Shown piece by piece: positions 1-64,000 of a DNA stretch of 64,000 nucleotides; position 1 is the stretch's first letter; every line of letters starts with the position of its first letter. Position numbers and translations under genes: made by a program. The notes under the pieces are model-generated. The model made no database searches, was not told where the DNA came from, and was given only the letters and a program-made list of their open reading frames with translations. The DNA lies in contig NZ_CP035913.1 in the NCBI RefSeq assembly GCF_004209755.1, positions 3,472,001 to 3,536,000 of the forward strand. Direction: 5' to 3'. This DNA is from Pseudoduganella lutea (GTDB lineage: Bacteria > Pseudomonadota > Gammaproteobacteria > Burkholderiales > Burkholderiaceae_D).

Positions 1-1
1 T

Positions 2-1948
2 GTGCTGTGCACCAAGGTGTCGCGCTATGCCGAACGCACCTATTCGCCGGACCGCCTGCTGTATCCGCTGCGCCGGGTTGGCAAGAAGGGGGAAGGAAAA
101 TTCGAGCGCATCAGCTGGAATGACGCCCTGGACGAGATCGCCGCGCGGCTGAAGCCACTGGCGGAGAGCGCGCCGGAAGCCATCCTGCCCTATAGCTATT
201 GCGGCACGATGGGCCTGCTGCAGGGCGAGTCGATGTCGTCGCGCTTCTTCCACCAGCTGGGCGCCTCGCTGCTGGACCGCACGATCTGCGCGATGGCCGG
301 TTTCACCGGTTACAAGTACACGATCGGCGGCTCGATCGGCACCGATCTCGAACAGTTCCAGGATGCGAAAGTGATCCTGATCTGGGGTGGCAACCCGATC
401 GCATCGAACCTGCATTTCTGGATGCGCGCACAGGAAGCAAAGCGGCGCGGCGCGAAACTGGTGGCGATCGATCCCTACCGCTCGCTGACGGCCGAGAAAT
501 GCCATCTGCACATCGCGCCGATGCCCGGCACCGATGCCGCGCTGGCGCTGGGCATGATGCACGTGCTGATTGCCGAGAACCTGGTCGACGATGACTACAT
601 CGCGCAATACACGCTGGGCTACGAACAGTTGAAGGAGCGCGCAGCCGAGTGGACACCCGCGCGCACGGCGGCCACCTGTGGTATTCCGGAAGAGCAGGTG
701 CTGGAACTGGCGCGCCTGTACGGCCAGACAGCGCGGGCAGGGGAACCGGTGGCGATCCGCGTCAACTACGGCGTGCAGCGGGTGCGCGGCGGCGGCATGG
801 CGGTGCGCAATATCGCCTGCCTGCCGGCGCTCGTTGGCGCATGGCGGCACGCGGCCGGCGGCATCCAGTTGTCCACGTCGGGCTCCTTCCCCACCAACAA
901 GCCGGCGCTCCAGCGCCCGGACCTGCTGAAGAAACTGGTCCGCACGATCAACATGACGACGATCGGCGACGACCTGCTGCGCCCCGCGTCGCCGGCGTTC
1001 GGCCCGCGGGTGGATGCCGTCATCGTCTACAACTCGAATCCCGTGGCGGTGGCGCCGGATTCATCGAAAGTCCAGGCGGGTTTCGCGCGTGAAGACCTGT
1101 TCACGGTGGTGCTGGAACAGTTCCAGACCGATACCGTGGACTACGCGGACATCGTGCTGCCCGCCACCACGCAACTGGAGCACGCGGACGCCCACCTGGC
1201 CTATGGCCACCTGTACATGATGGCCAACAATCCGGCCATCGCGCCGCTGGGCGAGGCAAAGCCGAACACGGAAATCTTCCGCTTGCTGGCCGCCCGCATG
1301 GGGTTCACGGACCCCTGCTTTGCCGAGACCGATGATGAATTGGCATCCAAGGCGTTCCGGAAAGATGACGCAAGATCCATTCACTTCGATTGGGAGTCGT
1401 TGAAGAAGAAGGGCTGGGAAAAGCTGAACATGCCCGCTGCACCATTTGCCTATGGTAAATTCCCCACACCTTCAGGGAAATGTGAGTTCTTTTCCGCAGC
1501 CATGCAGGCAGATGGCCTGGACCCTCTGCCAGCCTATATCGAAAACTACGAATCCGCGTCATCTACCCCTGATCTGGCGGCAAAATACCCGCTGGCGATG
1601 ATATCTCCACCGGCGCGCAACTTCCTGAACTCCACCTTTGTCAATGTGCAAAGCCTGCGCGCGACGGAGGGGGAACCGCAGCTCGACATCCATCCTGACG
1701 ATGCAACAACACGTGCCATCAATCACGGCGATATGGTGCGCATCTTCAACGATCGTGGCTCGTTCGTATGCAAGGCCCGGGTCACGGAAAAGGCGCGGAA
1801 AGGCCTCGTGGTGGGCCTGTCGATCTGGTGGAAAAAGCTTGCGCGCGATGGCAAGAATGCCAATGAAGTGACCAGCCAGCGCCTGACCGACATGGGCCGC
1901 GCGCCGACTTTTTACGATACACTGGTTCAAGTCGAACGTGTCTCATGA
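2..1948 (+). CDS. Molybdopterin oxidoreductase, 3' part (gene truncated by window start)
   Basis: About 648 residues of a molybdopterin-guanine-dinucleotide enzyme of the MopB superfamily. The visible N-terminus (LCTKVSRY) corresponds to the end of the family's [4Fe-4S]/N-terminal domain, so the real start and the cluster cysteines lie upstream of the window. A nucleotide-binding stretch (IWGGNPIASN, about residues 128-137) and the C-terminal molydopterin-dinucleotide-binding domain (about 535-615, with HPDDA and HGDMVRIFNDRG) are present. The substrate cannot be told from sequence; such enzymes in this group of bacteria are usually annotated only as molybdopterin oxidoreductases. From about 1300 to 1940 codon use is noticeably less GC-biased than in the first part. 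Confidence 0.85.
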   Translation: MLCTKVSRYAERTYSPDRLLYPLRRVGKKGEGKFERISWNDALDEIAARLKPLAESAPEAILPYSYCGTMGLLQGESMSSRFFHQLGASLLDRTICAMAGFTGYKYTIGGSIGTDLEQFQDAKVILIWGGNPIASNLHFWMRAQEAKRRGAKLVAIDPYRSLTAEKCHLHIAPMPGTDAALALGMMHVLIAENLVDDDYIAQYTLGYEQLKERAAEWTPARTAATCGIPEEQVLELARLYGQTARAGEPVAIRVNYGVQRVRGGGMAVRNIACLPALVGAWRHAAGGIQLSTSGSFPTNKPALQRPDLLKKLVRTINMTTIGDDLLRPASPAFGPRVDAVIVYNSNPVAVAPDSSKVQAGFAREDLFTVVLEQFQTDTVDYADIVLPATTQLEHADAHLAYGHLYMMANNPAIAPLGEAKPNTEIFRLLAARMGFTDPCFAETDDELASKAFRKDDARSIHFDWESLKKKGWEKLNMPAAPFAYGKFPTPSGKCEFFSAAMQADGLDPLPAYIENYESASSTPDLAAKYPLAMISPPARNFLNSTFVNVQSLRATEGEPQLDIHPDDATTRAINHGDMVRIFNDRGSFVCKARVTEKARKGLVVGLSIWWKKLARDGKNANEVTSQRLTDMGRAPTFYDTLVQVERVS

Positions 1949-1957
1949 GTAGGAAGT

Positions 1958-3091
1958 ATGCGCAAGATTGCCCGTTTAAAAATACGTGCCAAGTACCTCC
2001 TGGCAGGGCTTTCGTGTGCGGCCGTGCTGGCCGGTTGCGCCCAGGTCAAGTACTACTTCCAGGCGGCGCAGGGCCAGTATTCGCTCTGGTCCGATTCGCG
2101 CTCAGTCGATGACTGGCTGGGCGATCCCAATACCGAACCGAAACTGCGTGCCCGCCTGGAAAAGGCGGTCACGATCCGCAAGTTCGCCGTGCGCGAACTG
2201 GGCTTGCCGGATAACGCCAGCTACAAGCAATACGCTGCCCTGAACCGCCCCTTCGTGCTGTGGAACGTGGTTGCCACGCCCGAGCTTTCCCTGCGTCCCA
2301 TCCAGTGGTGCTTCCCGATCGCCGGCTGCGTGGCCTATCGCGGCTACTACAGCAAGGAAGATGCGATGGCGTATGCCGAAGAACTGCGCAAGGAAGGCGA
2401 CGACGTGCAGGTCGGCGGCGTTCCCGCCTATTCCACGCTGGGCTGGTTCAGCGATCCGCTGCTGTCCACCTTCATCAATTATTCCGACGCCGAACTGGCC
2501 CGCATGGTGTTCCACGAACTGGCCCACCAGGTCGTGTACGTTCCGGGCGATTCCCGCTTCAATGAAGCGTTTGCATCGGCCGTCGAGGAAGCGGGCGTCG
2601 ACCGCTGGCTCGAGCTGTACGGCAACGAGGCGATGCGCGAAGCGTATGTCCGCTACAGCATGCGCCGCAAGGAATTCCTGGCGCTGCTGGTCAAGCACCG
2701 CCAGATGCTCTCCGAGCTGTATGCCAGCAAGGCCAGCACCAAAAAGAAGCGCGAGGAAAAAGCGCGCATCTTTGCCTCCCTGCACAGGGAATATGGCGTG
2801 CTCAAGGCGAACTGGGGCGGCTATGCCGGCTACGACCGGTTCTTTGCCGAGAAGCTGACGAATGCCCACCTGGCCGCCGTGGCCACCTATAATGATCTTC
2901 TGCCCGGGTTCAAGGCGTTGCTGGCCCAGGAAAAAACGTTCCCGCGCTTTTATGCTGCGGTGCAGCGCATGAGCAACCTGCCATCCGTGGAGCGCAGCGA
3001 ACGGCTGGCCGAGCTTGCGCGTGCGGCGGCGCCCACTCCGGCCGTGACGGTCGTGGCAGAAAAGCAGGCGGAAACCGCCGGCGGCCACTGA
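1958..3091 (+). CDS. Predicted lipoprotein aminopeptidase (COG4324 type)
   Basis: A 377-residue protein with an N-terminal signal sequence ending in a lipobox (VLAGC, cysteine about residue 27), so it is expected to be lipidated and membrane-anchored in the envelope. The zinc-metallopeptidase motif HELAH (about residues 187-191) is followed by NEAFA about 20 residues later, giving the third ligand pattern typical of this predicted aminopeptidase family. The start ATG lies nine bases after the upstream stop, with AGGAAG just before it, so the two genes are probably co-transcribed. The C-terminal part is Ala/Arg-rich and helical. The activity is a family assignment; no substrate can be read from the sequence. 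Confidence 0.8.
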   Translation: MRKIARLKIRAKYLLAGLSCAAVLAGCAQVKYYFQAAQGQYSLWSDSRSVDDWLGDPNTEPKLRARLEKAVTIRKFAVRELGLPDNASYKQYAALNRPFVLWNVVATPELSLRPIQWCFPIAGCVAYRGYYSKEDAMAYAEELRKEGDDVQVGGVPAYSTLGWFSDPLLSTFINYSDAELARMVFHELAHQVVYVPGDSRFNEAFASAVEEAGVDRWLELYGNEAMREAYVRYSMRRKEFLALLVKHRQMLSELYASKASTKKKREEKARIFASLHREYGVLKANWGGYAGYDRFFAEKLTNAHLAAVATYNDLLPGFKALLAQEKTFPRFYAAVQRMSNLPSVERSERLAELARAAAPTPAVTVVAEKQAETAGGH

Positions 3092-3236
3092 CGCCCGTAT
3101 CCGCTGTAATCCGGCGCACGATGCTGCGCCGCCGCAGGCTGCTTCACCCGTGCGCGGCTTTCCGCGGCCATGGAAAGCCGCAAAAAGCGCTTGCATACGG
3201 CCCTGCCTGCCGATAGCATCTTAGCGCGCAGATAGT

Positions 3237-3248
3237 ACGAGCGTTCGT
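3237..3248. promoter_or_regulatory. Near-palindrome upstream of the fadD pair, possible TetR-type operator
   Basis: ACGAGCGTTCGT is an almost perfect dyad about 110 bases before the first acyl-CoA ligase. Palindromes of this shape are bound by TetR-family regulators, and fatty-acid degradation genes of betaproteobacteria are commonly under such a regulator (FadP/PsrA type). No regulator gene is adjacent, so the link is inferred. Confidence 0.3.
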
Positions 3249-3358
3249 TTTTTGGAAGTCGACACCGCGACAGCCCGCCAGCCCTGTGCAGCCGGCGGCC
3301 CATGACAGCGGGGCGAGCCACGATAGCCCTGCAATAAAACGGAGACAAGAGGCACAGC

Positions 3359-5056
3359 ATGGACAAGATCTGGTTGAAGTCGTACCCATCCGGCGTTCCT
3401 GCCGAGATCGATCCGAACCAGTACCGCTCGCTGGTACACCTGCTGGAGGAATCGTTCCAGAAGTATGCGGACCGCAAGGCGTTCGTGTGCATGGACAAGC
3501 ACATCACCTTCGGCGAGCTCGATACGCACTCGAAGCGCATCGGCGCCTGGCTGCAGAGCCGCGGTATGAAGCCGGGCGCGCGCGTGGCGCTGATGATGCC
3601 GAACGTGCTGCAATACCCGGTCGCGCTGGCGGCCGTGCTGCGTGCCGGCTATACGGTGGTCAACGTCAATCCGCTGTACACGCCGCGCGAGCTGGAACAC
3701 CAGTTGGCCGACTCGGGTGCGGAAGCCATCGTCATCCTGGAAAACTTTGCCCACACGCTCGAGCAGGTGGTGGGCCGCACGGCCGTCAAGCACATCATCG
3801 TGGCCAGCATGGGCGAGATGCTGGGCATGGCCAAGGGCCTGGTGGTCGATTTCGTCGTGCGCAACGTGAAAAAGCTGGTGCCAGCGTATTCACTGCCGAA
3901 CGCCGTGCGCTTCAAGGAAGCACTGTCGCACGCATCGGGCATGAAGCTGACGCCGGTGGAAATCACGCATGACGACGTGGCCTTCCTGCAGTACACCGGC
4001 GGCACCACCGGTGTCTCGAAAGGCGCCACGCTGACGCACCGGAACGTGATCGCCAACGTGCTGCAGGTGGAGGCGTGGTCGCAACCCGGCCTGGCGAAGG
4101 AGCCCCGCGTCGCGGAACTCTCGATCGTGTGCGCGCTGCCGCTGTACCACATCTTCGCGCTGACGGCGTGCGCCATGTGGGGCATGCGCATGGGCGCGCT
4201 GAACATCCTGATCCCGAACCCGCGCGACATCGGCGGTTTCATCAAGGAACTGGCCAAGTACAAGTTCAACATGCTGCCGGCCGTGAACACGCTGTACAAC
4301 GCGCTGGTGAACCATCCCGATTTCCATCATCTCGATTTCTCGGGCCTCAAGATCGCCAACGGCGGTGGCATGGCCGTGCAGCAGGCCGTCAACGACAAGT
4401 GGCTGAAGGCGACCGGCGTGGCGATCATCGAGGGCTACGGCCTGTCGGAAACGGCGCCCGTGGCCACCTGCAACCGTTCCGACAGCACCGCGTTTTCCGG
4501 CACGATCGGCTTGCCGATTCCGTCGACCGACGTAACGATCCTCGATGACGACGGCAACGAAGTGGCGCTGGGCCAGCCGGGCGAAATCGCCATCCGCGGC
4601 CCGCAGGTCATGGTCGGCTACTGGAACCGGCCGGAGGAAACGGCCAAGGTGATGACGGCCGACGGCTACTTCAAATCCGGCGACGTGGGCGTGATGGACG
4701 AACGCGGATATGTGAAGATCGTCGACCGCAAGAAGGATATGATCCTGGTCTCGGGCTTCAATGTCTATCCGAACGAGCTCGAAGCCGTGGTGGCCGCGCA
4801 CCCTGGCGTCCTCGAGGTGGCCTGCGTCGGCGTGCCGGACGCGCACTCCGGCGAGGCGGTCAAGCTGTATGTCGTGCGCAAGGATCCGCAACTGACCGTC
4901 GAAGCGCTGATGGCTTATTGCAAGGAAAACCTGACCGGCTACAAGAAGCCGAAATACATCGAGTTCCGCGACGAACTCCCGAAAACGAATGTCGGCAAGA
5001 TCCTGCGGCGCGTGTTGCGCGACGAGGCCACGGCCGGCACCCGGGAAGTGGCATGA
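3359..5056 (+). CDS. fadD: Long-chain fatty acid--CoA ligase (first of a tandem pair)
   Basis: A 565-residue ATP-dependent acyl-CoA synthetase that activates free fatty acids through an acyl-adenylate for beta-oxidation. The AMP-binding P-loop (YTGGTTGVSKG, about residue 211), the core motif YGLSETAP (about 359), the hinge block GDVGVMDERGY followed by DRKKDMILVSGFNVYPNE (about 441-470), and the C-terminal lysine motif PKTNVGKILRR (about 541) are all intact. The length is normal for FadD. The start MDKIWLKSYP matches that of the downstream paralogue (MEKIWLKSYP), which fixes it. Only 57 bases separate the two genes, so they are likely one operon produced by tandem duplication. Confidence 0.93.
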   Translation: MDKIWLKSYPSGVPAEIDPNQYRSLVHLLEESFQKYADRKAFVCMDKHITFGELDTHSKRIGAWLQSRGMKPGARVALMMPNVLQYPVALAAVLRAGYTVVNVNPLYTPRELEHQLADSGAEAIVILENFAHTLEQVVGRTAVKHIIVASMGEMLGMAKGLVVDFVVRNVKKLVPAYSLPNAVRFKEALSHASGMKLTPVEITHDDVAFLQYTGGTTGVSKGATLTHRNVIANVLQVEAWSQPGLAKEPRVAELSIVCALPLYHIFALTACAMWGMRMGALNILIPNPRDIGGFIKELAKYKFNMLPAVNTLYNALVNHPDFHHLDFSGLKIANGGGMAVQQAVNDKWLKATGVAIIEGYGLSETAPVATCNRSDSTAFSGTIGLPIPSTDVTILDDDGNEVALGQPGEIAIRGPQVMVGYWNRPEETAKVMTADGYFKSGDVGVMDERGYVKIVDRKKDMILVSGFNVYPNELEAVVAAHPGVLEVACVGVPDAHSGEAVKLYVVRKDPQLTVEALMAYCKENLTGYKKPKYIEFRDELPKTNVGKILRRVLRDEATAGTREVA

Positions 5057-5113
5057 CGATGCCCCCGCAAGGCATTCCCGCATAACAAAGACAAGCGAAA
5101 GAAGAGGCACCGC

Positions 5114-6784
5114 ATGGAAAAAATCTGGTTGAAATCCTATCCCGAAGGCGTACCCGCCGAGATCGACGTCTCGCAGTACACCTCGGTGACGCATCTGCTG
5201 GAGGATTCGTTCCGCAAATACGCCGACGACAAGGCCTACGTCTGCATGGACAAGTTCCTCACCTATGCGCAGGTCGACCAGATGTCCCGCAAGTTCGGCG
5301 CCTGGCTGCAGGGCAAGGGGCTGCAGAAGGGCGCCCGCGTGGCGATCATGCTGCCGAACGTGCTGCAGTATCCGGTGGCGATGGCCGGCATCCTGCGCGC
5401 CGGCTTCACCGTGGTCAACGTCAATCCGCTGTACACGCCGCGCGAACTGGCGCACCAGCTGAAGGATTCCGGTGCCCAGGCGATCATCGTGCTGGAAAAC
5501 TTTGCCAACACCGTGCAGCAGGTGCTGCATGAAACGCCGGTCGAGCACGTGATCGTGGCCACGATGGGCGACCTGCTGGGCGCCGTGAAGGGCACGATCG
5601 TCAACCTCGTCGTGCGTCACGTGAAGAAGATGGTGCCGGCGTTCTCGCTGCCGCGCGCCGTGCCGTTCAAGCAGGTGCTGGCCGAGGGCGGCCGCATGAC
5701 GCTGCACCCGGTGAAGATCGGTCACGACGATATCGCCTTCCTGCAATACACGGGCGGCACCACCGGCGTTTCGAAGGGCGCCGTGCTGCTGCACCGGAAC
5801 GTGGTCGCCAACGTGCTGCAGAACGAGGCATGGCTGCACATGGGGCCGCAGCAGGAGCAGGTGGTGTTCGTGTGCGCGCTGCCGCTGTACCACATCTATT
5901 CGCTCACGATCAGCGCCTTCATGGGCATGCGCCTGGGCGGCCTGAACGTGCTGATCCCGAACCCGCGCGACATCCCGGGCTTCGTCAAGGAGCTGGCGAA
6001 ATACCGCGTGACCGTGCTGCCGGCCGTGAACACGCTGTACAACGCGCTGCTGAACAATCCCGATTTTGCAAAGCTCGACTTCTCCAGCTACAAGGTGTGC
6101 AACGGCGGCGGCATGGCCGTGCAGCAAGCCGTGGCCGACAAGTGGCTCAAGCTCACCGGCACGCCGATCATCGAGGGCTACGGCCTGTCCGAAACGTCGC
6201 CGGTTGCCACCGCCAACCGCGTGGACATCAAGGAATTCACGGGCACGATCGGCCTGCCGATCCCGTCCACCGAAGTGACGATCCTCGATGACGACGGCAA
6301 CCCGGTGCCGCTGGGCACCGCCGGCGAAATCGCCATCCGCGGTCCGCAGGTCATGGCCGGCTACTGGCAGCGGCCCGATGAAACGGCCCGCTCGATGACG
6401 GCCGACGGTTTCTTCAAGACCGGCGACGTGGGCATCATGGACGAGCGGGGCTACACGAAGATCGTCGACCGCAAGAAGGACATGATCATCGTTTCCGGCT
6501 TCAACGTGTACCCGAACGAAGTCGAAGGCGTGGTGGCCGCGCACCCGGGCGTGCTCGAGTGCGCGTGCATCGGCGTGCCGGACAAGAATTCCGGCGAAGC
6601 CGTGAAACTGTTCGTGGTGCGCAAGGACCCGAACCTGACCGCGGAATCGCTGATGGAATTCTGCAAGCACGAGCTGACTGCATACAAGAAACCGAAGTAC
6701 ATCGAGTTCCGCGACGACCTGCCGAAAACGAACGTGGGCAAGATCCTGCGGCGGCAGTTGCGGGACGAGAAGCGCGCGGCTTGA
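5114..6784 (+). CDS. fadD: Long-chain fatty acid--CoA ligase (second of a tandem pair)
   Basis: A 556-residue paralogue of the preceding gene, collinear with it along its whole length. It carries the same intact adenylation motifs: YTGGTTGVSKG (about residue 212), YGLSETSP, GDVGIMDERGY, DRKKDMIIVSGFNVYPNE and PKTNVGKILRR near the C-terminus. AAGAAGAGG precedes the ATG at a usable distance. Differences cluster in the regions that line the acyl tunnel in this family (for example around residues 225-250), so the two copies may prefer different chain lengths; that is an inference. It ends against a palindromic repeat and a convergent phosphatase gene. Confidence 0.93.
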   Translation: MEKIWLKSYPEGVPAEIDVSQYTSVTHLLEDSFRKYADDKAYVCMDKFLTYAQVDQMSRKFGAWLQGKGLQKGARVAIMLPNVLQYPVAMAGILRAGFTVVNVNPLYTPRELAHQLKDSGAQAIIVLENFANTVQQVLHETPVEHVIVATMGDLLGAVKGTIVNLVVRHVKKMVPAFSLPRAVPFKQVLAEGGRMTLHPVKIGHDDIAFLQYTGGTTGVSKGAVLLHRNVVANVLQNEAWLHMGPQQEQVVFVCALPLYHIYSLTISAFMGMRLGGLNVLIPNPRDIPGFVKELAKYRVTVLPAVNTLYNALLNNPDFAKLDFSSYKVCNGGGMAVQQAVADKWLKLTGTPIIEGYGLSETSPVATANRVDIKEFTGTIGLPIPSTEVTILDDDGNPVPLGTAGEIAIRGPQVMAGYWQRPDETARSMTADGFFKTGDVGIMDERGYTKIVDRKKDMIIVSGFNVYPNEVEGVVAAHPGVLECACIGVPDKNSGEAVKLFVVRKDPNLTAESLMEFCKHELTAYKKPKYIEFRDDLPKTNVGKILRRQLRDEKRAA

Positions 6785-6820
6785 GTGTTGGCAAACTTGT
6801 TAACCCCACAGGCAACTGCC

Positions 6821-6862
6821 GGGGTCAGACCGTGGTCTGACCCCAGGGTTACGCCTCTGGGG
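6821..6862. repeat. Intergenic palindrome of the GGGGTCAGACC family
   Basis: Perfect 11-base arms GGGGTCAGACC / GGTCTGACCCC with a 2-base loop, directly followed by a second overlapping stem (CCCCAG at 6841-6846 with CTGGGG at 6857-6862). It lies between two convergent genes and has no T-run, so it is not a standard intrinsic terminator. The same 13-base core recurs near 27508 and 27547. Confidence 0.8.
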
Positions 6863-6880
6863 TAAAGCCTGGAACGTATC

Positions 6881-8461
6881 TCAGGCGGCAATCACTCCCG
6901 CCTTCCCATCCTCCACCGCGAACCTCGCCAGCGTCCGAATCCCGCTGGCCTTGTCCCGCACATCGTCCAATCCCTGGAACAGCACCGAAGTCCGCTCCGG
7001 CGTGATCTCCATCAGCATGTAGCCACGCCGGTCGCTGCGCCCATACCTGATGTGCGGGTTCATCTCCACGTACTGCGCGGTGCGTTCCTGCGGCCGTGAG
7101 CTCGACGTGATCGAGGTGCCGCAGAACTCCGTGGCCACGACCGGGTTGCCGGCCGCGCGCGGCCGCGTCGGGTCGCGCCGCAGCTCGGCCGCATAGAACG
7201 TGTGCACGTCGCCGGACAGCACCAGCGGATTGGCGGCGCCACTCGTGCGTACCGCGTCGAGCAGGCGCTGGCGGGCGGCCGGGTAGCCGTCCCAGCCATC
7301 GGTCCAGAAGCGGCCATCGCTGGCGCGGCGGATCGCCACCTGCGACGACTGCGCCATCAGTGTTTGCTGGGCCAGCACGTTCCAGCGCGCCTTCGAGCTC
7401 TTCAGTCCTTCGCGCAACCAGGTCTCCTGCGTGGAACCGAGCATCGTGCGCCGGCCGTCGGCCAGCATCGCGCAGGCATTGCGGTAGACGGAATTGGAGC
7501 CGCCGCGGTCCGGCCGCGCACAGGCCTGCGGCGAACGGTACTGGCGGTTGTCGAGCACGTGGAATCTCGCCAGCGCGCCCCAGTCGTAACGTCCGTACAT
7601 GCGCACATCCTCGAATCTGCTCCGGCCTCCTCCAGCCGTGAAGCGCAGCGGCTGGTGCTCGCAATAGGCCTGGTAGGCGGCGGCGCGACGTGCGGCAAAG
7701 TCGGGCGTCAGCAATTCGTCCCGCATGCCGCTGTAGTCGTTCGCCACCTCATGGTCGTCCCACGTCATGATCCACGGCGCCGCGTGGTGCGCGGCCTGCA
7801 GGTCACGGTCGCTCTTGTACTGCGCGTAACGGGCGCGGTACTGGTCCAGCGTGAAGCTTTCGTCGCGGCGCACGGCCCGCTGCGGATGGTCCAGGCTGTA
7901 TCGGCCCCACTCGTAGATGTAGTCTCCCAGGAAGGCAACCAGATCGGGTGCGGCTTGCGCGAGGTGGCGCTGGGCGGCGTAATGGCCGAACTCCCAGTGC
8001 TGGCACGACGCCACGGCCAGCTTCAGCGCGCGGGGCAGGGTGCCGGGCGCGGGCGCCGTGCGGGTGCGTGCCACGGGGCTCACTGCATTGCCCAGCATGA
8101 AGCGGTACCAGTACCAGCGGTCCGGCCGCAAGCCTTTCACGTCGACGTGCACGCTGTGCGCCAGGGCCGGCATGGCGGTGGCCGTGCCGCGGGCGGCAAT
8201 GGTGCGGAATGCCTCGTCTTCGGCGACTTCCCAGCGCACCGTGAACGCCACTGGCGGCGTGGTGCGGGCATCGAGCGGATCGAACAGGATGCGCGTCCAC
8301 AGCACCACGCTGTCGGGCAGCGGCGCGCCGGAGGCCACGCCCAGCGTGAAGGGATAGGGCGTGTTGCGCGGCGCGGCCGCGCACGGCAGCACCGGGCCGA
8401 GCGCCGCCAGGCCTGCAACCCTGGCACCCGTCAGCAGCAACAGCCGGCGGCCGTGCTCCAT
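6881..8461 (-). CDS. phoD: PhoD-like phosphatase / phosphodiesterase
   Basis: A 526-residue exported metallophosphatase of the PhoD family, expected to release phosphate from phosphodiesters outside the cytoplasm. The N-terminus (GRRLLLLTG, then a hydrophobic stretch to an Ala-rich cleavage region near residue 30) resembles a Tat signal, the usual route for PhoD. An Ig-like PhoD N-domain (about 38-140) is followed by the metallophosphatase domain with LGDYIYEWG (about 180) and the TWDDHEVANDYSG block (about 235) typical of the family. No Pho box was recognised. It is followed upstream on the same strand by the thioesterase gene, with only four bases between them. Confidence 0.87.
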   Translation of the reverse strand: MEHGRRLLLLTGARVAGLAALGPVLPCAAAPRNTPYPFTLGVASGAPLPDSVVLWTRILFDPLDARTTPPVAFTVRWEVAEDEAFRTIAARGTATAMPALAHSVHVDVKGLRPDRWYWYRFMLGNAVSPVARTRTAPAPGTLPRALKLAVASCQHWEFGHYAAQRHLAQAAPDLVAFLGDYIYEWGRYSLDHPQRAVRRDESFTLDQYRARYAQYKSDRDLQAAHHAAPWIMTWDDHEVANDYSGMRDELLTPDFAARRAAAYQAYCEHQPLRFTAGGGRSRFEDVRMYGRYDWGALARFHVLDNRQYRSPQACARPDRGGSNSVYRNACAMLADGRRTMLGSTQETWLREGLKSSKARWNVLAQQTLMAQSSQVAIRRASDGRFWTDGWDGYPAARQRLLDAVRTSGAANPLVLSGDVHTFYAAELRRDPTRPRAAGNPVVATEFCGTSITSSSRPQERTAQYVEMNPHIRYGRSDRRGYMLMEITPERTSVLFQGLDDVRDKASGIRTLARFAVEDGKAGVIAA

Positions 8462-8465
8462 CCGC

Positions 8466-8915
8466 TTACTTGTGCATCAGCGATTCGATCGGCGGTACCG
8501 GCCGCGGCTTGCGGTCCGACCCGGTGGCCACGTAGGTCAGCGTGGCTTCCGTGACCTTGACGATGTCCGCCTGCAGGCGGTTGCGTTCCGCATAGACCTC
8601 GACGTTGACGGTGATCGACGTGGTGCCCACCCGGACGATATCGGCATAGAACGACAGCAGGTCGCCGACGAACACCGGGTTCTTGAAGACAAAGGAATTG
8701 ACGGCGATCGTGGCCACGCGCCCATTGGCCCGGCGGGTGGCCGGCAGCGAGCCGGCAATGTCGACCTGGGCCATGATCCAGCCGCCGAACACGTCGCCAT
8801 ACACGTTGGCATCGGCCGGGGCGGGCATCACGCGCAGCTCCGGCATTTTGCCCACAGGCAAGCGATTTGGGGCGAGGGTGGGCGTTACATCGGGCGTAAC
8901 GGTGGGCGTGGTCAT
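8466..8915 (-). CDS. Acyl-CoA thioesterase, YciA-like hot-dog fold
   Basis: A 149-residue hot-dog thioesterase that hydrolyses acyl-CoA to free acid and CoA. The conserved block with DVFGGWIMAQVDIAGS (about residues 40-55), where the Asp is the catalytic residue of the YciA/BFIT type, is intact, followed by VAINSF-like and NPVFVGDLLSFYADI stretches. Length is normal for the family. The start ATG at 8915 is the only one before the conserved region. The N-terminal 25 residues (TPTVTPDVTPTLAP) are a low-complexity Thr/Pro extension. It shares a strand with the PhoD gene and is divergent from the ABC exporter. Confidence 0.85.
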   Translation of the reverse strand: MTTPTVTPDVTPTLAPNRLPVGKMPELRVMPAPADANVYGDVFGGWIMAQVDIAGSLPATRRANGRVATIAVNSFVFKNPVFVGDLLSFYADIVRVGTTSITVNVEVYAERNRLQADIVKVTEATLTYVATGSDRKPRPVPPIESLMHK

Positions 8916-8974
8916 CGTGAAATCTCGTTGAAGGCTACAATTGGGTCCCAGATTCTAACGCCAGCCAGCCCGTC

Positions 8975-10801
8975 ATGCGTCGTTCCGCCTATTCTTCCGA
9001 ACCGCCCCCGCCCGGCCGCCCTGGCCGCAGCGATCTTGCCACCCTGAAAACGTTGCTCCCTTATTTATGGGTGTACAAGTGGCGGGTCGGCCTTGCCCTG
9101 CTGGCGCTGGTCGGCGCCAAGCTGGCCAACGTGGGCGTGCCGATCGTGATGAAGCACCTAGTCGATGCGATGACGCTCAAGCCGGGCGATCCGCGCGCGC
9201 TGCTGGTGCTGCCGGTCGGCTTGCTGGTCGTGTACGGCATACTGAGGCTGTCCACCACGCTGTTTACCGAGCTGCGCGAGTTCCTGTTTGCCCGTGTCAC
9301 GCAGCGCGCCGTGCGCACCATCGCGCTGCAGGTATTCCGGCACCTGCATGCGCTGTCGCTGCGCTTCCACCTGAACCGGCAGACCGGCGGCATGACGCGC
9401 GACATCGAGCGGGGCACGCGCGGCGTCGGCTCGCTGATTTCCTACACGCTGTTCAACATCCTGCCAACGCTGGTCGAGATCACGCTGGTGCTGGCCTATC
9501 TCGTCACCCACTACGACATCTGGTTCTCGGTGATCACGTTCAGCGCGCTGGTGCTTTATATCGTCTTTACCGTGACCGTCACGAACTGGCGCACGCATTT
9601 CCGGCGCACGATGAACGACCTTGACTCGAAGGCCAACACCAAGGCGATCGACTCCTTGCTGAACTATGAGACGGTCAAGTATTTCGGCAACGAGGAATAT
9701 GAAGCGAAACGCTACGACGAAGGCCTGAAGCACTACGAGTCGGCGGCGGTGCGTTCGCAAACATCGCTGTCCCTGCTGAACACGGGCCAGTCGGCCATCA
9801 TCGCCACCGCGGTCACGCTGATCATGTGGCGCGCCACGGTCGGCGTGGTCGACGGCACCATGACGCTGGGCGACCTCGTGCTGGTGAACTCCTTCATGAT
9901 CCAGCTGTATATCCCGCTCAACTTCCTGGGCGTGATCTACCGCGAAATCAAGCAGAGCCTGGCCGACATGGAACGCCTGTTCTCGCTGCTCGATGAAAAC
10001 CGCGAGGTGGCCGATGCGCCCGATGCGCAGCCGCTGGTCACGCAAGGCGCCCAGGTCAGGTTCTCCCACGTGGAGTTCAGCTACGAGCCGAAGCGGCAGA
10101 TCCTGTTCGATGTGGACTTCACGATCGCCGCCGGTACCACCACGGCCATCGTCGGCCACAGCGGTTCGGGCAAGTCCACGCTGTCGCGACTGCTGTTCCG
10201 CTTCTATGAAGTCGACAGTGGCGCGATCACGATCGACGGCCAGGACCTGCGCGCCGTCACGCAGGACTCGCTGCGCCACGCGATCGGCATCGTGCCGCAG
10301 GATACGGTGCTGTTCAACGACACGATCGAGTACAACATCGCCTACGGCAAGCCGGGGGCCACGCATGACGAGATCGTGGCCGTGGCGAAGGCGGCATCGA
10401 TCCACGAATTCATCGACAGCCTGCCGGACGGCTACCGCACGATGGTGGGAGAGCGCGGGCTGAAACTGTCCGGCGGCGAGAAGCAGCGCGTGGCCATTGC
10501 GCGCACCCTGCTGAAGAACCCGGCCATCCTCGTGTTCGACGAGGCCACCTCGGCGCTCGATTCGAAATCCGAGCAGGCGATCCAGGCACAGTTGAAGGAA
10601 ATCGCCAGGAACCGCACGACGATGGTGATCGCCCACCGCTTGTCCACCGTGGCCGACGCCCACCAGATCCTGGTGCTCGACCATGGCCGCATCGTCGAGC
10701 GCGGCAGCCATGCGGCGCTGCTGGCGGCGGACGGCCTGTATGCGCAGATGTGGGCGCGGCAGCAAGCCCGGGCCAATGCACCGGATGAAGCCGCCGCATA
10801 A
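8975..10801 (+). CDS. ATM1-type ABC exporter (fused permease and ATPase)
   Basis: A 608-residue half-transporter, acting as a homodimer in the inner membrane. A six-helix exporter domain (about residues 30-330) precedes an ATPase domain with Walker [10 protein letters not shown] (about 393), signature [10 protein letters not shown] (about 498) and Walker [13 protein letters not shown] (about 515). The permease contains the ATM1-like [11 protein letters not shown] block, so the best match is the ATM1/AtmA group that exports glutathione-bound sulfur or metal species. Two ATG codons are not needed to decide the start: [17 protein letters not shown] is a typical unstructured leader. The substrate is inferred from the family only. 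Confidence 0.9.
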
Positions 10802-10817
10802 GCGTCGGCATTATTGA

Positions 10818-10837
10818 CAGTATTCCTGTGAATACTG
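10818..10837. promoter_or_regulatory. Perfect inverted repeat, possible activator site for the sigma-54 promoter
   Basis: CAGTATTC-CTGT-GAATACTG, a perfect 8+8 dyad with a 4-base spacer. Its centre is about 55 bases upstream of the -24 element of the candidate sigma-54 promoter, a plausible place for an enhancer-binding protein. It lacks a T-run, so it is unlikely to be the terminator of the ABC gene. Confidence 0.45.
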
Positions 10838-10879
10838 ATGACTGCGCAGTAAGCACCTGATACAAAACGGTTTCACTCC

Positions 10880-10897
10880 CTGGCCCGCAATTTGCCT
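10880..10897 (+). promoter_or_regulatory. Candidate sigma-54 (-24/-12) promoter
   Basis: CTGGCCCGCAATTTGCCT fits the RpoN consensus TGGCAC-N5-TTGC with one mismatch and exact spacing: GG at 10882-10883 and GC at 10894-10895. It lies about 50 bases before the PEP-CTERM gene start. Sigma-54 control of PEP-CTERM genes through the PrsK/PrsR system is established in related bacteria, which makes the match meaningful. Confidence 0.6.
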
Positions 10898-10945
10898 CCA
10901 TCAGGACGGGGCCGCAATGCATGCGGCCTGGTCGAGGGAGGTACC

Positions 10946-11476
10946 GTGCGATCAACACCGGTTGTTGCGCTTGCAGCACTGCTGGCCTGCCTGCCGGCGC
11001 GTGCGGTTGACGTCATCGACATCGGCTCCCATGCCCGATTGCCGGCTTATCTGCCGATCCTGCCCATCGGTTTTCCCGCCGAATCATTCGCGCCAGCGCC
11101 CATGGTGCTAGCACCCGGCTATTTCCCCGCGCCATTCACCAGCTATTTCCCCGGTTATTTTTCCTATTATTTTCCCGCTGATTTCTCGCCGTATTTCCCT
11201 TCTTATCCCCTACCATTCCCGGCCCCGCATCCACCCGTCCACACGCCCGGCGATGAACGGGGCGACGTGCCATCGGCCGCCGCGCTGACCGAGCTGGCCC
11301 TGATTGCCGGAGCGCAGGCCGCCACCGCCACGGTTGCCGAGCCCATGCCGGTGCCGGAACCGGTATCGGTGCTGATGCTGGCATGCGGTTTGTTGCTGAT
11401 GGTCCCTGGCGCCTGGGCCTCGCGCTGGTCGCGCCTGGGCGATACCGATTCATTGCTGCAACGGAGGTTTCCATGA
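10946..11476 (+). CDS. PEP-CTERM sorting-domain protein with YFP repeats
   Basis: Starting from GTG at 10946, which has GAGGGAGG just upstream, the product is 176 residues. An N-terminal signal peptide runs to about residue 20 (LPARA). The mature part holds a Pro/Tyr/Phe-rich segment with YFP at residues 59-61, 67-69, 75-77 and 83-85. The C-terminus has VPEP (about 136-139), a hydrophobic helix and basic residues (ASRWSR), i.e. a PEP-CTERM tail recognised by exosortase. An extra hydrophilic tail of about 14 residues follows the basic cluster, which is longer than usual. It is probably exported and anchored or released in the extracellular matrix. Its stop overlaps the next start (ATGA). No function is known for the repeat. 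Confidence 0.7.
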   Translation: MRSTPVVALAALLACLPARAVDVIDIGSHARLPAYLPILPIGFPAESFAPAPMVLAPGYFPAPFTSYFPGYFSYYFPADFSPYFPSYPLPFPAPHPPVHTPGDERGDVPSAAALTELALIAGAQAATATVAEPMPVPEPVSVLMLACGLLLMVPGAWASRWSRLGDTDSLLQRRFP

Positions 11477-12255
11477 GCGGTTTGACAACCGCCGCGCGCG
11501 CGGCACTTGGCGCACCTGGCGTCGACAACGTGGATGGGCAGGTCCACCTGCTGGTGCCCGTGGTGAATGTGGGCGACACGGCCCTGTCCGCACTCGAGGT
11601 GCATGGGGTCAAGCTGGGTGGTGCGGTGCGCCTCGGGCCGGTCGCATTTCCTGTCGTGCTGGGCATGCTGGAACGGTGCAGCGCGGCGAGCTTTACCGTG
11701 TGCTTCGCCGCCGGCGGACTGGCGCCGGGCCGGCGCTACCTGCTCACGCTGGCGGTCAGGTACGCGGTCGGCGGCGTGGTGCACGGCTTGCAGTTGAACC
11801 GCTATGTGCGGATACCGGCACCGACCCCGCGCATGGCCGCGCCGCTGCATGCCCGCGTCACCACCGTGCTGGCGCAAAATACGTGGCGCTACACGCTGCA
11901 CAACGACGAGGCGCCGGATTCCGGCCTGTACATCGCGTCGCTGGCGCTGATGATTTCCGCGCCGGTGATGATCACGGGCACGCCACCCGGGTGGCGCGGC
12001 GAAACGGATGGCATCAGCTATGTCTTCTGGCGCGCCGCCGACTACCTGCTTCCCTATCCGCACCACGTCATGCCCGGGCATGAACTGTCGGGCTTTCGTC
12101 TCAACAGCCCGCACACGTCGTCGCAGGCTTCGGCGGCGGCCATATCGAGCTGGAACCACGGCCTCGATGCGATCGGCCCCGTGCTCACCGCCGACGTCGA
12201 CGCCTGCTACGTGCCCACGCCCTATCGGGGCGCATCCGAACCGGGCCGCAAATAA
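11473..12255 (+). CDS. Unknown protein translationally coupled to the PEP-CTERM gene
   Basis: A 260-residue product if started at ATG 11473, which has ACGGAGG upstream and overlaps the stop of the preceding gene in an ATGA. I do not recognise the family. The N-terminal half (about 15-125) has alternating hydrophobic strands and a VNVGDTALSALEV motif like beta-sandwich domains of the CARDB/DUF11 kind. The C-terminal half (about 130-250) contains PPGW, SYVFW and a MPGHELSGF block, a pattern I associate with a second beta-rich domain. No signal peptide or membrane helix is visible, in contrast to its partner. The coupling suggests a stoichiometric role with the PEP-CTERM protein. Confidence 0.65.
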   Translation: MSGLTTAARAALGAPGVDNVDGQVHLLVPVVNVGDTALSALEVHGVKLGGAVRLGPVAFPVVLGMLERCSAASFTVCFAAGGLAPGRRYLLTLAVRYAVGGVVHGLQLNRYVRIPAPTPRMAAPLHARVTTVLAQNTWRYTLHNDEAPDSGLYIASLALMISAPVMITGTPPGWRGETDGISYVFWRAADYLLPYPHHVMPGHELSGFRLNSPHTSSQASAAAISSWNHGLDAIGPVLTADVDACYVPTPYRGASEPGRK

Positions 12256-12280
12256 AAAGGCCGGGCTGTCATGCCCGGCC
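12254..12280 (-). terminator. Intrinsic terminator of the symporter gene
   Basis: On the minus strand, GGCCGGGC-ATGACA-GCCCGGCC followed by TTTTT. It serves the minus-strand symporter gene that ends at 12333 and lies just beyond the convergent unknown gene. Confidence 0.8.
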
Positions 12281-12332
12281 CCGTTACAGGATTGCGTCGC
12301 GGTTCAGGTCGGCGCCATCAAGGTCCGCACCA

Positions 12333-13595
12333 TCAGGCCAGTGGCTCGAGGGCGGGATCCTTATCCTTCGAAGGATGGGTCAATTCGCCTTCCCACTTGG
12401 CCACCACGGCGGTCGCGATGCTGTTGCCGATCACGTTCGTGGCGGAACGGGCCATGTCCAGGAAGTGGTCGATCGACAGCAGCAGCACCAATCCCGCCTC
12501 CGGGATATTGAACTGCGACAGCGTGGCGGCAATCACCACCAGCGAGGCGCGCGGCACACCGGCCATGCCTTTCGACGTCAGCATCAGCACGGCCATCATC
12601 GTCATCTGCGTGCCCAGCGAGAGCTCGATGCCGTAGGCCTGGGCGATGAACACGGCGGCAAACGTGCAGTACATCATCGAGCCATCGAGATTGAACGAGT
12701 AGCCGATCGGCAGCACGAACGCGGCGATCCGGTTGCGCACGCCGAAGCGCTCCAGGCCTTCCAGCGTTTTCGGGAATGCCGCCTCGGACGACGCGGTGGA
12801 AAACGCGAGGATCGTCGGGCCACGCACTTCGGTCAGCAGCTCGAAGATGCGCTTGCCCAGGAAGACGAAGCCAGCAAGGATCAGCAGGCCCCACAGCACG
12901 GCGATGCCGAAGTAGAACTCGGCCATGAAGACACCGTAGGTCTTCAGAACGATCAGGCCTTCCTTGGCGATGATGCCGGAAACGGCGGCGAACACGGCGA
13001 TCGGCGCGAACTGCATCACGTAGCCCGTGACCTTCAGCATCACGTGGGCCACGCCGTCGATCGCGTCCACCATCGGTTCGGCCTTCTTGCCTACGGCGGC
13101 GGCGCCCAGGCCGAAGAACAGCGAGAACACCACGATCTGCAGGATCTCGTTCTTCGCCATGCCATCCACGATCGAGGAGGGGATCAGGTGGGTGATGAAG
13201 TCCTTCAGCGTCAGGCTGCTGGTGGCCAGGTTGGTCACGTGGGCCGCAGTGTCCAGCGTGCCTTTCAGCGCGTCGCCGGGGCGGAAGATATTCACGAGCA
13301 CGAGGCCCAGCGCCAGCGACATCACCGAGGCGCCAAAGAACCAGGCAAGCGACTTGATACCTATGCGGCCAACTTCACTGGCATCACCCATGCGCGCGAT
13401 GCCCACCACCAGCGTGGAGAACACCAGTGGCGCGATGATCATCTTGATCAGCCGGAGGAACATGGTCGTGATCAGCGACATCGCTTCCGAGTACGATGTC
13501 GGCGTCTCCATCGTGGTGTTCAGGATATAGCCAACCACGATCCCCAGTGCCAGTGCCACCAGGATCCAGGTGGTCAGGCGATTCTTTTTCTCCAT
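12333..13595 (-). CDS. Dicarboxylate/amino acid:cation symporter (DAACS family)
   Basis: A 420-residue secondary transporter of the glutamate/C4-dicarboxylate family. It has the family hallmarks in order: N-terminal helices, the serine-rich re-entrant loop STASSEAAFPKTLE (about 270-285), the SFNLDGSMMY helix (about 307-316) and the helix ending DHFLDMARSATNVIGNS (about 380-395) that carries substrate-binding Asp, Arg and Asn. It imports glutamate, aspartate or a C4-dicarboxylate with Na+ or H+; sequence alone does not choose between GltP and DctA. It is divergent from a GlnQ-type ATPase gene across 154 bases, so both may serve amino-acid uptake. Confidence 0.9.
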   Translation of the reverse strand: MEKKNRLTTWILVALALGIVVGYILNTTMETPTSYSEAMSLITTMFLRLIKMIIAPLVFSTLVVGIARMGDASEVGRIGIKSLAWFFGASVMSLALGLVLVNIFRPGDALKGTLDTAAHVTNLATSSLTLKDFITHLIPSSIVDGMAKNEILQIVVFSLFFGLGAAAVGKKAEPMVDAIDGVAHVMLKVTGYVMQFAPIAVFAAVSGIIAKEGLIVLKTYGVFMAEFYFGIAVLWGLLILAGFVFLGKRIFELLTEVRGPTILAFSTASSEAAFPKTLEGLERFGVRNRIAAFVLPIGYSFNLDGSMMYCTFAAVFIAQAYGIELSLGTQMTMMAVLMLTSKGMAGVPRASLVVIAATLSQFNIPEAGLVLLLSIDHFLDMARSATNVIGNSIATAVVAKWEGELTHPSKDKDPALEPLA

Positions 13596-13663
13596 GAGCG
13601 GTGTCTCTCCATGCTGGGCGCGCGGCGGCGGGTTGCGCGCCGGTGCCGGGGTTTGCCGTAAAA

Positions 13664-13676
13664 TGATTAATTATCA
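13664..13676. promoter_or_regulatory. AT-rich palindrome between the symporter and the ABC ATPase
   Basis: TGATTAATTATCA is a near-perfect dyad in an otherwise GC-rich divergent gap. It could hold the -10 region or an operator shared by the divergent genes. No regulator match is claimed. Confidence 0.3.
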
Positions 13677-13749
13677 GGCATTTGTTAGAAAAGTTTCGCG
13701 CAGTATCCTTGGGGCATTCAACACTGTCAAGCAGGCTTTGGGCGCACGA

Positions 13750-14481
<732 letters not shown>

Positions 14482-14572
14482 CGGACGAGGCGGCAACCCG
14501 GTGCCGGCGAGCTCCCGCCGGATGCGGCTTGCAAGGGGGTAGAATATCGCATCCGTTTTTCGAGACTTGCCA

Positions 14573-15622
14573 ATGTCCACCTTCGACGCCCCTTCTTCCC
14601 TGACCATCATCCGCCCGGACGACTGGCACCTGCACCTGCGCGACGGCGCCACCATGGCCAGCGTGCTGCCGCACAGCGCGCGCCAGTTCGGCCGCGCCAT
14701 CGTGATGCCGAACCTGAAGCCGCCCGTGACCACGGTCGCCCAGGCCGCCGCCTACCGCGACCGCATCCTGGCCGCACTGCCGGCCGGGCTGTCGTTCGAA
14801 CCGCTGATGACGCTTTATCTCACCAACAACACGTCGCCGGACGAGATCCGCCGCGCCGCCGAGTCCGATTTCGTGCATGCCGTGAAGCTGTACCCGGCCG
14901 GCGCGACCACCAATTCCGACGCCGGCGTCACCGACCTGGCCAATTGCTACAAGGTGCTCGAAGTGATGCAGGAAACCGGCTTGCCGTTCCTCGTGCACGG
15001 CGAAGTCACCGATGGCGACATCGACCTGTTCGACCGCGAAGCCGTGTTCATCGAGCGCGTGATGCGCCCGCTGCGCAAGAATTTCCCGGCGCTGAACGTG
15101 GTGTTCGAGCACATCACCACCAAGGACGCCGCGCAGTACGTGGCCGAGGCCGAAGGCCCGATCGCCGCCACGATCACGGCGCACCACTTGCTGTACAACC
15201 GCAACGAGATCTTCAAGGGCGGCATCCGCCCCCATTACTACTGCCTGCCCGTGCTCAAGCGCGAGGAACACCGCCTGGCGCTGGTGACGGCCGCCACCAG
15301 CGGCGACGAGCGCTTCTTCCTCGGCACCGATTCGGCGCCGCATGCGCAAGGCGCCAAGGAAGCCGCCTGCGGCTGCGCCGGCTGCTACACCGCGCTGCAT
15401 GCGATGGAGCTGTACACGGAAGCATTCGAACGCGCGGGCGCGCTCGACAAGCTCGAAGCATTCGCCAGCCTGAACGGCCCGGCGTTCTACGGCCTGCCGC
15501 CGAACGAAGGCACGATCACGTTGAACCGCGAGCAATGGACGCTCCCGCAAACCCTGCCGCTCGGCGAGCAGGAGGTCGTGCCGCTGAATGCCGGCGAAAC
15601 CATCAACTGGCGCATGGCGTAA
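14573..15622 (+). CDS. pyrC: Dihydroorotase
   Basis: A 349-residue class II dihydroorotase, which cyclises N-carbamoyl-aspartate to dihydroorotate in pyrimidine synthesis. The zinc-binding motif HLHLRDG (about 18-24), the lysine that is carbamylated ([15 protein letters not shown], about 103-117), the histidines of LVHGEV and FEHITT, and the catalytic [13 protein letters not shown] block (about 250) are intact. ATG 14573 is preferred over a TTG six bases earlier. The 3' neighbour starts four bases after the stop. Confidence 0.95.
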
Positions 15623-15625
15623 TCG

Positions 15626-16441
15626 GTGCTGCCTCCGGTCGACTGGTCGTGTCCGTGGTATGACGCGGTGCGCCCGGCGGCGCAGTCCGCCGGTGCCACC
15701 CATGCGGACGCCGATGTCATCGGTACCTTCAGCGCCCGCGCCGCGGTGCTGGGCCTCGTCAACCACGCCGGCCTGCCGATCCGGTTCGTGCCGCAGGCCG
15801 CGCTCCCCGAGGGCGCGGCCTATGAAGAGCACATCGGTGCCACCGGCTGCGTCCCCACGCGCGACAACCTGCACGATTTCTTCAATGGCCTCGTGTGGCT
15901 GAGTTTTCCGCTGGTAAAGCGCGAACTGAATGCCCTGCAGGCGGCGCAGATCGCCCGCGACGGCATCCGCGCCGAACGGGGCCCCGCGCGCGATGCGGCC
16001 ACGCTGTTCGACGAGAACGCCGCGCTGCTCGTGGTACGGGACAATGCGGAAGGCGCGGCGCTGGCCGACGCGCTGCGCAACCACCGCTGGCGCGAGGCGT
16101 TCGTCGAGCGCGCCGCCATGTTCGGGGCGCAGGCGCAGGTCTGGCTGTTCGGCCACGCGCTGATGGAAAAGCTGATAGCGCCCTACAAGGCCATCACCGC
16201 GCACACCCTGGTCGTGGCCGCGCCGGCAGCGTATTTCGCACTGCCGCGCGGAGAGCAGCAGGCATGGATCGATGCCCATGTTGCTGAGCGGCTGCGCGGG
16301 GCAGGGTTGCGCAAGGCCGATTTCACGCCGCTACCGGTACTGGGCATTCCCGGCTGGTGGGCGGCGCAGGACGACGCTTTTTATGACGACACCACCGTGT
16401 TCCGTCCCAGGCGGAACGCATCCACTCTGGAGAAACCATGA
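15626..16441 (+). CDS. DUF3025 family protein
   Basis: A 271-residue protein of the DUF3025 family, recognised from the segments THADADVIGTFSARA, PTRDNLHDFFNGLVWLSFP (about 70-90) and a C-terminal PLPVLGIPGWW. The function is unknown; the family is found widely in beta- and gammaproteobacteria, often by housekeeping genes. The start is a GTG four bases downstream of pyrC. The end overlaps the next start (ATGA), so pyrC, this gene and the oxidoreductase probably form an operon. Confidence 0.8.
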   Translation: MLPPVDWSCPWYDAVRPAAQSAGATHADADVIGTFSARAAVLGLVNHAGLPIRFVPQAALPEGAAYEEHIGATGCVPTRDNLHDFFNGLVWLSFPLVKRELNALQAAQIARDGIRAERGPARDAATLFDENAALLVVRDNAEGAALADALRNHRWREAFVERAAMFGAQAQVWLFGHALMEKLIAPYKAITAHTLVVAAPAAYFALPRGEQQAWIDAHVAERLRGAGLRKADFTPLPVLGIPGWWAAQDDAFYDDTTVFRPRRNASTLEKP

Positions 16442-17436
16442 CAGTACGAACGATTCGCTGGGGTATCCTCGGCACGGGCAAGATCGCCAAGGCCTTCGCC
16501 ACCGCGCTGAAGGAAACGCCGGATGCCGTGCTCGCGGCCGTTGCGTCGCGCAGTGTTGATAGCGCTACCGCGTTTGTCGGCGAACATGGCTCGCACGAAT
16601 TGACGAAGAGCCACGGCAGCTACCAGGCGCTGGCCGACGATCCGGATGTCGATGCGATCTACATCGCCACACCGCACCCGATGCACCGCGAGAACGCGCT
16701 GATGTGCCTGAACGCGGGCAAGCACGTGCTGGTCGAAAAGGCCTTCACCGTGAACCGGCGCGAAGCGCAAGACATCGTGGCGCTGGCGCGTGAGAAAAAA
16801 CTGTTCGCGATGGAAGCGATGTGGACCCGCTTCCAGCCTGCCGTGCTGGAAGCAAAGCGCATCGTGGCCAGTGGCGAGATCGGCACCGTGGCCACCGTGC
16901 AGGGCGATTTCGGTTTCGACGCGCCTGTCGATCCCGAGCACCGCCTGTTCAATCCCGCGCTGGGCGGCGGTTCGCTGCTGGACCTGGGTATCTATCCGCT
17001 GTCGATCGCCGCTTACTTCCTCGGCCCCGTGAAGTCGGTACAGGCTGTCGGCCAGCTTGCGCCCACGGGCGTGGATCTGCAATGCACGTTCGCGCTGCAG
17101 CACGAGAACGGTGGCCTGGCGGCCTGCACTGCCAGTTTGGCGGCGCGCACCCCGGGCGAATTCACGATCAGCGGCAGCAAGGGCTTCGTGCGCCTGCACG
17201 GCCGCTTCCACAACACGGAAGAAGTGACGGTGGAACTCGATGATGGCAATCGCCGCACGGTGCGCAAGCCGCGCATCGGCAATGGCTATGCGCATGAAAT
17301 CATCGAAGTGAATCGCTGCCTGCGGGCAGGGCTGACGGAAAGCCCGGTGATGCCGCTGGATGAAACGCTGGCGCTGATGGGGGTGCTGGACGAGATCCGG
17401 CGGCAGATCGGCGTCGCCTACGACGCCGACCGTTGA
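16438..17436 (+). CDS. Gfo/Idh/MocA family oxidoreductase
   Basis: A 332-residue NAD(P)-dependent dehydrogenase. The Rossmann motif is GILGTGKIAKAF (about 9-20), the usual E-K-P dyad appears as VEKAFTVN (about 99-106, with Ala in place of Pro), and the C-terminal alpha/beta domain carries GGSLLDLGIYPLS (about 178-190). Members oxidise or reduce sugars, inositols or trans-dihydrodiols; the closest overall layout is the dihydrodiol/xylose dehydrogenase branch. The start is coupled to the DUF3025 stop. The stop abuts the stop of the convergent mini-gene. Confidence 0.85.
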   Translation: MTVRTIRWGILGTGKIAKAFATALKETPDAVLAAVASRSVDSATAFVGEHGSHELTKSHGSYQALADDPDVDAIYIATPHPMHRENALMCLNAGKHVLVEKAFTVNRREAQDIVALAREKKLFAMEAMWTRFQPAVLEAKRIVASGEIGTVATVQGDFGFDAPVDPEHRLFNPALGGGSLLDLGIYPLSIAAYFLGPVKSVQAVGQLAPTGVDLQCTFALQHENGGLAACTASLAARTPGEFTISGSKGFVRLHGRFHNTEEVTVELDDGNRRTVRKPRIGNGYAHEIIEVNRCLRAGLTESPVMPLDETLALMGVLDEIRRQIGVAYDADR

Positions 17437-17727
17437 TCAGCGAACGAGGTTGTCGACGCGGCGCTTGCGGGGCAGCAGCAGGACGCCGGCGCCGACCAGC
17501 AGCATCGACCAGCTCGACGTTTCCGTGAGCACTGGTTCGGCCTTGTCGGCGGTCTTCGCGGCCGGGGCGGCAACGCCTTGGCCAACGGAGGCCTCGGTCG
17601 ATGTGGCGCCCGGTGCCAGGACACTGGTTTGAGCCAATGAACCGGCAACTTCCACCGCGGCGGAAGCCGTCGCGTTTACACCAAATGCAAGAGATGCGAT
17701 TACGAAATATTTTTTGATATTGATCAT
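17437..17727 (-). CDS. Small exported protein with a PEP-CTERM-like tail lacking the PEP triplet
   Basis: A 96-residue product: signal peptide (residues 1 to about 23, ending ATASA), a short Ala/Thr/Val-rich body, and a C-terminus with SSWSMLLVGAGVLLL followed by PRKRR. That arrangement copies a PEP-CTERM tail (short motif, helix, basic end), but where PEP is expected it reads LTETSSW. It may be a variant exosortase substrate, a decayed one, or simply a C-terminally anchored small protein. The body has no recognisable domain. The gene lies tail to tail with the oxidoreductase. Confidence 0.6.
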   Translation of the reverse strand: MINIKKYFVIASLAFGVNATASAAVEVAGSLAQTSVLAPGATSTEASVGQGVAAPAAKTADKAEPVLTETSSWSMLLVGAGVLLLPRKRRVDNLVR

Positions 17728-17875
17728 GTATTTGCAGAAAAGTCCAGATTGTTTGGCATTCTAATGTTGCTAACGATTCAATACAACGACTTTATTCATT
17801 GAAGCTTATACATGTTGCTGCAATGCAGCACATCGCACCTGCGTTACACTGTTCCATCATCCAGAAAGGCCTGCC

Positions 17876-19093
17876 ATGTCCAACCCGGCGCGTACCCTCG
17901 ACCTGAAAACGATCCTGCTTGCCACCGGTGTCGTCCTGACGCTGGCGATGGGCGTGCGGCACGGTTTCGGTTTCTGGATGCAGCCCATTTCGCAGGCCAA
18001 CGGCTGGAGCCGCGAAACGTATTCGCTGGCGATGGCGCTGCAAAACCTGTTGTGGGGCGCCTTCGGGCCGTTCGCCGGCATGGTGGCGGACCGCTGGGGC
18101 ACCATGCGCGTGGTGCTGGTCGGTGCGTTCGCCTACATGGCCGGGCTGGCATGGATGGCCACCGTCACGGACGCCACGCTGTTCATCGCCGGTTCCGGCA
18201 TCCTGATCGGGCTGGGTCTGGCCTGCACGGGGTTCGGCGCCGTCAGCGGCATCATCGGCCGTGCTGCACCGCCAGAAAAGCGCTCCTGGGCGTTCGGCAT
18301 TTCCGGCGCCGCCAGCTCGTTTGGCCAGTTCCTGCTGATGCCGATCGAGCAGACGATGATTTCCCAGGCGGGGTGGCAGAACGCGCTGTACCTGCTGGCC
18401 GCGATCGTCGTGTTCCTGATGGTGCCGATGGCATTCCGGTTGCGTGAACCGGTGGCCCAGGTGGCCGCCGGCCCGCGGCAGGGCATCCGCGAAGCGCTGG
18501 GCGAGGCGCTCGGCAACCGCTCGTTCCTGCTGCTGGTGGCGGGCTACTTCGTGTGCGGCTTCCAGCTCGTGTTCATCGGCGTGCACATGCCGGCTTACCT
18601 GAGGGACCAGGGGCTGGCCGATCCCAAGGTGGCCGTCATCGCACTGGCGCTGATCGGCCTGTTCAACATCTTCGGCTCCTACTGGGCGGGCAAGCTGGGC
18701 GGCAGGCTGCCGAAGCGCTACCTGCTGTCGGTCATCTACTTTTCCCGCGCGGCCGTGATCGCCCTGTTCCTCGCGGTACCGCTGTCGCCACTGTCGGTGT
18801 ACCTGTTCGCGGCGGCCATGGGCGTGCTGTGGCTGTCCACGGTGCCGCTGACGAACGGCATCATTGCCGGCGTGTTCGGGCTGTCGCACATGTCGATGCT
18901 GGCCGGCGTGGTGTTCTTTTCGCACCAGGTCGGCAGCTTCCTCGGCGTCTGGCTGGCTGGCTACCTGTTCGACCTGCAGGGCAGTTATGACCTCGTGTGG
19001 GCCATCGCCATCGGCCTGGGGATCATGGCCGGCCTGGCCAACCTGCCGATCGACGAGCGGGCGCTGGTGCGCCCGCACCTGAAGGTGGCGTAA
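17876..19093 (+). CDS. MFS transporter, oxalate/formate-antiporter-like
   Basis: A 405-residue, 12-helix major facilitator. The N-terminal half has GFGFWMQPISQANGWSRETYS (helix 1 and following loop, about 25-45) and the MFS loop 2-3 motif MVADRWGTMRVV (about 68-79). Helix spacing and the GWSR motif resemble the OFA/monocarboxylate group, so an organic acid is the likely substrate; this is inference. ATG 17876 follows GAAAGG. A 43-residue membrane peptide starts ten bases after its stop with a strong ribosome site and probably belongs to the same transcript. Confidence 0.87.
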   Translation: MSNPARTLDLKTILLATGVVLTLAMGVRHGFGFWMQPISQANGWSRETYSLAMALQNLLWGAFGPFAGMVADRWGTMRVVLVGAFAYMAGLAWMATVTDATLFIAGSGILIGLGLACTGFGAVSGIIGRAAPPEKRSWAFGISGAASSFGQFLLMPIEQTMISQAGWQNALYLLAAIVVFLMVPMAFRLREPVAQVAAGPRQGIREALGEALGNRSFLLLVAGYFVCGFQLVFIGVHMPAYLRDQGLADPKVAVIALALIGLFNIFGSYWAGKLGGRLPKRYLLSVIYFSRAAVIALFLAVPLSPLSVYLFAAAMGVLWLSTVPLTNGIIAGVFGLSHMSMLAGVVFFSHQVGSFLGVWLAGYLFDLQGSYDLVWAIAIGLGIMAGLANLPIDERALVRPHLKVA

Positions 19094-19103
19094 GGAGGCG
19101 GAA

Positions 19104-19235
19104 ATGCGAAACATGCGCTGGCGCCGGTTGCTGCTGTGGTGTCTCGCCGCCCTCGTGCTGGCGGCTTGCTTCGCCGCCTACCTGCGGCCGGATTTCATGT
19201 TCGACATGGCGACGCGGATCGTCATGTGCTTCTGA
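19104..19235 (+). CDS. Small single-helix membrane protein (43 aa)
   Basis: An ATG at 19104 preceded by TAAGGAGGCGGAA opens a 43-codon frame: a basic N-terminus (MRNMRWRR), one hydrophobic helix (LLLWCLAALVLAACF), then a short polar part ending in RIVMCF. The near-consensus ribosome site and the position directly after the MFS gene argue that it is translated. Small proteins of this layout, with a C-terminal Cys-Phe, occur in other betaproteobacteria, but I know no function. It could be an accessory subunit of the MFS carrier. Confidence 0.6.
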   Translation: MRNMRWRRLLLWCLAALVLAACFAAYLRPDFMFDMATRIVMCF

Positions 19236-19244
19236 CCGGGCCTG

Positions 19245-21314
19245 CTAGACCTTCAGGAACTCTTCGCGCCCGCCCAGCCACCGTTCCAGGTGCGCTTCGA
19301 CCACCCGTTCGCTGGCCGGGTCGTGCAGCAGCGCGTGCGCCACGTCGCGCGCCTGGTCGACCAGCCAGCCATCCGTTTCCAGGTCGGCAAAGCGCAGCAT
19401 CGCCTGGCCGGATTGCCGGGCACCAAGAAATTCACCGGGACCGCGGATTTCCAGGTCGCGCCGGGCGATCTCGAAACCATCGGTGGTCTCGCGCATCGTG
19501 GCCAGGCGCTGCTTGGCCACGTGGCCCAGCGGGCTCTGATACAGCAGCAGGCACACGCTGGCCGCCGAGCCGCGCCCCACGCGCCCGCGCAGCTGGTGCA
19601 GCTGCGACAGGCCGAAGCGTTCGGCATGCTCGATCACCATCAGCGACGCATTGGGCACGTCCACGCCCACCTCGATCACCGTGGTGGCCACCAGCACGTG
19701 CACCCGGGCGGCGGTGAAGGCATCCATCACTTCCTGCTTCTCCGCCGGCTTCATGCGGCCATGCACGAGGCCCACCTGCAGGTCGGGCAACGCCGCGGCC
19801 AGTGTTTCGTAGGTTTCCGTGGCGGTCTGCAATTGCAGCGCTTCCGATTCCTCGATCAGCGGGCAGACCCAGTACACCTGGCGGCCATCCAGCGCGGCCG
19901 CGTGCACCCGCTCGATCACTTCGTCGCGCCGGTTCTGGTCGATCACGCGCGTGACGATGGGCGTGCGGCCCGGCGGCAGCTCGTCGATCACCGACACTTC
20001 CAGGTCGGCGTAATACGTCATCGCCAGCGTGCGGGGGATCGGCGTGGCGGACATCATCAGCTGGTGCGGCACCAGTCCGTCCGCGCCCTTGCCGCGCAGG
20101 GTGAGGCGCTGGCCGACACCGAAGCGGTGCTGCTCGTCGACGATGACGAGGCCCAGCCTGGCGAACTGCACGGTGTCCTGGATCAGCGCATGCGTGCCGA
20201 TCACCAGTTGCGCCTCGCCCGATTCGGCCATGGCCGAAGCGGCCATCTTTTCCTTCTTCTTCAAGCTGCCCGTCAGCCACGCCACCTTCACGCCCAGCGG
20301 TTCCATCCACGCGGCGATCTTCCTGAAATGCTGCTCGGCCAGGATTTCGGTGGGCGCCATCAGCGCGGCCTGGAAGCCGCTGTCGATGGCCTGCGTGGCG
20401 GCCAGCGCGGCCACCACCGTCTTGCCGCTGCCCACGTCGCCCTGCAGCAGCCGCTGCATCGGGTAAGGCTGGCGCAGGTCGGCGCGCACTTCCTCGAGCA
20501 CGCGCGCCTGCGCATTCGTGAGCCTGAACGGCAACGCAGCCTGGAATGCCGCGGTCAGCGTGCCCACCGCCTCGAGCGGCGCCGCGCCTTTTTGCCGGCG
20601 CGCGTCCTGCGCGCGCTTCAGCGACAGCTGCTGGGCCAGCAGCTCGTCGAACTTCATGCGGATCCACGCCGGATGCGAGCGCTCCGCCAGCGCATGCTCG
20701 TCCACCTGTTGCGGCGGATGGTGCAGCAGCTTCACGGCCGGCTCGAAGCCATGCAGCTGCATCTTTTCGACAAGCCTCGGTGGCAACGTGTCGGTCCAGT
20801 CCACGCGGCGCATCGCCTCCATGATCGCGCGGCGCAGCACGTGCTGCGACAGGCCTTCGCCGGAAGGGTAGACCGGAGTGAGGGACGTGGGCAGCGGTGC
20901 GCCTTCGTTGACCACCTTGTAAGTGGGATGCACCATCTCGGCGCCGAAGAAGCCGTGTTTCAGCTCGCCGCGGGCGCGCACCCGCGTGCCTTCGGCCAGC
21001 TGCCTGGTCTGGCTGCCGTAGAAATTCATGAAGCGCAGCATCAGTTCGCCCGTATCGTCGGCGATGTGCACGATCATCTGCTTGCGCGGCTTGTAGGTGA
21101 TCTCGTTCTTCGTGACGATGCCTTCGACCTGCGATGTCTGCCCGCCGCGCAGGCAGGCCGCGCGGATGTCGGTGACCTCGGTCTCGTCCTCATAGCGCAT
21201 CGGCAGGTGCAGCACCAGGTCCATGTCGGTGCGCAGCCCGAGCCGGGCCAGCCTGCTTTCGATCGAGGGGGCCGCTTTCTTCACGGGGGGCTTGCTTTGC
21301 TTCGTTTCGGCCAT
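19245..21314 (-). CDS. recG: ATP-dependent DNA helicase RecG
   Basis: A 689-residue superfamily 2 helicase that regresses stalled forks and processes branched recombination intermediates. In order: an N-terminal wedge/OB domain (about 30-220), Walker A GDVGSGKT (about 294), motif II as DEQHRFG (about 398; RecG has DEQH rather than DEAD), motif III MSATPIPRTL (about 425), and the C-terminal helicase lobe with QLRGRVGRG (about 578). Length is normal. The unstructured start MAETKQSKPPVKK is acceptable. It is divergent from queA, with a long fold-back element in the gap. Confidence 0.95.
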   Translation of the reverse strand: MAETKQSKPPVKKAAPSIESRLARLGLRTDMDLVLHLPMRYEDETEVTDIRAACLRGGQTSQVEGIVTKNEITYKPRKQMIVHIADDTGELMLRFMNFYGSQTRQLAEGTRVRARGELKHGFFGAEMVHPTYKVVNEGAPLPTSLTPVYPSGEGLSQHVLRRAIMEAMRRVDWTDTLPPRLVEKMQLHGFEPAVKLLHHPPQQVDEHALAERSHPAWIRMKFDELLAQQLSLKRAQDARRQKGAAPLEAVGTLTAAFQAALPFRLTNAQARVLEEVRADLRQPYPMQRLLQGDVGSGKTVVAALAATQAIDSGFQAALMAPTEILAEQHFRKIAAWMEPLGVKVAWLTGSLKKKEKMAASAMAESGEAQLVIGTHALIQDTVQFARLGLVIVDEQHRFGVGQRLTLRGKGADGLVPHQLMMSATPIPRTLAMTYYADLEVSVIDELPPGRTPIVTRVIDQNRRDEVIERVHAAALDGRQVYWVCPLIEESEALQLQTATETYETLAAALPDLQVGLVHGRMKPAEKQEVMDAFTAARVHVLVATTVIEVGVDVPNASLMVIEHAERFGLSQLHQLRGRVGRGSAASVCLLLYQSPLGHVAKQRLATMRETTDGFEIARRDLEIRGPGEFLGARQSGQAMLRFADLETDGWLVDQARDVAHALLHDPASERVVEAHLERWLGGREEFLKV

Positions 21315-21352
21315 GGTCAGGTGATGCTTTTTTTACTCGATTGCGAGCTCTT

Positions 21353-21511
21353 GTGGGTCGCTCGGCAACTGATCGTGGGTTAAAAGCGTGTATTTCCGCG
21401 CCATGCGTCGTTGCAAATGCCCCGGGATAGGTGGCTATCCCGGGGCATTTACGCCTAGCCTGACACGCAAATCCATCGCTTTTACCGCCACGCCGTTGCC
21501 GAGCGACCCAC
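21353..21511. repeat. 159-bp fold-back (MITE-like) element between recG and queA
   Basis: The ends are perfect 17-base inverted repeats (21353-21369 with 21495-21511). Inside, TAAAAGCG (21381-21388) pairs with CGCTTTTA (21477-21484), and the centre is a perfect 16-base stem (21415-21430 with 21435-21450) around GTGG. The segments between also align as imperfect inverted copies, so the whole 159 bases can fold as one long hairpin. There is no coding potential. A queA promoter may lie across its right end. Confidence 0.75.
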
Positions 21512-21522
21512 TAGCGTACAAT
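21496..21522 (+). promoter_or_regulatory. Possible queA promoter overlapping the fold-back end
   Basis: TTGCCG (21496-21501) and TACAAT (21517-21522) are 15 bases apart, a little short of optimal. The -35 lies inside the right terminal repeat. This is a weak prediction. Confidence 0.3.
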
Positions 21523-21596
21523 AGAAGGTTGCCCAATGCTTTTTCAGCGGAATTGCGCGCACGTCGTCATCCATGCGCGCCACCGCCAGACACACT

Positions 21597-22622
21597 ATGT
21601 ATTCGCTCTCCGATTTCGATTTTAACTTGCCGCCCGAGCGCATTGCTCAGTTTCCGCTGCCGGACCGCAGCGCGTCCCGCCTGTTGCACGTGGACGGCAG
21701 CCGCCTAGTCGACCGAAAATTCACCGATATCCTCGACCTGCTGCAGCCGGGCGACCTGCTGGTGATGAACGACACCCGCGTGCTGAAGGCGCGCTTCTTC
21801 GGCATCAAGGACAGCGGCGGCAAGGTCGAGGTACTGGTCGAGCGCGTGCTCGACACGCGCACCGTGCTGGCCCAGGTCCGTGCCTCGAAGTCGCCGGGAC
21901 CCGGCGTGAAGATCCGCCTGGCCGACGCTTTCGACGTCACGGTGGGCGAGCGCGCCGGCGAATTCTTCACCCTGAAATTCGATGCCGACGTGTTCGACCT
22001 GATCGAACAGTACGGCCGCCTGCCGCTGCCGCCGTATATCGAGCACGCGCCCGGCGAGGTGGACGAGACACGCTACCAGACCGTGTTCAACAAGGTGCCG
22101 GGCGCCGTGGCGGCCCCCACCGCCGGCCTGCACTTCGATGAAGCGCTGCTGCAAAAGCTGCGCGACAAGGGCGTGAACTTCGCCTATGTCACGCTGCACG
22201 TGGGCGCCGGCACGTTCCAGCCGGTGCGCACCGAGAACCTGGCCGAGCACAAGATGCACACCGAGTGGTACACGATGCCACAAGCGACCGTGGATGCGGT
22301 GAAGGCCACGCGCGCCGCCGGCCGCGATGTGATCGCCGTCGGCACCACCAGCCTGCGCGCGCTCGAATCGGCGTCCCAGTCGGGCACGATCGAGGCGGGC
22401 AGCGCCGACACGGCGCTGTTCATCACGCCGGGCTATGCCTTCAAGTCCGTCACCCGGCTGATCACCAACTTCCACCTGCCGAAGTCCACGCTGCTGATGC
22501 TGGTCTCGGCCTTTGCCGGTTTCGACGAGATCCGCGCCGCCTATGCGCACGCGATCGCCAACGAATACCGCTTCTTCAGCTATGGCGATGCCATGCTGCT
22601 GACTACGCCCAACCGGGCATAA
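21597..22622 (+). CDS. queA: S-adenosylmethionine:tRNA ribosyltransferase-isomerase
   Basis: A 341-residue enzyme that moves the ribosyl part of SAM onto preQ1 in tRNA to give epoxyqueuosine. Family blocks are clear: [15 protein letters not shown] (about 6-20), [13 protein letters not shown] (about 55-67), TAGLHFDE (about 173), [14 protein letters not shown] (about 194-207) and [17 protein letters not shown] (about 287-303). ATG 21597 gives the normal N-terminus (MYSLSDFDF); an upstream in-frame GTG/ATG extension is rejected. tgt follows 13 bases downstream, as in many proteobacteria. Confidence 0.95.
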
Positions 22623-22629
22623 CGGATAA

Positions 22630-23775
<1,146 letters not shown>

Positions 23776-23888
23776 CTGAGTAAAAACCTGCAGGAACTTC
23801 TTGCAATAGTGTAAAAGTCCCCAATCTCTGCGGCTTTGGCCAGTGCTAGAATACAGCGCTGTTTTTTTTAATTACATTGGAGTCACCC

Positions 23889-24221
23889 GTGTTCATTTCC
23901 AACGCTTATGCTCAAACCGCCGGCGCCGCCGATGCGTCGATGATGGGCAACCTGTCGACCTTCGTGCCACTGATCCTGATGTTCGTGGTCATGTATTTCC
24001 TGATGATCCGCCCGCAGCAGAAGCGCGCCAAGGAACAGAAAGCCATGATGGACGCGCTCGCCAAGGGCGATGAAGTCGTGACGGTCGGCGGTATCCTGGG
24101 CCGGGTGTCCCGCGTGACCGATGCCTTCGTGACGGTGGAAGTGGCACCGAACACGGAAATCGTGGTGCAGAAATCCGCGGTCACCACGCTGCTGCCGAAG
24201 GGCACGCTGAAGGGGCTGTAA
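23889..24221 (+). CDS. yajC: Sec translocase auxiliary subunit YajC
   Basis: A 110-residue single-helix inner-membrane protein that joins SecDF in the holo-translocon. GTG 23889 is chosen because GGAG lies six bases upstream and the product begins MFISNAYAQ, the usual start of betaproteobacterial YajC; a TTG four codons earlier is less likely. The helix (about 20-40, FVPLILMFVVMYFLMI) is followed by RPQQKRAKE and the conserved soluble block GDEVVTVGGILGRV. Confidence 0.93.
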   Translation: MFISNAYAQTAGAADASMMGNLSTFVPLILMFVVMYFLMIRPQQKRAKEQKAMMDALAKGDEVVTVGGILGRVSRVTDAFVTVEVAPNTEIVVQKSAVTTLLPKGTLKGL

Positions 24222-24234
24222 GACCTCACACAGG

Positions 24235-24263
24235 AAGCGGGCGGCACCACCGCCCGCTTTTGT
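24235..24263 (+). terminator. Hairpin with short T-run between yajC and secD
   Basis: AAGCGGGCGG / CCGCCCGCTT with a 5-base loop, followed by TTTTGTT. This is a credible intrinsic terminator or attenuator inside the yajC-secDF cluster, which would lower secDF relative to yajC. Confidence 0.6.
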
Positions 24264-24287
24264 TATCGGCCAACCTCGCTGAAGATC

Positions 24288-26150
24288 ATGAATCGTTATC
24301 CCATCTGGAAATACATCCTCATTGCCATCGTCGTGCTGCTGGGGGCACTGTACACGGCACCCAACTACATGGGCGAGTCGCCCGCGCTGCAGATCACCAG
24401 CGGTAAATCCACGGTGAAGGTGGGTAGCGATATCGTCACCCGCGTCGAGCAATTGCTGGCCGAGGCGAAGCTGCCCACGTCCGGCATCACGTTCGACGCG
24501 GGCTCGAGCAGCCCTTCCGTGCGCGCCCGCTTCACCGATATCGACACGCAGTTCAAGGCCAAGCTGGCCCTGGAACGCGGGCTCAATACCGATCCGGAAG
24601 ATCCCGCCTATATCGTCACCAACAACCTGATGGCCAATACGCCGGCATGGATGCAGAAACTCGGCGCCCACCCGATGTACCTGGGCCTCGACCTGCGCGG
24701 TGGCGTCCACTTCCTGATGCAGGTGGATGTCAAGGCCGCGCTGGACAAGCGTATCCAGGGTTTCCAGGCCGCGATCCGCAGCGAACTGCGCGACAAGAAC
24801 GTGCGCCACGCCGGCATCGAACGCTCGGGCGATGCGATCATCGTGAAATTCCGCGACGACGCCACCCGCCAGGCTGCCCGCAAGGCGCTGGGCGAGATGA
24901 ACGAACTGCAGTTCGCCGACGGCACCAGCGGCGCCGACCTGACGCTGACCGCGTCGATGAAACCGGCCGCGCTGAAAGCCGCGGTGGACAACGGCGTGAA
25001 GCAGAACATCGCCACCCTGTCCAAGCGCGTCAATGAACTGGGTGTCTCCGAACCGATCATCCAGCAGCAGGGCGCGGACCGCATCGTCGTCCAGCTGCCG
25101 GGCGTGCAGGACGTGGCACGCGCCAAGTCGATCATCGGCCGTACCGCCACGCTGGAAGTGCGCCTGGTCGACCAGACCGTGCCGCGCGGCACCGAGCTGA
25201 CGGCCGCGATCCCGTTTGAGTCGGAGCTGTTCACCGCCGGCAAGAACGTCCCGGTCGTCCTGAAGAAGGATGTGATCATCACCGGCGACTTCATCTCGTC
25301 CGCTACCGCCACGTTCGACGAGAACCAGCAGCCGGCCGTGTCGCTCGACCTGAACGGCGATGGCGGCCGCCGCATGCGCGAAGCCACCCGCGACAACGTG
25401 GGCAAGGGCATGGCCATCGTGCTGTTCGAGAAGAAAAAGCCGGAAGTGCTGTCGGTCGCCACGATCCAGGATGAACTGGGCAGCCGCTTCCGCATCACCG
25501 GCATGGGCAGCATCGAGAATTCCACCGAACTGGCGCTGCTGCTGAAGTCCGGCGCGCTGTATGCACCGATGGAAGTCATCGAGGAACGCCTGGTCGGCCC
25601 GCAACTGGGCGCCGAGAACATCGCGAAAGGCTTCAATGCCACGATGTACGGTTTCCTCGCGATCGCCGTGTTCATGGTCATCTACTACATGATGTTCGGT
25701 GTCTTCTCCGTGCTGGCGCTGGCCGTCAACCTGCTGCTGCTGGTGGCCATCCTGTCGCTGATGGGCATCACGCTGACCTTGCCGGGCATTGCCGCTATCG
25801 CGCTGGCGCTGGGCATGGCGATCGATGCGAACGTGCTGATCAACGAGCGGGTGCGCGAGGAGCTGCGCGCCGGCGCTTCGCCGCAGGCCGCGATCTCGGC
25901 CGGTTTCGACCGCGCCTGGGCAACCATCTTCGACTCGAACGTGACGACCCTCATCGTGGCGCTGGCGCTGCTGGTGTTCGGTTCGGGCGCCATCCGCGGC
26001 TTCGCGATCGTCCACGGCCTGGGCATCCTGACCTCGATGTTCTCCGCCGTCTTCGTGTCGCGCGGCGTGGTCAACCTGTGGTATGGCCGCAAGAAGAAAC
26101 TGCAGTCGCTGTCGATCGGTACCGTCTGGGTACCGAAAGAAGCGAAGTAA
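24288..26150 (+). CDS. secD: Protein translocase subunit SecD
   Basis: A 620-residue RND-like membrane protein that uses proton motive force to pull exported proteins across the inner membrane. An N-terminal helix (about 8-25) is followed by the large periplasmic P1 domain, with LGLDLRGGVHFLMQVD (about 127-142), and five C-terminal helices containing PGIAAIALALGMAIDANVLINERVREE (about 501-527), the conserved proton-path segment. The length is normal. It runs directly into secF, 26 bases downstream. Confidence 0.96.
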   Translation: MNRYPIWKYILIAIVVLLGALYTAPNYMGESPALQITSGKSTVKVGSDIVTRVEQLLAEAKLPTSGITFDAGSSSPSVRARFTDIDTQFKAKLALERGLNTDPEDPAYIVTNNLMANTPAWMQKLGAHPMYLGLDLRGGVHFLMQVDVKAALDKRIQGFQAAIRSELRDKNVRHAGIERSGDAIIVKFRDDATRQAARKALGEMNELQFADGTSGADLTLTASMKPAALKAAVDNGVKQNIATLSKRVNELGVSEPIIQQQGADRIVVQLPGVQDVARAKSIIGRTATLEVRLVDQTVPRGTELTAAIPFESELFTAGKNVPVVLKKDVIITGDFISSATATFDENQQPAVSLDLNGDGGRRMREATRDNVGKGMAIVLFEKKKPEVLSVATIQDELGSRFRITGMGSIENSTELALLLKSGALYAPMEVIEERLVGPQLGAENIAKGFNATMYGFLAIAVFMVIYYMMFGVFSVLALAVNLLLLVAILSLMGITLTLPGIAAIALALGMAIDANVLINERVREELRAGASPQAAISAGFDRAWATIFDSNVTTLIVALALLVFGSGAIRGFAIVHGLGILTSMFSAVFVSRGVVNLWYGRKKKLQSLSIGTVWVPKEAK

Positions 26151-26176
26151 CGGCCATCGGTCAATAAGAGGATTTC

Positions 26177-27199
26177 ATGGAATTTTTCCGCATTCATAGA
26201 GACATCCCGTTCATGCGCTACGCGACGATCTTCAACGTCGTGTCGGCGCTGACGTTCGTGGCGGCCGTGTTCTTCCTGGCCACCAAGGGCCTGCACCTGT
26301 CGATCGAATTCAAGGGCGGCACGCTGGTGGAAGTGAAGTATCCGCAGGCCGCCAACCTGGAACGCATGCGTGAATCGCTGCGCGGCGCGGGCTTCGAGCA
26401 TCCGGAAGCCAGCACGTTCGGCACCGCCAGCGACGTGCTGATCCGTCTGCCGATCACGGCCGGCACCGGCTCCGACACCACGTCGGTACGTGCCTTCGAA
26501 GGCCTGTGCCGCGCCGAGAAGGGCACGGTCAAGCAGTTCGACGAGATATCGCCGCAGGGCGATCACCACGCCCGCACCTCCTGCGTCGACGCGGCCGGCA
26601 AGGAGCTCGTGTCGCTGCAGCGCGTGGAATTCGTCGGCCCGATGGTCGGCGAGGAACTGGCGCAGAACGGCATCAACGCGCTGATCATGGTGGTCATCGG
26701 CGTGATGATCTACCTGGCCATCCGCTTCGAGTGGAAGTATGCCGTGGCGGCGATCATCGCCAACCTGCACGACGTGATCATCATCATGGGCTTCTTCGCG
26801 TTCTTCCAGTGGGAGTTCTCGCTGACGGTGCTGGCGGCGATCCTGGCGGTGCTGGGCTACTCGGTCAACGAATCGGTCGTGATCTTCGACCGGATCCGCG
26901 AAAACTTCCGCAAGCAGCGCAAGATGAGCGTGCAGGAAGTGATCGACAACGCCATCACCAGCACGATGTCGCGCACGATCATCACCCACGGCTGCACGGA
27001 GATGATGGTGTTGTCGATGCTGTTCTTCGGCGGGCCCACGCTGCACTACTTCGCCGTTGCGCTGACGATCGGCATCCTGTTCGGCATCTACTCCTCCGTG
27101 TTCGTCGCGGCCGCCGTCGCCATGAAGCTGGGCGTCAAGCGCGAAGACCTGATCAAGCCGGTCAAGGAAAAGGACGAAACGGACGGCGCCGTCGTTTAA
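26177..27199 (+). CDS. secF: Protein translocase subunit SecF
   Basis: A 340-residue partner of SecD, with an N-terminal helix, a small periplasmic domain beginning IEFKGGTLVEVKY (about 41-53), and five C-terminal helices with GYSVNESVVIFDRIRENFRK (about 230-250) and SRTIITHG. AAGAGGA precedes the ATG. An intrinsic terminator ends the transcript 18 bases after the stop. Confidence 0.96.
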   Translation: MEFFRIHRDIPFMRYATIFNVVSALTFVAAVFFLATKGLHLSIEFKGGTLVEVKYPQAANLERMRESLRGAGFEHPEASTFGTASDVLIRLPITAGTGSDTTSVRAFEGLCRAEKGTVKQFDEISPQGDHHARTSCVDAAGKELVSLQRVEFVGPMVGEELAQNGINALIMVVIGVMIYLAIRFEWKYAVAAIIANLHDVIIIMGFFAFFQWEFSLTVLAAILAVLGYSVNESVVIFDRIRENFRKQRKMSVQEVIDNAITSTMSRTIITHGCTEMMVLSMLFFGGPTLHYFAVALTIGILFGIYSSVFVAAAVAMKLGVKREDLIKPVKEKDETDGAVV

Positions 27200-27216
27200 T
27201 ACGGCACTGCTCCCCC

Positions 27217-27243
27217 AATGCCGCCTCCGGGCGGCATTTTTTT
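27217..27243 (+). terminator. Intrinsic terminator after secF
   Basis: AATGCCGCC-TCCG-GGCGGCATT followed by an uninterrupted T-run. It closes the queA-tgt-yajC-secD-secF block. Confidence 0.88.
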
Positions 27244-27284
27244 CGCCTCTACAATATTTCCTAAATTCGGGGCCTAACCCTAAT

Positions 27285-27503
27285 CCGTTCAGTTAACGGA
27301 ATTCGATGCAGTCCGCGACGCCAGCGTACTGGTGTCGGACACCGGCTTTTCGGTGTCGGACACCGGTGTTCGCGTGAACTTGCCGATTTCCTGAGAGGAA
27401 AACCAGTGTCCGACACATTTTCCGGATGAAGCGCCCGGAAAAAATGTCCGACACCAGGCACGCAAGCGCCAACTCGAATGGCCACGTCGCCTTAACTGAA
27501 CGG
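27285..27503. repeat. 219-bp fold-back element built on GTGTCGGACAC palindromes
   Basis: The ends are perfect 12-base inverted repeats, CCGTTCAGTTAA (27285-27296) and TTAACTGAACGG (27492-27503). Inside are two copies of GTGTCGGACACCGG (near 27332 and 27353) and the inverted counterparts GTGTCCGACAC (27406-27416) and TGTCCGACACCAGG (27445-27458). The two halves align as imperfect inverted copies. No protein is encoded. Together with the next entry it fills the 380-base gap between secF and the sensor kinase. Confidence 0.75.
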
Positions 27504-27507
27504 CATT

Positions 27508-27559
27508 GGGGTCTGACCCCGGTTTCAGGAAAGATTTCTTAGAATCGGGGTCAGACCCC
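27508..27559. repeat. Inverted pair of GGGGTC(T/A)GACCCC palindromes
   Basis: GGGGTCTGACCCC (27508-27520) and GGGGTCAGACCCC (27547-27559), each near self-complementary, in head-to-head arrangement with 26 bases between. Each is followed by GGTTT. The core is the same as that at 6821. Confidence 0.8.
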
Positions 27560-27581
27560 GGTTTTCGGCAACTTTTCTGCG

Positions 27582-28937
27582 TCAGACGGGCAGCAGGATG
27601 GTGGCGCGCAGGCCGCCGGTGGGGCGGTTCGACAGCGTGACCTTGCCGCCGTGTGCGTCGATGCAGGAGCGGGCGATGGCGAGGCCGAGGCCCGCGCCGC
27701 CCAGCTCCGGCTGCCGCGAGGCGTCGAGCCGGTAGAACGGCTTGAACACGTCGTCCAGCCGGGCGGGCGGGATGCCGGGGCCTTCGTCGTCGATCGTGAT
27801 GCGGATGGCGTCGCGCCCGCCGTCGATCTGCGCGGGCGCCACGTCGAGCCGTGCGCAGCGGCCGTAGCGCACGGCGTTGTCGACGAGGTTCGTCAGCGCG
27901 CGGCGGATCGCCAGCGGGCGGCAGCGGCAGGGCAGGGGGGCAAGGCCGGCGGCGCAAGCCAGTGCCACGTCGCGCCCCTGCGCCGCCTGGTCGGCCGCGA
28001 TCTCGGCCACCAGCGCGCCGACGTCGATGCCGATCGTCGGCTCGTCGTAGGCATCGTCCTTCGAGAAGCGCAGCGTTTCCTCGATCATCGACGCCATGTC
28101 GCGCAACGTGCGCTGCATGCCGGTGCGCACTTCGTCGTCGTCGACGAGTTCGGCGCGCAGCCGCAGCGACGTGACCATGGAGCGCAGGTCGTGGCTGATC
28201 GAGGCGAGCATGCGCTTGTGGTCTTCCAGGTAGCGCGTCAGCCGCGCCTGCATGATGTTGAACGATGCCGTCACCTCGCGTGCCTCGCGCGGCCCGGTCA
28301 GCGCCAGCGGTTCGTATTCCCCGCGGCTCACCCGTTCGGCCCCTTCCGACAGCGCCTTGATCGGCCGCACGATGCGCCGCACGAACACGATGCCGATCAC
28401 CAGCACCGGCAGCGTGCTGACGGGGATCGAGAAGCGCACCCGCTTCCACCACCACTGGTCGTCGGCAAGCGGCCGCTGGGCGCTGTTGAACCAGCCACCA
28501 CCCGGCAGGCGCAACGCGATGGCGAGATCGGGGTCCTCGTCAACCCCGGCGCGCAGTGCCAGGGACACGTGCACCGCGTTGGCCGGCAGCTTCAGCTCGC
28601 GCTGCAATACCGCCTGCAGCGACCGCTCTTCGTCATCCAGTACGAGGTCGGTTATTGCGCTGCGCGCGCCGATGCGGTGGCGCGACGTGCCGGTGTCCAG
28701 CGCGGCCAGCATCGCATTGCCGGACGCGGCATCGCGCTGCACCAGCGCCAGCCGGTAGGCCGACGTGACGTTTTCCATCACGTAGCGGCGCGACATCCGG
28801 TGCAGCGTGCCGCTGCCGCTGTTACTGGCCGTAGCCAGCAGCGCGATCAGGTGCGCCGCCAGCAGGCCGCAGATCAGCAGGCCGACCAGCTGGCCCGCCA
28901 TCGTCTGTGGCAGCAGCCGCGCCAGGAAAGCTTTCAC
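27582..28937 (-). CDS. Sensor histidine kinase (EnvZ/PfeS-like)
   Basis: A 451-residue membrane sensor, started from a GTG whose last bases overlap the response-regulator stop (GTGA). Layout: helix 1 (about 10-35), periplasmic sensor (about 36-165), helix 2 (about 168-190), HAMP, the phospho-acceptor His in SISHDLRSM (about 250), N-box LTNLVDNAVRYG, and GAGLGLAIARS near the end. The residue after HDLR is usually Thr-Pro; here it is Ser-Met, a change in the X-region. The position beside a catecholate receptor operon, with a Fur box in front of the regulator, suggests a PfeS-like siderophore sensor. Confidence 0.88.
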   Translation of the reverse strand: MKAFLARLLPQTMAGQLVGLLICGLLAAHLIALLATASNSGSGTLHRMSRRYVMENVTSAYRLALVQRDAASGNAMLAALDTGTSRHRIGARSAITDLVLDDEERSLQAVLQRELKLPANAVHVSLALRAGVDEDPDLAIALRLPGGGWFNSAQRPLADDQWWWKRVRFSIPVSTLPVLVIGIVFVRRIVRPIKALSEGAERVSRGEYEPLALTGPREAREVTASFNIMQARLTRYLEDHKRMLASISHDLRSMVTSLRLRAELVDDDEVRTGMQRTLRDMASMIEETLRFSKDDAYDEPTIGIDVGALVAEIAADQAAQGRDVALACAAGLAPLPCRCRPLAIRRALTNLVDNAVRYGRCARLDVAPAQIDGGRDAIRITIDDEGPGIPPARLDDVFKPFYRLDASRQPELGGAGLGLAIARSCIDAHGGKVTLSNRPTGGLRATILLPV

Positions 28938-29683
28938 GAAACGGCGAACTGCGTCGCGGGGGAGGCCGTCACGGTGGCGGCAAACAGGTAACCGTTGCCC
29001 CATACCGTCTTGAGCAACCCGGGGCGGCGCGGATCGGGTTCCAGCTTCTTGCGCAGGCGGCTCACCTGGCTGTCGATGCTGCGGTCGAACGCCAGCGCGT
29101 CGCCGCTGCCGGTCAGGTCCATCAGCCGGTCGCGCGAAAGCACCGTGCCGGGATGCTCGACGAGCACGCGCAGCAGGCGGTACTCGGCGCTCGACAGTGC
29201 CGCCGGCTGGCCCTCCGGATCGAACAGTTCGTGCTTGCCCGTGTCGAGGAACCAGCCGTTGAACGCATAACCGTCGGCCGTTGTGACGGCGAACGCGGCA
29301 GGGGCGGCGGGGCGGCGCCAGCGGCGCAGCACCGTGCGGATGCGCGCCACCAGTTCCGGCGGGTCGAATGGCTTGACCACGTAATCGTCGGCCCCGCTGT
29401 CCAGGCCGGCCACCTTGTCGGCGGACGTGTGCATGGCCGTCAGCAGGATCACCGGCGTGTCGAGCGTGCCGCTGATGCGCCGGCACAGCGACAGGCCATC
29501 CTCGCCGGGCATCATCACGTCCAGCACGATCAGGTCGAAGCGTTCCTTCAGCAGCAGCGCGCCGGCCTGGGCGGCATCGGCGGCGGTGCTGACCGCCAGC
29601 CCTTGCCGGCGCAGGTAGGCGGCAAGGGAACTGCGGATGTCGGGGTGGTCGTCGACGACGAGGATATGGTCGGCTGCTGTCAT
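28934..29683 (-). CDS. OmpR-family response regulator (PfeR-like by context)
   Basis: A 249-residue regulator. The receiver domain (about 5-118) has the acidic pair in VVDDHPD, the phospho-acceptor Asp in LIVLDVMMPGEDG (about 53) and the lysine of VVKPFDP (about 103). A winged-helix DNA-binding domain (about 145-240) has LSSAEYRLLRVLVEHPGTVLSRDRL and GNGYLFAA. It is translationally coupled to the kinase. A Fur-like box lies about 20-35 bases before its start, and the neighbouring upstream genes are a siderophore uptake operon on the same strand. Confidence 0.9.
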   Translation of the reverse strand: MTAADHILVVDDHPDIRSSLAAYLRRQGLAVSTAADAAQAGALLLKERFDLIVLDVMMPGEDGLSLCRRISGTLDTPVILLTAMHTSADKVAGLDSGADDYVVKPFDPPELVARIRTVLRRWRRPAAPAAFAVTTADGYAFNGWFLDTGKHELFDPEGQPAALSSAEYRLLRVLVEHPGTVLSRDRLMDLTGSGDALAFDRSIDSQVSRLRKKLEPDPRRPGLLKTVWGNGYLFAATVTASPATQFAVS

Positions 29684-29700
29684 CGGGCTGCTCCGTCAAT

Positions 29701-29719
29701 GCGGATGATTCTCATTTAC
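29701..29719 (-). promoter_or_regulatory. Fur box before the two-component operon
   Basis: On the minus strand AATGAGAATCATC (29716-29704) matches 11 of 13 positions of the Fur core AATGATAATCATT. It lies in the 87-base gap between the DUF3325 gene and the response regulator. Confidence 0.6.
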
Positions 29720-29770
29720 AGGGCGTGATTGTAGCAGCGCCGCCGGCCCCGTGCCATGGCCGGCGAGACC

Positions 29771-30091
29771 TTACGCCAGCACCCACCCCACTGCGCCCAG
29801 CAGCGCCACGGCCGGCGCCGTCCACCGCACTGGCTGCGGCGCATAGGTCATCTGCAATCCGATGGCCAGCGCAGCGAAGGTCAGGAACCCCAGCCAGGCC
29901 AGGATGCCGACGGACGTGCCCCACGCCGCGATCGCCGGCACCAGGGCGACGGCCAGCAGCGCCCAGCCGCCGAGCCGCAGCGCCATCGCGGGAAATGCCT
30001 TGCCGTACACCTGCTCCTGGTGCCGCGCCATCGACAGCGACACGGCGGCCATTGCCGCATAGCTGAGTGCGAGTACGATCAGCGCTTTCAT
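29771..30091 (-). CDS. DUF3325 family membrane protein
   Basis: A 106-residue protein with three to four hydrophobic helices (about 2-20, 38-58, 60-82 and 90-106), matching the DUF3325 family that follows PepSY proteins in siderophore uptake operons. Its ATG overlaps the PepSY stop (ATGA). The role is unknown; co-occurrence suggests a part in handling ferri-siderophores at the inner membrane. Confidence 0.75.
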   Translation of the reverse strand: MKALIVLALSYAAMAAVSLSMARHQEQVYGKAFPAMALRLGGWALLAVALVPAIAAWGTSVGILAWLGFLTFAALAIGLQMTYAPQPVRWTAPAVALLGAVGWVLA

Positions 30092-31755
30092 GGCGTCACC
30101 TCCTTCAACGGGGCCGGTACGACCTGCGCAACCGGCCGGTCCTTGCGGACCAGGTGCCGGGCGATCCAGCCGAACAGCGCGGCGATCGCCAGCATCGCGA
30201 AATCGAAGCCCACGATGCCGGCCTGGCCGAGCGGAATGCTGGTGAACAGGCCATGCCCGCCTGTGACCGGATTGACGATCGGCAGCAGCACGAACAGCAC
30301 GACGATCGCGATGCATTGCTCTTTCCACGCCGACCTTGCCGGCCGCAGCGCCGCATGCACGAGCGCAGCCAGCCATGCGAGGAAGAAGCCGTTGATTTCC
30401 CACGCGGCCCGTTCCGCCATCTCCACCGGCAGCAGGCGGTTGAGCCAGAAGTAGGCGCCGGTCGCCAGCGCCAGGCCGGTGATGACGCCGATGTTCGTGA
30501 CTTCCACTACGCGGTGGCCGAACGGCGTGCGGCCCAGTTTCCTGCGCTCCGGCGCCCGCTTGACGACCCACAGCACGAGGCCCGTGGCCACCATCGCGGT
30601 ACCGACCACGCCGGACAGGAACAGCAGCCAGCGCACGGCGGGTCCGGCGAAGCGGCCCATGTGGGCACTGGCGAACACGTTGCCGACCGCGCTTGCGGCC
30701 GATGGCGTCGGCAGCGGCGGGCGTTCCTTGATCTTGCCGGTGGCGGCGTCGAAGACGAGCCGTTCGGAGGCGCCGCGCGTCGTCAGGCTGTCGCTGCCAT
30801 GCGCGCGCAGCTCCACCGTCGCACCCGGCTTGTTGGGGCGGTTGACCGTGATGCGGCCCACTGCATGCTCCGGCCACGCGTTGCGTGCCTGCGCCATCAT
30901 CGGGCCGATGGCCGCCGCCAGGTCGACAGGCGCGGCATCGGCGGCACCGCCGCGCGACCGGCCACCGCGGCCTTCACGCCCCTCCTTGCCCTCGCCCTCG
31001 CGCTGCTGCTGCGCACCCGCCACCATCCCGCGCCGCTCCATGTTGTAGGCTTGCCGGTCGCCGTCATAGGCGATTTCCGCGCCCCAGGGCATCAGCATCG
31101 CCATGAGCAGCAGCAGGCCGGAGAAGGTGATCATGATGTGGAACGGCAGCGCCAGCACGGCCGTCGCATTGTGCGCGTCCAGCCACGAGCGCTGGCCCTT
31201 CTTCGGCCGGAACGTGAAGAAATCGGTAAAGATCTTCTTGTGCGTGATGACGCCGCTGATGATCGCCACGAACATGAACATGGTGGCGATGCCCACGATC
31301 CAGCGGCCCGTCGCGCGGTCCATGGCGTGCAGCTCGAAGTGGAAGCGGTAGAGGAAATTGCCGCCGCGTGTTTCACGCGCCTCGATCTTTTCGCCGGTGG
31401 CGGCATCGAGCTCGGCGCGCTTCGTGCCGGCGCGGCCGGCCGCGGCATTCCTGTCGCGCCAGCTGGCCGACACGGTGGTCTGCCGCTCGTTCGGCATCTC
31501 CAGTGTCCACGTATTCGCGGCCGGCGCCAGCTTCTGCATGCCCGCGAGCGCCACCGCCGCCGTCTGCGCGGCATCCGCGCCGGGCACGGAGGCGTGCAGC
31601 TCCGGCTTCATCCACAGGTTCACTTCGTCGAGGAAGTAGCTGAGCGTGCCCGTGAAGAACACCGCGTACAGCAGCCAGCCCAGCACGATGCCGGTCCATG
31701 TGTGCAGCCACGACATCGACTGGCGGATGCCTTCCGGTTTGCCGTCGGGCCTCAT
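30088..31755 (-). CDS. PepSY-associated transmembrane protein (putative siderophore-iron reductase)
   Basis: A 555-residue inner-membrane protein of the PepSY-TM family. The start is taken at MRPDGKPEGIRQSMSW because the conserved first helix (SWLHTWTGIVLGWLLYAVFF, about 14-33) follows; the longer open frame upstream overlaps DUF3649 and is not coding. Further helices sit around residues 180-200, 225-250, 385-405 and 440-545, with a periplasmic PepSY domain between. Conserved His residues in helices fit the idea that the family moves electrons to ferri-siderophores; this is a hypothesis for the family. Coupled by ATGA overlaps to both neighbours. Confidence 0.85.
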   Translation of the reverse strand: MRPDGKPEGIRQSMSWLHTWTGIVLGWLLYAVFFTGTLSYFLDEVNLWMKPELHASVPGADAAQTAAVALAGMQKLAPAANTWTLEMPNERQTTVSASWRDRNAAAGRAGTKRAELDAATGEKIEARETRGGNFLYRFHFELHAMDRATGRWIVGIATMFMFVAIISGVITHKKIFTDFFTFRPKKGQRSWLDAHNATAVLALPFHIMITFSGLLLLMAMLMPWGAEIAYDGDRQAYNMERRGMVAGAQQQREGEGKEGREGRGGRSRGGAADAAPVDLAAAIGPMMAQARNAWPEHAVGRITVNRPNKPGATVELRAHGSDSLTTRGASERLVFDAATGKIKERPPLPTPSAASAVGNVFASAHMGRFAGPAVRWLLFLSGVVGTAMVATGLVLWVVKRAPERRKLGRTPFGHRVVEVTNIGVITGLALATGAYFWLNRLLPVEMAERAAWEINGFFLAWLAALVHAALRPARSAWKEQCIAIVVLFVLLPIVNPVTGGHGLFTSIPLGQAGIVGFDFAMLAIAALFGWIARHLVRKDRPVAQVVPAPLKEVTP

Positions 31756-32069
31756 GCCGCACCCCCTGCGCCGGCCCGCGCCAGCCACGTCAATGCCGCC
31801 AGCAACGCCGTGGACAACACGATGCCGAGCCACGCACGGCGCGTGCTCGCCACCGCGAATACCCAGAGGGCGGCGCACAGGTGCACCACGAACGACGACA
31901 TGGTGGCGGTGGTGACGGCGTCCACGCGGGACATGCCGGTCTGTTGCAGCCACAGGCTCATGGACGCGGCCCAGGCGGCCGCCAGCGCATAGCCGCCGAA
32001 GATGGCCGCCACGCTGCGCGACGCGACCCGCCACCGGTAGGAGGCGGGCAGGGGAGTGTTCTTGCTCAC
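31752..32069 (-). CDS. DUF3649 family membrane protein
   Basis: A 105-residue protein with three hydrophobic helices (about 18-38, 55-76 and 82-98), matching the DUF3649 family that sits between TonB-dependent siderophore receptors and PepSY proteins. The start follows the receptor stop by 37 bases and its end overlaps the PepSY start. Function unknown; iron-uptake accessory by context. Confidence 0.75.
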   Translation of the reverse strand: MSKNTPLPASYRWRVASRSVAAIFGGYALAAAWAASMSLWLQQTGMSRVDAVTTATMSSFVVHLCAALWVFAVASTRRAWLGIVLSTALLAALTWLARAGAGGAA

Positions 32070-32106
32070 GATAGTTCTTTCAGGGCGAGGCAGGGTCGAT
32101 GTGGCA

Positions 32107-34323
32107 TCAGAACGACGAAGTCAGGCTCACGAACAGCGAGCGGCCCGCTTCGTTGTACGAGGCTGCGCCGGACGTGCCATTGGTGCTTTCGCGGAACAGG
32201 CGCTCGTCGAACAGGTTGTTGATGCCGGCGCGCAGGCGCAGGTTCTTCGTGAACGCGTAACCGGCGCTCACGCCCCACACGCTGTACGGGTCCAGCGTGT
32301 TGAGGGCGTCGCCGGTGGCCGCGGCGCCTTGCGTGGTCAGCTTGCGCGGTTCCTGCTTGCCGTACCAGGTGCCGGTGAACAGCAGCGACACCTTGTCGTT
32401 GACCTGCCAGTCGAGCGATGTATTCAATGTGAACTCGGGGATCACCGACAGCGGCTCGCCCGTGGTCTTGTTCTCGTTCTCAATCATGTACGTGAGGTTG
32501 TTGATGAACTTCACGCCGCGGCCGAACGGGATCGTCACGTTGCCCTCGACACCCTGCACGACGGCCTTCGGCGCGTTCTCCCACTGGAACAGGCGGCCAT
32601 TGGCCGACGTGTTGCCGAGCAGGCTGTCCATGCCGCCCACGATCTTGTTGCGGTAATCGTTGTGGAAATAAGTCACGCTGGCACTGTGGCCGGCGTCGCT
32701 CCAGCCGATGCCGATTTCCTTGTTGACCGATGTTTCCGCTTCGAGGTTGTCGTTGCCGCGCAGGTAGCAGCCGCCGCCCAAATTCGGGTTGTTGACCGGG
32801 CAGCCGTTGCCGCGCGTGTAGTACAGGTAGTTCGGATTCGACTGGTACAGGTTGGGCGCCTTGAACGCCCGCGCGATGCCGCCCTTGATCGTGATGGTCG
32901 GCGTCAGCGAGTACGAGGCGTTCAGGCTGGGGCTCCAGTTGGTGCCGAACTGGCTGTGCTTGTCGAAGCGCAGGCCGGGCGTCAGCATCAGGTCATTGGT
33001 CACGCCGATATTGTCTTCCACGTACACGGCATAGGTTTCGGCATCGGCCTTGCCGTCGCGGTTCGTCGCGGCGAGGCCGGGGATCGCGGTGGCCGTCTGT
33101 GTCATCGAATACGGGTCGTCCAGCTTTTCCTGGCGCACGTCGAAGCCCACCGTCATCATCTGCGACAGGCCGAACAGCTTGCCCGGGATGTTCAGTTCAC
33201 CGTTCAGGATAGTGTTTTCCAGTTCGGACGTGGACCACGACGTGGCATTTGAAATACTGCCTTCCGGGCCGCCGGCCAGGCCTTCGTTCAGGCGCGTGTT
33301 ATCGGTATTTTCCCACTGCACCGACAGCTTCGACGTGCCGAAATCCCACTTGCCGCGGTGCGTCAGCGCGGCGGTACGGCGGATCATCACGTTCGTCTCG
33401 GCGCCGGCATTGGCCAGTTCGCCCAGCAGCGGCGTGCCCGTGGCATTGACCGCGCGGTCGCCCGCGTAGATATTGCCCTGGCGGGAAAAGCCCGATTCCA
33501 GTTCCAGCACCTGCCCCGGCGCCAGGTCCCAGCGCAGCAGGCCGCCCACGTCGCGGTTGCGCACGCCTTCGCGGCCGGCCGGCGGGATCGCGCCATCGGC
33601 CGTGTTTTCCGGCGTGGCATTGATCGACAGATCGTCCGCATCGGTCTTGTTCACGTTACCGAACACCCGGAACGAGAACTTGCCGGCCAGCGGACCGGAA
33701 AGGTTGAAGCCCAGGCGCTTCGTCGAGCTTTCCTCGCCGTGTTCCGGGGCCAGCGCGTACGCGGTGACGGAGCCGGACAGCTTGTCGCCCGGCGCCTTCG
33801 TGATGATGTTGACCACGCCGCCGGCGGCGCCCGAACCGTAGCGCGCGGCGGCCGGGCCGCGCAGCACTTCGATGCGCTCCACCAGTTCGGCCGGCACCCA
33901 GTTCGTGTCGCCGCGCGAATTGCGCTCGCCGCTGCGACCCATCCGCACCGAGTTGCGCGACGTGACCGGCTTGCCGTCGACGAGGATCAGCGTGTTTTCC
34001 GGGCCCATGCCGCGCAGGTCGATCTGGCGGTTGTTGCCGTACTGGCCCGTCGAGCTGTTGCCGGTGAGATTCACCCCGGGCATCGTGCGGATGATCTCGG
34101 AAAGGTCGTTGGCCGGCGGGCGCGCTTCGATATCGGCGGCGGTGATCGTCGATACGCCTGGCGCCTGCTTCAGTTCCTCCTCGGCGGTGGCGGTCACCTG
34201 CACTTCGGCCAGTTGCTGTTCGGGAGCAACCTGGGCCGGGGCCGTGCTGGTCGCCCACGCGCATGTTAAAAACGCCACGCGGAGAGCAGTGGCGAGCGGG
34301 GTGGGTTGCAGAGTGTGAGTCAT
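32107..34323 (-). CDS. TonB-dependent catecholate siderophore receptor (FepA/PfeA type)
   Basis: A 738-residue outer-membrane receptor with a signal peptide (cleaved near residue 28, STAPA), a TonB-box region (EVQVTA), a plug domain (about 50-175) and a 22-strand barrel ending in the C-terminal Phe (LFVSLTSSF). The plug segment with GQYGNNRQIDLRGMGPENT and NSVRMGRSGERNSRGDTNWVP is characteristic of the FepA/BfeA/PfeA enterobactin branch. A Fur box lies 88 bases upstream, and the operon continues with DUF3649, PepSY and DUF3325. The likely ligand is an enterobactin-type catecholate. Confidence 0.9.
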   Translation of the reverse strand: MTHTLQPTPLATALRVAFLTCAWATSTAPAQVAPEQQLAEVQVTATAEEELKQAPGVSTITAADIEARPPANDLSEIIRTMPGVNLTGNSSTGQYGNNRQIDLRGMGPENTLILVDGKPVTSRNSVRMGRSGERNSRGDTNWVPAELVERIEVLRGPAAARYGSGAAGGVVNIITKAPGDKLSGSVTAYALAPEHGEESSTKRLGFNLSGPLAGKFSFRVFGNVNKTDADDLSINATPENTADGAIPPAGREGVRNRDVGGLLRWDLAPGQVLELESGFSRQGNIYAGDRAVNATGTPLLGELANAGAETNVMIRRTAALTHRGKWDFGTSKLSVQWENTDNTRLNEGLAGGPEGSISNATSWSTSELENTILNGELNIPGKLFGLSQMMTVGFDVRQEKLDDPYSMTQTATAIPGLAATNRDGKADAETYAVYVEDNIGVTNDLMLTPGLRFDKHSQFGTNWSPSLNASYSLTPTITIKGGIARAFKAPNLYQSNPNYLYYTRGNGCPVNNPNLGGGCYLRGNDNLEAETSVNKEIGIGWSDAGHSASVTYFHNDYRNKIVGGMDSLLGNTSANGRLFQWENAPKAVVQGVEGNVTIPFGRGVKFINNLTYMIENENKTTGEPLSVIPEFTLNTSLDWQVNDKVSLLFTGTWYGKQEPRKLTTQGAAATGDALNTLDPYSVWGVSAGYAFTKNLRLRAGINNLFDERLFRESTNGTSGAASYNEAGRSLFVSLTSSF

Positions 34324-34406
34324 TTCCTGGTCCTGTGTTGTAACGGTTCCGCGATCGCTGCCTGCCTCCGAACATGGCTATCGGCAACATCCCGATCGCG
34401 CGCAAC

Positions 34407-34425
34407 TGAGAATGATACTCATTTA
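34407..34425 (-). promoter_or_regulatory. Fur box before the siderophore receptor
   Basis: TGAGAATGATACTCATTTA; the core AATGATACTCATT matches 12 of 13 positions of the Fur core. It is placed between the receptor and the divergent sugar-acid operon. Confidence 0.8.
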
Positions 34426-34559
34426 GTTCCTTAAAAGTTTGTCAAAGTGTGGCAGCCGGCAGGGCAGCGACTGCGGTGCAGTCCGTGCCGTGGCATGGGA
34501 AACGTGCCTGGAACGGCTCGGCGGCATTTGGCAATCCCTCGAATGCGGCCGATTTTTTG

Positions 34560-34588
34560 TTGACTTCGCAAAAAGGCGTGATTACACT
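34560..34588 (+). promoter_or_regulatory. Sigma-70 promoter of the GPH transporter operon
   Basis: TTGACT (34560-34565) and TACACT (34583-34588) with a 17-base spacer. The operator TGTTAGCGCTATCA starts ten bases downstream, over the expected transcription start. The rest of the 600-base gap 34324-34924 holds the Fur box, a second operator copy, a leader ORF and two hairpins. Confidence 0.75.
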
Positions 34589-34597
34589 ATTTGCATC

Positions 34598-34611
34598 TGT
34601 TAGCGCTATCA
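34598..34611. promoter_or_regulatory. LacI/GntR-type operator O1
   Basis: TGTTAGCGCTATCA, with the central TAGCGCTA palindrome typical of LacI-family sites. The identical sequence, inverted, stands before gntK at 39240-39253. Both begin nine bases after a -10 element. Confidence 0.85.
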
Positions 34612-34665
34612 GAGCCAGGTTGAAAATCACGGGAAACCCGGTCGCGCTGACGAGGACAAGATAAC

Positions 34666-34679
34666 TGTTAGCGCTGCCA
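34666..34679. promoter_or_regulatory. LacI/GntR-type operator O2
   Basis: TGTTAGCGCTGCCA, a second copy 68 bases downstream of O1 (two mismatches in the right half). A pair at this spacing could allow looping or cooperative repression. Confidence 0.65.
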
Positions 34680-34726
34680 GCATGTCCGCGAAGACGGACG
34701 ACGGCACGATGCAGGAGGAGACGACA

Positions 34727-34807
34727 ATGCTGCACACCAAGCCACCCGCCACCACCGCTGCGGCACGCATGCCGCGCCTGCTGGTGCATCACGCCGGGGC
34801 AGCATGA
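34727..34807 (+). CDS. 26-aa leader ORF with a strong ribosome site
   Basis: ATG 34727 is preceded by GCAGGAGGAG at ideal distance and opens 26 codons (begins MLHTKPPATTAAARM, ends HHAGAA). It lies downstream of both operators and upstream of two terminator-like hairpins and the transporter gene. It may be a leader peptide coupled to attenuation, or the 5' remnant of a lost gene that once headed this operon. Codon composition alone cannot decide. Confidence 0.4.
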   Translation: MLHTKPPATTAAARMPRLLVHHAGAA

Positions 34808-34827
34808 CGGAAGGTCCGATGGGCGGA

Positions 34828-34858
34828 CCGGGTTACACTTTCCCGGTCTGTTTTTTCT
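34828..34858 (+). terminator. First terminator-like hairpin in the transporter leader
   Basis: GACCGGG / CCCGGTC with a loop of about 9 bases, then TGTTTTTT. It lies between the leader ORF and the GPH gene. Confidence 0.55.
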
Positions 34859-34860
34859 GT

Positions 34861-34897
34861 GCGGGTGGACAAATGGTCCGCCCGCGCAGTTTTTTTT
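34861..34897 (+). terminator. Second terminator-like hairpin in the transporter leader
   Basis: GCGGGTGGAC / GTCCGCCCGC (one G-T pair) around AAATG, followed by GCAG and eight Ts. It ends about 28 bases before the transporter start, so read-through must be allowed when the operon is expressed. Confidence 0.6.
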
Positions 34898-34924
34898 CGT
34901 GCAGGCCTTCCGAGTGAGAACCCC

Positions 34925-36337
34925 TTGAACAATCACGTCAACAAGCGCCTGCCCTGGCGCGAAAAGATCAGCTACGGCATCGCCGACATGGGGTTCAATT
35001 TCTATTGGACCAATATCGCCACGTTCCTGCTGTTTTTCTATACCGAGGTCTTCGGCATCTCGGCGGCGGCCGCGGCGTCGATGATGTTCTCGATCAAGCT
35101 GATCAACGCCTTCACCGATCCGATGATCGGTGCCCTGGCCGACCGCACCACGACCCGCTTCGGCAAGTTCCGGCCTTACCTGGTGTGGATGGCCGTGCCG
35201 CTGGGCTGTGCCGCCGTGCTCACCTATACCACGCCCGACCTGGAAGGCAACGGCCGCCTGTATTGGGCCTACGGAACGTATCTGCTGATGATGGTCTGCT
35301 ACACGGCGATCAACATTCCGTACAACGCGCTGTCCGGCGTCATGTCGGCCGATCCGCAGGAGCGCTCCACCATCAACGGCCTGCGCTTCATCTGCGCGTT
35401 CGGCGGCAGCATGCTGGTCACGGCCGCTACCCCGTGGATGGTGGAGGCGTTCGGCAAGGGTAACGACGAGCGGGGCTGGCAGCTGACGATGGCCGCCTGG
35501 GCGGTGGCAGCGTGCGTGATGTTCCTGATCGCGTTCTTCAACACGCGCGAACGCATCGCGCCGCCGCCGCAGCAAAAGACCAACGTGATGCAGGATGTGC
35601 GCGACCTGTCCCGCAACGGACCCTGGGTGGTGCTGTTCTTCCTGGCGCTGATCATCATGGTCACGATCACGCTGCGCACCACCACCGCCGCCTATTACTT
35701 CAAGTATGTCGTGGGCCAGCCGGAGCAGATGGGCACGTTCGTTTCCGTCTACATGTTTGCCGCCGCTGTAGGTGCCGCCGCGTCGCCGCTGATGACACGC
35801 TTCATCGACAAGAAGAAGCTGATGATCATCCTGATGAGCACCACGGCCGTGCTGTCCGCCGCCTACTTCTTCATCCCGCCGGACCAGGTGTGGCTGATGT
35901 TCGTGCTGCAGGCATGCATGGGCCTCGTGCTGGGGCCGAAATCGCCGCTGGCCTTCTCGATGTATGCCGACACGGCCGACTACAACGAATGGCGCACCGG
36001 CCGCCGGGCCACGGCGATGACGTTCGCCGCCGCCACGTTCTCGCAAAAGCTGGGCACGGCGCTGGCCGTGGCCGTGATCGGCGCGCTGTTCACCACGCTG
36101 GGCTATGTGCCGAACGCCACGCAAAGCCCCGATTCCACGGCCGGCATCGTGTGGCTGATGTCGCTGATTCCCGCCGCCTTCGCGCTGCTGGCCGTGGGCG
36201 TAATGTGCTGCTACCACCTCGACGCGGCCACGCTGCGCACCATCCAGCTTGATCTCGCCGCGCGCAAGCCGGCATCCGATAGTCCAGATTCCGGAGAAGA
36301 ACCCGATGCATTCCCCACTCCTTCGCCCGTCCGCTGA
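34925..36337 (+). CDS. GPH-family sugar (acid) transporter
   Basis: A 470-residue, 12-helix carrier of the glycoside-pentoside-hexuronide cation symporter family. The first helix block is [15 protein letters not shown] (about 11-25), and the family loop motif reads [21 protein letters not shown] (about 60-80). TTG 34925 is taken as the start because an earlier GTG lies inside the second leader hairpin. It overlaps the GH94 gene by 32 bases, so the two are translated together. Cellobionate or another beta-glucosyl sugar acid is the inferred substrate from the operon partners. Confidence 0.82.
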
Positions 36338-38675
36338 CGGCCAGCGCTACGAACTGCTGTCGCCGACGGCGATGCCGCGCGCGGCGGGCTTCCTGTGGAA
36401 CCGCAAGATGATGATCCAGGTGAACTGCCGCGGCTATGCCGTGGCCCAGTTCATGCAGCCGGAACCGGCCAAGTACTCGTATGCGCCGAACCTGGAAGCG
36501 AAAACGTTCATGCAGCCGGAGCAGGGCTATTACGCGCACCACCCGGGCCGCTTCTTCTACGTGAAGGACGAGGAAACGGGCGAGCTGTTTTCCGCGCCCC
36601 ACGAACCGGTGCGGGCCGCGCCGGACCGTTTCGAATTCTCGGCCGGGAAGAGCGACATGGCGTGGACGGTCGACGCCCTCGGCATCCGCATCGAACTCGC
36701 CATGGGCCTGCCGGTCGACGACGTGGCCGAACTGTGGTCGCTGAAGGTCACGAACCTGTCCGGCCGGCCGCGCCGGCTGTCCGTCTACCCGTACTTCACG
36801 ATCGGCTACATGAGCTGGATGAACCAGTCGGCCGAGTATCGCGCCGACCTGGGCGGCGTGGTGGCGTCGTGCGTCACGCCCTACCAGAAGGTGGCCGACT
36901 ACTTCAAGCAGAAGGACTTCAAGGACCGCACGTGCTTCCTGTGCGAGCGGGCGCCCGATGCGTGGGAAGTGGCGCAGGAAGCCTTCGAAGGGGAGGGCGG
37001 GCTGCATGCGCCGTCCGCCCTGCAAGGTGAACTGCTGGCCGGCGGCGATGCGCGCTACGAAACGCCGGTGGCCGCCGTGCAGTACCGGCTGGCGCTGGCG
37101 GCCGATGCCAGCGAGGAATACCGTTTCCTGTTCGGTCCCGCGTTCGACGATGCGGAAATCGCCGCGTTGCGCGAGCGCTACCTGTCCGCTGCCGGCTTCG
37201 CCAGGGCGCGCGGCGAGTATGCGGCCTACATCGCCGCCGGCGCCGGCTGCGTGACGGTATCGACGCCGGACCCGGAGTTCGACAACTTCGTCAACCACTG
37301 GCTGCCGCGCCAGGTGTATTACCACGGCGGTTCGAACCGCCTGACGACCGATCCGCAGACGCGCAACTACCTGCAGGACAACATGGGCATGAGCTTCGTG
37401 CATCCGCCTGTTGCGCGCGGCGCGTTCGTGCATGCGCTGTCGCAGCAGGAGCCCAGCGGCGCGATGCCGGACGGGATCCTGCTTGTCGAAGGCGCGGAAC
37501 TGAAATACATCAACCAGGTGCCGCACACCGACCACTGCGTGTGGCTGCCCGTGTGCCTGAAGGCTTACCTGGACGAGACGGCCGACTGGGCGCTGCTCGA
37601 CGAGGTGGTGACCGACCGCGAAGGGCATGGCCAGACGGTGGCGCAGCGCATTGGCCGCGCGATGGACTGGCTGCTGGCCGAGCGCGACGAACGCGGCCTG
37701 TCATACATCGCCCAGGGCGACTGGTGCGACCCGATGAACATGGTCGGCTACAAGGGCAAGGGCGTGTCCGGCTGGCTGACCGTGGCCGCCGCCTATGCGC
37801 TGAACCTTTGGGCGGACATGTGCGCGCAGCACAAGGACGAGGAAGGCGCCCGGCACTTCCGCGCGGGCGCCCAGGCGATGAACGATGCGGCCAACGAGCA
37901 CCTGTGGGATGGCCGCTGGTTCGCCCGCGGCATCACGGACGATGGCGTGGTGTTCGGCGTGGCCGACGACAAGGAGGGGCGCATCTGGCTCAATCCGCAG
38001 GCATGGTCGATGCTGTCCGGTGCGGCCAGCGCGGCGCAGCGCGCATCGATGGTCGAGGAAGTGGCGCAGCAGCTGCACACGCCTTATGGCGTGCAGATGT
38101 TCGCACCGCCCTTCTCGAAGATGCGCGACGACGTGGGCCGCGTCACGCAGAAGCACCCCGGCTCGGCCGAGAACGGCGCCGTCTACAACCACGCGGCCGC
38201 GTTCTACATCTACAGCCTGTACGACGGCGCCGATGGCGAACGGGCATGGGACCTGATGCGCAAGATGATTCCCGGCCCGGACGAAACCGACTACCTGCGG
38301 CGCGGCCAGCTGCCCGTGTTCATCCCGAACTACTATCGGGGTGCATGGCGCGAATATCCGCGCACGGCGGGCCGTTCGAGCCACCTGTTCAACACGGGCA
38401 CCGTGTCGTGGATCTACCGCTGCGTGATCGAGGGCCTGTGCGGCCTGGTGGGCGATGCGGAAGGATTGCGCATCGCGCCCCAGCTGCCAGCCGCGTGGAA
38501 CGGCATGCGGGCCGTGCGCACGTTCCGTGGCGCGACGTTCGAGGTATCGATCCAGCGTGGCGACGTGCGCGGCGTGCAGGTGCGCTGCGACGGCACGCTG
38601 CTGCCAGCGGCGCGCGTTACCGGCATCGAAGCAGGCCGCACCTATCGGCTGGAAGTGACCGTACCCGCGGCGTGA
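36306..38675 (+). CDS. GH94 phosphorylase, probable cellobionic acid phosphorylase
   Basis: A 789-residue glycoside phosphorylase of family GH94, the length of known cellobionic acid phosphorylases. The N-terminal beta-sandwich (about 1-270) begins [19 protein letters not shown], and the alpha/alpha-barrel follows (about 310-690). The general-acid Asp is expected in [12 protein letters not shown] (about 473-484). ATG 36306 with GGAGAAG upstream is chosen over an earlier in-frame start. The enzyme would split cellobionate with phosphate into alpha-glucose-1-phosphate and gluconate. The neighbouring gluconokinase and gluconate-type repressor support this over cellobiose or chitobiose phosphorylase, but specificity is not proven. 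Confidence 0.78.
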
Positions 38676-38680
38676 CGGTG

Positions 38681-38706
38681 CCTGCGGCGTGACCTCACGC
38701 CGCAGG
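38681..38706. terminator. Strong hairpin between the GH94 gene and gntK
   Basis: Perfect 12-base arms (CCTGCGGCGTGA with TCACGCCGCAGG) around a 2-base loop, at the meeting point of two convergent genes. No T-run follows on either strand, so it may act as an RNA 3' barrier rather than a classic terminator. Confidence 0.5.
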
Positions 38707-38723
38707 GAATACGCGCCGCCGCC

Positions 38724-39230
38724 TCAGGCGGCGTGCGTGATGCGGTCCACCAGTTGCGTCACGCCCTCGGCGATGTCGAGCACGATGCCCGCCTCGTCCG
38801 GCTGCAGCGGTTCCAGCGCGGCGAACTGGCTGTCCAGCAGCGACAGTGGCATGTAGTGGCCAACGCGCGCGGACATGCGGGCCTCGATCAGTTCACGGGT
38901 GCCGGCCAGGTGCGCGAAACGCAAGCCGGGCACGCCTTCGCGCAGCAGGTCGCGATAGCGGCGCTTCAGCGCCGAGCATGCCACCACGATGCCTTCGCCG
39001 CGCGCCATCGCATCGCGGATCTCGCCCTGCAGGCTGGCCAGCCAGTGCAGGCGGTCGCCATCCGTCAGCGGCACGCCGGCGCTCATCTTCGCCACGTTTT
39101 CCGGCGAGTGATAGCGGTCGCCTTCCACGTAGCGCACGCCGAGCCGTTCCGCCAGCGCCGCTCCCACCGAACTCTTGCCGCAACCGGCCACACCCATCAC
39201 CACCCAGCGCGGGGCATCCATATTATTCAT
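38724..39230 (-). CDS. gntK: Gluconokinase
   Basis: A 168-residue ATP-dependent gluconokinase giving 6-phosphogluconate. The Walker A motif GVAGCGKSS (about 13-21), YVEGDRYHSPENVAKMSAG (about 34-52), ACSALKRRYRD (about 84-94) and the C-terminal LDIAE are typical of the GntK/IdnK family, as is the length. ATG 39230 (MNNMDAPRW, GAGGG upstream) is the start; the earlier in-frame ATG at 39254 falls in the operator region. Its promoter and operator copy those of the transporter operon. Confidence 0.9.
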   Translation of the reverse strand: MNNMDAPRWVVMGVAGCGKSSVGAALAERLGVRYVEGDRYHSPENVAKMSAGVPLTDGDRLHWLASLQGEIRDAMARGEGIVVACSALKRRYRDLLREGVPGLRFAHLAGTRELIEARMSARVGHYMPLSLLDSQFAALEPLQPDEAGIVLDIAEGVTQLVDRITHAA

Positions 39231-39239
39231 CTCGCCCTC

Positions 39240-39253
39240 TGATAGCGCTAACA
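39240..39253. promoter_or_regulatory. LacI/GntR-type operator before gntK
   Basis: TGATAGCGCTAACA, the exact reverse complement of O1 at 34598. It begins nine bases after the gntK -10 element. Confidence 0.85.
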
Positions 39254-39262
39254 TAATTTTTC

Positions 39263-39291
39263 ATTGTAATGCACGTGTGAGCGTAGTTCAA
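39263..39291 (-). promoter_or_regulatory. Sigma-70 promoter of gntK
   Basis: On the minus strand TTGAAC (39291-39286) and TACAAT (39268-39263) with 17 bases between. The spacing to the operator equals that in the transporter promoter. Confidence 0.75.
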
Positions 39292-39339
39292 GTTCTCCTG
39301 CATGAGACCGGATGGCGTCACAGTAATGGCTGGCCGGCG

Positions 39340-39408
39340 AACACCGGTGTCTGACCGCTGCGGCGGACCGACCATTTTCCAGGGAAAATGGTGTCAGACA
39401 CCGGTTCT
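39340..39408. repeat. Palindromic repeat of the GTGTCAGACAC family
   Basis: Outer inverted arms ACCGGTGTCTGAC (near 39343) and GTCAGACACCGGT (near 39393) enclose a perfect inner stem ACCATTTTCC (39371-39380) / GGAAAATGGT (39383-39392). It sits between the repressor gene end and the gntK promoter. Confidence 0.75.
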
Positions 39409-39459
39409 TCACCGCTAACGGCGAGTTCATGCCGCGTCATGCTGCCGGCGTTCGCGCCA

Positions 39460-40488
39460 CTATGCGCTTTCGCGGGCCATCAGCGTAAAGCCCAGGTCGA
39501 GGTGGGCATGGGCCGGGCGTTCGCCGCGGATCGTGGCGCGCAGCATCGTGGCGGCCTCGAAGCCGATCTTGTAGCGGGGCGTGCCGACCGTCGTCAATGC
39601 CGGCTTCATCCACGCCGAAGCCGGCAGGTCGTTGAAGCCGCAGATGGCCAGCTGCTCGGGCACCGAGATGCCGCGCCGCTGGCACTGGTAGATGGCGCCG
39701 TGCGCCAGATCGTCGTTGCAGCAGAAGATCGCGTCGCAATCGGGCACCTGGGCAAGCATGCGGCCCAGCAGTTCGGCGCCCAGCGCGATCGTCGAGGGAT
39801 CCGGCACCATGATCTCGAGACGCGTATCGGCCAGGCCGGCATCGGCCATGGCCTTGCGGTAGCCTTCGGCACGGCGCAGTGTGCGTTCGTCGAGCTGGGC
39901 ACCGATGAAGCCAATGCGCTTCTTGCCCTTGCCGATCAGGTAGCGCGTCATCGCCTGGCCGGCCTCCACCTGGGAAAAGCCCACGCACAGCAGGTCCGGA
40001 TCGGACGACAGGTCCATCATCGACACCACGGGCACGCGCGACGTCTCGAGCATCTGCTGCACGCGAGGACTGTGTGTCAGGCCGGACAGCAGGATACCGT
40101 CCGGGTTCGACTGCATGTACACGTTCAGCAGCTTTTCCTCCTCGGCGTCGGAGTAGCGGGTATTGCCGATCAGGAGCTGGTAATTGTCGTCGTCGAGTGC
40201 GTCCTGGATCCCCTGCAGGACGGCGGTGAACACGGTATTGGACAGCGAGGGCACGAGCACCACGATGACGTTCGATTGCGCCGAGGCGAGGGCGCGGGCG
40301 GCACGGTTCGGCACGTAGCCGAGTTCCTGCACCGCCTGCTCGACGCGCTGGCGCAGCAGCGACGACACGAGGTCGGGCTGGTTGATGGCGCGCGAAGCGG
40401 TCATGGGCGCCACGCCGGCACGGGCCGCCACGTCGCTCAGCGTGACGCGGCCGCTGGCGCGGCTGCGGGAAGAGGGGGATTTGCTCAT
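39460..40488 (-). CDS. LacI-family repressor, gluconate (GntR) type
   Basis: A 342-residue repressor. The helix-turn-helix (about 14-60) begins VTLSDVAARAGVAPMTASRAIN and ends with the hinge YVPNRAARALASAQS; the effector domain (about 65-340) starts VIVVLVPSLSNTVFTAVLQG. These segments match the LacI-type gluconate repressor GntR more than ribose or sucrose repressors. ATG 40488 is the start closest to the helix-turn-helix; a 52-codon extension is not supported. It probably binds the TGTTAGCGCTATCA sites before the transporter and gntK, with gluconate or a derivative as inducer. Confidence 0.88.
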   Translation of the reverse strand: MSKSPSSRSRASGRVTLSDVAARAGVAPMTASRAINQPDLVSSLLRQRVEQAVQELGYVPNRAARALASAQSNVIVVLVPSLSNTVFTAVLQGIQDALDDDNYQLLIGNTRYSDAEEEKLLNVYMQSNPDGILLSGLTHSPRVQQMLETSRVPVVSMMDLSSDPDLLCVGFSQVEAGQAMTRYLIGKGKKRIGFIGAQLDERTLRRAEGYRKAMADAGLADTRLEIMVPDPSTIALGAELLGRMLAQVPDCDAIFCCNDDLAHGAIYQCQRRGISVPEQLAICGFNDLPASAWMKPALTTVGTPRYKIGFEAATMLRATIRGERPAHAHLDLGFTLMARESA

Positions 40489-40676
40489 ATCTGGAGGGGT
40501 TTTTGGGGACCCCGGGAATCCTACTTTGTTTATGTGTTGTTGGGCTGGATTTATCCATAGTTCGGGGATCGATGTCAATCGAAGCTGCGCAGTCGATACC
40601 TGGGTGGCATGACCGAAAAGCCCCGGCCGCGGGTCGCCGCCCATGCTAAGCTTGCCGCTTTGGCATCGGAGACCGC

Positions 40677-41369
40677 ATGAGCCGCACCGGCCGCATGTTC
40701 CAGCTCATGGATGCGTTGCGTGGCAACCGCCATCCCGTCACGGCGTCCGCGCTGGCCGAAAGGCTGGGCGTATCCGAGCGCACGATCTACCGCGACATCG
40801 CGGCACTGGCGGAGCTGGGCGCCCCGGTGCAGGGCTCGGCCGGCGTGGGCTACATGCTCAAGGCCGGTTTTTTCCTGCCGCCGCTGATGTTCTCTGCCGA
40901 CGAGCTGGAGGCCCTGGTGCTGGGCGCGCGCTGGGTGCGGCGCCAGGGCGACACGGCGCTGGCCGCCGCGGCCGCCAATGCGCTGGCCAAGATCGCCACG
41001 GCCACGCCAAAAGACCTGCGCGATGAAATGGCCGAGACCAGCCTGTGGGTACCGATCGCGCCGCCACGGCCGGAAGACGACCTGTTCGTGCGCCCGGCCC
41101 GCGAAGCCATCCGGCGCCAGCACAAGCTGCGGATCAGCTACAGCGACGAGCAGGGCCGCCCGTCCGAGCGCACCGTGTGGCCATTCGCCCTGGCCTTCCT
41201 CGATGGCTGCCGCCTGCTTGCCGCATGGTGCGAGCTGCGCGCCGCCCAGCGCCATTTTCGTATCGACCGCATTCGCGCCGCCAGCACGCTTGCCGAGCGC
41301 TATCCCACGCCGCGGCATGAGCTGATCCGCGACTGGCGCGCCGAGCACGGGATCCGCGACGACTCCTGA
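40677..41369 (+). CDS. YafY-type HTH regulator with WYL domain
   Basis: A 230-residue regulator: winged helix-turn-helix (about 5-60, with LGVSERTIYRDIAALAELGAPV) and a WYL sensing domain (about 135-200, ISYSDEQGRPSERTVWPFALAF). Members of this family repress or activate nearby genes in response to unknown ligands or nucleic-acid signals. A perfect inverted repeat lies just after its stop. It is divergent from the repressor gene, with no obvious target beside it. Confidence 0.87.
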   Translation: MSRTGRMFQLMDALRGNRHPVTASALAERLGVSERTIYRDIAALAELGAPVQGSAGVGYMLKAGFFLPPLMFSADELEALVLGARWVRRQGDTALAAAAANALAKIATATPKDLRDEMAETSLWVPIAPPRPEDDLFVRPAREAIRRQHKLRISYSDEQGRPSERTVWPFALAFLDGCRLLAAWCELRAAQRHFRIDRIRAASTLAERYPTPRHELIRDWRAEHGIRDDS

Positions 41370-41391
41370 CAGGAACTGTCAACGCCGGCCA

Positions 41392-41424
41392 ATAACATGC
41401 TCTCCATGCAATTTTGCATGTTAT
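41392..41424. repeat. Nested inverted repeat after the WYL regulator
   Basis: ATAACATGC (41392-41400) pairs with GCATGTTAT (41416-41424); within it CATGCAA (41405-41411) can pair with TTGCATG (41414-41420). The two pairings exclude each other. It could be an operator or an RNA switch-like structure. Confidence 0.5.
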
Positions 41425-41505
41425 GTGAACCAGCGCACAGAACGCAGCAGGGCCGACTAGTACTATGGAACTGTCTCTTTCAGGACATCCCTAGTTTTGG
41501 ACTTG

Positions 41506-41532
41506 GCCCGCTTTCGAGCGGGCATTTTTTTT
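41506..41532 (+). terminator. Intrinsic terminator
   Basis: GCCCGCT-TTCG-AGCGGGC followed by ATTTTTTTTG, a very strong intrinsic terminator with a UUCG-type tetraloop. It is about 137 bases after the regulator stop, so it ends either that transcript or a small RNA from the region 41370-41530, which holds no gene I recognise. Confidence 0.85.
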
Positions 41533-41575
41533 GTCCATCCCCTGCGTGCACTGCGCTCCGCCCAATGGAGCCTTG

Positions 41576-41809
41576 ATGGAGATGGACAACCTGTACGAGA
41601 TGCTGCTTGGCTGCCCGTGGCCCCCGCAGCAGGCCGATGCCCATGCCACACTAGGCCAGCCCTTCGGCTGGGATGCGGCCGATGGCGCCGGTCCGGACCG
41701 CCTGTTCAACCGCTACCGGCGGCTGCGGCTGTCGGCGCGGGACGAACCGGCCGCCGAAGCCGGGCCTACGGCTCGCTGCCCGGCAGCGCCCAGCGCAGGC
41801 CGCGCGTGA
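41576..41809 (+). CDS. Small unknown protein (77 aa)
   Basis: ATG 41576 has GGAG five bases upstream and opens 77 codons starting MEMDNLYEMLLGC. The first 50 residues look protein-like (acidic and aromatic residues, FGWDAADG, DRLFNRYRRLRL), then it becomes Ala/Pro-rich. It overlaps the end of the convergent esterase by 44 bases. I do not recognise it. It may be a genuine small gene or a decayed one. Confidence 0.4.
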   Translation: MEMDNLYEMLLGCPWPPQQADAHATLGQPFGWDAADGAGPDRLFNRYRRLRLSARDEPAAEAGPTARCPAAPSAGRA

Positions 41810-42680
41810 TGACGGCCGGCCCCACGCTCAGGTGGTCTTCCTCGGGAATCACGTCGGCAACGATCTTCAGGCCGGGGTAATTGCGCGACTTCAGCGCCGC
41901 CTTGAACGCGCGCACTTCGCGCACCGCGTCGTCGCGCTTGTTGAAGCGGGGGCCCGGCTTGATCGCCTCGTATTCACCCACGGCCAGCAGCACGTTGGCG
42001 CGCAGATCCTTGCGGCTGGCCGCGATGGCCTTCTCGCGCTCGAACATCATGCGCCGGCCGAACCACAGCGGCGGGCTGCCCAGCACATAATGCTCGAACA
42101 TCGGCCGCTCGCCGAACAGCATTTCCAGGCCCAGCAGCGACCCATACGAATGGCCGATGAAGGTCTTGCGGTGCATGTCGGCGCGATAGTGCTTGGTCAC
42201 GAACGGGAACACGTCGCTGGCGATGAAGCGGGCGAACGCCGCGGCTTCGCCGAACTTCGGTTCGCGGCCCGGCATGTCGGAGCGGATGTCGGCATCGTCG
42301 GGCGGGCCCGGCGTGTAATCGCGGCGGCGGCTGTATTCCGGCGTGTCGCCGTTGGCGTACGACAGGCCTACCAGGATGAATTCCTCGATGGCGCGGCCCT
42401 TGCGGCCGACGCGGCCGGCGATCGCGCGGGTCAGGGGAAATGCGTAAGTCGCGTCGGTAACGAACACCACCGGATAGCTGCGCCCCGAGCGCGCATACGA
42501 GGGCGGCAGGCTCACGTAGATCTGGTAATCGCGCTGCAATTCCCGGGCACGCACGGTGCGCACCTCGGTTCCGTCCAGCACGTACGGCGCACCCTCGAGC
42601 GCGATCGAGGCACCCTGGGCCAGCGCGCCGCCGGCCACGAAGCAGCACGCGGCGGCAAGGACGCGGAGATGGTTCTTCAT
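41766..42680 (-). CDS. Exported alpha/beta-hydrolase esterase
   Basis: A 304-residue hydrolase with a signal peptide (residues 1 to about 22, ending ALAQG). The nucleophile elbow is GHSYGSLLG (about 155-163), and the segment PVVFVTDATYAF with the late His (EEDHLSV, about 285) gives the esterase-D / ferri-siderophore-esterase fold (IroE/BesA relatives). It could hydrolyse a siderophore or another ester in the periplasm, but it is about 7 kb from the receptor operon, so the link is weak. ATG 42680 is chosen because the signal peptide starts there; the longer frame runs into the next gene. Confidence 0.82.
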   Translation of the reverse strand: MKNHLRVLAAACCFVAGGALAQGASIALEGAPYVLDGTEVRTVRARELQRDYQIYVSLPPSYARSGRSYPVVFVTDATYAFPLTRAIAGRVGRKGRAIEEFILVGLSYANGDTPEYSRRRDYTPGPPDDADIRSDMPGREPKFGEAAAFARFIASDVFPFVTKHYRADMHRKTFIGHSYGSLLGLEMLFGERPMFEHYVLGSPPLWFGRRMMFEREKAIAASRKDLRANVLLAVGEYEAIKPGPRFNKRDDAVREVRAFKAALKSRNYPGLKIVADVIPEEDHLSVGPAVITRGLRWALPGSEP

Positions 42681-42750
42681 GTTGTCGGCGAAGCAAAAAA
42701 ATCCGATTATCGCCGAAATGGCCGATCCGGGGGCCGGCATCGGCGCAGTG

Positions 42751-43590
42751 TCAGCACAGCATGAGCGCGGTACGCAGCGCTTCCACCTCCGCGCGGGATT
42801 CGTCGAGGATCGCCTGCAGCGTGCCGTCGCCGACCGCGAAATCGATCGTCCGGGCAGCTTGCGGCGTCGTGGCGCCGGGCCGCGCATGCATCGGGGAGGC
42901 AACGGGCGCCAGGTCGTCGGCCAGCAGCAACGTGTCGCCCAGCGTTTCCGGCGGCAGCGCGCGCATGCCGGTCCACATCGCTTCGACGGCGCGCACCACG
43001 TGCCCGGGCACCATCAGGGCGCCAAGCACGCTGCGGCCCAGCGTGATTTCCCCATGCGCCAGCCAGTCATCCGGCTCGCCATCGAGCAAGCCGGGAAATT
43101 CGCCCGCGCGCGACAGCGCATAGAACGCGCCCACTTCATGCACGATGCCGGCAAACAGCGCCGTGTCGGGATCCACGTGGCTCACGCGGCGGGAAATCAC
43201 CTGGGCCAGCGCGGCGGTGTGCGCCGTGTGCTCCCACAGCCGTGCCGCCCTTGCGCGCAGGCCCGGGTCGCCCAGCGTGCCACCGAGCTGGCGCACGATC
43301 AATGCGGCCACCAGCGATTGCAGCGTGCGTACGCCGAGCCGGTGCACGGCCCCCCGCACGCTGGAAATCGGCGTGCCGGAACGGTTGAAGGCCACGGAGT
43401 TGGCGATGGCCACGGTGCGCGCGGCCAGCAGCGGATCGGCGCCGACCAGCCGGGCGGCCAGGTCGACGTGGCAGTCGGGATCGACGAGTGCCTGCTGGAG
43501 CCTGACGGAAGCCTCCACGCTGGCGGGAAAAGCAAGCTCGCCGCGGCCGGCCTGGGCCGCGATCATGTTGAAGGCTTCGAATCTGTCCAT
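42751..43590 (-). CDS. HDOD domain protein
   Basis: A 279-residue single-domain HDOD protein (about 15-215), with FPASVEASVRLQQAL at the start, ANSVAFNRSGTPISSVRGAVHRLG (about 63-86) and FAGIVHEVGAFY (about 145-156), where the HD catalytic pair is replaced by H-E. HDOD proteins lack phosphohydrolase activity and act in signalling, often with cyclic-di-GMP or chemotaxis circuits. No GGDEF/EAL or kinase partner is adjacent. Confidence 0.85.
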   Translation of the reverse strand: MDRFEAFNMIAAQAGRGELAFPASVEASVRLQQALVDPDCHVDLAARLVGADPLLAARTVAIANSVAFNRSGTPISSVRGAVHRLGVRTLQSLVAALIVRQLGGTLGDPGLRARAARLWEHTAHTAALAQVISRRVSHVDPDTALFAGIVHEVGAFYALSRAGEFPGLLDGEPDDWLAHGEITLGRSVLGALMVPGHVVRAVEAMWTGMRALPPETLGDTLLLADDLAPVASPMHARPGATTPQAARTIDFAVGDGTLQAILDESRAEVEALRTALMLC

Positions 43591-43719
43591 CGAAAAATTA
43601 TACCCACAATATTGCCGAGTGGAAATTAAAATCGATGGCGCCGTGCACAGGTGGCGTGCGGCGATGGCGCCCGGACCTTGCGCGACTGCTGCGGTCCGGT
43701 TCGTTCGCCGCGATGCGGC

Positions 43720-44007
43720 TCACTCCTGCCGGAAGATGGCGTCGCAGCCTTCGTGGGTGGTGCCTTCCATGTCCGCCAGTTCGTCCGTCAGCTCCAGGTC
43801 TTCCAGCTCCTCGACGGCGTTGGTGAAGCTGTTGTGCTTCGTGGCGCCGATCAGGCGGTAGATGTCGCCATCCTCGTTGCGCACGCCGATCAGGAATTTC
43901 TGTGCGCGCACGTCGTCCTCGGGGGCGGTTTCCAGCAGCAGGTTGCCGGAGATCTGGTTGTCAAACTTGGCCGGGGTAAAGCCATCGATCAGGGTAGTTT
44001 TCAGCAT
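43720..44007 (-). CDS. Unknown small acidic protein
   Basis: A 95-residue protein starting MLKTTLIDGFTP. It is rich in Glu and Asp (AVEELEDLELTDELADMEGTTHEG at the C-terminal side) and has no signal or membrane helix. I do not recognise the family. It starts eight bases after the MarR stop on the same strand, so it is probably in the MarR transcript. A frame extending further upstream is in the MarR coding region and is a shadow. Confidence 0.6.
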   Translation of the reverse strand: MLKTTLIDGFTPAKFDNQISGNLLLETAPEDDVRAQKFLIGVRNEDGDIYRLIGATKHNSFTNAVEELEDLELTDELADMEGTTHEGCDAIFRQE

Positions 44008-44015
44008 GTCTTCAT

Positions 44016-44462
44016 TCAGGATGGGGTTGATTCGGGAGAGGCATCGATCACGGACTTCAGGCGCGCAAGCACCCGTTCCAGTTCCGCGTAATCGGCCTCC
44101 GTGTAATGGGCGAACACGGCGCCGCCGCGCGAGATCACGCGTGGGAACACGTCGCGAAACGCCTGTTCGCCGCGGGGCGTGAGCCGGATGAACCAGCTGC
44201 GCGCATCGAGCGTGCTGCGTTCGCGCATCACCAGGCCCTTTTGCTCCAGGCGTTCGATCACGCCCGTCAGCGTGCCCTTCGTGATCAGCGTCCGCTCGCC
44301 CAGCTCCTTGTACGGCATGCCAGGCGTATTGCCCAAAGTGGCGATGATGTCGAACTGGGCATGCGTCAGGCCGCTCTCGCGCACGTGGCGGCCGGACAGA
44401 CGCTCGAAGGCCTGCATGCATTCCGCCAGCAACCGGATACTTTTCAGATAACGTTCACCCAT
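44016..44462 (-). CDS. MarR-family transcriptional regulator
   Basis: A 148-residue MarR regulator with a dimerisation helix at each end and a winged helix-turn-helix (about 35-105, with YKELGERTLITKGTLTGVIERLEQKGLVMRE). Such proteins bind short palindromes and respond to phenolic compounds or oxidants. It is divergent from the ArgR gene across 99 bases and is followed by a small unknown gene. Its target is not evident. Confidence 0.87.
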   Translation of the reverse strand: MGERYLKSIRLLAECMQAFERLSGRHVRESGLTHAQFDIIATLGNTPGMPYKELGERTLITKGTLTGVIERLEQKGLVMRERSTLDARSWFIRLTPRGEQAFRDVFPRVISRGGAVFAHYTEADYAELERVLARLKSVIDASPESTPS

Positions 44463-44561
44463 GGGCGGATTATAGCGGGCGCCTGCCGCGTAGCGTGTCC
44501 GCGCAGCTGTTACCATAGCGGGTTCCATTTGTCCTGCTGCACATGCCACCGTCCATGTCCG

Positions 44562-45503
44562 ATGTCCTTCGCTAACCTCGCACGGCTCGGCCGCGAGCAG
44601 CCACTGCGCATGCTGCTCGTGAATGCCGGCGATGCCGAGAGCCTGACCTGGTCCGGTCTGGCCCAGCCATTGCGGCTGGCGCAGCGCCTGCTGGGCGATG
44701 CCTTCGTGCTCGACATCGGCACGCCAGCCACGGTGGCGGCTGGTGGCGCAGGAGACTGGCACGTGGCGCTGCTGGTCGCGGACGAGCAGCAAGCCGCGCT
44801 GCCTTCCCAACTGCTGCACACGGTGCTGGATCGCTGCCGCGGCGCCGCGTGCTGGGGCGGCGTCGGCGCGGCCGTGCTGTGGCTGGCCGCCGCGGGCCAC
44901 GCCGCCGGCGTGCGCATCGCGCTGCCCTGGGCGCTGTATGGCGACACGGGCGAAATCGCCGAGCAGGCGATCCTCACGCCCCACCTGTTCGAATGCGACG
45001 GCCGGCACCTGACCTGCTGCGGCGGGGCGGCCAGCATCGACTTCGCGCTGACCTTGGTCGAACACCTGTTCGGCAGCGGCATCGGCGCCGCCGTCAAGGA
45101 AGCGCTGTGCATCGACCGCGTGCGCGGTGCGGATGAACGGCAGCGGGTGGCGCTGCAGGCGCGCTTCGGTGTGCTGCAGCCGAAGCTGTCCGAAGCGGTG
45201 ACATTGATGGAGGCGAACATAGAGGAACCGCTGACCACCGACGACGTCGCCCAGCTCGTGGGCCTGTCGCGCCGCCAGCTCGAGCGCCTGTTCAAGCAAT
45301 ACCTGGGCAGCCTGCCATCGCGCTACTACCTCGAACTGCGGCTGCAGCGCGCCCGCCAACTGCTGCTGGAAACCAACCATTCGATCGTGCAAGTGGGCCT
45401 GATGTGCGGCTTCTCCTCCGGCTCGCACTTTTCCACCGCCTTCGGCGCCCTGTTCGGGAACACGCCCCGCGAAGAGCGGCAACGCAAACTCGCCGCCGCC
45501 TGA
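44562..45503 (+). CDS. argR: AraC/GlxA-family regulator of arginine catabolism (ArgR type)
   Basis: A 313-residue regulator with an N-terminal DJ-1/PfpI-like (GATase1) domain (about 15-190) and a C-terminal AraC helix-turn-helix pair (about 215-305, TTDDVAQLVGLSRRQLERLFKQYLG and IVQVGLMCGFSSGSHFSTAF). This layout and the position before the AST operon match the ArgR of Pseudomonas aeruginosa, which is unrelated to the E. coli ArgR repressor. It should activate the downstream genes when arginine is present. A matching half-site lies before astC. Confidence 0.85.
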   Translation: MSFANLARLGREQPLRMLLVNAGDAESLTWSGLAQPLRLAQRLLGDAFVLDIGTPATVAAGGAGDWHVALLVADEQQAALPSQLLHTVLDRCRGAACWGGVGAAVLWLAAAGHAAGVRIALPWALYGDTGEIAEQAILTPHLFECDGRHLTCCGGAASIDFALTLVEHLFGSGIGAAVKEALCIDRVRGADERQRVALQARFGVLQPKLSEAVTLMEANIEEPLTTDDVAQLVGLSRRQLERLFKQYLGSLPSRYYLELRLQRARQLLLETNHSIVQVGLMCGFSSGSHFSTAFGALFGNTPREERQRKLAAA

Positions 45504-45567
45504 AAAATTAGGGACGGACCCTGTTTTAGAGGAAATTTCCCAGAAAACAGGGTCCGTCCCTAATTTT
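45504..45567. repeat. Perfect 24-base inverted repeat with AGGGACGGACCCT core
   Basis: Arms at 45504-45527 and 45544-45567 are exact reverse complements. Each arm is itself near-palindromic (AGGGACGGACCCT), and the 16-base loop contains the palindrome GGAAATTTCC. It lies between argR and the astC promoter. I associate sequences of this AATTAGGGAC-type form with the REPs of REP-associated tyrosine transposases. Confidence 0.85.
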
Positions 45568-45577
45568 GGAAAATTCT

Positions 45578-45598
45578 TGTCGCTTCTTCAAAAGAGTT
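45578..45598 (+). promoter_or_regulatory. ArgR half-site before the AST operon
   Basis: TGTCGC-N8-AA-N5, an exact match to the half-site described for P. aeruginosa ArgR. A second copy in direct repeat would start at 45599 and is poorly conserved (TTAGCA). The site ends 17 bases before the -10 TACAAT, in the position of an activator replacing the -35. Confidence 0.55.
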
Positions 45599-45614
45599 TT
45601 AGCATGCCCGCTTT

Positions 45615-45620
45615 TACAAT
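45615..45620 (+). promoter_or_regulatory. -10 element of the astC promoter
   Basis: TACAAT 57 bases before the astC start. No acceptable -35 is present at 16-18 bases, as expected for an activator-dependent promoter. Confidence 0.45.
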
Positions 45621-45676
45621 CCGTACTCACCGTGGACTTGCCGCGGCCGTACCTCTTCTTTTCCTGGGGAATGCCA

Positions 45677-46921
45677 ATGAACGCCAAGCTTGATTCGACT
45701 GTTACCACTCGCCCTGTCACCAGGCAGACTTACGACGAAGTACTGGTGCCAACCTACGCACCGGCGCAGATGGTACCGGTGCGAGCAGCGGGCCTGGACC
45801 TGTGGGACCAGGAAGGCAAGCGCTACCTCGACTTCACGTCCGGCATCGCCGTGGCGGCGCTGGGCCATTGCAACCCCATCGTAGTGGAAGCGCTGGTGCG
45901 CCAGGCCAATACGGTCTGGCACCTGGGCAATGGCTACACGAACGAGCCGGTGCTGCGCCTGGGCCTGGCGATCACGGAAGCCACGTTCGCCGACCGCGCG
46001 TTCTTCTGCAACTCGGGCGCCGAAGCCAACGAGGCCGCGCTGAAGCTGGCGCGCAAGCATGCGCATGCCAAGTACGGCGAGCACAAGTCGCGCATCGTGT
46101 CGTGCCTGAATTCGTTCCACGGCCGCACGCTGTTCACCGTGTCCGTCGGCGGCCAGCCGAAGTACACCGAAGGCTTCGAGCCGCTGCCGCCGTCGATCGA
46201 CCACATCCCCTACAACGACATCGAAGCGGCGCGTGCCGCGATCGGCGACGACGTGTGCGCGGTGATCGTCGAGCCGGTGCAGGGCGAGGGCGGCGTGATG
46301 CCGGGTAACCCGGAATACCTGCAGGAGCTGCGCGCGCTGTGCGACAAGACCGGCGCCCTGCTCATCTTCGACGAAGTGCAGTGCGGCATGGGCCGTACCG
46401 GCTCGCTGTTCGCCTACATGGGCTATGGCGTGACGCCGGACGTGCTGACGTCGGCCAAGGCGCTGGGCAACGGCTACCCGGTCGCCGCGATGCTGACGAC
46501 GGAAGAGCTGGCGAAGAGCCTGGCGGTCGGCACGCACGGCACCACGTACGGCGGCAACCCGCTGGCCGCCACCGTGGCGCTGACCGTGCTGGAAACGATC
46601 AACCAGCCGGCCTTCCTGGCGCGTGTGAAGGAAGCGAGCCTGTACCTGATCGGCAAGCTGGAAGAACTGGTGCGCGATTACCCGCAGGTGTTCGGCATCG
46701 TGCGCGGCGCCGGCCTGCTGCTGGGTATCGTCGTCACCGACGAGTTCAAGGGCCGCTCGAAGGATATCCAGCGCGCCGTCGAGGCGGAAGGCCTGATGGT
46801 GCTCATCGCCGGCCCGGACGTCGTGCGCCTGGCACCGGCGCTGATCGTCACCGACGCGCAGATCGACGAAGCCATGGCGCTGATGCGCAAGGGCCTCGAC
46901 AAGCTGCTGGCCGCCCGGTAA
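45677..46921 (+). CDS. astC: Succinylornithine transaminase
   Basis: A 414-residue class III PLP aminotransferase, third enzyme of the AST pathway: succinylornithine plus 2-oxoglutarate to succinylglutamate semialdehyde plus glutamate. It has NSGAEANEAALKLARKHA (about 115-132), HGRTLFTVSVGG, LLIFDEVQCGMGRTGSLFAY (about 229-248), the PLP lysine in LTSAKALGNGYPVAAM (about 256-271), and GTTYGGNPLAATVAL. The enzyme overlaps in function with ArgD acetylornithine transaminase; the AST neighbours assign it to AstC. ATG 45677 with TGGGGA upstream is the start; an ATG six bases earlier is possible. Confidence 0.9.
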   Translation: MNAKLDSTVTTRPVTRQTYDEVLVPTYAPAQMVPVRAAGLDLWDQEGKRYLDFTSGIAVAALGHCNPIVVEALVRQANTVWHLGNGYTNEPVLRLGLAITEATFADRAFFCNSGAEANEAALKLARKHAHAKYGEHKSRIVSCLNSFHGRTLFTVSVGGQPKYTEGFEPLPPSIDHIPYNDIEAARAAIGDDVCAVIVEPVQGEGGVMPGNPEYLQELRALCDKTGALLIFDEVQCGMGRTGSLFAYMGYGVTPDVLTSAKALGNGYPVAAMLTTEELAKSLAVGTHGTTYGGNPLAATVALTVLETINQPAFLARVKEASLYLIGKLEELVRDYPQVFGIVRGAGLLLGIVVTDEFKGRSKDIQRAVEAEGLMVLIAGPDVVRLAPALIVTDAQIDEAMALMRKGLDKLLAAR

Positions 46922-47012
46922 GCACGTTTCACCAGGCTTCACCGGCGTCGTCTATGCCGCCGGCGCGACACACCCATCGTGCCGGCGGTTTCCATTCAAA
47001 CCAGGAGTGCCT

Positions 47013-48044
47013 ATGTACGTCGTCCGTCCGGTGGAAACCGCGGATATTCCCGCGCTCGAATCGCTGGCCGCGGTGACGATCCCCGGGTTGCACACGCTGC
47101 CGCGCAGCCGCGACAAGATCGTCATGGCCGTCGAGCGCTCGCTGGCGTCGCTGGCGGCCCAGGTCGATATCCCCAGCGAGGAATCGTACCTGTTCGTGCT
47201 GGAATCGGTGGAAGAGCGCCGCATCTGCGGCACCGCCGCGATCTTTGCATCCGCCGGTTCCAACGGCACCTATTTCTCGTTCCGTAACGACGTGATCCAG
47301 CAGGTCTCGCGCGACCTGAACATCTGCCATAGCGTGCATGCGCTCACGCTGTGCTCGGAGCTCACCGCCTACTCGCAGCTGTCGTCGTTCTACATCGCGC
47401 CGGAAGTGCAGCAGGGCCCGGAGGCGGCATTGCTGTCCCGTTCGCGCCTGATGTATGCGGCACAGCACCCGCGGCGCTTCGGCGACCGCTTCTTCGTGCC
47501 GCTGGCCGGCGTCACCGACGACGATGGCCAGTCGCCGTTCTGGAATGCCGTGGGCCGCAAGTTCTTCAAGATGGATTTCCTCGATGCCGAGCGCACCATC
47601 GGCGGTGCGCGCAACCGCACGCTGATCGTCGAGCTGATGCCGCACTACCCGGTCTACGTGCCGCTGCTGCCGGGCGATGCCCAGGCGGCGATGGGCCAGA
47701 TCCATCCGTCCGGCGAGCTGGCCTTCAACCTGCTCACGGCCGAAGGCTTCGAGGCCGATGAATACATCGACATCTTCGATGGTGGCCCGATCCTGCAGGC
47801 GCACAAGCATGCGCTGCGCACGTTCAACAGCTCGCAGAAGCTGCGCGTGCGCACCGGCGTTGCCCGCACCAGGGAAGGCCCGCTGTTCAACTACGCGGTC
47901 GCCAACGGCGACAGCACGGCTTTCCGCGCCGTGACGATTCCCTGCCCGGACCTGGAGGGCTGCGACGCGGTGGCGCTGCCGCCCGAAATCCAGGATATCC
48001 TGCGCGTCGCCGAAGGCGACAGCGTGACCTGCGTACGCATCTAG
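47013..48044 (+). CDS. aruF: Arginine N-succinyltransferase, alpha subunit
   Basis: A 343-residue subunit of the enzyme that succinylates arginine, the first AST step. It begins MYVVRPVETADIPALESLA, with SGDRDK-like and ICGTAAIFASAG segments of the AstA family, LTLCSELTAYSQLSSFYIAPEVQ (about 108-130), and FWNAVGRKFFKMDF (about 178-191). AGGAG lies five bases before ATG 47013. As in pseudomonads, two homologous AstA subunits are encoded in tandem, this one and the following gene. Confidence 0.93.
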   Translation: MYVVRPVETADIPALESLAAVTIPGLHTLPRSRDKIVMAVERSLASLAAQVDIPSEESYLFVLESVEERRICGTAAIFASAGSNGTYFSFRNDVIQQVSRDLNICHSVHALTLCSELTAYSQLSSFYIAPEVQQGPEAALLSRSRLMYAAQHPRRFGDRFFVPLAGVTDDDGQSPFWNAVGRKFFKMDFLDAERTIGGARNRTLIVELMPHYPVYVPLLPGDAQAAMGQIHPSGELAFNLLTAEGFEADEYIDIFDGGPILQAHKHALRTFNSSQKLRVRTGVARTREGPLFNYAVANGDSTAFRAVTIPCPDLEGCDAVALPPEIQDILRVAEGDSVTCVRI

Positions 48045-48053
48045 GAGAAGCCC

Positions 48054-49100
48054 ATGCTTGTTGTACGCGCCATCAACGAGGGCGATCTCGGCGGCCTGTT
48101 CGACCTGGCTAGCCAGGTCGGCACCGGCATGACCACGCTGAAGCCGGACATGAAGATGCTGGGCGACCGCCTGGCCACCGCCTGCGCCTCGTTCGCCGAA
48201 ACCATCCCGCCGGAAGAGCGCGATTACCTGTTCGTCATGGAAGACACGGCCAACCACCGGCTGGCCGGCGTCTGCGCGATCAAGGGCGCCGTCGGCCTCA
48301 CGGAACCGTTCTACAACTACCGGATCGGCACGCTGGTGCATTCGAGCCGCGAGCTGAACGTGTTCACGAAAATGGAAACCCTGTACCTGTCGAACGACCT
48401 GACGGGTTCCTCGGAACTGTGTTCGCTGTTCCTGCATCCGGATTACCGGGTCGGCCACAACGGCAAGCTGCTGTCGAAGAGCCGTTTCCTGTTCATCGCC
48501 CAGTTCCCGCACCTGTTCACGGAAAAGATCATCGCCGAGATGCGCGGCTACCAGGCAGAGGATGGCAGCTCGCCGTTCTACGAAGGCCTGGGCCGGCATT
48601 TCTTCAAGATGGATTTCCACCACGTCGACGACCTGACGGCGCTGGGCAAGAAATCGTTCATCGCCGAGCTGATGCCGCGCCAGCCGCTGTATATCGCCTA
48701 CCTGCCGCAGGACGCGCAGGATGTCGTCGGCGCCGTGCACAAGTCCACGGCACCGGCACGCCGCCTGCTGGAGCAGGAAGGCATGCACTACGAAGGCTAC
48801 GTGGACATTTTCGACGCCGGCCCCGTGCTGCAGGCCCGCGTATCGGAACTGCGTGCGCTGCGCGACAGCGAGCTGGCCACCATCGCGCCCGATGAAGACA
48901 TCGTGCATGCGTGCGCGCCCGCCACCACCGAACCCACGCTCGTCTCGAACACCACGCTGCGCGACTTCCGCATGATCGTCAGCGATGCGGTCAGCGTGAA
49001 CGGCAGCATCGACCTGTCGTCCGCCGAGCAGCGGCTGCTGCATTGCGGCACCGGCGCCACGGTGCGCACGCTGCCGCTGAACGTCAAGAAAAACCTGTGA
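48054..49100 (+). CDS. aruG: Arginine N-succinyltransferase, beta subunit
   Basis: A 348-residue AstA homologue and second subunit of the two-part succinyltransferase. It shares the fold and many blocks with the preceding gene: TLYLSNDLTGSSELCSLFLHPDYR (about 107-130) and FYEGLGRHFFKMDFHHVDDL (about 175-194). TAGGAGAAGCCC precedes the ATG. The nine-base gap to aruF indicates a single transcript. Confidence 0.93.
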   Translation: MLVVRAINEGDLGGLFDLASQVGTGMTTLKPDMKMLGDRLATACASFAETIPPEERDYLFVMEDTANHRLAGVCAIKGAVGLTEPFYNYRIGTLVHSSRELNVFTKMETLYLSNDLTGSSELCSLFLHPDYRVGHNGKLLSKSRFLFIAQFPHLFTEKIIAEMRGYQAEDGSSPFYEGLGRHFFKMDFHHVDDLTALGKKSFIAELMPRQPLYIAYLPQDAQDVVGAVHKSTAPARRLLEQEGMHYEGYVDIFDAGPVLQARVSELRALRDSELATIAPDEDIVHACAPATTEPTLVSNTTLRDFRMIVSDAVSVNGSIDLSSAEQRLLHCGTGATVRTLPLNVKKNL

Positions 49101-49108
49101 GGAACAAC

Positions 49109-50584
49109 ATGCCCGACTCCGTACTGTCCAACTTCATCGCAGGCCGCTGGCAAACCGGCAGCGGCGCCGAACTGATCACCGTCGACCCGGCCACCGGCAA
49201 GGAAACGTGGCGCGGCAAGGCCGCCGCGCCGGAGGATGTGGCGGCCGCCTGCAGTGCCGCGCGTGCCGCGTTCGAGCCCTGGGCCGAGCGGCCGCTGGAA
49301 GAGCGCATCGCCATCGCCAGCCGCTTCCGCGACCTGCTGAAGGAAAACAACGAGGCGCTGGCGGAGCTGATCGCGCAGGAAGTGGGCAAACCCATGTGGG
49401 AAGCGCGCACCGAAGTCACGACGATGGCGAACAAGGTCGACATCTCGGTGCAGTCGTACAACGCGCGCACCGGCGAAGTGCACAACAAGGTGGCCGATGG
49501 CGCCGCCGTGCTGCGCCACCGCCCGCACGGCGTGTTCGGCGTGTTCGGCCCCTACAACTTCCCTGGCCACCTGCCGAACGGCCATATCGTGCCGGCCCTG
49601 ATCGCGGGGAACACCGTCGTGTTCAAGCCCAGCGAATACGCGCCGCGCACGGCGATCAAGACCGTGGAACTGTGGGAACAGGCCGGCGTGCCGGCCGGCG
49701 TGATCAACCTGGTCAACGGCGGCCGCGACACGGGCGTGGCGCTCGGCCAGAATGCCGACATCGATGGCGTGCTGTTCACCGGCAGCAGCCAGACGGGCGC
49801 CGCCCTGCACCGCCAGTTCGGCGGCCAGCCGGGCAAGCTGCTGGCGCTGGAAATGGGCGGCAACAACCCGCTCGTCGTGTGGGACGTGCAGGACATCGAC
49901 GCCGCCGTGTTCATGGCGATCCAGTCGGCCTTCATCTCGGCTGGCCAGCGCTGCACGTGCGCGCGCCGGCTCGTCGTGCAAAAGGGCGAGAAGGGCGATG
50001 CCTTTTTGCGCCGCCTGGTCGACGTGGCCGCGAAGATCCAGGTGGGCGAGTCGCATGCGGAGCCGCAGCCATTCATGGGCCCGGTGGTCTCCGCCGCCGT
50101 CGCCGAGAAGCTCTTGCAGGCGCAGGCCGCCATGGTCGCCAAGGGCGGCAAGCTGCTGCTGGAAATGCAGCAGCTGCAGCCGGAAACGGGCTTTGTCTCG
50201 GCCGGCATCGTCGACGTGACCGATGCGCAGGGCATCCCCGACGAGGAATGGTTCGGGCCCCTCTTGCAGGTCTACCGCACGGACGATTTCGACACGGCGC
50301 TGCGCATCGCCAACAACACCGAGTTCGGCCTGGCCGCGGCCCTGCTGTCGAACGAGGAAGGCCTGTGGAAGAAATTCCAGCTGCGCGCCCGCGCCGGCAT
50401 CGTCAACTGGAACCGTCCCACGACGGGCGCCGCCAGCACGGCGCCGTTCGGCGGCGTGGGCAAGTCCGGCAACCACCGGCCCAGCGCCTACTACGCGGCC
50501 GACTACTGCGCGTATCCAGTCGCATCGATCGAGAACGATGCGCTGGAAATGCCCGCCAAGCTGTCGCCCGGCCTGACGTTCTGA
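49109..50584 (+). CDS. astD: Succinylglutamate-semialdehyde dehydrogenase
   Basis: A 491-residue NAD-dependent aldehyde dehydrogenase, fourth AST step, oxidising the semialdehyde to succinylglutamate. Catalytic Asn in GPYNFPGHLPNGH (about 150-162), the Glu of LALEMGGNNPLVV (about 248-260) and the nucleophile Cys in SAGQRCTCARRL (about 276-287) are present. ATG 49109 with GAGGAAC upstream gives the normal N-terminus (MPDSVLSNFIAGRW). Eight bases follow the aruG stop. Confidence 0.94.
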   Translation: MPDSVLSNFIAGRWQTGSGAELITVDPATGKETWRGKAAAPEDVAAACSAARAAFEPWAERPLEERIAIASRFRDLLKENNEALAELIAQEVGKPMWEARTEVTTMANKVDISVQSYNARTGEVHNKVADGAAVLRHRPHGVFGVFGPYNFPGHLPNGHIVPALIAGNTVVFKPSEYAPRTAIKTVELWEQAGVPAGVINLVNGGRDTGVALGQNADIDGVLFTGSSQTGAALHRQFGGQPGKLLALEMGGNNPLVVWDVQDIDAAVFMAIQSAFISAGQRCTCARRLVVQKGEKGDAFLRRLVDVAAKIQVGESHAEPQPFMGPVVSAAVAEKLLQAQAAMVAKGGKLLLEMQQLQPETGFVSAGIVDVTDAQGIPDEEWFGPLLQVYRTDDFDTALRIANNTEFGLAAALLSNEEGLWKKFQLRARAGIVNWNRPTTGAASTAPFGGVGKSGNHRPSAYYAADYCAYPVASIENDALEMPAKLSPGLTF

Positions 50585-50593
50585 GGATGATCC

Positions 50594-51934
50594 ATGAGTA
50601 CGCGTGAATTTAACTTCGACGGCCTGGTGGGGCCATCGCACAACTACGCCGGCCTGTCGTTCGGCAACGTGGCTTCGTTCAACAACGTCAAGAGCGCGTC
50701 GAACCCGAAGCAGGCCGCCTTGCAGGGCCTGGCCAAGATGCGCGCGCTGGCCGCGCGCGGCTTCGCCCAAGGGATGCTGCCCCCGCAGGCACGGCCGAAC
50801 TTCCGGCTGCTGCGCAGCCTGGGCTTTACGGGCAGCGATGCCGAGGTGCTGGCGCGGGCATACAAGGAGTCGCCGGTGCTGCTGGCCAGCGCTTACTCCG
50901 CGTCGTCGATGTGGACCGCCAACGCGGCCACCGTGAGCCCGTCGCGCGACACGGCGGACGGCAAGGTGCACTTCACGCCGGCCAACCTGAACAACAAGCT
51001 GCACCGCTCGCATGAGCACGTGCAGTCGGGCCGTGCGCTGCGCGCCATCTTCCATGACGAGCGCCACTTCGCCGTGCACGAGGCGCTGCCCTCCACGCCG
51101 GCCTTCGGCGACGAGGGCGCCGCCAACCATACGCGCCTGTGCCGCGACCACGGGGCGGACGCCGTCGAGCTGTTCGTCTACGGTCGTGTCGAATTCGATC
51201 CGGCCGCGCCGGCGCCGGTGCGCTATCCGGCACGGCAAACGCTGGAAGCGTCGGAAGCGGTGGCCCGGTTGCATGGCCTGCAGGAAGCGCGCACCGTGTA
51301 CGTGCAGCAGAATCCCGCCGTGATCGACCAGGGCGTGTTCCACAACGACGTGATCGCCGTCGGCAATGCCAACGTTCTGTTCTACCACGAGCAGGCCTTC
51401 GCCGACGAGCAGGGCACCTTGCTGAAGCTGCGCCAGGCCCTCGATGGCGTCGGGGCGGAGCTGGCGCCGATCCGCGTGGCGACCGGCCAGGTGGCGGTGG
51501 CCGACGCGGTGCAGAGCTACCTGTTCAACAGCCAGCTGCTGTCGAAGCCGGACGGCAAGATGGCGCTCGTGATCCCGCGCGAATGCGAGGAAAACGCCGC
51601 CGTGGCCAAGTACCTGCAAGGCCTGGTCGCCAGCGGCGGCCCGGTCGACGAGCTGGTGCACTTCGACCTGCGCCAGAGCATGCGCAATGGCGGCGGCCCC
51701 GCCTGCCTGCGCCTGCGCGTGGCGCTGACGGACCAGGAAGCGGCGGCGATGCACCAGGGCGTGATCATGACCGAAGCGCTGTACCACACCCTCGTGGCCT
51801 GGGTGGACAGGCACTACCGCGACCAGCTCGCGCCGCAGGACCTGGCCGACCCCGCGCTGGCGATCGAGATCGCCGCCGCACTGGAGGAACTCGAGCGGCT
51901 TCTCGGGCTGCCCGGGCTGTATGATCTGGGCTAG
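50594..51934 (+). CDS. astB: N-succinylarginine dihydrolase
   Basis: A 446-residue enzyme that hydrolyses succinylarginine to succinylornithine, CO2 and two ammonia, second AST step. The start [18 protein letters not shown] (about 4-21) and the segment [18 protein letters not shown] (about 246-263), with catalytic His, are diagnostic, as is [15 protein letters not shown] (about 363-377) with the catalytic Cys. Length is normal. Nine bases follow the astD stop. Confidence 0.95.
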
Positions 51935-52069
51935 AACGTAGAGCGTTCTCACGTTTGGCAGATTGAACAATGAGTGGGGCTGGGCGATCCTCGGCCCCAT
52001 TGCACATTGCGCCAGCCACGAGCCGGCGCGCAGTACCCATCACGCACACTGGAATAACTGGAGAAGCAG

Positions 52070-55000
52070 ATGACAAAGATGCCGCAGCAACTGCGTAGTG
52101 AAACCCTGGAACTCGTCAATGGCGGCGTTGCCGGCCATGGCGCCGACGGCACGCCCGTGGGCGCGCTGATCGCGCTCTGGCTGAAGTCCCTCGACGATGA
52201 AGACCTGGCCGACACGCTGCCCGCCAGCCTCGCGCCGGTGCTGGTGGAAGGCTTCACCGCCGCGGCCCGCCGCACGGTGCCGGGCGCGCAGATCGCCACG
52301 CTGCGCTATGCGGATGGCCGCGGCGGCAATGCCACGGCGCTGCTGATCCTGAACGACGACATGCCCTACCTGGTCGACTCCATCGTGATGGTGCTGCGGC
52401 GCCGCAAGGTACAGGTGAACGGCGTGCTCAATGCCGTGCTGCCGGTGACGCGCGACACGAACGGCGCCGTGACGGCGGCCGGCGAACCGGGTGCGAAACT
52501 GGAATCCTACGTGCTTTGCCTGCTGGCCGAGGAGCTCGACGACGCCTCGCTGCGCGAGCTGCAAGAAGGCATCGAAACGGTGGCGCGCGATGCCGCCGTC
52601 GTCCGGCGCGACCTGCCGACGATGAAGAACCGCTTCACCACCGTGGCCGATTCCGTGCAGGGCCAGGGCGAAGAGGGCGCCGAGGCAGCCGCCTTCCTGC
52701 AATGGGCGCGCGACGAAGGCTTTGAAGTGCACGGCTATGCGTACTACCACGTGAAGCCGGGCACGCACGAACTGGAACGCGACCTCCCCAGCCGCATCGG
52801 CGTGCTGCAGGATACCGCGCATCCTGTCTACGGCACCTGCCTGGCGAACATCCCGGGCGACCTCGATACGCTGAACCGGCGCGGGCACATCCTCTCGATC
52901 GTCAAGGCGGACGTGAGCGGCACGCTGCACCGCGACCAGCAGCTCGATTTCATCGGCGTGCGGGCCGCCGACGCGAGCGGCAACGTGCTGGGCGAGCACT
53001 GCTTCATCGGCCTGTTCACGCGCGCCGCGATGCTCACGCCGCTGGCCCGCCTGCCGTTCGCGCGCGGCCGCATCGCCCAGGTCCTGAAGATCGCCAACCT
53101 GCGCCAGGAAGGCTTCCGCGCCGAGAAATTCATCGAGATCCTGGAATCGCTGCCGCGCACCGAGGCGCTGGAAGCGGACCCCGAATGGCTGGCCGAAGTC
53201 TGCAACGCCGTCGTTTCCCTGTACAAGCAGCCGCGCACCAAGGTGTTCGCGCGGCGCGACGTGTATGCGCGCCACCTGAACGTGCTGGTCTACCTGCCGC
53301 GCGAACGCTACAGCGCCAGCGCTGCGCAGGCGCTGGCGCGCGCCCTGCAGGACAGCTCCGGTGCCACGCACGTGAGTTCGCAGACGCTGGTGGCCGATGG
53401 CCCGCTGGCGCGCCTGTACCTGATCGCGCACGCCGCACGCTACCCGCTGGACCTGGAAAGCGACGTGCAGCGTCCGCTGCTGTCGATCCTCGATGGCTGG
53501 CACGAAGGCTTTTCCGAGCTGGCCGACGCGGTGCCGGACGAACACCGGCGTAACGACCTGCGCCGCCTGTGCGCCACGCTGCCGGTCGACTACGTTGCCG
53601 CCACGTCGCCGGCCGTGGCGTTCCATGACCTGGACACGATCCTGCGCAACGGTACGCCGCACCGCGCTACCGTGCGCATCGAGCTGGCTTCGGAGGCCAA
53701 TCCCGCCACGATCCGCATCTATACGCTGGACAAGACGCCCACGCTGTCGTCGATCCTGCCCGCGCTGCACAATGCCGGCGTGCTGATCGACCGCGAACGC
53801 GCGCACACGATCCGCACGGCCGACGGCCAGCGCCACTACGTGACGAGCCTGGCCGTGGATGCCACGTCGGCCGAGAAGCTGGCGCGGCCCGGCGTGGCCG
53901 CCGTGGCCGAAGACCTGTTTGCCGCGCTGTTCAACGACGATATCGAGGATGGCCGCCTGAACGGCCTGGTGGTCGAAGGCGGCCTGAATCCGCGGCAGGT
54001 GCAACTGGTGCGTGCCTACATGAGCTACTGGCGCCAGACCGGCACGCAGTTCTCGGTGCGCTATATTGCCGAAAGCCTGCGCCGCCAGCCGGCGCTGGTG
54101 AAGGAAATCGTCGACGCGTTCGAGCACCGCTTCGATCCGCGGCGCAGCGAGGAAGACCGTGCCGCGGCCCGCGAGCAGCTGGTGGCGCTGAAGGCGCGCG
54201 TGCCGCAGGTGAATCACGCCGACCTGGAAGTGATCCTGGCCGCGCTGCTTGACCTGATCCTGGCCACCGTGCGCACCAATTATTTCCAGCCCAGCCCGGA
54301 GCTGCAGAATGCCGGCGTGCTCGATGCGCGCGACAAGATCATCTTCAAGTTCGACACCGGCAGGCTGGCGTTCCTGCCGGAGCCGAAACCTTACCGCGAG
54401 ATCTACGTGTTCTCGCGCCGCTTCGAAGGCGTGCACCTGCGCGGTGGCCCGGTGGCGCGGGGTGGCCTGCGCTGGTCGGACCGCATGGAGGACTACCGCA
54501 CCGAGGTGCTGGGCCTCGTGAAGGCGCAGATGGTGAAGAACGCGGTCATCGTGCCGGCCGGCGCCAAGGGCGGTTTCGTCTGCAAGCAGATGCCTGCCGG
54601 CGCGCCGCGTGAAGTGGTGGCGGCCGAGGGCGAAGCCGTGTACCGCATGTTCATCGCCAGCCTGCTGGAAGTGACGGACAATCGCGTGCTGGGCAAGATC
54701 GTGCCGCCGCAGGATACCGTGCGCTACGATGACGACGACCCCTACCTGGTGGTGGCGGCCGACAAGGGCACGGCCTCGTTCTCCGATATCGCCAACAGCA
54801 TCGCCGTGCAGCGTGGCTTCTGGCTGGGCGACGCGTTCGCCTCCGGCGGTTCGAACGGCTACGACCACAAGAAGCTGGGCATCACCGCCAAGGGCGCGTT
54901 CGAAGCCGTCAAGCGCCACTTCTACGAGATGGGCCACGACATGGCCAGCACGCCATTTACCGTGGTCGGCGTGGGTGACATGTCGGGCGACGTGTTCGGC

Positions 55001-56830
55001 AACGGCATGCTGTTGTCCGACAAGATCCGGCTGCTGGCCGCGTTCGACCACCGCCACATCTTCCTCGACCCGAACCCCGACACCGACCGGTCGTTCGCCG
55101 AGCGCCAGCGGCTGTTTGCGCTGCCCCGCTCGTCGTGGGAAGACTACGACAAGGGGCTGATCTCGGAAGGCGGCGGCGTGTATCCGCGCTCGCTGCGCAC
55201 CATCGAGCTGTCGCCGCAGATCCGCGCGGCGCTCGACATAGCCGAAACCGCGCTGTCGCCCGAGGAACTGATGCACCGCATCCTGCTGGCGCCGGTGGAC
55301 CTGTTCTACAACGGCGGCATCGGTACCTATATCAAGGCCTCCACGGAAACCAATGCGCAGGTGAAGGACCGCGCCAACGACCAGATCCGCGTCAACGGCA
55401 GCGAACTGCGCTGCAAGGTCGTGGGCGAGGGCGGCAACCTGGGTGCCACGCAGGCCGGCCGTATCGAGTTCGCGCTGGCCGGCGGGCGCATCTTCACCGA
55501 TGCGATCGACAATTCGGCCGGCGTGGATTGCTCCGACCACGAAGTGAATGCCAAGATCTGGCTCGACGTGGAAGTCAACGCGGGCCTGCTGACGGAAGAG
55601 CAGCGCAACCGCACGCTGAACGACATGACGGATGATATCGTGCGCCTCGTCCTGCGCGACAACACGCAGCAGACGCGCCTCCTGGTGCGCGAGCTGCAGG
55701 CGCAATCGGACATCACGGTGCAGAAGGGCTATGCAGCGCTGATCGCCAGCCTGGAAGAAGAAGGCGCGCTGTCGCGCGAGCTGGAGATGCTGCCTTCCGT
55801 GGCCGAACTGGCAAGGCGCAAGGGCGACAACCGCGGGCTGACGACGCCCGAACTGGCTGTCGTCATCGCCAACGTGAAGAACCGCTACAAGCGCCTGCTG
55901 GGCGTGTTGCCGCTGACCGAGGAAAGCTGGGCCGAAGCCGTGCTGCGGCCTTACTTCCCCGAACTGCTGGTGGCCACCCGTTCACCGCTGGCGCACCCGC
56001 TGGCCAACGCGATCCTGGCCACCGTGCTGGCCAACGAAGCGGTGAACCGCTGCGGCCCGCTGATGCTGCGCAACCTGGCGCAGGAACACGGCGTGGCGGA
56101 GACCGACGTGATCCTGGCGTGGGGCCAGGCATGGTCGGCGCTGAACCTGGACCCGGTCTTCAACACGCTCGATGCCGATGCGCTGGCCGTGCCGCGCGAG
56201 GTGTCGATGGCCGTCGATGCGCGCAGCCGCTCCGCGCTGCGGGCCGTGCTGGAAGGCGTCCTGGCGGTGCCGAAGGAACAGTTGCGCGGCAGCGGCGGCA
56301 TCGCCGAACTGGCCCGCCTGTTCGACGAGCCGGACATGGCTGGCCGCCTCGCACCGGACGGCACCACGTTCGAAGCCGACGCAGTGCCCGACACGAAGCC
56401 GGAATTCGCCGCGGCGTGGAAGGCACTGGAAGGCATCGAAGGCGTGTCGGCGTTCCTGTTCGCCGCACTGTCGGTGCAGCGGCCGGAAGGCATGGACCTG
56501 CCTGCGTTCCTGGCACTGGGCACCACGTTGCGCGCCAGGGCCGGTATCGCCGCGCTAGAGCGTGGCCTGAACCTGCCGGCCACCAGCAAATCGCAGGAAC
56601 AGTTGCGCAGCTATGCGCAGCAGGCATTGCGGCGTACGCAGCAGCGCCTGCTGGCGCAGGTGCTGGCCCGCGCCGCCGGCCATGGCGCCGGTGCCGTGGA
56701 TACCGTGATCGCGGCGCTGAACCTGCCAGCGTTCAGCGCACCGGCGGACCTGGAGCAGGCGATGCTGGATGTCTGGACCCTGTCCGAAGCCGTGAACACC
56801 GGCGGCTACGGCATGCAGAAGGCGGCCTGA
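52070..56830 (+). CDS. gdhB: NAD-specific glutamate dehydrogenase, large (180-kDa) type
   Basis: A 1586-residue enzyme that oxidatively deaminates glutamate to 2-oxoglutarate. The N-terminal third (about 1-600) has ACT-like regulatory domains, the catalytic domain (about 720-1250) includes [27 protein letters not shown] (about 788-814) and [12 protein letters not shown] (about 825-836), with the substrate-binding lysines, and a helical C-terminal region follows. Length is typical of the bacterial 180-kDa class. It sits inside the AST cluster, two bases before astE and 135 bases after astB. It would recycle the 2-oxoglutarate that AstC needs and dispose of the glutamate that AstC and AstE form. 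Confidence 0.95.
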   Translation: [1586 protein letters not shown]

Positions 56831-56831
56831 G

Positions 56832-57827
56832 ATGACGCAAGCGTTGCAAGACGGCCTGCCGGCGCCGGTGCGGGCCCTGGCCGAGGCGGATTTCTCGGCC
56901 GTCGCGCAGGCATTCGGTGCGGCCGGCTTCGCGGTGGCGGAGCCGGCGGACGGCATCGTGACGATCCGCCGGCCCGGCACGGTCCTGCCGGCGGTGCTGC
57001 TGTCGGTCGGCGTGCATGGCGATGAAACGGGCCCGATCGAGCTGACGGCTTACCTGCTCGATGCGCTGGCGCGCGAACCGCAGGCGCTGGCGGTGGATCT
57101 GATGGTCTGCGTGGGCAGCATCGGCGCGATCCGGGCCGGCAGGCGCTTCATCGACGCCGACCTGAATCGCATGTTCCGCGCCGAGCGGGGCAGCCTGGCC
57201 GGCACCGCCGAAGCGGCGCGGGCGGACGAGATGATCGCCGCCACCGCCGCCTTCTTTGCCGATGCCGGCCCGGAGCGCTGGCATCTCGACCTGCACACGG
57301 CCATCCGCGCGTCGCATTACCCCACGTTCGCGATCGTGCCGGAACTGATCGCCACGCCGGCGCGCGAGCGCCTGATCGGCTGGCTGGGCGAAGCGGGCAT
57401 CGGTGCCGTCATCCTGAACCGGGAAACGGCCGGCACGTACAGCTTCCACACGGCCGAGCACCACGGCGCCGCCGGCAGCACGGTGGAGCTGGGCCGCATC
57501 GGCACGCTGGGCCGCAACGACCTGGCGCAATTCGCCGCCGCCTCCGCCGCGCTGGACCGGCTGCTGCGCGGCCAGCCATCGCTGCCCGCCGGGCAGCAAC
57601 CGCATTTGTTCCGTGTCGCGCAAAACATCCTGAAGCTGTCCGACGGCTTCACCATGGCCTTCGGCAAGGAAACGCAGAACTTCACGCGACTGAAGCAGGG
57701 CGACGAGATCGCCCGCGACGGCGACACGGTCTACACGGTGCAGCACCCCGAGGAATTCGTCGTGTTCCCGAATCCCGACGTCCGCATCGGCCTGCGCGCC
57801 GGCATGATGGTCGTCCGTCTCGACTGA
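56832..57827 (+). CDS. astE: Succinylglutamate desuccinylase
   Basis: A 331-residue zinc enzyme of the AstE/aspartoacylase family, last AST step: succinylglutamate to glutamate and succinate. The zinc ligands are in SVGVHGDETGP (about 57-67) and HLDLHTAIRASHYP (about 154-167), and the catalytic Glu is in STVELGRIG (about 217-225). The ATG follows the gdhB stop by one base (TGAGATG), so translation is coupled. AST is therefore complete in this window. Confidence 0.94.
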   Translation: MTQALQDGLPAPVRALAEADFSAVAQAFGAAGFAVAEPADGIVTIRRPGTVLPAVLLSVGVHGDETGPIELTAYLLDALAREPQALAVDLMVCVGSIGAIRAGRRFIDADLNRMFRAERGSLAGTAEAARADEMIAATAAFFADAGPERWHLDLHTAIRASHYPTFAIVPELIATPARERLIGWLGEAGIGAVILNRETAGTYSFHTAEHHGAAGSTVELGRIGTLGRNDLAQFAAASAALDRLLRGQPSLPAGQQPHLFRVAQNILKLSDGFTMAFGKETQNFTRLKQGDEIARDGDTVYTVQHPEEFVVFPNPDVRIGLRAGMMVVRLD

Positions 57828-57853
57828 CCACATATGGCACTACAGCTCACCCC

Positions 57854-57950
57854 GTGTCCACCTTGGGGTCAGGCACAAAAGTGGACACAGCCTCGGCTGT
57901 TGAATGGTCGAGCTCGTGTCCGTTTCCGGGCCTGGCCCCAGGGTGGACAC
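57854..57950. repeat. Two adjacent hairpins with GTGTCCAC / GTGGACAC ends
   Basis: GTGTCCAC (57854-57861) with GTGGACAC (57881-57888) encloses TTGGGGTCAGGCAC; a second unit runs from GTGTCC (57916) to GGTGGACAC (57942-57950) and encloses CCTGGCCCCAGG. Each is about 35 bases. They lie between convergent genes and share the GGGGTCAGG theme with the other palindromes. Confidence 0.7.
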
Positions 57951-57971
57951 GGGCGCGGCTGTGGGGACGTA

Positions 57972-57997
57972 AAAAAAGCCACCGCGAGGGTGGCTTG
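57972..57997 (-). terminator. Intrinsic terminator of the small membrane protein gene
   Basis: On the minus strand AAGCCACC-CTCGC-GGTGGCTT followed by seven Ts, 17 bases beyond the stop of the gene at 58014. Confidence 0.82.
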
Positions 57998-58013
57998 TGA
58001 GGAGGGAGCTGGT

Positions 58014-58295
58014 TCAGGCGGAGGCGAACTGCGTGGCCCGCGCCTGGGATTTCTGTTCTCGCACCTTGCGCGTTGCCGGAGCATCCGGCAGGGTGGCCGA
58101 GGAGGCTGACGATGCCCGCGCGGTGGCCGGGCCTGGCGGTGTAACGGAAGGTTCACCGGCGCGGCTGTCGTCCGGCAGCCAGCGGACAATCGCCGCGGTC
58201 GCCACGACGGAGAGCAGCACGATGCCGGCGGCGGCCACCAGCATCAACGGATCGATGCGCGAAGAAGTGGTCGGGATCTTCTGGTACATCGTCAT
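58014..58295 (-). CDS. Small membrane protein, unknown function (93 aa)
   Basis: A 93-residue protein: short cytoplasmic start (MTMYQKIPTTSSRID), one helix (about 17-39, LMLVAAAGIVLLSVVATAAIV), then a Pro/Ser/Ala-rich tail ending in basic residues. AGGAGG lies five bases before the ATG, and the gene has its own terminator and an inverted repeat upstream, so it is likely real. No family is recognised. Confidence 0.65.
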   Translation of the reverse strand: MTMYQKIPTTSSRIDPLMLVAAAGIVLLSVVATAAIVRWLPDDSRAGEPSVTPPGPATARASSASSATLPDAPATRKVREQKSQARATQFASA

Positions 58296-58315
58296 CTCTT
58301 CCTCCTGTCTCGGTG

Positions 58316-58352
58316 CTATTGGTATGGGACAAGATTAGCCTTATACCAATAG
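58316..58352. promoter_or_regulatory. Inverted repeat upstream of the small membrane protein
   Basis: CTATTGGTAT and ATACCAATAG, perfect 10-base arms with a 17-base spacer, 20 to 57 bases before the minus-strand start. The half-sites resemble GntR-type operator halves. It may equally be a 5'-UTR hairpin. Confidence 0.5.
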
Positions 58353-58462
58353 GCGATCTACCCTTTCCCTGTATCAAAAGTAAGCACATGTAACGACGCT
58401 CGATAAAAGCAGGATCAGGCGATCTTGGCTACACTCGTCCGTACATCGTTGAAAGGAATTTC

Positions 58463-59587
58463 ATGAGTCAGCTTTTTTCACCGTACACGCTTGGCCAGAC
58501 GCCCTTGAAGAACCGCATCGCGATCGCGCCGATGTGCCAGTATTCCGCCACCGACGGCCTGCCTGCCGACTGGCACATGATCCACCTCGGCAGCCTGGCC
58601 CTGTCCGGCGCCGCGCTGCTGATCCTGGAAGCGACGGCCGTGTCGCCCGAAGGCCGCATTTCGGCGCAGGACCTGGGCCTGTGGTCGGACGAGCACCGCC
58701 GGGCGCTGCAACCGATCGTGGCGGCCATCCGCCGGCATTCGCCCATCGTGCTGGCCGTGCAGCTTGCCCATGCCGGCCGCAAGGCATCGTCCGCCGTGCC
58801 CTGGGAAGGCGGCGGCAATATCCTTGTGGAAGACGGCGGCTGGCAGACCGTGGCGCCCTCGGCGGTGCCGCATGCCGAAGATGAAACGGTGCCCGTGGCG
58901 CTCGATGACGCGGGCCTTGCAAAGGTAAAACAGGATTTCGTCGACGCCGCACGCCGCGTGCATGACCTCGGCATCGAGGCGATCGAACTGCATGGCGCGC
59001 ACGGCTACCTGCTGCACCAATTCCTCTCGCCGTTGTCCAACCAGCGAACGGACCGCTATGGCGGCTCGCTGGAAAACCGGATGCGTTTCCCGCTTGAAGT
59101 CTTTAAAGAAGTGCGTGCCGCGGTACCCCGCAGCGTCGCGGTGGGCATGCGGATCTCGGCATCGGACTGGGTCGAAGGCGGCTGGGATGTGGAACAGAGC
59201 GTGGTCTTCGCCAACGAACTGAAAAAGCTCGGCACCGACTTCATGCACGTGTCCAGCGGCGGCTTGTCGCCAAAGCAGAAGATTCCCGTCGGCCCGGGCT
59301 ACCAGGTCGGTTTTGCCGAGCGCATCCGTCGCGAGACGGGGTTGCCGACCATCGGCGTGGGCCTGATCACCGAGGCGGCGCAGGCCGAAGCCATCGTGGC
59401 GCAAGGCCAGGCCGACATGGTGGCACTGGCCCGGGGCATCCTGTACGATCCGCGCTGGCCATGGCATGCGGCCGCGCAACTGGGCGCGCAGGTCGACGCG
59501 CCGCCGCAATACTGGCGCTGCCAGCCGCACGACCAGAAACAGCTGTTCGGCGCGCCTCCCGTTACCTCTCGGCTGGGGCAGCGCTGA
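58463..59587 (+). CDS. Old Yellow Enzyme family NADH:flavin oxidoreductase
   Basis: A 374-residue FMN-dependent ene-reductase. The substrate-binding His pair is in IELHGAHGYLLHQFLSPLSNQRTDRYGGSLENR (about 174-206), and FMN contacts appear in IAPMCQYSATDGLP (about 19-32) and GLITEAAQAEAI. The CQY segment near the N-terminus and the length put it with the thermophilic-like YqjM/XenA branch. It reduces activated alkenes and nitro compounds; the natural substrate is unknown. AAAGGAATTTC precedes the ATG. Confidence 0.9.
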   Translation: MSQLFSPYTLGQTPLKNRIAIAPMCQYSATDGLPADWHMIHLGSLALSGAALLILEATAVSPEGRISAQDLGLWSDEHRRALQPIVAAIRRHSPIVLAVQLAHAGRKASSAVPWEGGGNILVEDGGWQTVAPSAVPHAEDETVPVALDDAGLAKVKQDFVDAARRVHDLGIEAIELHGAHGYLLHQFLSPLSNQRTDRYGGSLENRMRFPLEVFKEVRAAVPRSVAVGMRISASDWVEGGWDVEQSVVFANELKKLGTDFMHVSSGGLSPKQKIPVGPGYQVGFAERIRRETGLPTIGVGLITEAAQAEAIVAQGQADMVALARGILYDPRWPWHAAAQLGAQVDAPPQYWRCQPHDQKQLFGAPPVTSRLGQR

Positions 59588-59607
59588 TAACCGAACAAAG
59601 GGGAACG

Positions 59608-60261
59608 ATGCGCCATTACGACCTGCTGATCTTTGATTTCGACGGCACGCTGGCCGACAGCTTTCCCTTCTTCCTTGAAGTGTTCGATACCGTGGCGGAA
59701 GCGCACAGCTTCCGGCGCCTGGACCCTTCCCGCCTGGACGAACTGCGTGGCGCCGACCTGCCGCAGATCATGCGGCAGCTGGGCATGCCGCGCTGGAAGC
59801 TGCTGCCCGTGGCGATGCACTTCCGCACGCTGATGGCGCAAAGCATCGGCCGCATCCGCCTGTTCGACGGCGTGCCCGGCATGCTGCGCAATGCGGCGGC
59901 CGATGGCGTGCTGCTGGCCATCGTCAGCTCCAATTCCGAAGCCAACGTGCGTGCCGTGCTGGGCGAGCATGCGCGCCTGTTCTGCCATTTCGAATGCGGC
60001 GCGGCGTTGTTCGGCAAGCGCCGCCGCCTGCGCCGCGTGGTGCAGGGCAGCGGGCTGGCCAGCGAGCGCGTGCTGTGCGTGGGCGATGAAGTGCGCGACA
60101 TCGATGCCGCGCATGCCGAAGGCCTGGATTTCGGCGCGGTAGCCTGGGGCTACGCCAAGCCCGAAGCGCTGCGTGCGCGCGCGCCGAAGCTGATGTTCGG
60201 CAGCGTGGCCGACATGGCGGCGCAGCTCGCATGCGGCGAGAAATCGCCCTCCGCAAGTTGA
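59608..60261 (+). CDS. HAD-family hydrolase
   Basis: A 217-residue phosphatase of the haloacid dehalogenase superfamily. Motif I DFDGTLADS (about 9-17) has both Asp residues, motif II is VSSNSE (about 109-114), motif III has the Lys in FGKRRRLRRVV (about 136), and motif IV is GDEVRDIDAA (about 158-167). The helical cap makes it PGP-like. AAAGGGGAA precedes ATG 59608; 20 bases separate it from the OYE gene, so both are probably one transcript. Confidence 0.88.
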   Translation: MRHYDLLIFDFDGTLADSFPFFLEVFDTVAEAHSFRRLDPSRLDELRGADLPQIMRQLGMPRWKLLPVAMHFRTLMAQSIGRIRLFDGVPGMLRNAAADGVLLAIVSSNSEANVRAVLGEHARLFCHFECGAALFGKRRRLRRVVQGSGLASERVLCVGDEVRDIDAAHAEGLDFGAVAWGYAKPEALRARAPKLMFGSVADMAAQLACGEKSPSAS

Positions 60262-60309
60262 AGTATCTTTATTACCACTTGTTTTTTGCACACAAAATTC
60301 TCTTAGGGA

Positions 60310-60340
60310 AGTCGCGAAACTTGGCCCTATAATCGCGACT
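60310..60340. promoter_or_regulatory. Inverted repeat over the -10 of the permease promoter
   Basis: AGTCGCGA (60310-60317) and TCGCGACT (60333-60340) flank TATAAT (60328-60333), about 60 bases before the permease start. No good -35 is seen. A repressor or activator site at this promoter is likely. Confidence 0.45.
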
Positions 60341-60393
60341 TTGCCCGGCGTCACGAGCGCCACGGCCTTGAACACCCTGACAAGGAATCCCCT

Positions 60394-61899
60394 GTGAGCC
60401 AGACGCTGGTCCAGAAAATGACCCGTACCAAACCGGTCGCCGCCACTGCCGACACGAATCCGGAAACAGCCCCTGGCATCGGCATGGAAACGCCACATGC
60501 TCCCGGCGGCCTGGCCCGCTCGATGGGCCTGTTCTCGCTGACCATGATCGGCGTTGGCGCCACCATCGGTACCGGCATCTTCTTCACGATGGTCGAGGCG
60601 GTGCCGAAGGCCGGCCCCGCCGTGATCCTGTCGTTCCTGCTGGCCGCGCTGACGGCCGGCCTGACGGCGCTGTGCTACGCCGAACTGGCGTTCCGCATCC
60701 CCGCCTCCGGTTCCTCTTACTCGTTCGCCTATGCCACGGTCGGCGAATTCCTCGCCTTCATCATGGCCGCCTGCCTGCTGCTCGAATACGGGCTGGCCGC
60801 CAGCGCCACGGCGATCGGCTGGTCCGATTACCTGAATAATTTCCTGGGCAATGCCTTCAACTGGCACATACCCACGCTGCTGCGCACGCCGATGATCGTG
60901 TCGACACCGGAAGGCGTGGTGTTCAACTGGGGCCACGTCAACCTGCCGCCGATCATCCTGGTGGCGCTGTGCTGCTTCCTGCTTTCGCGCGGCGCCAAGG
61001 AATCGGCGCGCACCAATGCCGTCATGGTCATCATCAAGCTGGCGATCCTGCTGTTCTTCGTGGCCATCGCCTTCTCCGGCTTCGATGCCGCCAACTTCAC
61101 GCCGTTCTTCAAGGGGGAAGGCGAGAAGGGCCTGCTGGGCATGGCCGGCGTGACCGCCGCCGCCGGCACCGTGTTCTTCTCGTTCATCGGACTGGACACC
61201 GTGGCCACGGCGGGCGAGGAAGTGCACAACCCGAAGCGCAACGTCCCGCTGGGCATCCTTGCCGCGCTGGGCATCGTCACCGTGTTCTACCTGCTGGTGG
61301 CAACGGCCGCGATGGGCGCACAGCCGGCGCACATGTTCGAAGGACAGGAAGCGGGCCTGGCCGTGATCCTGCAGAACGTGACCGGGAAGGCGTGGCCGGC
61401 CCTGGTCCTGTCGGCCGGCGCGGTGATTTCCGTGTTTTCCGTGACGCTGGTGACGATCTACGGCCAGACCCGCATCCTGTACGCGATCTCGCGCGACGGC
61501 CTGATCTCGAAGGGTTTCCACAAGGTGAACCAGCGCACCGCCACGCCGGTGCTCAACACGATCATCGTCAGCGTCGTGGTGGCTTTCGTGGCCGGCTTCG
61601 TCGACGCCACCTTCCTGTGGGACATGGTCAGCATGGGCACGCTGACGGCGTTCATCCTGGTATCCATCGCGGTCCCGGTCATGCGCCGCAAGGAGCGCCG
61701 CGCCGGCACCTATACGAAGGGTGGCTTCCGCGTGCCGCTCGGCCCTTACCTCGTGCCCGGCCTGTCGGTCGCGGCATGCCTGTACCTGATGGTGGGCCTG
61801 TCGCACACCACACGCGTGATCTTCTCGATCTGGATGGCGGCTGCCGTCGTCACCTATTTCGCCTACGGCATCCGCAACTCCCGCCTCAACAAGATCTGA
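60394..61899 (+). CDS. APC-family amino-acid permease (cationic amino acid transporter type)
   Basis: A 501-residue, 12-helix permease. The first helix contains MGLFSLTMIGVGATIGTGIFFT (about 44-65), with the GxG loop that binds the substrate amino group, and helix 6 has TVFFSFIGLDTVATAGEEVHNPKRNVP (about 262-288). The layout matches the CAT/YfnA group. GTG 60394 with AAGGAA upstream is the start; the first 40 residues are an extended cytoplasmic leader. Arginine or lysine import would fit the AST genes upstream, but this is inference. Confidence 0.87.
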   Translation: MSQTLVQKMTRTKPVAATADTNPETAPGIGMETPHAPGGLARSMGLFSLTMIGVGATIGTGIFFTMVEAVPKAGPAVILSFLLAALTAGLTALCYAELAFRIPASGSSYSFAYATVGEFLAFIMAACLLLEYGLAASATAIGWSDYLNNFLGNAFNWHIPTLLRTPMIVSTPEGVVFNWGHVNLPPIILVALCCFLLSRGAKESARTNAVMVIIKLAILLFFVAIAFSGFDAANFTPFFKGEGEKGLLGMAGVTAAAGTVFFSFIGLDTVATAGEEVHNPKRNVPLGILAALGIVTVFYLLVATAAMGAQPAHMFEGQEAGLAVILQNVTGKAWPALVLSAGAVISVFSVTLVTIYGQTRILYAISRDGLISKGFHKVNQRTATPVLNTIIVSVVVAFVAGFVDATFLWDMVSMGTLTAFILVSIAVPVMRRKERRAGTYTKGGFRVPLGPYLVPGLSVAACLYLMVGLSHTTRVIFSIWMAAAVVTYFAYGIRNSRLNKI

Positions 61900-61900
61900 C

Positions 61901-63826
61901 ATGCAACTGAAAGCAATCGCCCTCGCAAGCTTCGTGGCCGCGGCCACCATGTCCGGGGCGGTTGCCCTGGCCGCCGATGCCGCTGCCATGCGCGACTACA
62001 AGGCCGTGGCGCTGTCGCCCGCCGGCGAGCGGATCGCCGCGCTGGAATCGGTCGATACCGGCGTGCCGGGCAGGCGGCCGCACGCCATCGTCGTCGTGCG
62101 CGATGCCGCCACCGGCAAGATCGTCGATGAGTTCGACCCGTGCAAGGCCTGCGCTTACGACCGCCCGAGCTGGTCGCCGGATGGCAAGAGCGTTGCCTTC
62201 ATCGGCAGCACGGGCGGCAAGGCCACCTTGTACGTTGGCACGCGCACCCTGGCCAGTGTGGACGGCAATGCCCATTCCGCGCGGTTTTCCCCCGATGGCC
62301 GATCGCTGGCGCTGCTGGCCACGGTCGGCGCGCGCAAGGAAACCGGTGCCACCGCGGCCGGTGCCCGCCTCGTGGGCGAGATCGGCGGCAACCACGATGC
62401 GCAGCGCATCGCCACTGTGCCGGTTTCCGGCGGCGTCCTGAAACTGCTGTCGCCCGGCGATACCTACATCTACGAATACGACTGGACGCCGGATGGCAAG
62501 GGCTTCGTGGCCACGGGCGCGAAGGGCGACGGCGACAACAACTGGTGGGTGGCCAGGCTGGCCTACGTGGACGCGGCCAGCGGCGCGCTTCGCGTGATCG
62601 CATCGCCCTCCACCCAATTGAACCTGCCGCGCGTGTCGCCGGACGGAACAACGGTGGCCTACGTGGGCGGCCTGATGAGCGACTTCGGCTCGATCGGCGG
62701 CGATGTCTGGACCGTGCCGCTGGCCGGCGGCGAACCGAGGAACATCACACCCGGGTTCCGGGGCACGTTCAACAGCCTCGCCTGGAAGAAGAATGGCCTG
62801 GTCGGTTCGGCATTGATGGGCGACCTGCTGGCGGTGCTCACCGTCGATGCGGCGACCGGCCAGGCGAAGAAGCAGTGGTCGGCCCCGGTGACGGCGGCCG
62901 GCGGCACGGATGGCCGGCTGTCGTTCAGCGCCGATGGCGCGAAGGTGAGCGGCGCGATCGAGGACTTCACCAGTGCGCCGCGCCTGGTGGCCGGCCCGCT
63001 GGCGCAGCCGGCGCAGGTCACCCACGACAACGAGCACATTGGCGCCCAGGTTTCGATGGCGAGCGTGTCGTGGGCAAGCGAAGGGCGAACGATGCAGGGC
63101 TGGATCGTCGGGCCGCCGGCCATCGACCCCGGCAAGAAATATCCGACCATCGTCCAGGTGCATGGCGGCCCGGCGTCGGCGGCCACGCCGCGCTTCGTTT
63201 CAGGGACGAGCAGCCCGGAAATACTGGCGCTGGTGAAGGCCGGCTACTTGGTCATGATGCCGAATCCCCGCGGCAGCTTCGGCCAGGGCCAGGAATTCGT
63301 CCGTGCCAACCGGCGCGATTTCGGCGGCGGCGACCTGCGCGACATTCTCGCCGGCATCGACGTCGCGGCAAGGGTCATGCCGATCGACCTGCGGCGCCTG
63401 GGTCTGATGGGTCGTTCGTACGGCGGCTTCATGACGATGTGGGGCGTGACGCACAGCGACCGCTTCAAGGCGGCGGTGGCGGGCGCCGGCGTGGCCAACT
63501 GGGTCAGCTACTATGGGCAGAACGGCATCGACCAGTGGATGGTGCCATTCTTCGGCGCCACGATGTACGACGACCCGGACATCTACCGCAAGCTGTCGCC
63601 GATCGAATACGTGAAGGCGGCAAAAACGCCGACGCTGATCTATGTGGGCGAGCGCGACGTGGAAACCCCGGCCGCGCAATCGATGGAATTCTGGCACGCG
63701 CTGAAAGCGCTGGATGTGCCGACCACGTTCGTGGTGTATGAAGGGGAAGGGCATGCGATCCGCAAGCCGGAACACCAGCAGGACCTGACGAAGCGTATCG
63801 TCGACTGGTTCGACAAGTACCTGTGA
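61901..63826 (+). CDS. Exported S9-family prolyl oligopeptidase / acylaminoacyl peptidase
   Basis: A 641-residue serine peptidase with a signal peptide (residues 1-25, ending ALAADA), a beta-propeller of WD-like repeats (about 30-380; RPSWSPDGKSVAFIGS and similar blades) and a C-terminal alpha/beta-hydrolase domain. The nucleophile is in GLMGRSYGGFMTMWG (about 504-518), Asp in YVGERDVETPAAQS (about 583-596) and His in YEGEGHAIRKPEH (about 614-626). It would cleave short peptides in the periplasm. It starts one base after the permease stop, so both form an operon, perhaps for peptide-derived amino acids. Confidence 0.9.
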   Translation: MQLKAIALASFVAAATMSGAVALAADAAAMRDYKAVALSPAGERIAALESVDTGVPGRRPHAIVVVRDAATGKIVDEFDPCKACAYDRPSWSPDGKSVAFIGSTGGKATLYVGTRTLASVDGNAHSARFSPDGRSLALLATVGARKETGATAAGARLVGEIGGNHDAQRIATVPVSGGVLKLLSPGDTYIYEYDWTPDGKGFVATGAKGDGDNNWWVARLAYVDAASGALRVIASPSTQLNLPRVSPDGTTVAYVGGLMSDFGSIGGDVWTVPLAGGEPRNITPGFRGTFNSLAWKKNGLVGSALMGDLLAVLTVDAATGQAKKQWSAPVTAAGGTDGRLSFSADGAKVSGAIEDFTSAPRLVAGPLAQPAQVTHDNEHIGAQVSMASVSWASEGRTMQGWIVGPPAIDPGKKYPTIVQVHGGPASAATPRFVSGTSSPEILALVKAGYLVMMPNPRGSFGQGQEFVRANRRDFGGGDLRDILAGIDVAARVMPIDLRRLGLMGRSYGGFMTMWGVTHSDRFKAAVAGAGVANWVSYYGQNGIDQWMVPFFGATMYDDPDIYRKLSPIEYVKAAKTPTLIYVGERDVETPAAQSMEFWHALKALDVPTTFVVYEGEGHAIRKPEHQQDLTKRIVDWFDKYL

Positions 63827-63843
63827 CAGGATGCTGTCAAAAC

Positions 63844-63872
63844 AAAAAAGCCGGCGATGCCGGCTTTTTTTC
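63844..63872. terminator. Bidirectional intrinsic terminator
   Basis: AGCCGGC-GAT-GCCGGCT flanked by an A-run on the left and a T-run on the right, so it can stop transcription from both the S9 peptidase gene and the convergent gene at the window end. Confidence 0.85.
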
Positions 63873-64000
63873 ACAACGTATCGTCAGGCTCAGATTGCGG
63901 CGGCACGTGCACGCAGGTTGGCCGCTTCGTGCGGTGCATCCGCTTCGAGTTCGTCGGCCCAGCGCAGCAGGGACATGCGCACGCCGACCTTGTAATACGA
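63872..64000 (-). CDS. 3' end of an unidentified minus-strand gene
   Basis: An open frame on the minus strand enters at the window end and reads SYYKVGVRMSLLRWADELEA, then a short Ala/Arg-rich end and a stop at about 63872, directly against the terminator. Only about 42 residues are visible. The amphipathic, Leu/Glu/Ala-rich sequence looks like a helix. No family can be assigned. Confidence 0.45.

Follow-up and report, generated by a model that had tools for sequence, protein, structure and literature searches.

Cellobionate (cellobionic acid) is formed when cellulose is cleaved oxidatively. Here we ask whether a locus in the window, meaning the whole 64,000-nucleotide stretch of Pseudoduganella lutea DNA that was analysed, forms a regulon for its use, and how polymerase might reach the first gene of that regulon. 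The joint reading at which we arrive, a cellobionate regulon with real terminators in its leader, is one that we consider quite probable.

Genes of a predicted cellobionate pathway

The gene identities were computed directly, and from them we infer substrate specificity and transport. The first gene (34926..36337, + strand) encodes a GPH-family (MFS_2) carrier, a probable cellobionate importer, which scores 381 bits to TIGR00792 (cut-off 231) and matches PF13347. Its stop codon is at 36335-36337 and its start is uncertain, being TTG 34926 or, if the protein is longer, GTG 34859. The next gene (36306..38675, +), which starts with ATG 36306, encodes a GH94 protein of 789 aa. It shares 32 bp with the end of the carrier gene, in keeping with the original description of a phosphorylase gene of about 790 residues overlapping that of the transporter. 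The catalytic and supersandwich domains are both found (PF17167, 198.6 bits; PF06165, 91.4 bits). Compared with solved structures, the protein gives 1273 bits over residues 10-788 to 4ZLE (4zle_A), the cellobionic acid phosphorylase of S. degradans. No other GH94 structure scores above 189: that value belongs to a cyclic glucan synthase, while chitobiose phosphorylase gives 173 and the cellobiose phosphorylases at most 135. By this bit-score comparison among solved structures, used in place of a tree, it does not group with the cellobiose or chitobiose enzymes, nor is it closer to laminaribiose or cellodextrin phosphorylases than to the cellobionate enzyme.

A table in PMC8950772 names 4ZLE as cellobionic acid phosphorylase Sde_0906, and the paper also lists XCC4077 of Xanthomonas campestris, while an excerpt of PMC5309861 gives residue Q347 of SdCBAP as Arg in VpChBP and CgCBP. 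The equivalent residue in the window's protein, Q351, is still Gln. The likeness to Sde_0906 thus comprises a near full-length match, the retained Gln and the same proposed reaction; for XCC4077 the proposed reaction is also shared, a likeness that follows from the PMC8950772 listing, the sequence comparison here being with Sde_0906. Homology therefore points to cellobionate as the probable substrate. As this specificity is predicted, one might suppose that the enzyme acts on another disaccharide acid or on cellobiose and that its gluconokinase neighbour is incidental, but we consider this very improbable: SdCBAP is the best match over almost the full length, and GntR or GntK homologues lie near 67 of 80 phosphorylase genes, although several of the GntR matches are merely 40-50% identical. 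Of those 80 loci, which form a broader set, 61 have a GntR homologue and 51 a GntK, so the regulatory link is common, not universal.

The gluconokinase gene of the window, of the GntK/IdnK type (TIGR01313, 191 bits, cut-off 114), occupies 38724..39230 on the − strand. Its ORF as listed, from 39254, would span its own operator, and ATG 39230 is the sensible start. Beyond it lies a gene for a LacI-family repressor (39460..40491, −) with a LacI HTH domain (PF00356) and a sugar-binding domain (PF13377), which exceeds the cut-off of the NCBI GntR equivalog (NF052440, 541 bits, cut-off 400). The absence of an adjacent enzyme for cellobiose use, also claimed at the outset, is borne out in that none was noticed by eye in the ORF list of 30-45 kb. 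In the proposed pathway, cellobionate would be taken up via the GPH carrier and phosphorolysed by the GH94 enzyme to glucose-1-phosphate and gluconate, and GntK would convert the gluconate to 6-phosphogluconate.

Promoters and predicted GntR operators

A consensus scan (two promoter-like sites found, shuffle mean 0.9) gives a sigma-70-type promoter for the transporter/phosphorylase operon, TTGACT-17-TACACT (34560..34588, +), and one for gntK, TTGAAC-17-TACAAT (39263..39291, −). The operator matches were likewise computed directly. Exact copies of TGTTAGCGCTATCA form predicted GntR operator 1 (34598..34611, +) and, inverted, the predicted operator before gntK (39240..39253, −); by coordinates, each begins nine bases past the -10 of a promoter with a 17-base spacer. 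These two copies and their placement stand as originally described. Missed at that time were a short ORF and two hairpins, discussed below, and a weaker predicted copy, operator 2 (TGTTAGCGCTGCCA, 34666..34679, +), which was found by a mismatch-tolerant scan and lies 68 bp from operator 1, start to start. All six genomes in the window's subclade have it at a distance of 66-68 bp, across a spacer only 41-76% identical to the window's.

With up to three mismatches allowed, the window holds 10 strand matches to the operator (here and below, palindromic sites are counted twice) versus a shuffle mean of 2.58, and none of 100 shuffles reached 10. The closed 7.5-Mb genome contains the exact 14-mer twice, both times at this locus, where about 0.014 would be expected genome-wide from the window's base composition. 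The exact operator is therefore not scattered, which, with the GH94 scores, supports the cellobionate-pathway interpretation. A looser genome-wide search (up to two mismatches) returned 54 strand matches versus 20 for a reversed control pattern. At nine of these loci that were opened we see, nearby, a TonB receptor, a GH31 gene, a GH1/MFS pair, a subtilase and three PEP-CTERM proteins, with one site lying within an ORF. The matches at sugar genes may be operators of paralogous LacI regulators, the remainder being unexplained or due to chance.

Footprinted operators of Pseudomonas GntR have an AGCGCT core, according to an extract of PMC12195362, and a palindrome with this core is present at the putative target promoters of the window's GntR. 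The effectors of the Pseudomonas protein are given in part of PMC5902321 as gluconate and 6-phosphogluconate, and by analogy we infer that one of these may be the effector here. The locus thus resembles the gluconate regulon of P. aeruginosa and P. plecoglossicida (PMC12195362, PMC5902321) in having a GntR equivalog and AGCGCT-core operators at gluconate genes; it differs in that the operators also precede the cellobionate carrier and phosphorylase, and in the extra operator at 66-68 bp. GntR would occupy the operators at the head of each transcript until gluconate or 6-phosphogluconate releases it, so that the pathway would be induced by its own product.

A conserved leader with terminator-like hairpins

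Two intrinsic-terminator-like elements lie back to back before the carrier: hairpin 1 with a U6 run (34824..34856, +; U-run 34851-34856) and the 14-bp hairpin 2 with a U8 run (34857..34897, +; U-run 34890-34897). As the only promoter seen is upstream of both, polymerase must cross the two of them. They are preceded by an invariant 12-mer, GTCCGATGGGCG (34814..34825, +), identical in 11 of 11 genomes, and by a short ORF with a strong SD, uORF1 (MLHTKPPATTAAARMPRLLVHHAGAA, 34727..34807, +), identified by ORF, SD and subclade conservation. The terminator scan lists hairpin 2 alone; hairpin 1, which comes from the computed fold, is absent from it because of its 9-base loop. With three terminator-like sites in all, the scan does not exceed the mean of 3.9 given by shuffles. 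The case for leader terminators rests instead on conservation.

The leader element was found in 11 of 74 genus genomes (E 5.1e-13 or better), a lower bound given that, under strict filters, 57 candidates were scored per genome in the genus search and 14 in the family search. In all 11 it lies directly before the carrier, behind a TTGACT..TA(C/A)ACT promoter and a GntR-type operator, and these are exactly the genomes with the phosphorylase most like the window's (80-100% identity). It was found in none of the 28 genus genomes without the phosphorylase, nor in 35 of the 46 that have it, although the candidates scored per genome and the strict filters make absence elsewhere weakly tested; the pathway thus has no need of the leader. 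Further matches are weak: in the genus search, genome G073 gave a second match (1.7e-6) and G025 a single one (2.0e-4), and the family search gave three (5.6e-5 to 9.1e-4), none of them adjoining the carrier or other window genes. A repeat family was considered and rejected, since the element's own genome holds one copy and no other match there is better than E 0.7. In 17 other genus genomes, a second structured element, which looks unrelated, is seen just before the carrier.

Hairpin conservation and covariation were computed directly. In five subclade relatives the leader element is 85-95% identical to the window's, versus 35-76% for the flanks. Across the hairpins, 97.8% of cells are paired and 7 of 23 pairs show two-sided changes (4/9 in hairpin 1, 3/14 in hairpin 2), as counted in 10 of the 11 sequences, L109 being omitted since an extra base broke the alignment. 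On four of five measures none of 500 shuffles equalled this; on the fifth, the number of pair types, 262 did. In L110 and L111 an alignment offset of one column at the top of hairpin 1 lowers the covariation count, and the ten aligned sequences form two main groups, so that the number of independent changes is below that of the cells counted. One search model (R2) had a helix displaced by a single column; it recovered its family through sequence, and the pair statistics do not draw on it. A local hairpin (GGTCC/GGACC) 5' of hairpin 1 was discarded, with 96.0% of cells paired versus 96.2% in shuffles and no covariation. What lies between promoter and first gene is thus a pair of conserved hairpins with U-runs, predicted to terminate transcription.

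No Rfam family reached its gathering score in 34300-35100 of the window, and nothing was above gathering at seven relatives' loci. The best match is a weak, terminator-like one to the Burkholderia sRNA ncS037 (RF02868; 23.6 bits, gathering 112, E 0.14), a family of which the leader is not a member. This match, though far under the gathering score, bears on whether the terminated leader might itself be the product: a small RNA derived from the 5' UTR under GntR control, in which the 12-mer serves as seed and a terminator forms the tail, the carrier arising from leaky read-through. Four of the 11 genomes have only 26-28 nt from operator start to 12-mer, so that a terminated transcript would be short and would consist of an invariant stretch partly outside the hairpins, followed by a terminator. 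Two terminators would, however, strongly reduce carrier expression, and we regard this explanation as unlikely.

Possible routes past the terminators

We propose that GntR derepression would come first and a transcription attenuator in the leader of the carrier/phosphorylase transcript second. This second gate, in the present genome and 10 close relatives, would consist of the two tandem intrinsic terminators that polymerase crosses before the carrier. In the likeliest route past it, a ribosome translating the leader (uORF1, and possibly also a frame from the ATG of the 12-mer) would prevent formation of hairpin 1 and then of hairpin 2. The position of uORF1 was computed directly: ORFs of this type (11-26 aa) occur in all six subclade genomes, with the stop 5-11 nt before the 12-mer, and no ATG with an SD-like stretch was found in the leaders of the other five of the 11. 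The short ORF is suggestive of a read-through device; the ribosome step alone is hypothetical, and we give it somewhat less than even credence.

The ATG at 34819, within the 12-mer, is a possible start of uORF2 (34819-34917). From this ATG, a frame extends to the carrier start in 8 of 11 genomes; among control frames, 10 of 22 do so. The carrier start was chosen by rule, and a different ATG in L103 would raise the first figure to 9/11. Coupling of uORF2 to the carrier start is not claimed, as it does not stand out from the controls. Judged by eye, L110 and L111 have a poor SD before this ATG.

pyrBI is a ribosome-coupled attenuator, and the leader resembles it in having one or more ORFs that precede or overlie terminator structures upstream of the first structural gene. 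The tandem attenuators of Salmonella mgtCBR share this layout ahead of the first gene, according to an excerpt of PMC3641672. Compared with both, the window's leader has other sequence and genes and two terminator-like hairpins back to back, and is known from sequence alone.

In 11 of 11 genomes the 12 invariant bases adjoin and overlap the foot of hairpin 1, whereas elsewhere changes are compensated, as might be seen if a protein or small RNA bound them and let polymerase pass both terminators. No antiterminator gene stood out in an unsystematic look at the neighbours, and such a factor seems doubtful to us.

A switch made of RNA only, in which an antiterminator, possibly ligand-stabilised (a riboswitch), would form between the 5' arm of hairpin 1 and the 3' arm of hairpin 2, has some features in its favour. 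Of the cells in this alternative helix, 95.6% are paired, three of five measures are above all 500 shuffles (the other two being matched by 204/500 and 498/500), and own-partner duplexes average -19.4 versus -16.6 kcal/mol for swapped partners. However, the columns of this helix are already tied by both hairpins, it must await transcription of hairpin 2, and four leaders are too short for a sizeable aptamer. When forced, it falls short of the best fold by 7-24 kcal/mol in all 11 sequences. On these modelled energetics the switch is unlikely, and weighing all points we think the chance of it slight.

The fullest account that we can offer, still tentative, is of an undescribed leader RNA, confined to one genus so far, in which two back-to-back terminators under a repressor-controlled promoter gate a sugar-acid operon. 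Passage would depend on leader-ORF translation, or on a factor that recognises GTCCGATGGGCG, and a small-RNA role is possible for the terminated product. The second element before the carrier in 17 other genomes would mean that a post-initiation gate in this place arose more than once.

Relatives at large help to place the pathway. LPMO genes were among those originally proposed to be looked for under the regulon; there is no AA10 LPMO anywhere in the window's genome, nor in any of the 46 of 74 genus genomes that carry the phosphorylase; the three of 74 that bear an LPMO all lack the phosphorylase. Scavenging of cellobionate is therefore likely, these bacteria probably harvesting cellobionate made by others. 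Set against Sde_0906 and XCC4077, the window's GH94 function is predicted from sequence and its host, being without an AA10 LPMO, is probably a scavenger.

The open-licence literature holds little on bacterial regulation of cellobionate use (subscription journals were mostly outside the scope of the search). No paper combining cellobionate, GntR and phosphorylase was found there, and a broader search gave no such regulon among the matches listed, judged by title and the start of the abstract. In 22 other genus genomes fetched, the stretch at the cluster holds an operator-like site in all 22 and the carrier and GntR in 21 each, which ties the pathway to a neighbouring GntR. The gene set probably allows a bacterium of the Pseudoduganella/Massilia group to grow on cellobionic acid. 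The two conserved transcription-stop hairpins of the leader would add a concrete, testable second layer of control over cellobionate use, and hint at a further on/off mechanism that is so far undescribed.

Gene identities and spread of the regulon

The GH94 phosphorylase gene (36306..38675 +) encodes 789 residues and overlaps the GPH-family carrier gene (34926..36337 +) by 32 bp, as the original prediction had described. In a comparison with solved structures, residues 10-788 of its product aligned with 4zle_A at 1273 bits; the next-best structures were cyclic β-1,2-glucan synthases (189 bits), chitobiose phosphorylases (173 and 163 bits) and cellobiose phosphorylases (135 bits or less). According to a review table (PMC8950772), 4ZLE is Sde_0906, a cellobionic acid phosphorylase. 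Gln347 of the Sde_0906 enzyme is given as Arg in VpChBP and CgCBP in a passage of PMC5309861, and alignment places Q351 of the window protein at the equivalent position. The kinase scores above the TIGR01313 cut-off, and the LacI-family repressor above that of the GntR equivalog NF052440, whose short name suggests P. aeruginosa. Excerpts on Pseudomonas GntR describe AGCGCT cores in its footprints, one being GAGACAGCGCTATCTT upstream of the gluconokinase gene (PMC12195362), and name gluconate and 6-phosphogluconate as effectors (PMC5902321).

The phosphorylase is encoded in 46 of the 74 genus genomes (E 1e-150 or better). The matches in G065, G071, G073 and G078 each contain one in-frame stop (TAG or TGA). 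Clusters were sampled from 22 of the 45 other phosphorylase genomes, and all 22 have an operator-like site; 21 have the carrier, 21 have GntR within the stretch taken, and 16 have a gluconokinase homologue, one of them ~9.5 kb off. In 18 of the sampled clusters GntR is encoded upstream with the same orientation; the window-like order, with gntK and gntR downstream on the opposite strand, is seen in three and at some Massilia loci (L138, L174, L175). Among named genomes, the best 80 of 520 matching stretches were compared, some of which end at contig edges. The carrier adjoins the phosphorylase in 76 of these 80, a GntR homologue is present in 61 (with at least 60% identity in 40 and less in 21), and a GntK homologue lies within the locus in 51. 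The carrier-phosphorylase pair occurs among these loci in Duganella, Massilia, Rugamonas, Roseateles/Pelomonas, Cellvibrio and Vibrio, with no GntR or GntK homologue seen in the three Vibrio loci. Pseudoduganella umbonata and P. flava are the closest named relatives among the matches listed. Given this spread across the genus and other genera, both the pathway and its link to GntR belong, judged from sequence, to a widespread, known kind, and a catabolic regulon of that kind is well supported.

No AA10 LPMO was found in the window's own genome, and the three genus genomes (of 74) that do encode one all lack the phosphorylase, which is too few to assert mutual exclusion. Because none of the 46 phosphorylase genomes encodes an AA10 LPMO, the data argue for scavenging of cellobionate made by other organisms.

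Operators and promoters

The two exact operators, the 17-base spacer of both promoters (promoter scan) and the nine-base gap before each operator were found as predicted. A whole-genome search located the exact 14-mer only twice in 7,504,849 bp, both times in this cluster. A third copy with two mismatches at 34666-34679 (+) had been overlooked, as had the whole stretch between this operator 2 and the carrier. The start-to-start spacing of operator 1 (34598-34611 +) and operator 2 is 66-68 bp in all six genomes of the subclade that includes the window's, with a diverged spacer (41-76% identical to the window's); DNA looping or cooperative binding is possible.

Near-matches elsewhere in the genome (C1: 123103/123240, 2078921, 4354899, 5651283/5655778, 586263, 2661411, 1178428) neighbour a TonB receptor, GH31, a GH1/MFS pair, a subtilase and three PEP-CTERM proteins. 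Some are probably operators of other LacI regulators; those beside the PEP-CTERM proteins are unexplained. Upstream, a FepA-family TonB siderophore receptor gene (32107-34323 -, profile match) and a large ORF (30088-32034 -) are oriented away from the operon, and both also adjoin the cluster in L055 and L056.

A conserved leader with two terminator-like hairpins

From the promoter, the leader comprises operators 1 and 2, a 26-codon ORF (uORF1, 34727..34807 +) behind a AGGAGGAG-type Shine-Dalgarno sequence, GTCCGATGGGCG, two terminator-like hairpins (34824..34856 and 34857..34897 +) and the carrier start. The first hairpin ends in six U and the second, of 14 bp, in eight. The promoter scan found no second promoter-like site before the carrier in this stretch. 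A covariance model detected the predicted double hairpin in 11 of the 74 genus genomes (E 5.1e-13 or better), always immediately ahead of the carrier and downstream of a promoter and a GntR-type operator; these are the genomes with the phosphorylases nearest the window's (80-100% identical). Subclade copies of the element share 85-95% identity with that of the window, against 35-69% for the sequence from operator 2 to the element. Pairing holds in 97.8% of cells across ten aligned sequences and falls to 31-47% when partners are slid out of register. Both sides change in 7 of 23 pairs, though the relatedness of the ten sequences limits the number of events behind these changes. On four of five covariation measures none of 500 shuffles scored as high; on the fifth, 262 did. 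The whole leader folds no more than moderately better than its shuffles (z -2.16, 3 of 100 equally good).

In 17 of the 74 genus genomes a model search found a different conserved structure, each time lying between gntK and the carrier (L114-L130, just upstream of the GPH gene). It reads GCTCTC, a hairpin, GTTC, a GGCAG..CTGCC terminator-like hairpin and a T-run. Four more loci (L062, L065, L070, L076) carry a version in which the first hairpin is longer and which the model did not list at genus level. By eye, a AGTTACCGCTATCA-like site precedes this second element in several loci. In the seven loci searched against Rfam, nothing reached the gathering score. Seven Massilia-type loci (L140, L142, L143, L146, L148, L149, L173), none matched by the double-hairpin model, have short ORFs upstream of GPH, whose TGA seems by eye to overlap a carrier ATG (ATGACGG).

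How the putative terminators might be crossed

All six subclade genomes have uORF1, and despite its varied length (11 to 26 codons) its stop lies 5-11 nt upstream of an invariant 12-mer (34814..34825 +). A ribosome terminating there would sit near the foot of hairpin 1. A study of ribosome-polymerase cooperation (PMC4824070) describes an intrinsic terminator just behind a gene as almost fully repressed in E. coli. The remaining five of the 11 genomes have no Shine-Dalgarno-led leader ORF, and in four of these the operator start is only 26-28 nt from the 12-mer. All 11 have an ATG inside the 12-mer; because frames from it meet or enter the start of the carrier gene in 8 of the 11, versus 10 of 22 control frames, no coding claim is made. 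Judged from a forced-fold energy comparison, an alternative helix between the hairpins is probably too weak to serve as the sole switch. Tandem attenuators with leader ORFs are already known from mgtCBR (PMC3641672). The conserved leader with its two putative terminators is a new feature of an otherwise known regulon, and is the part that merits experiment.
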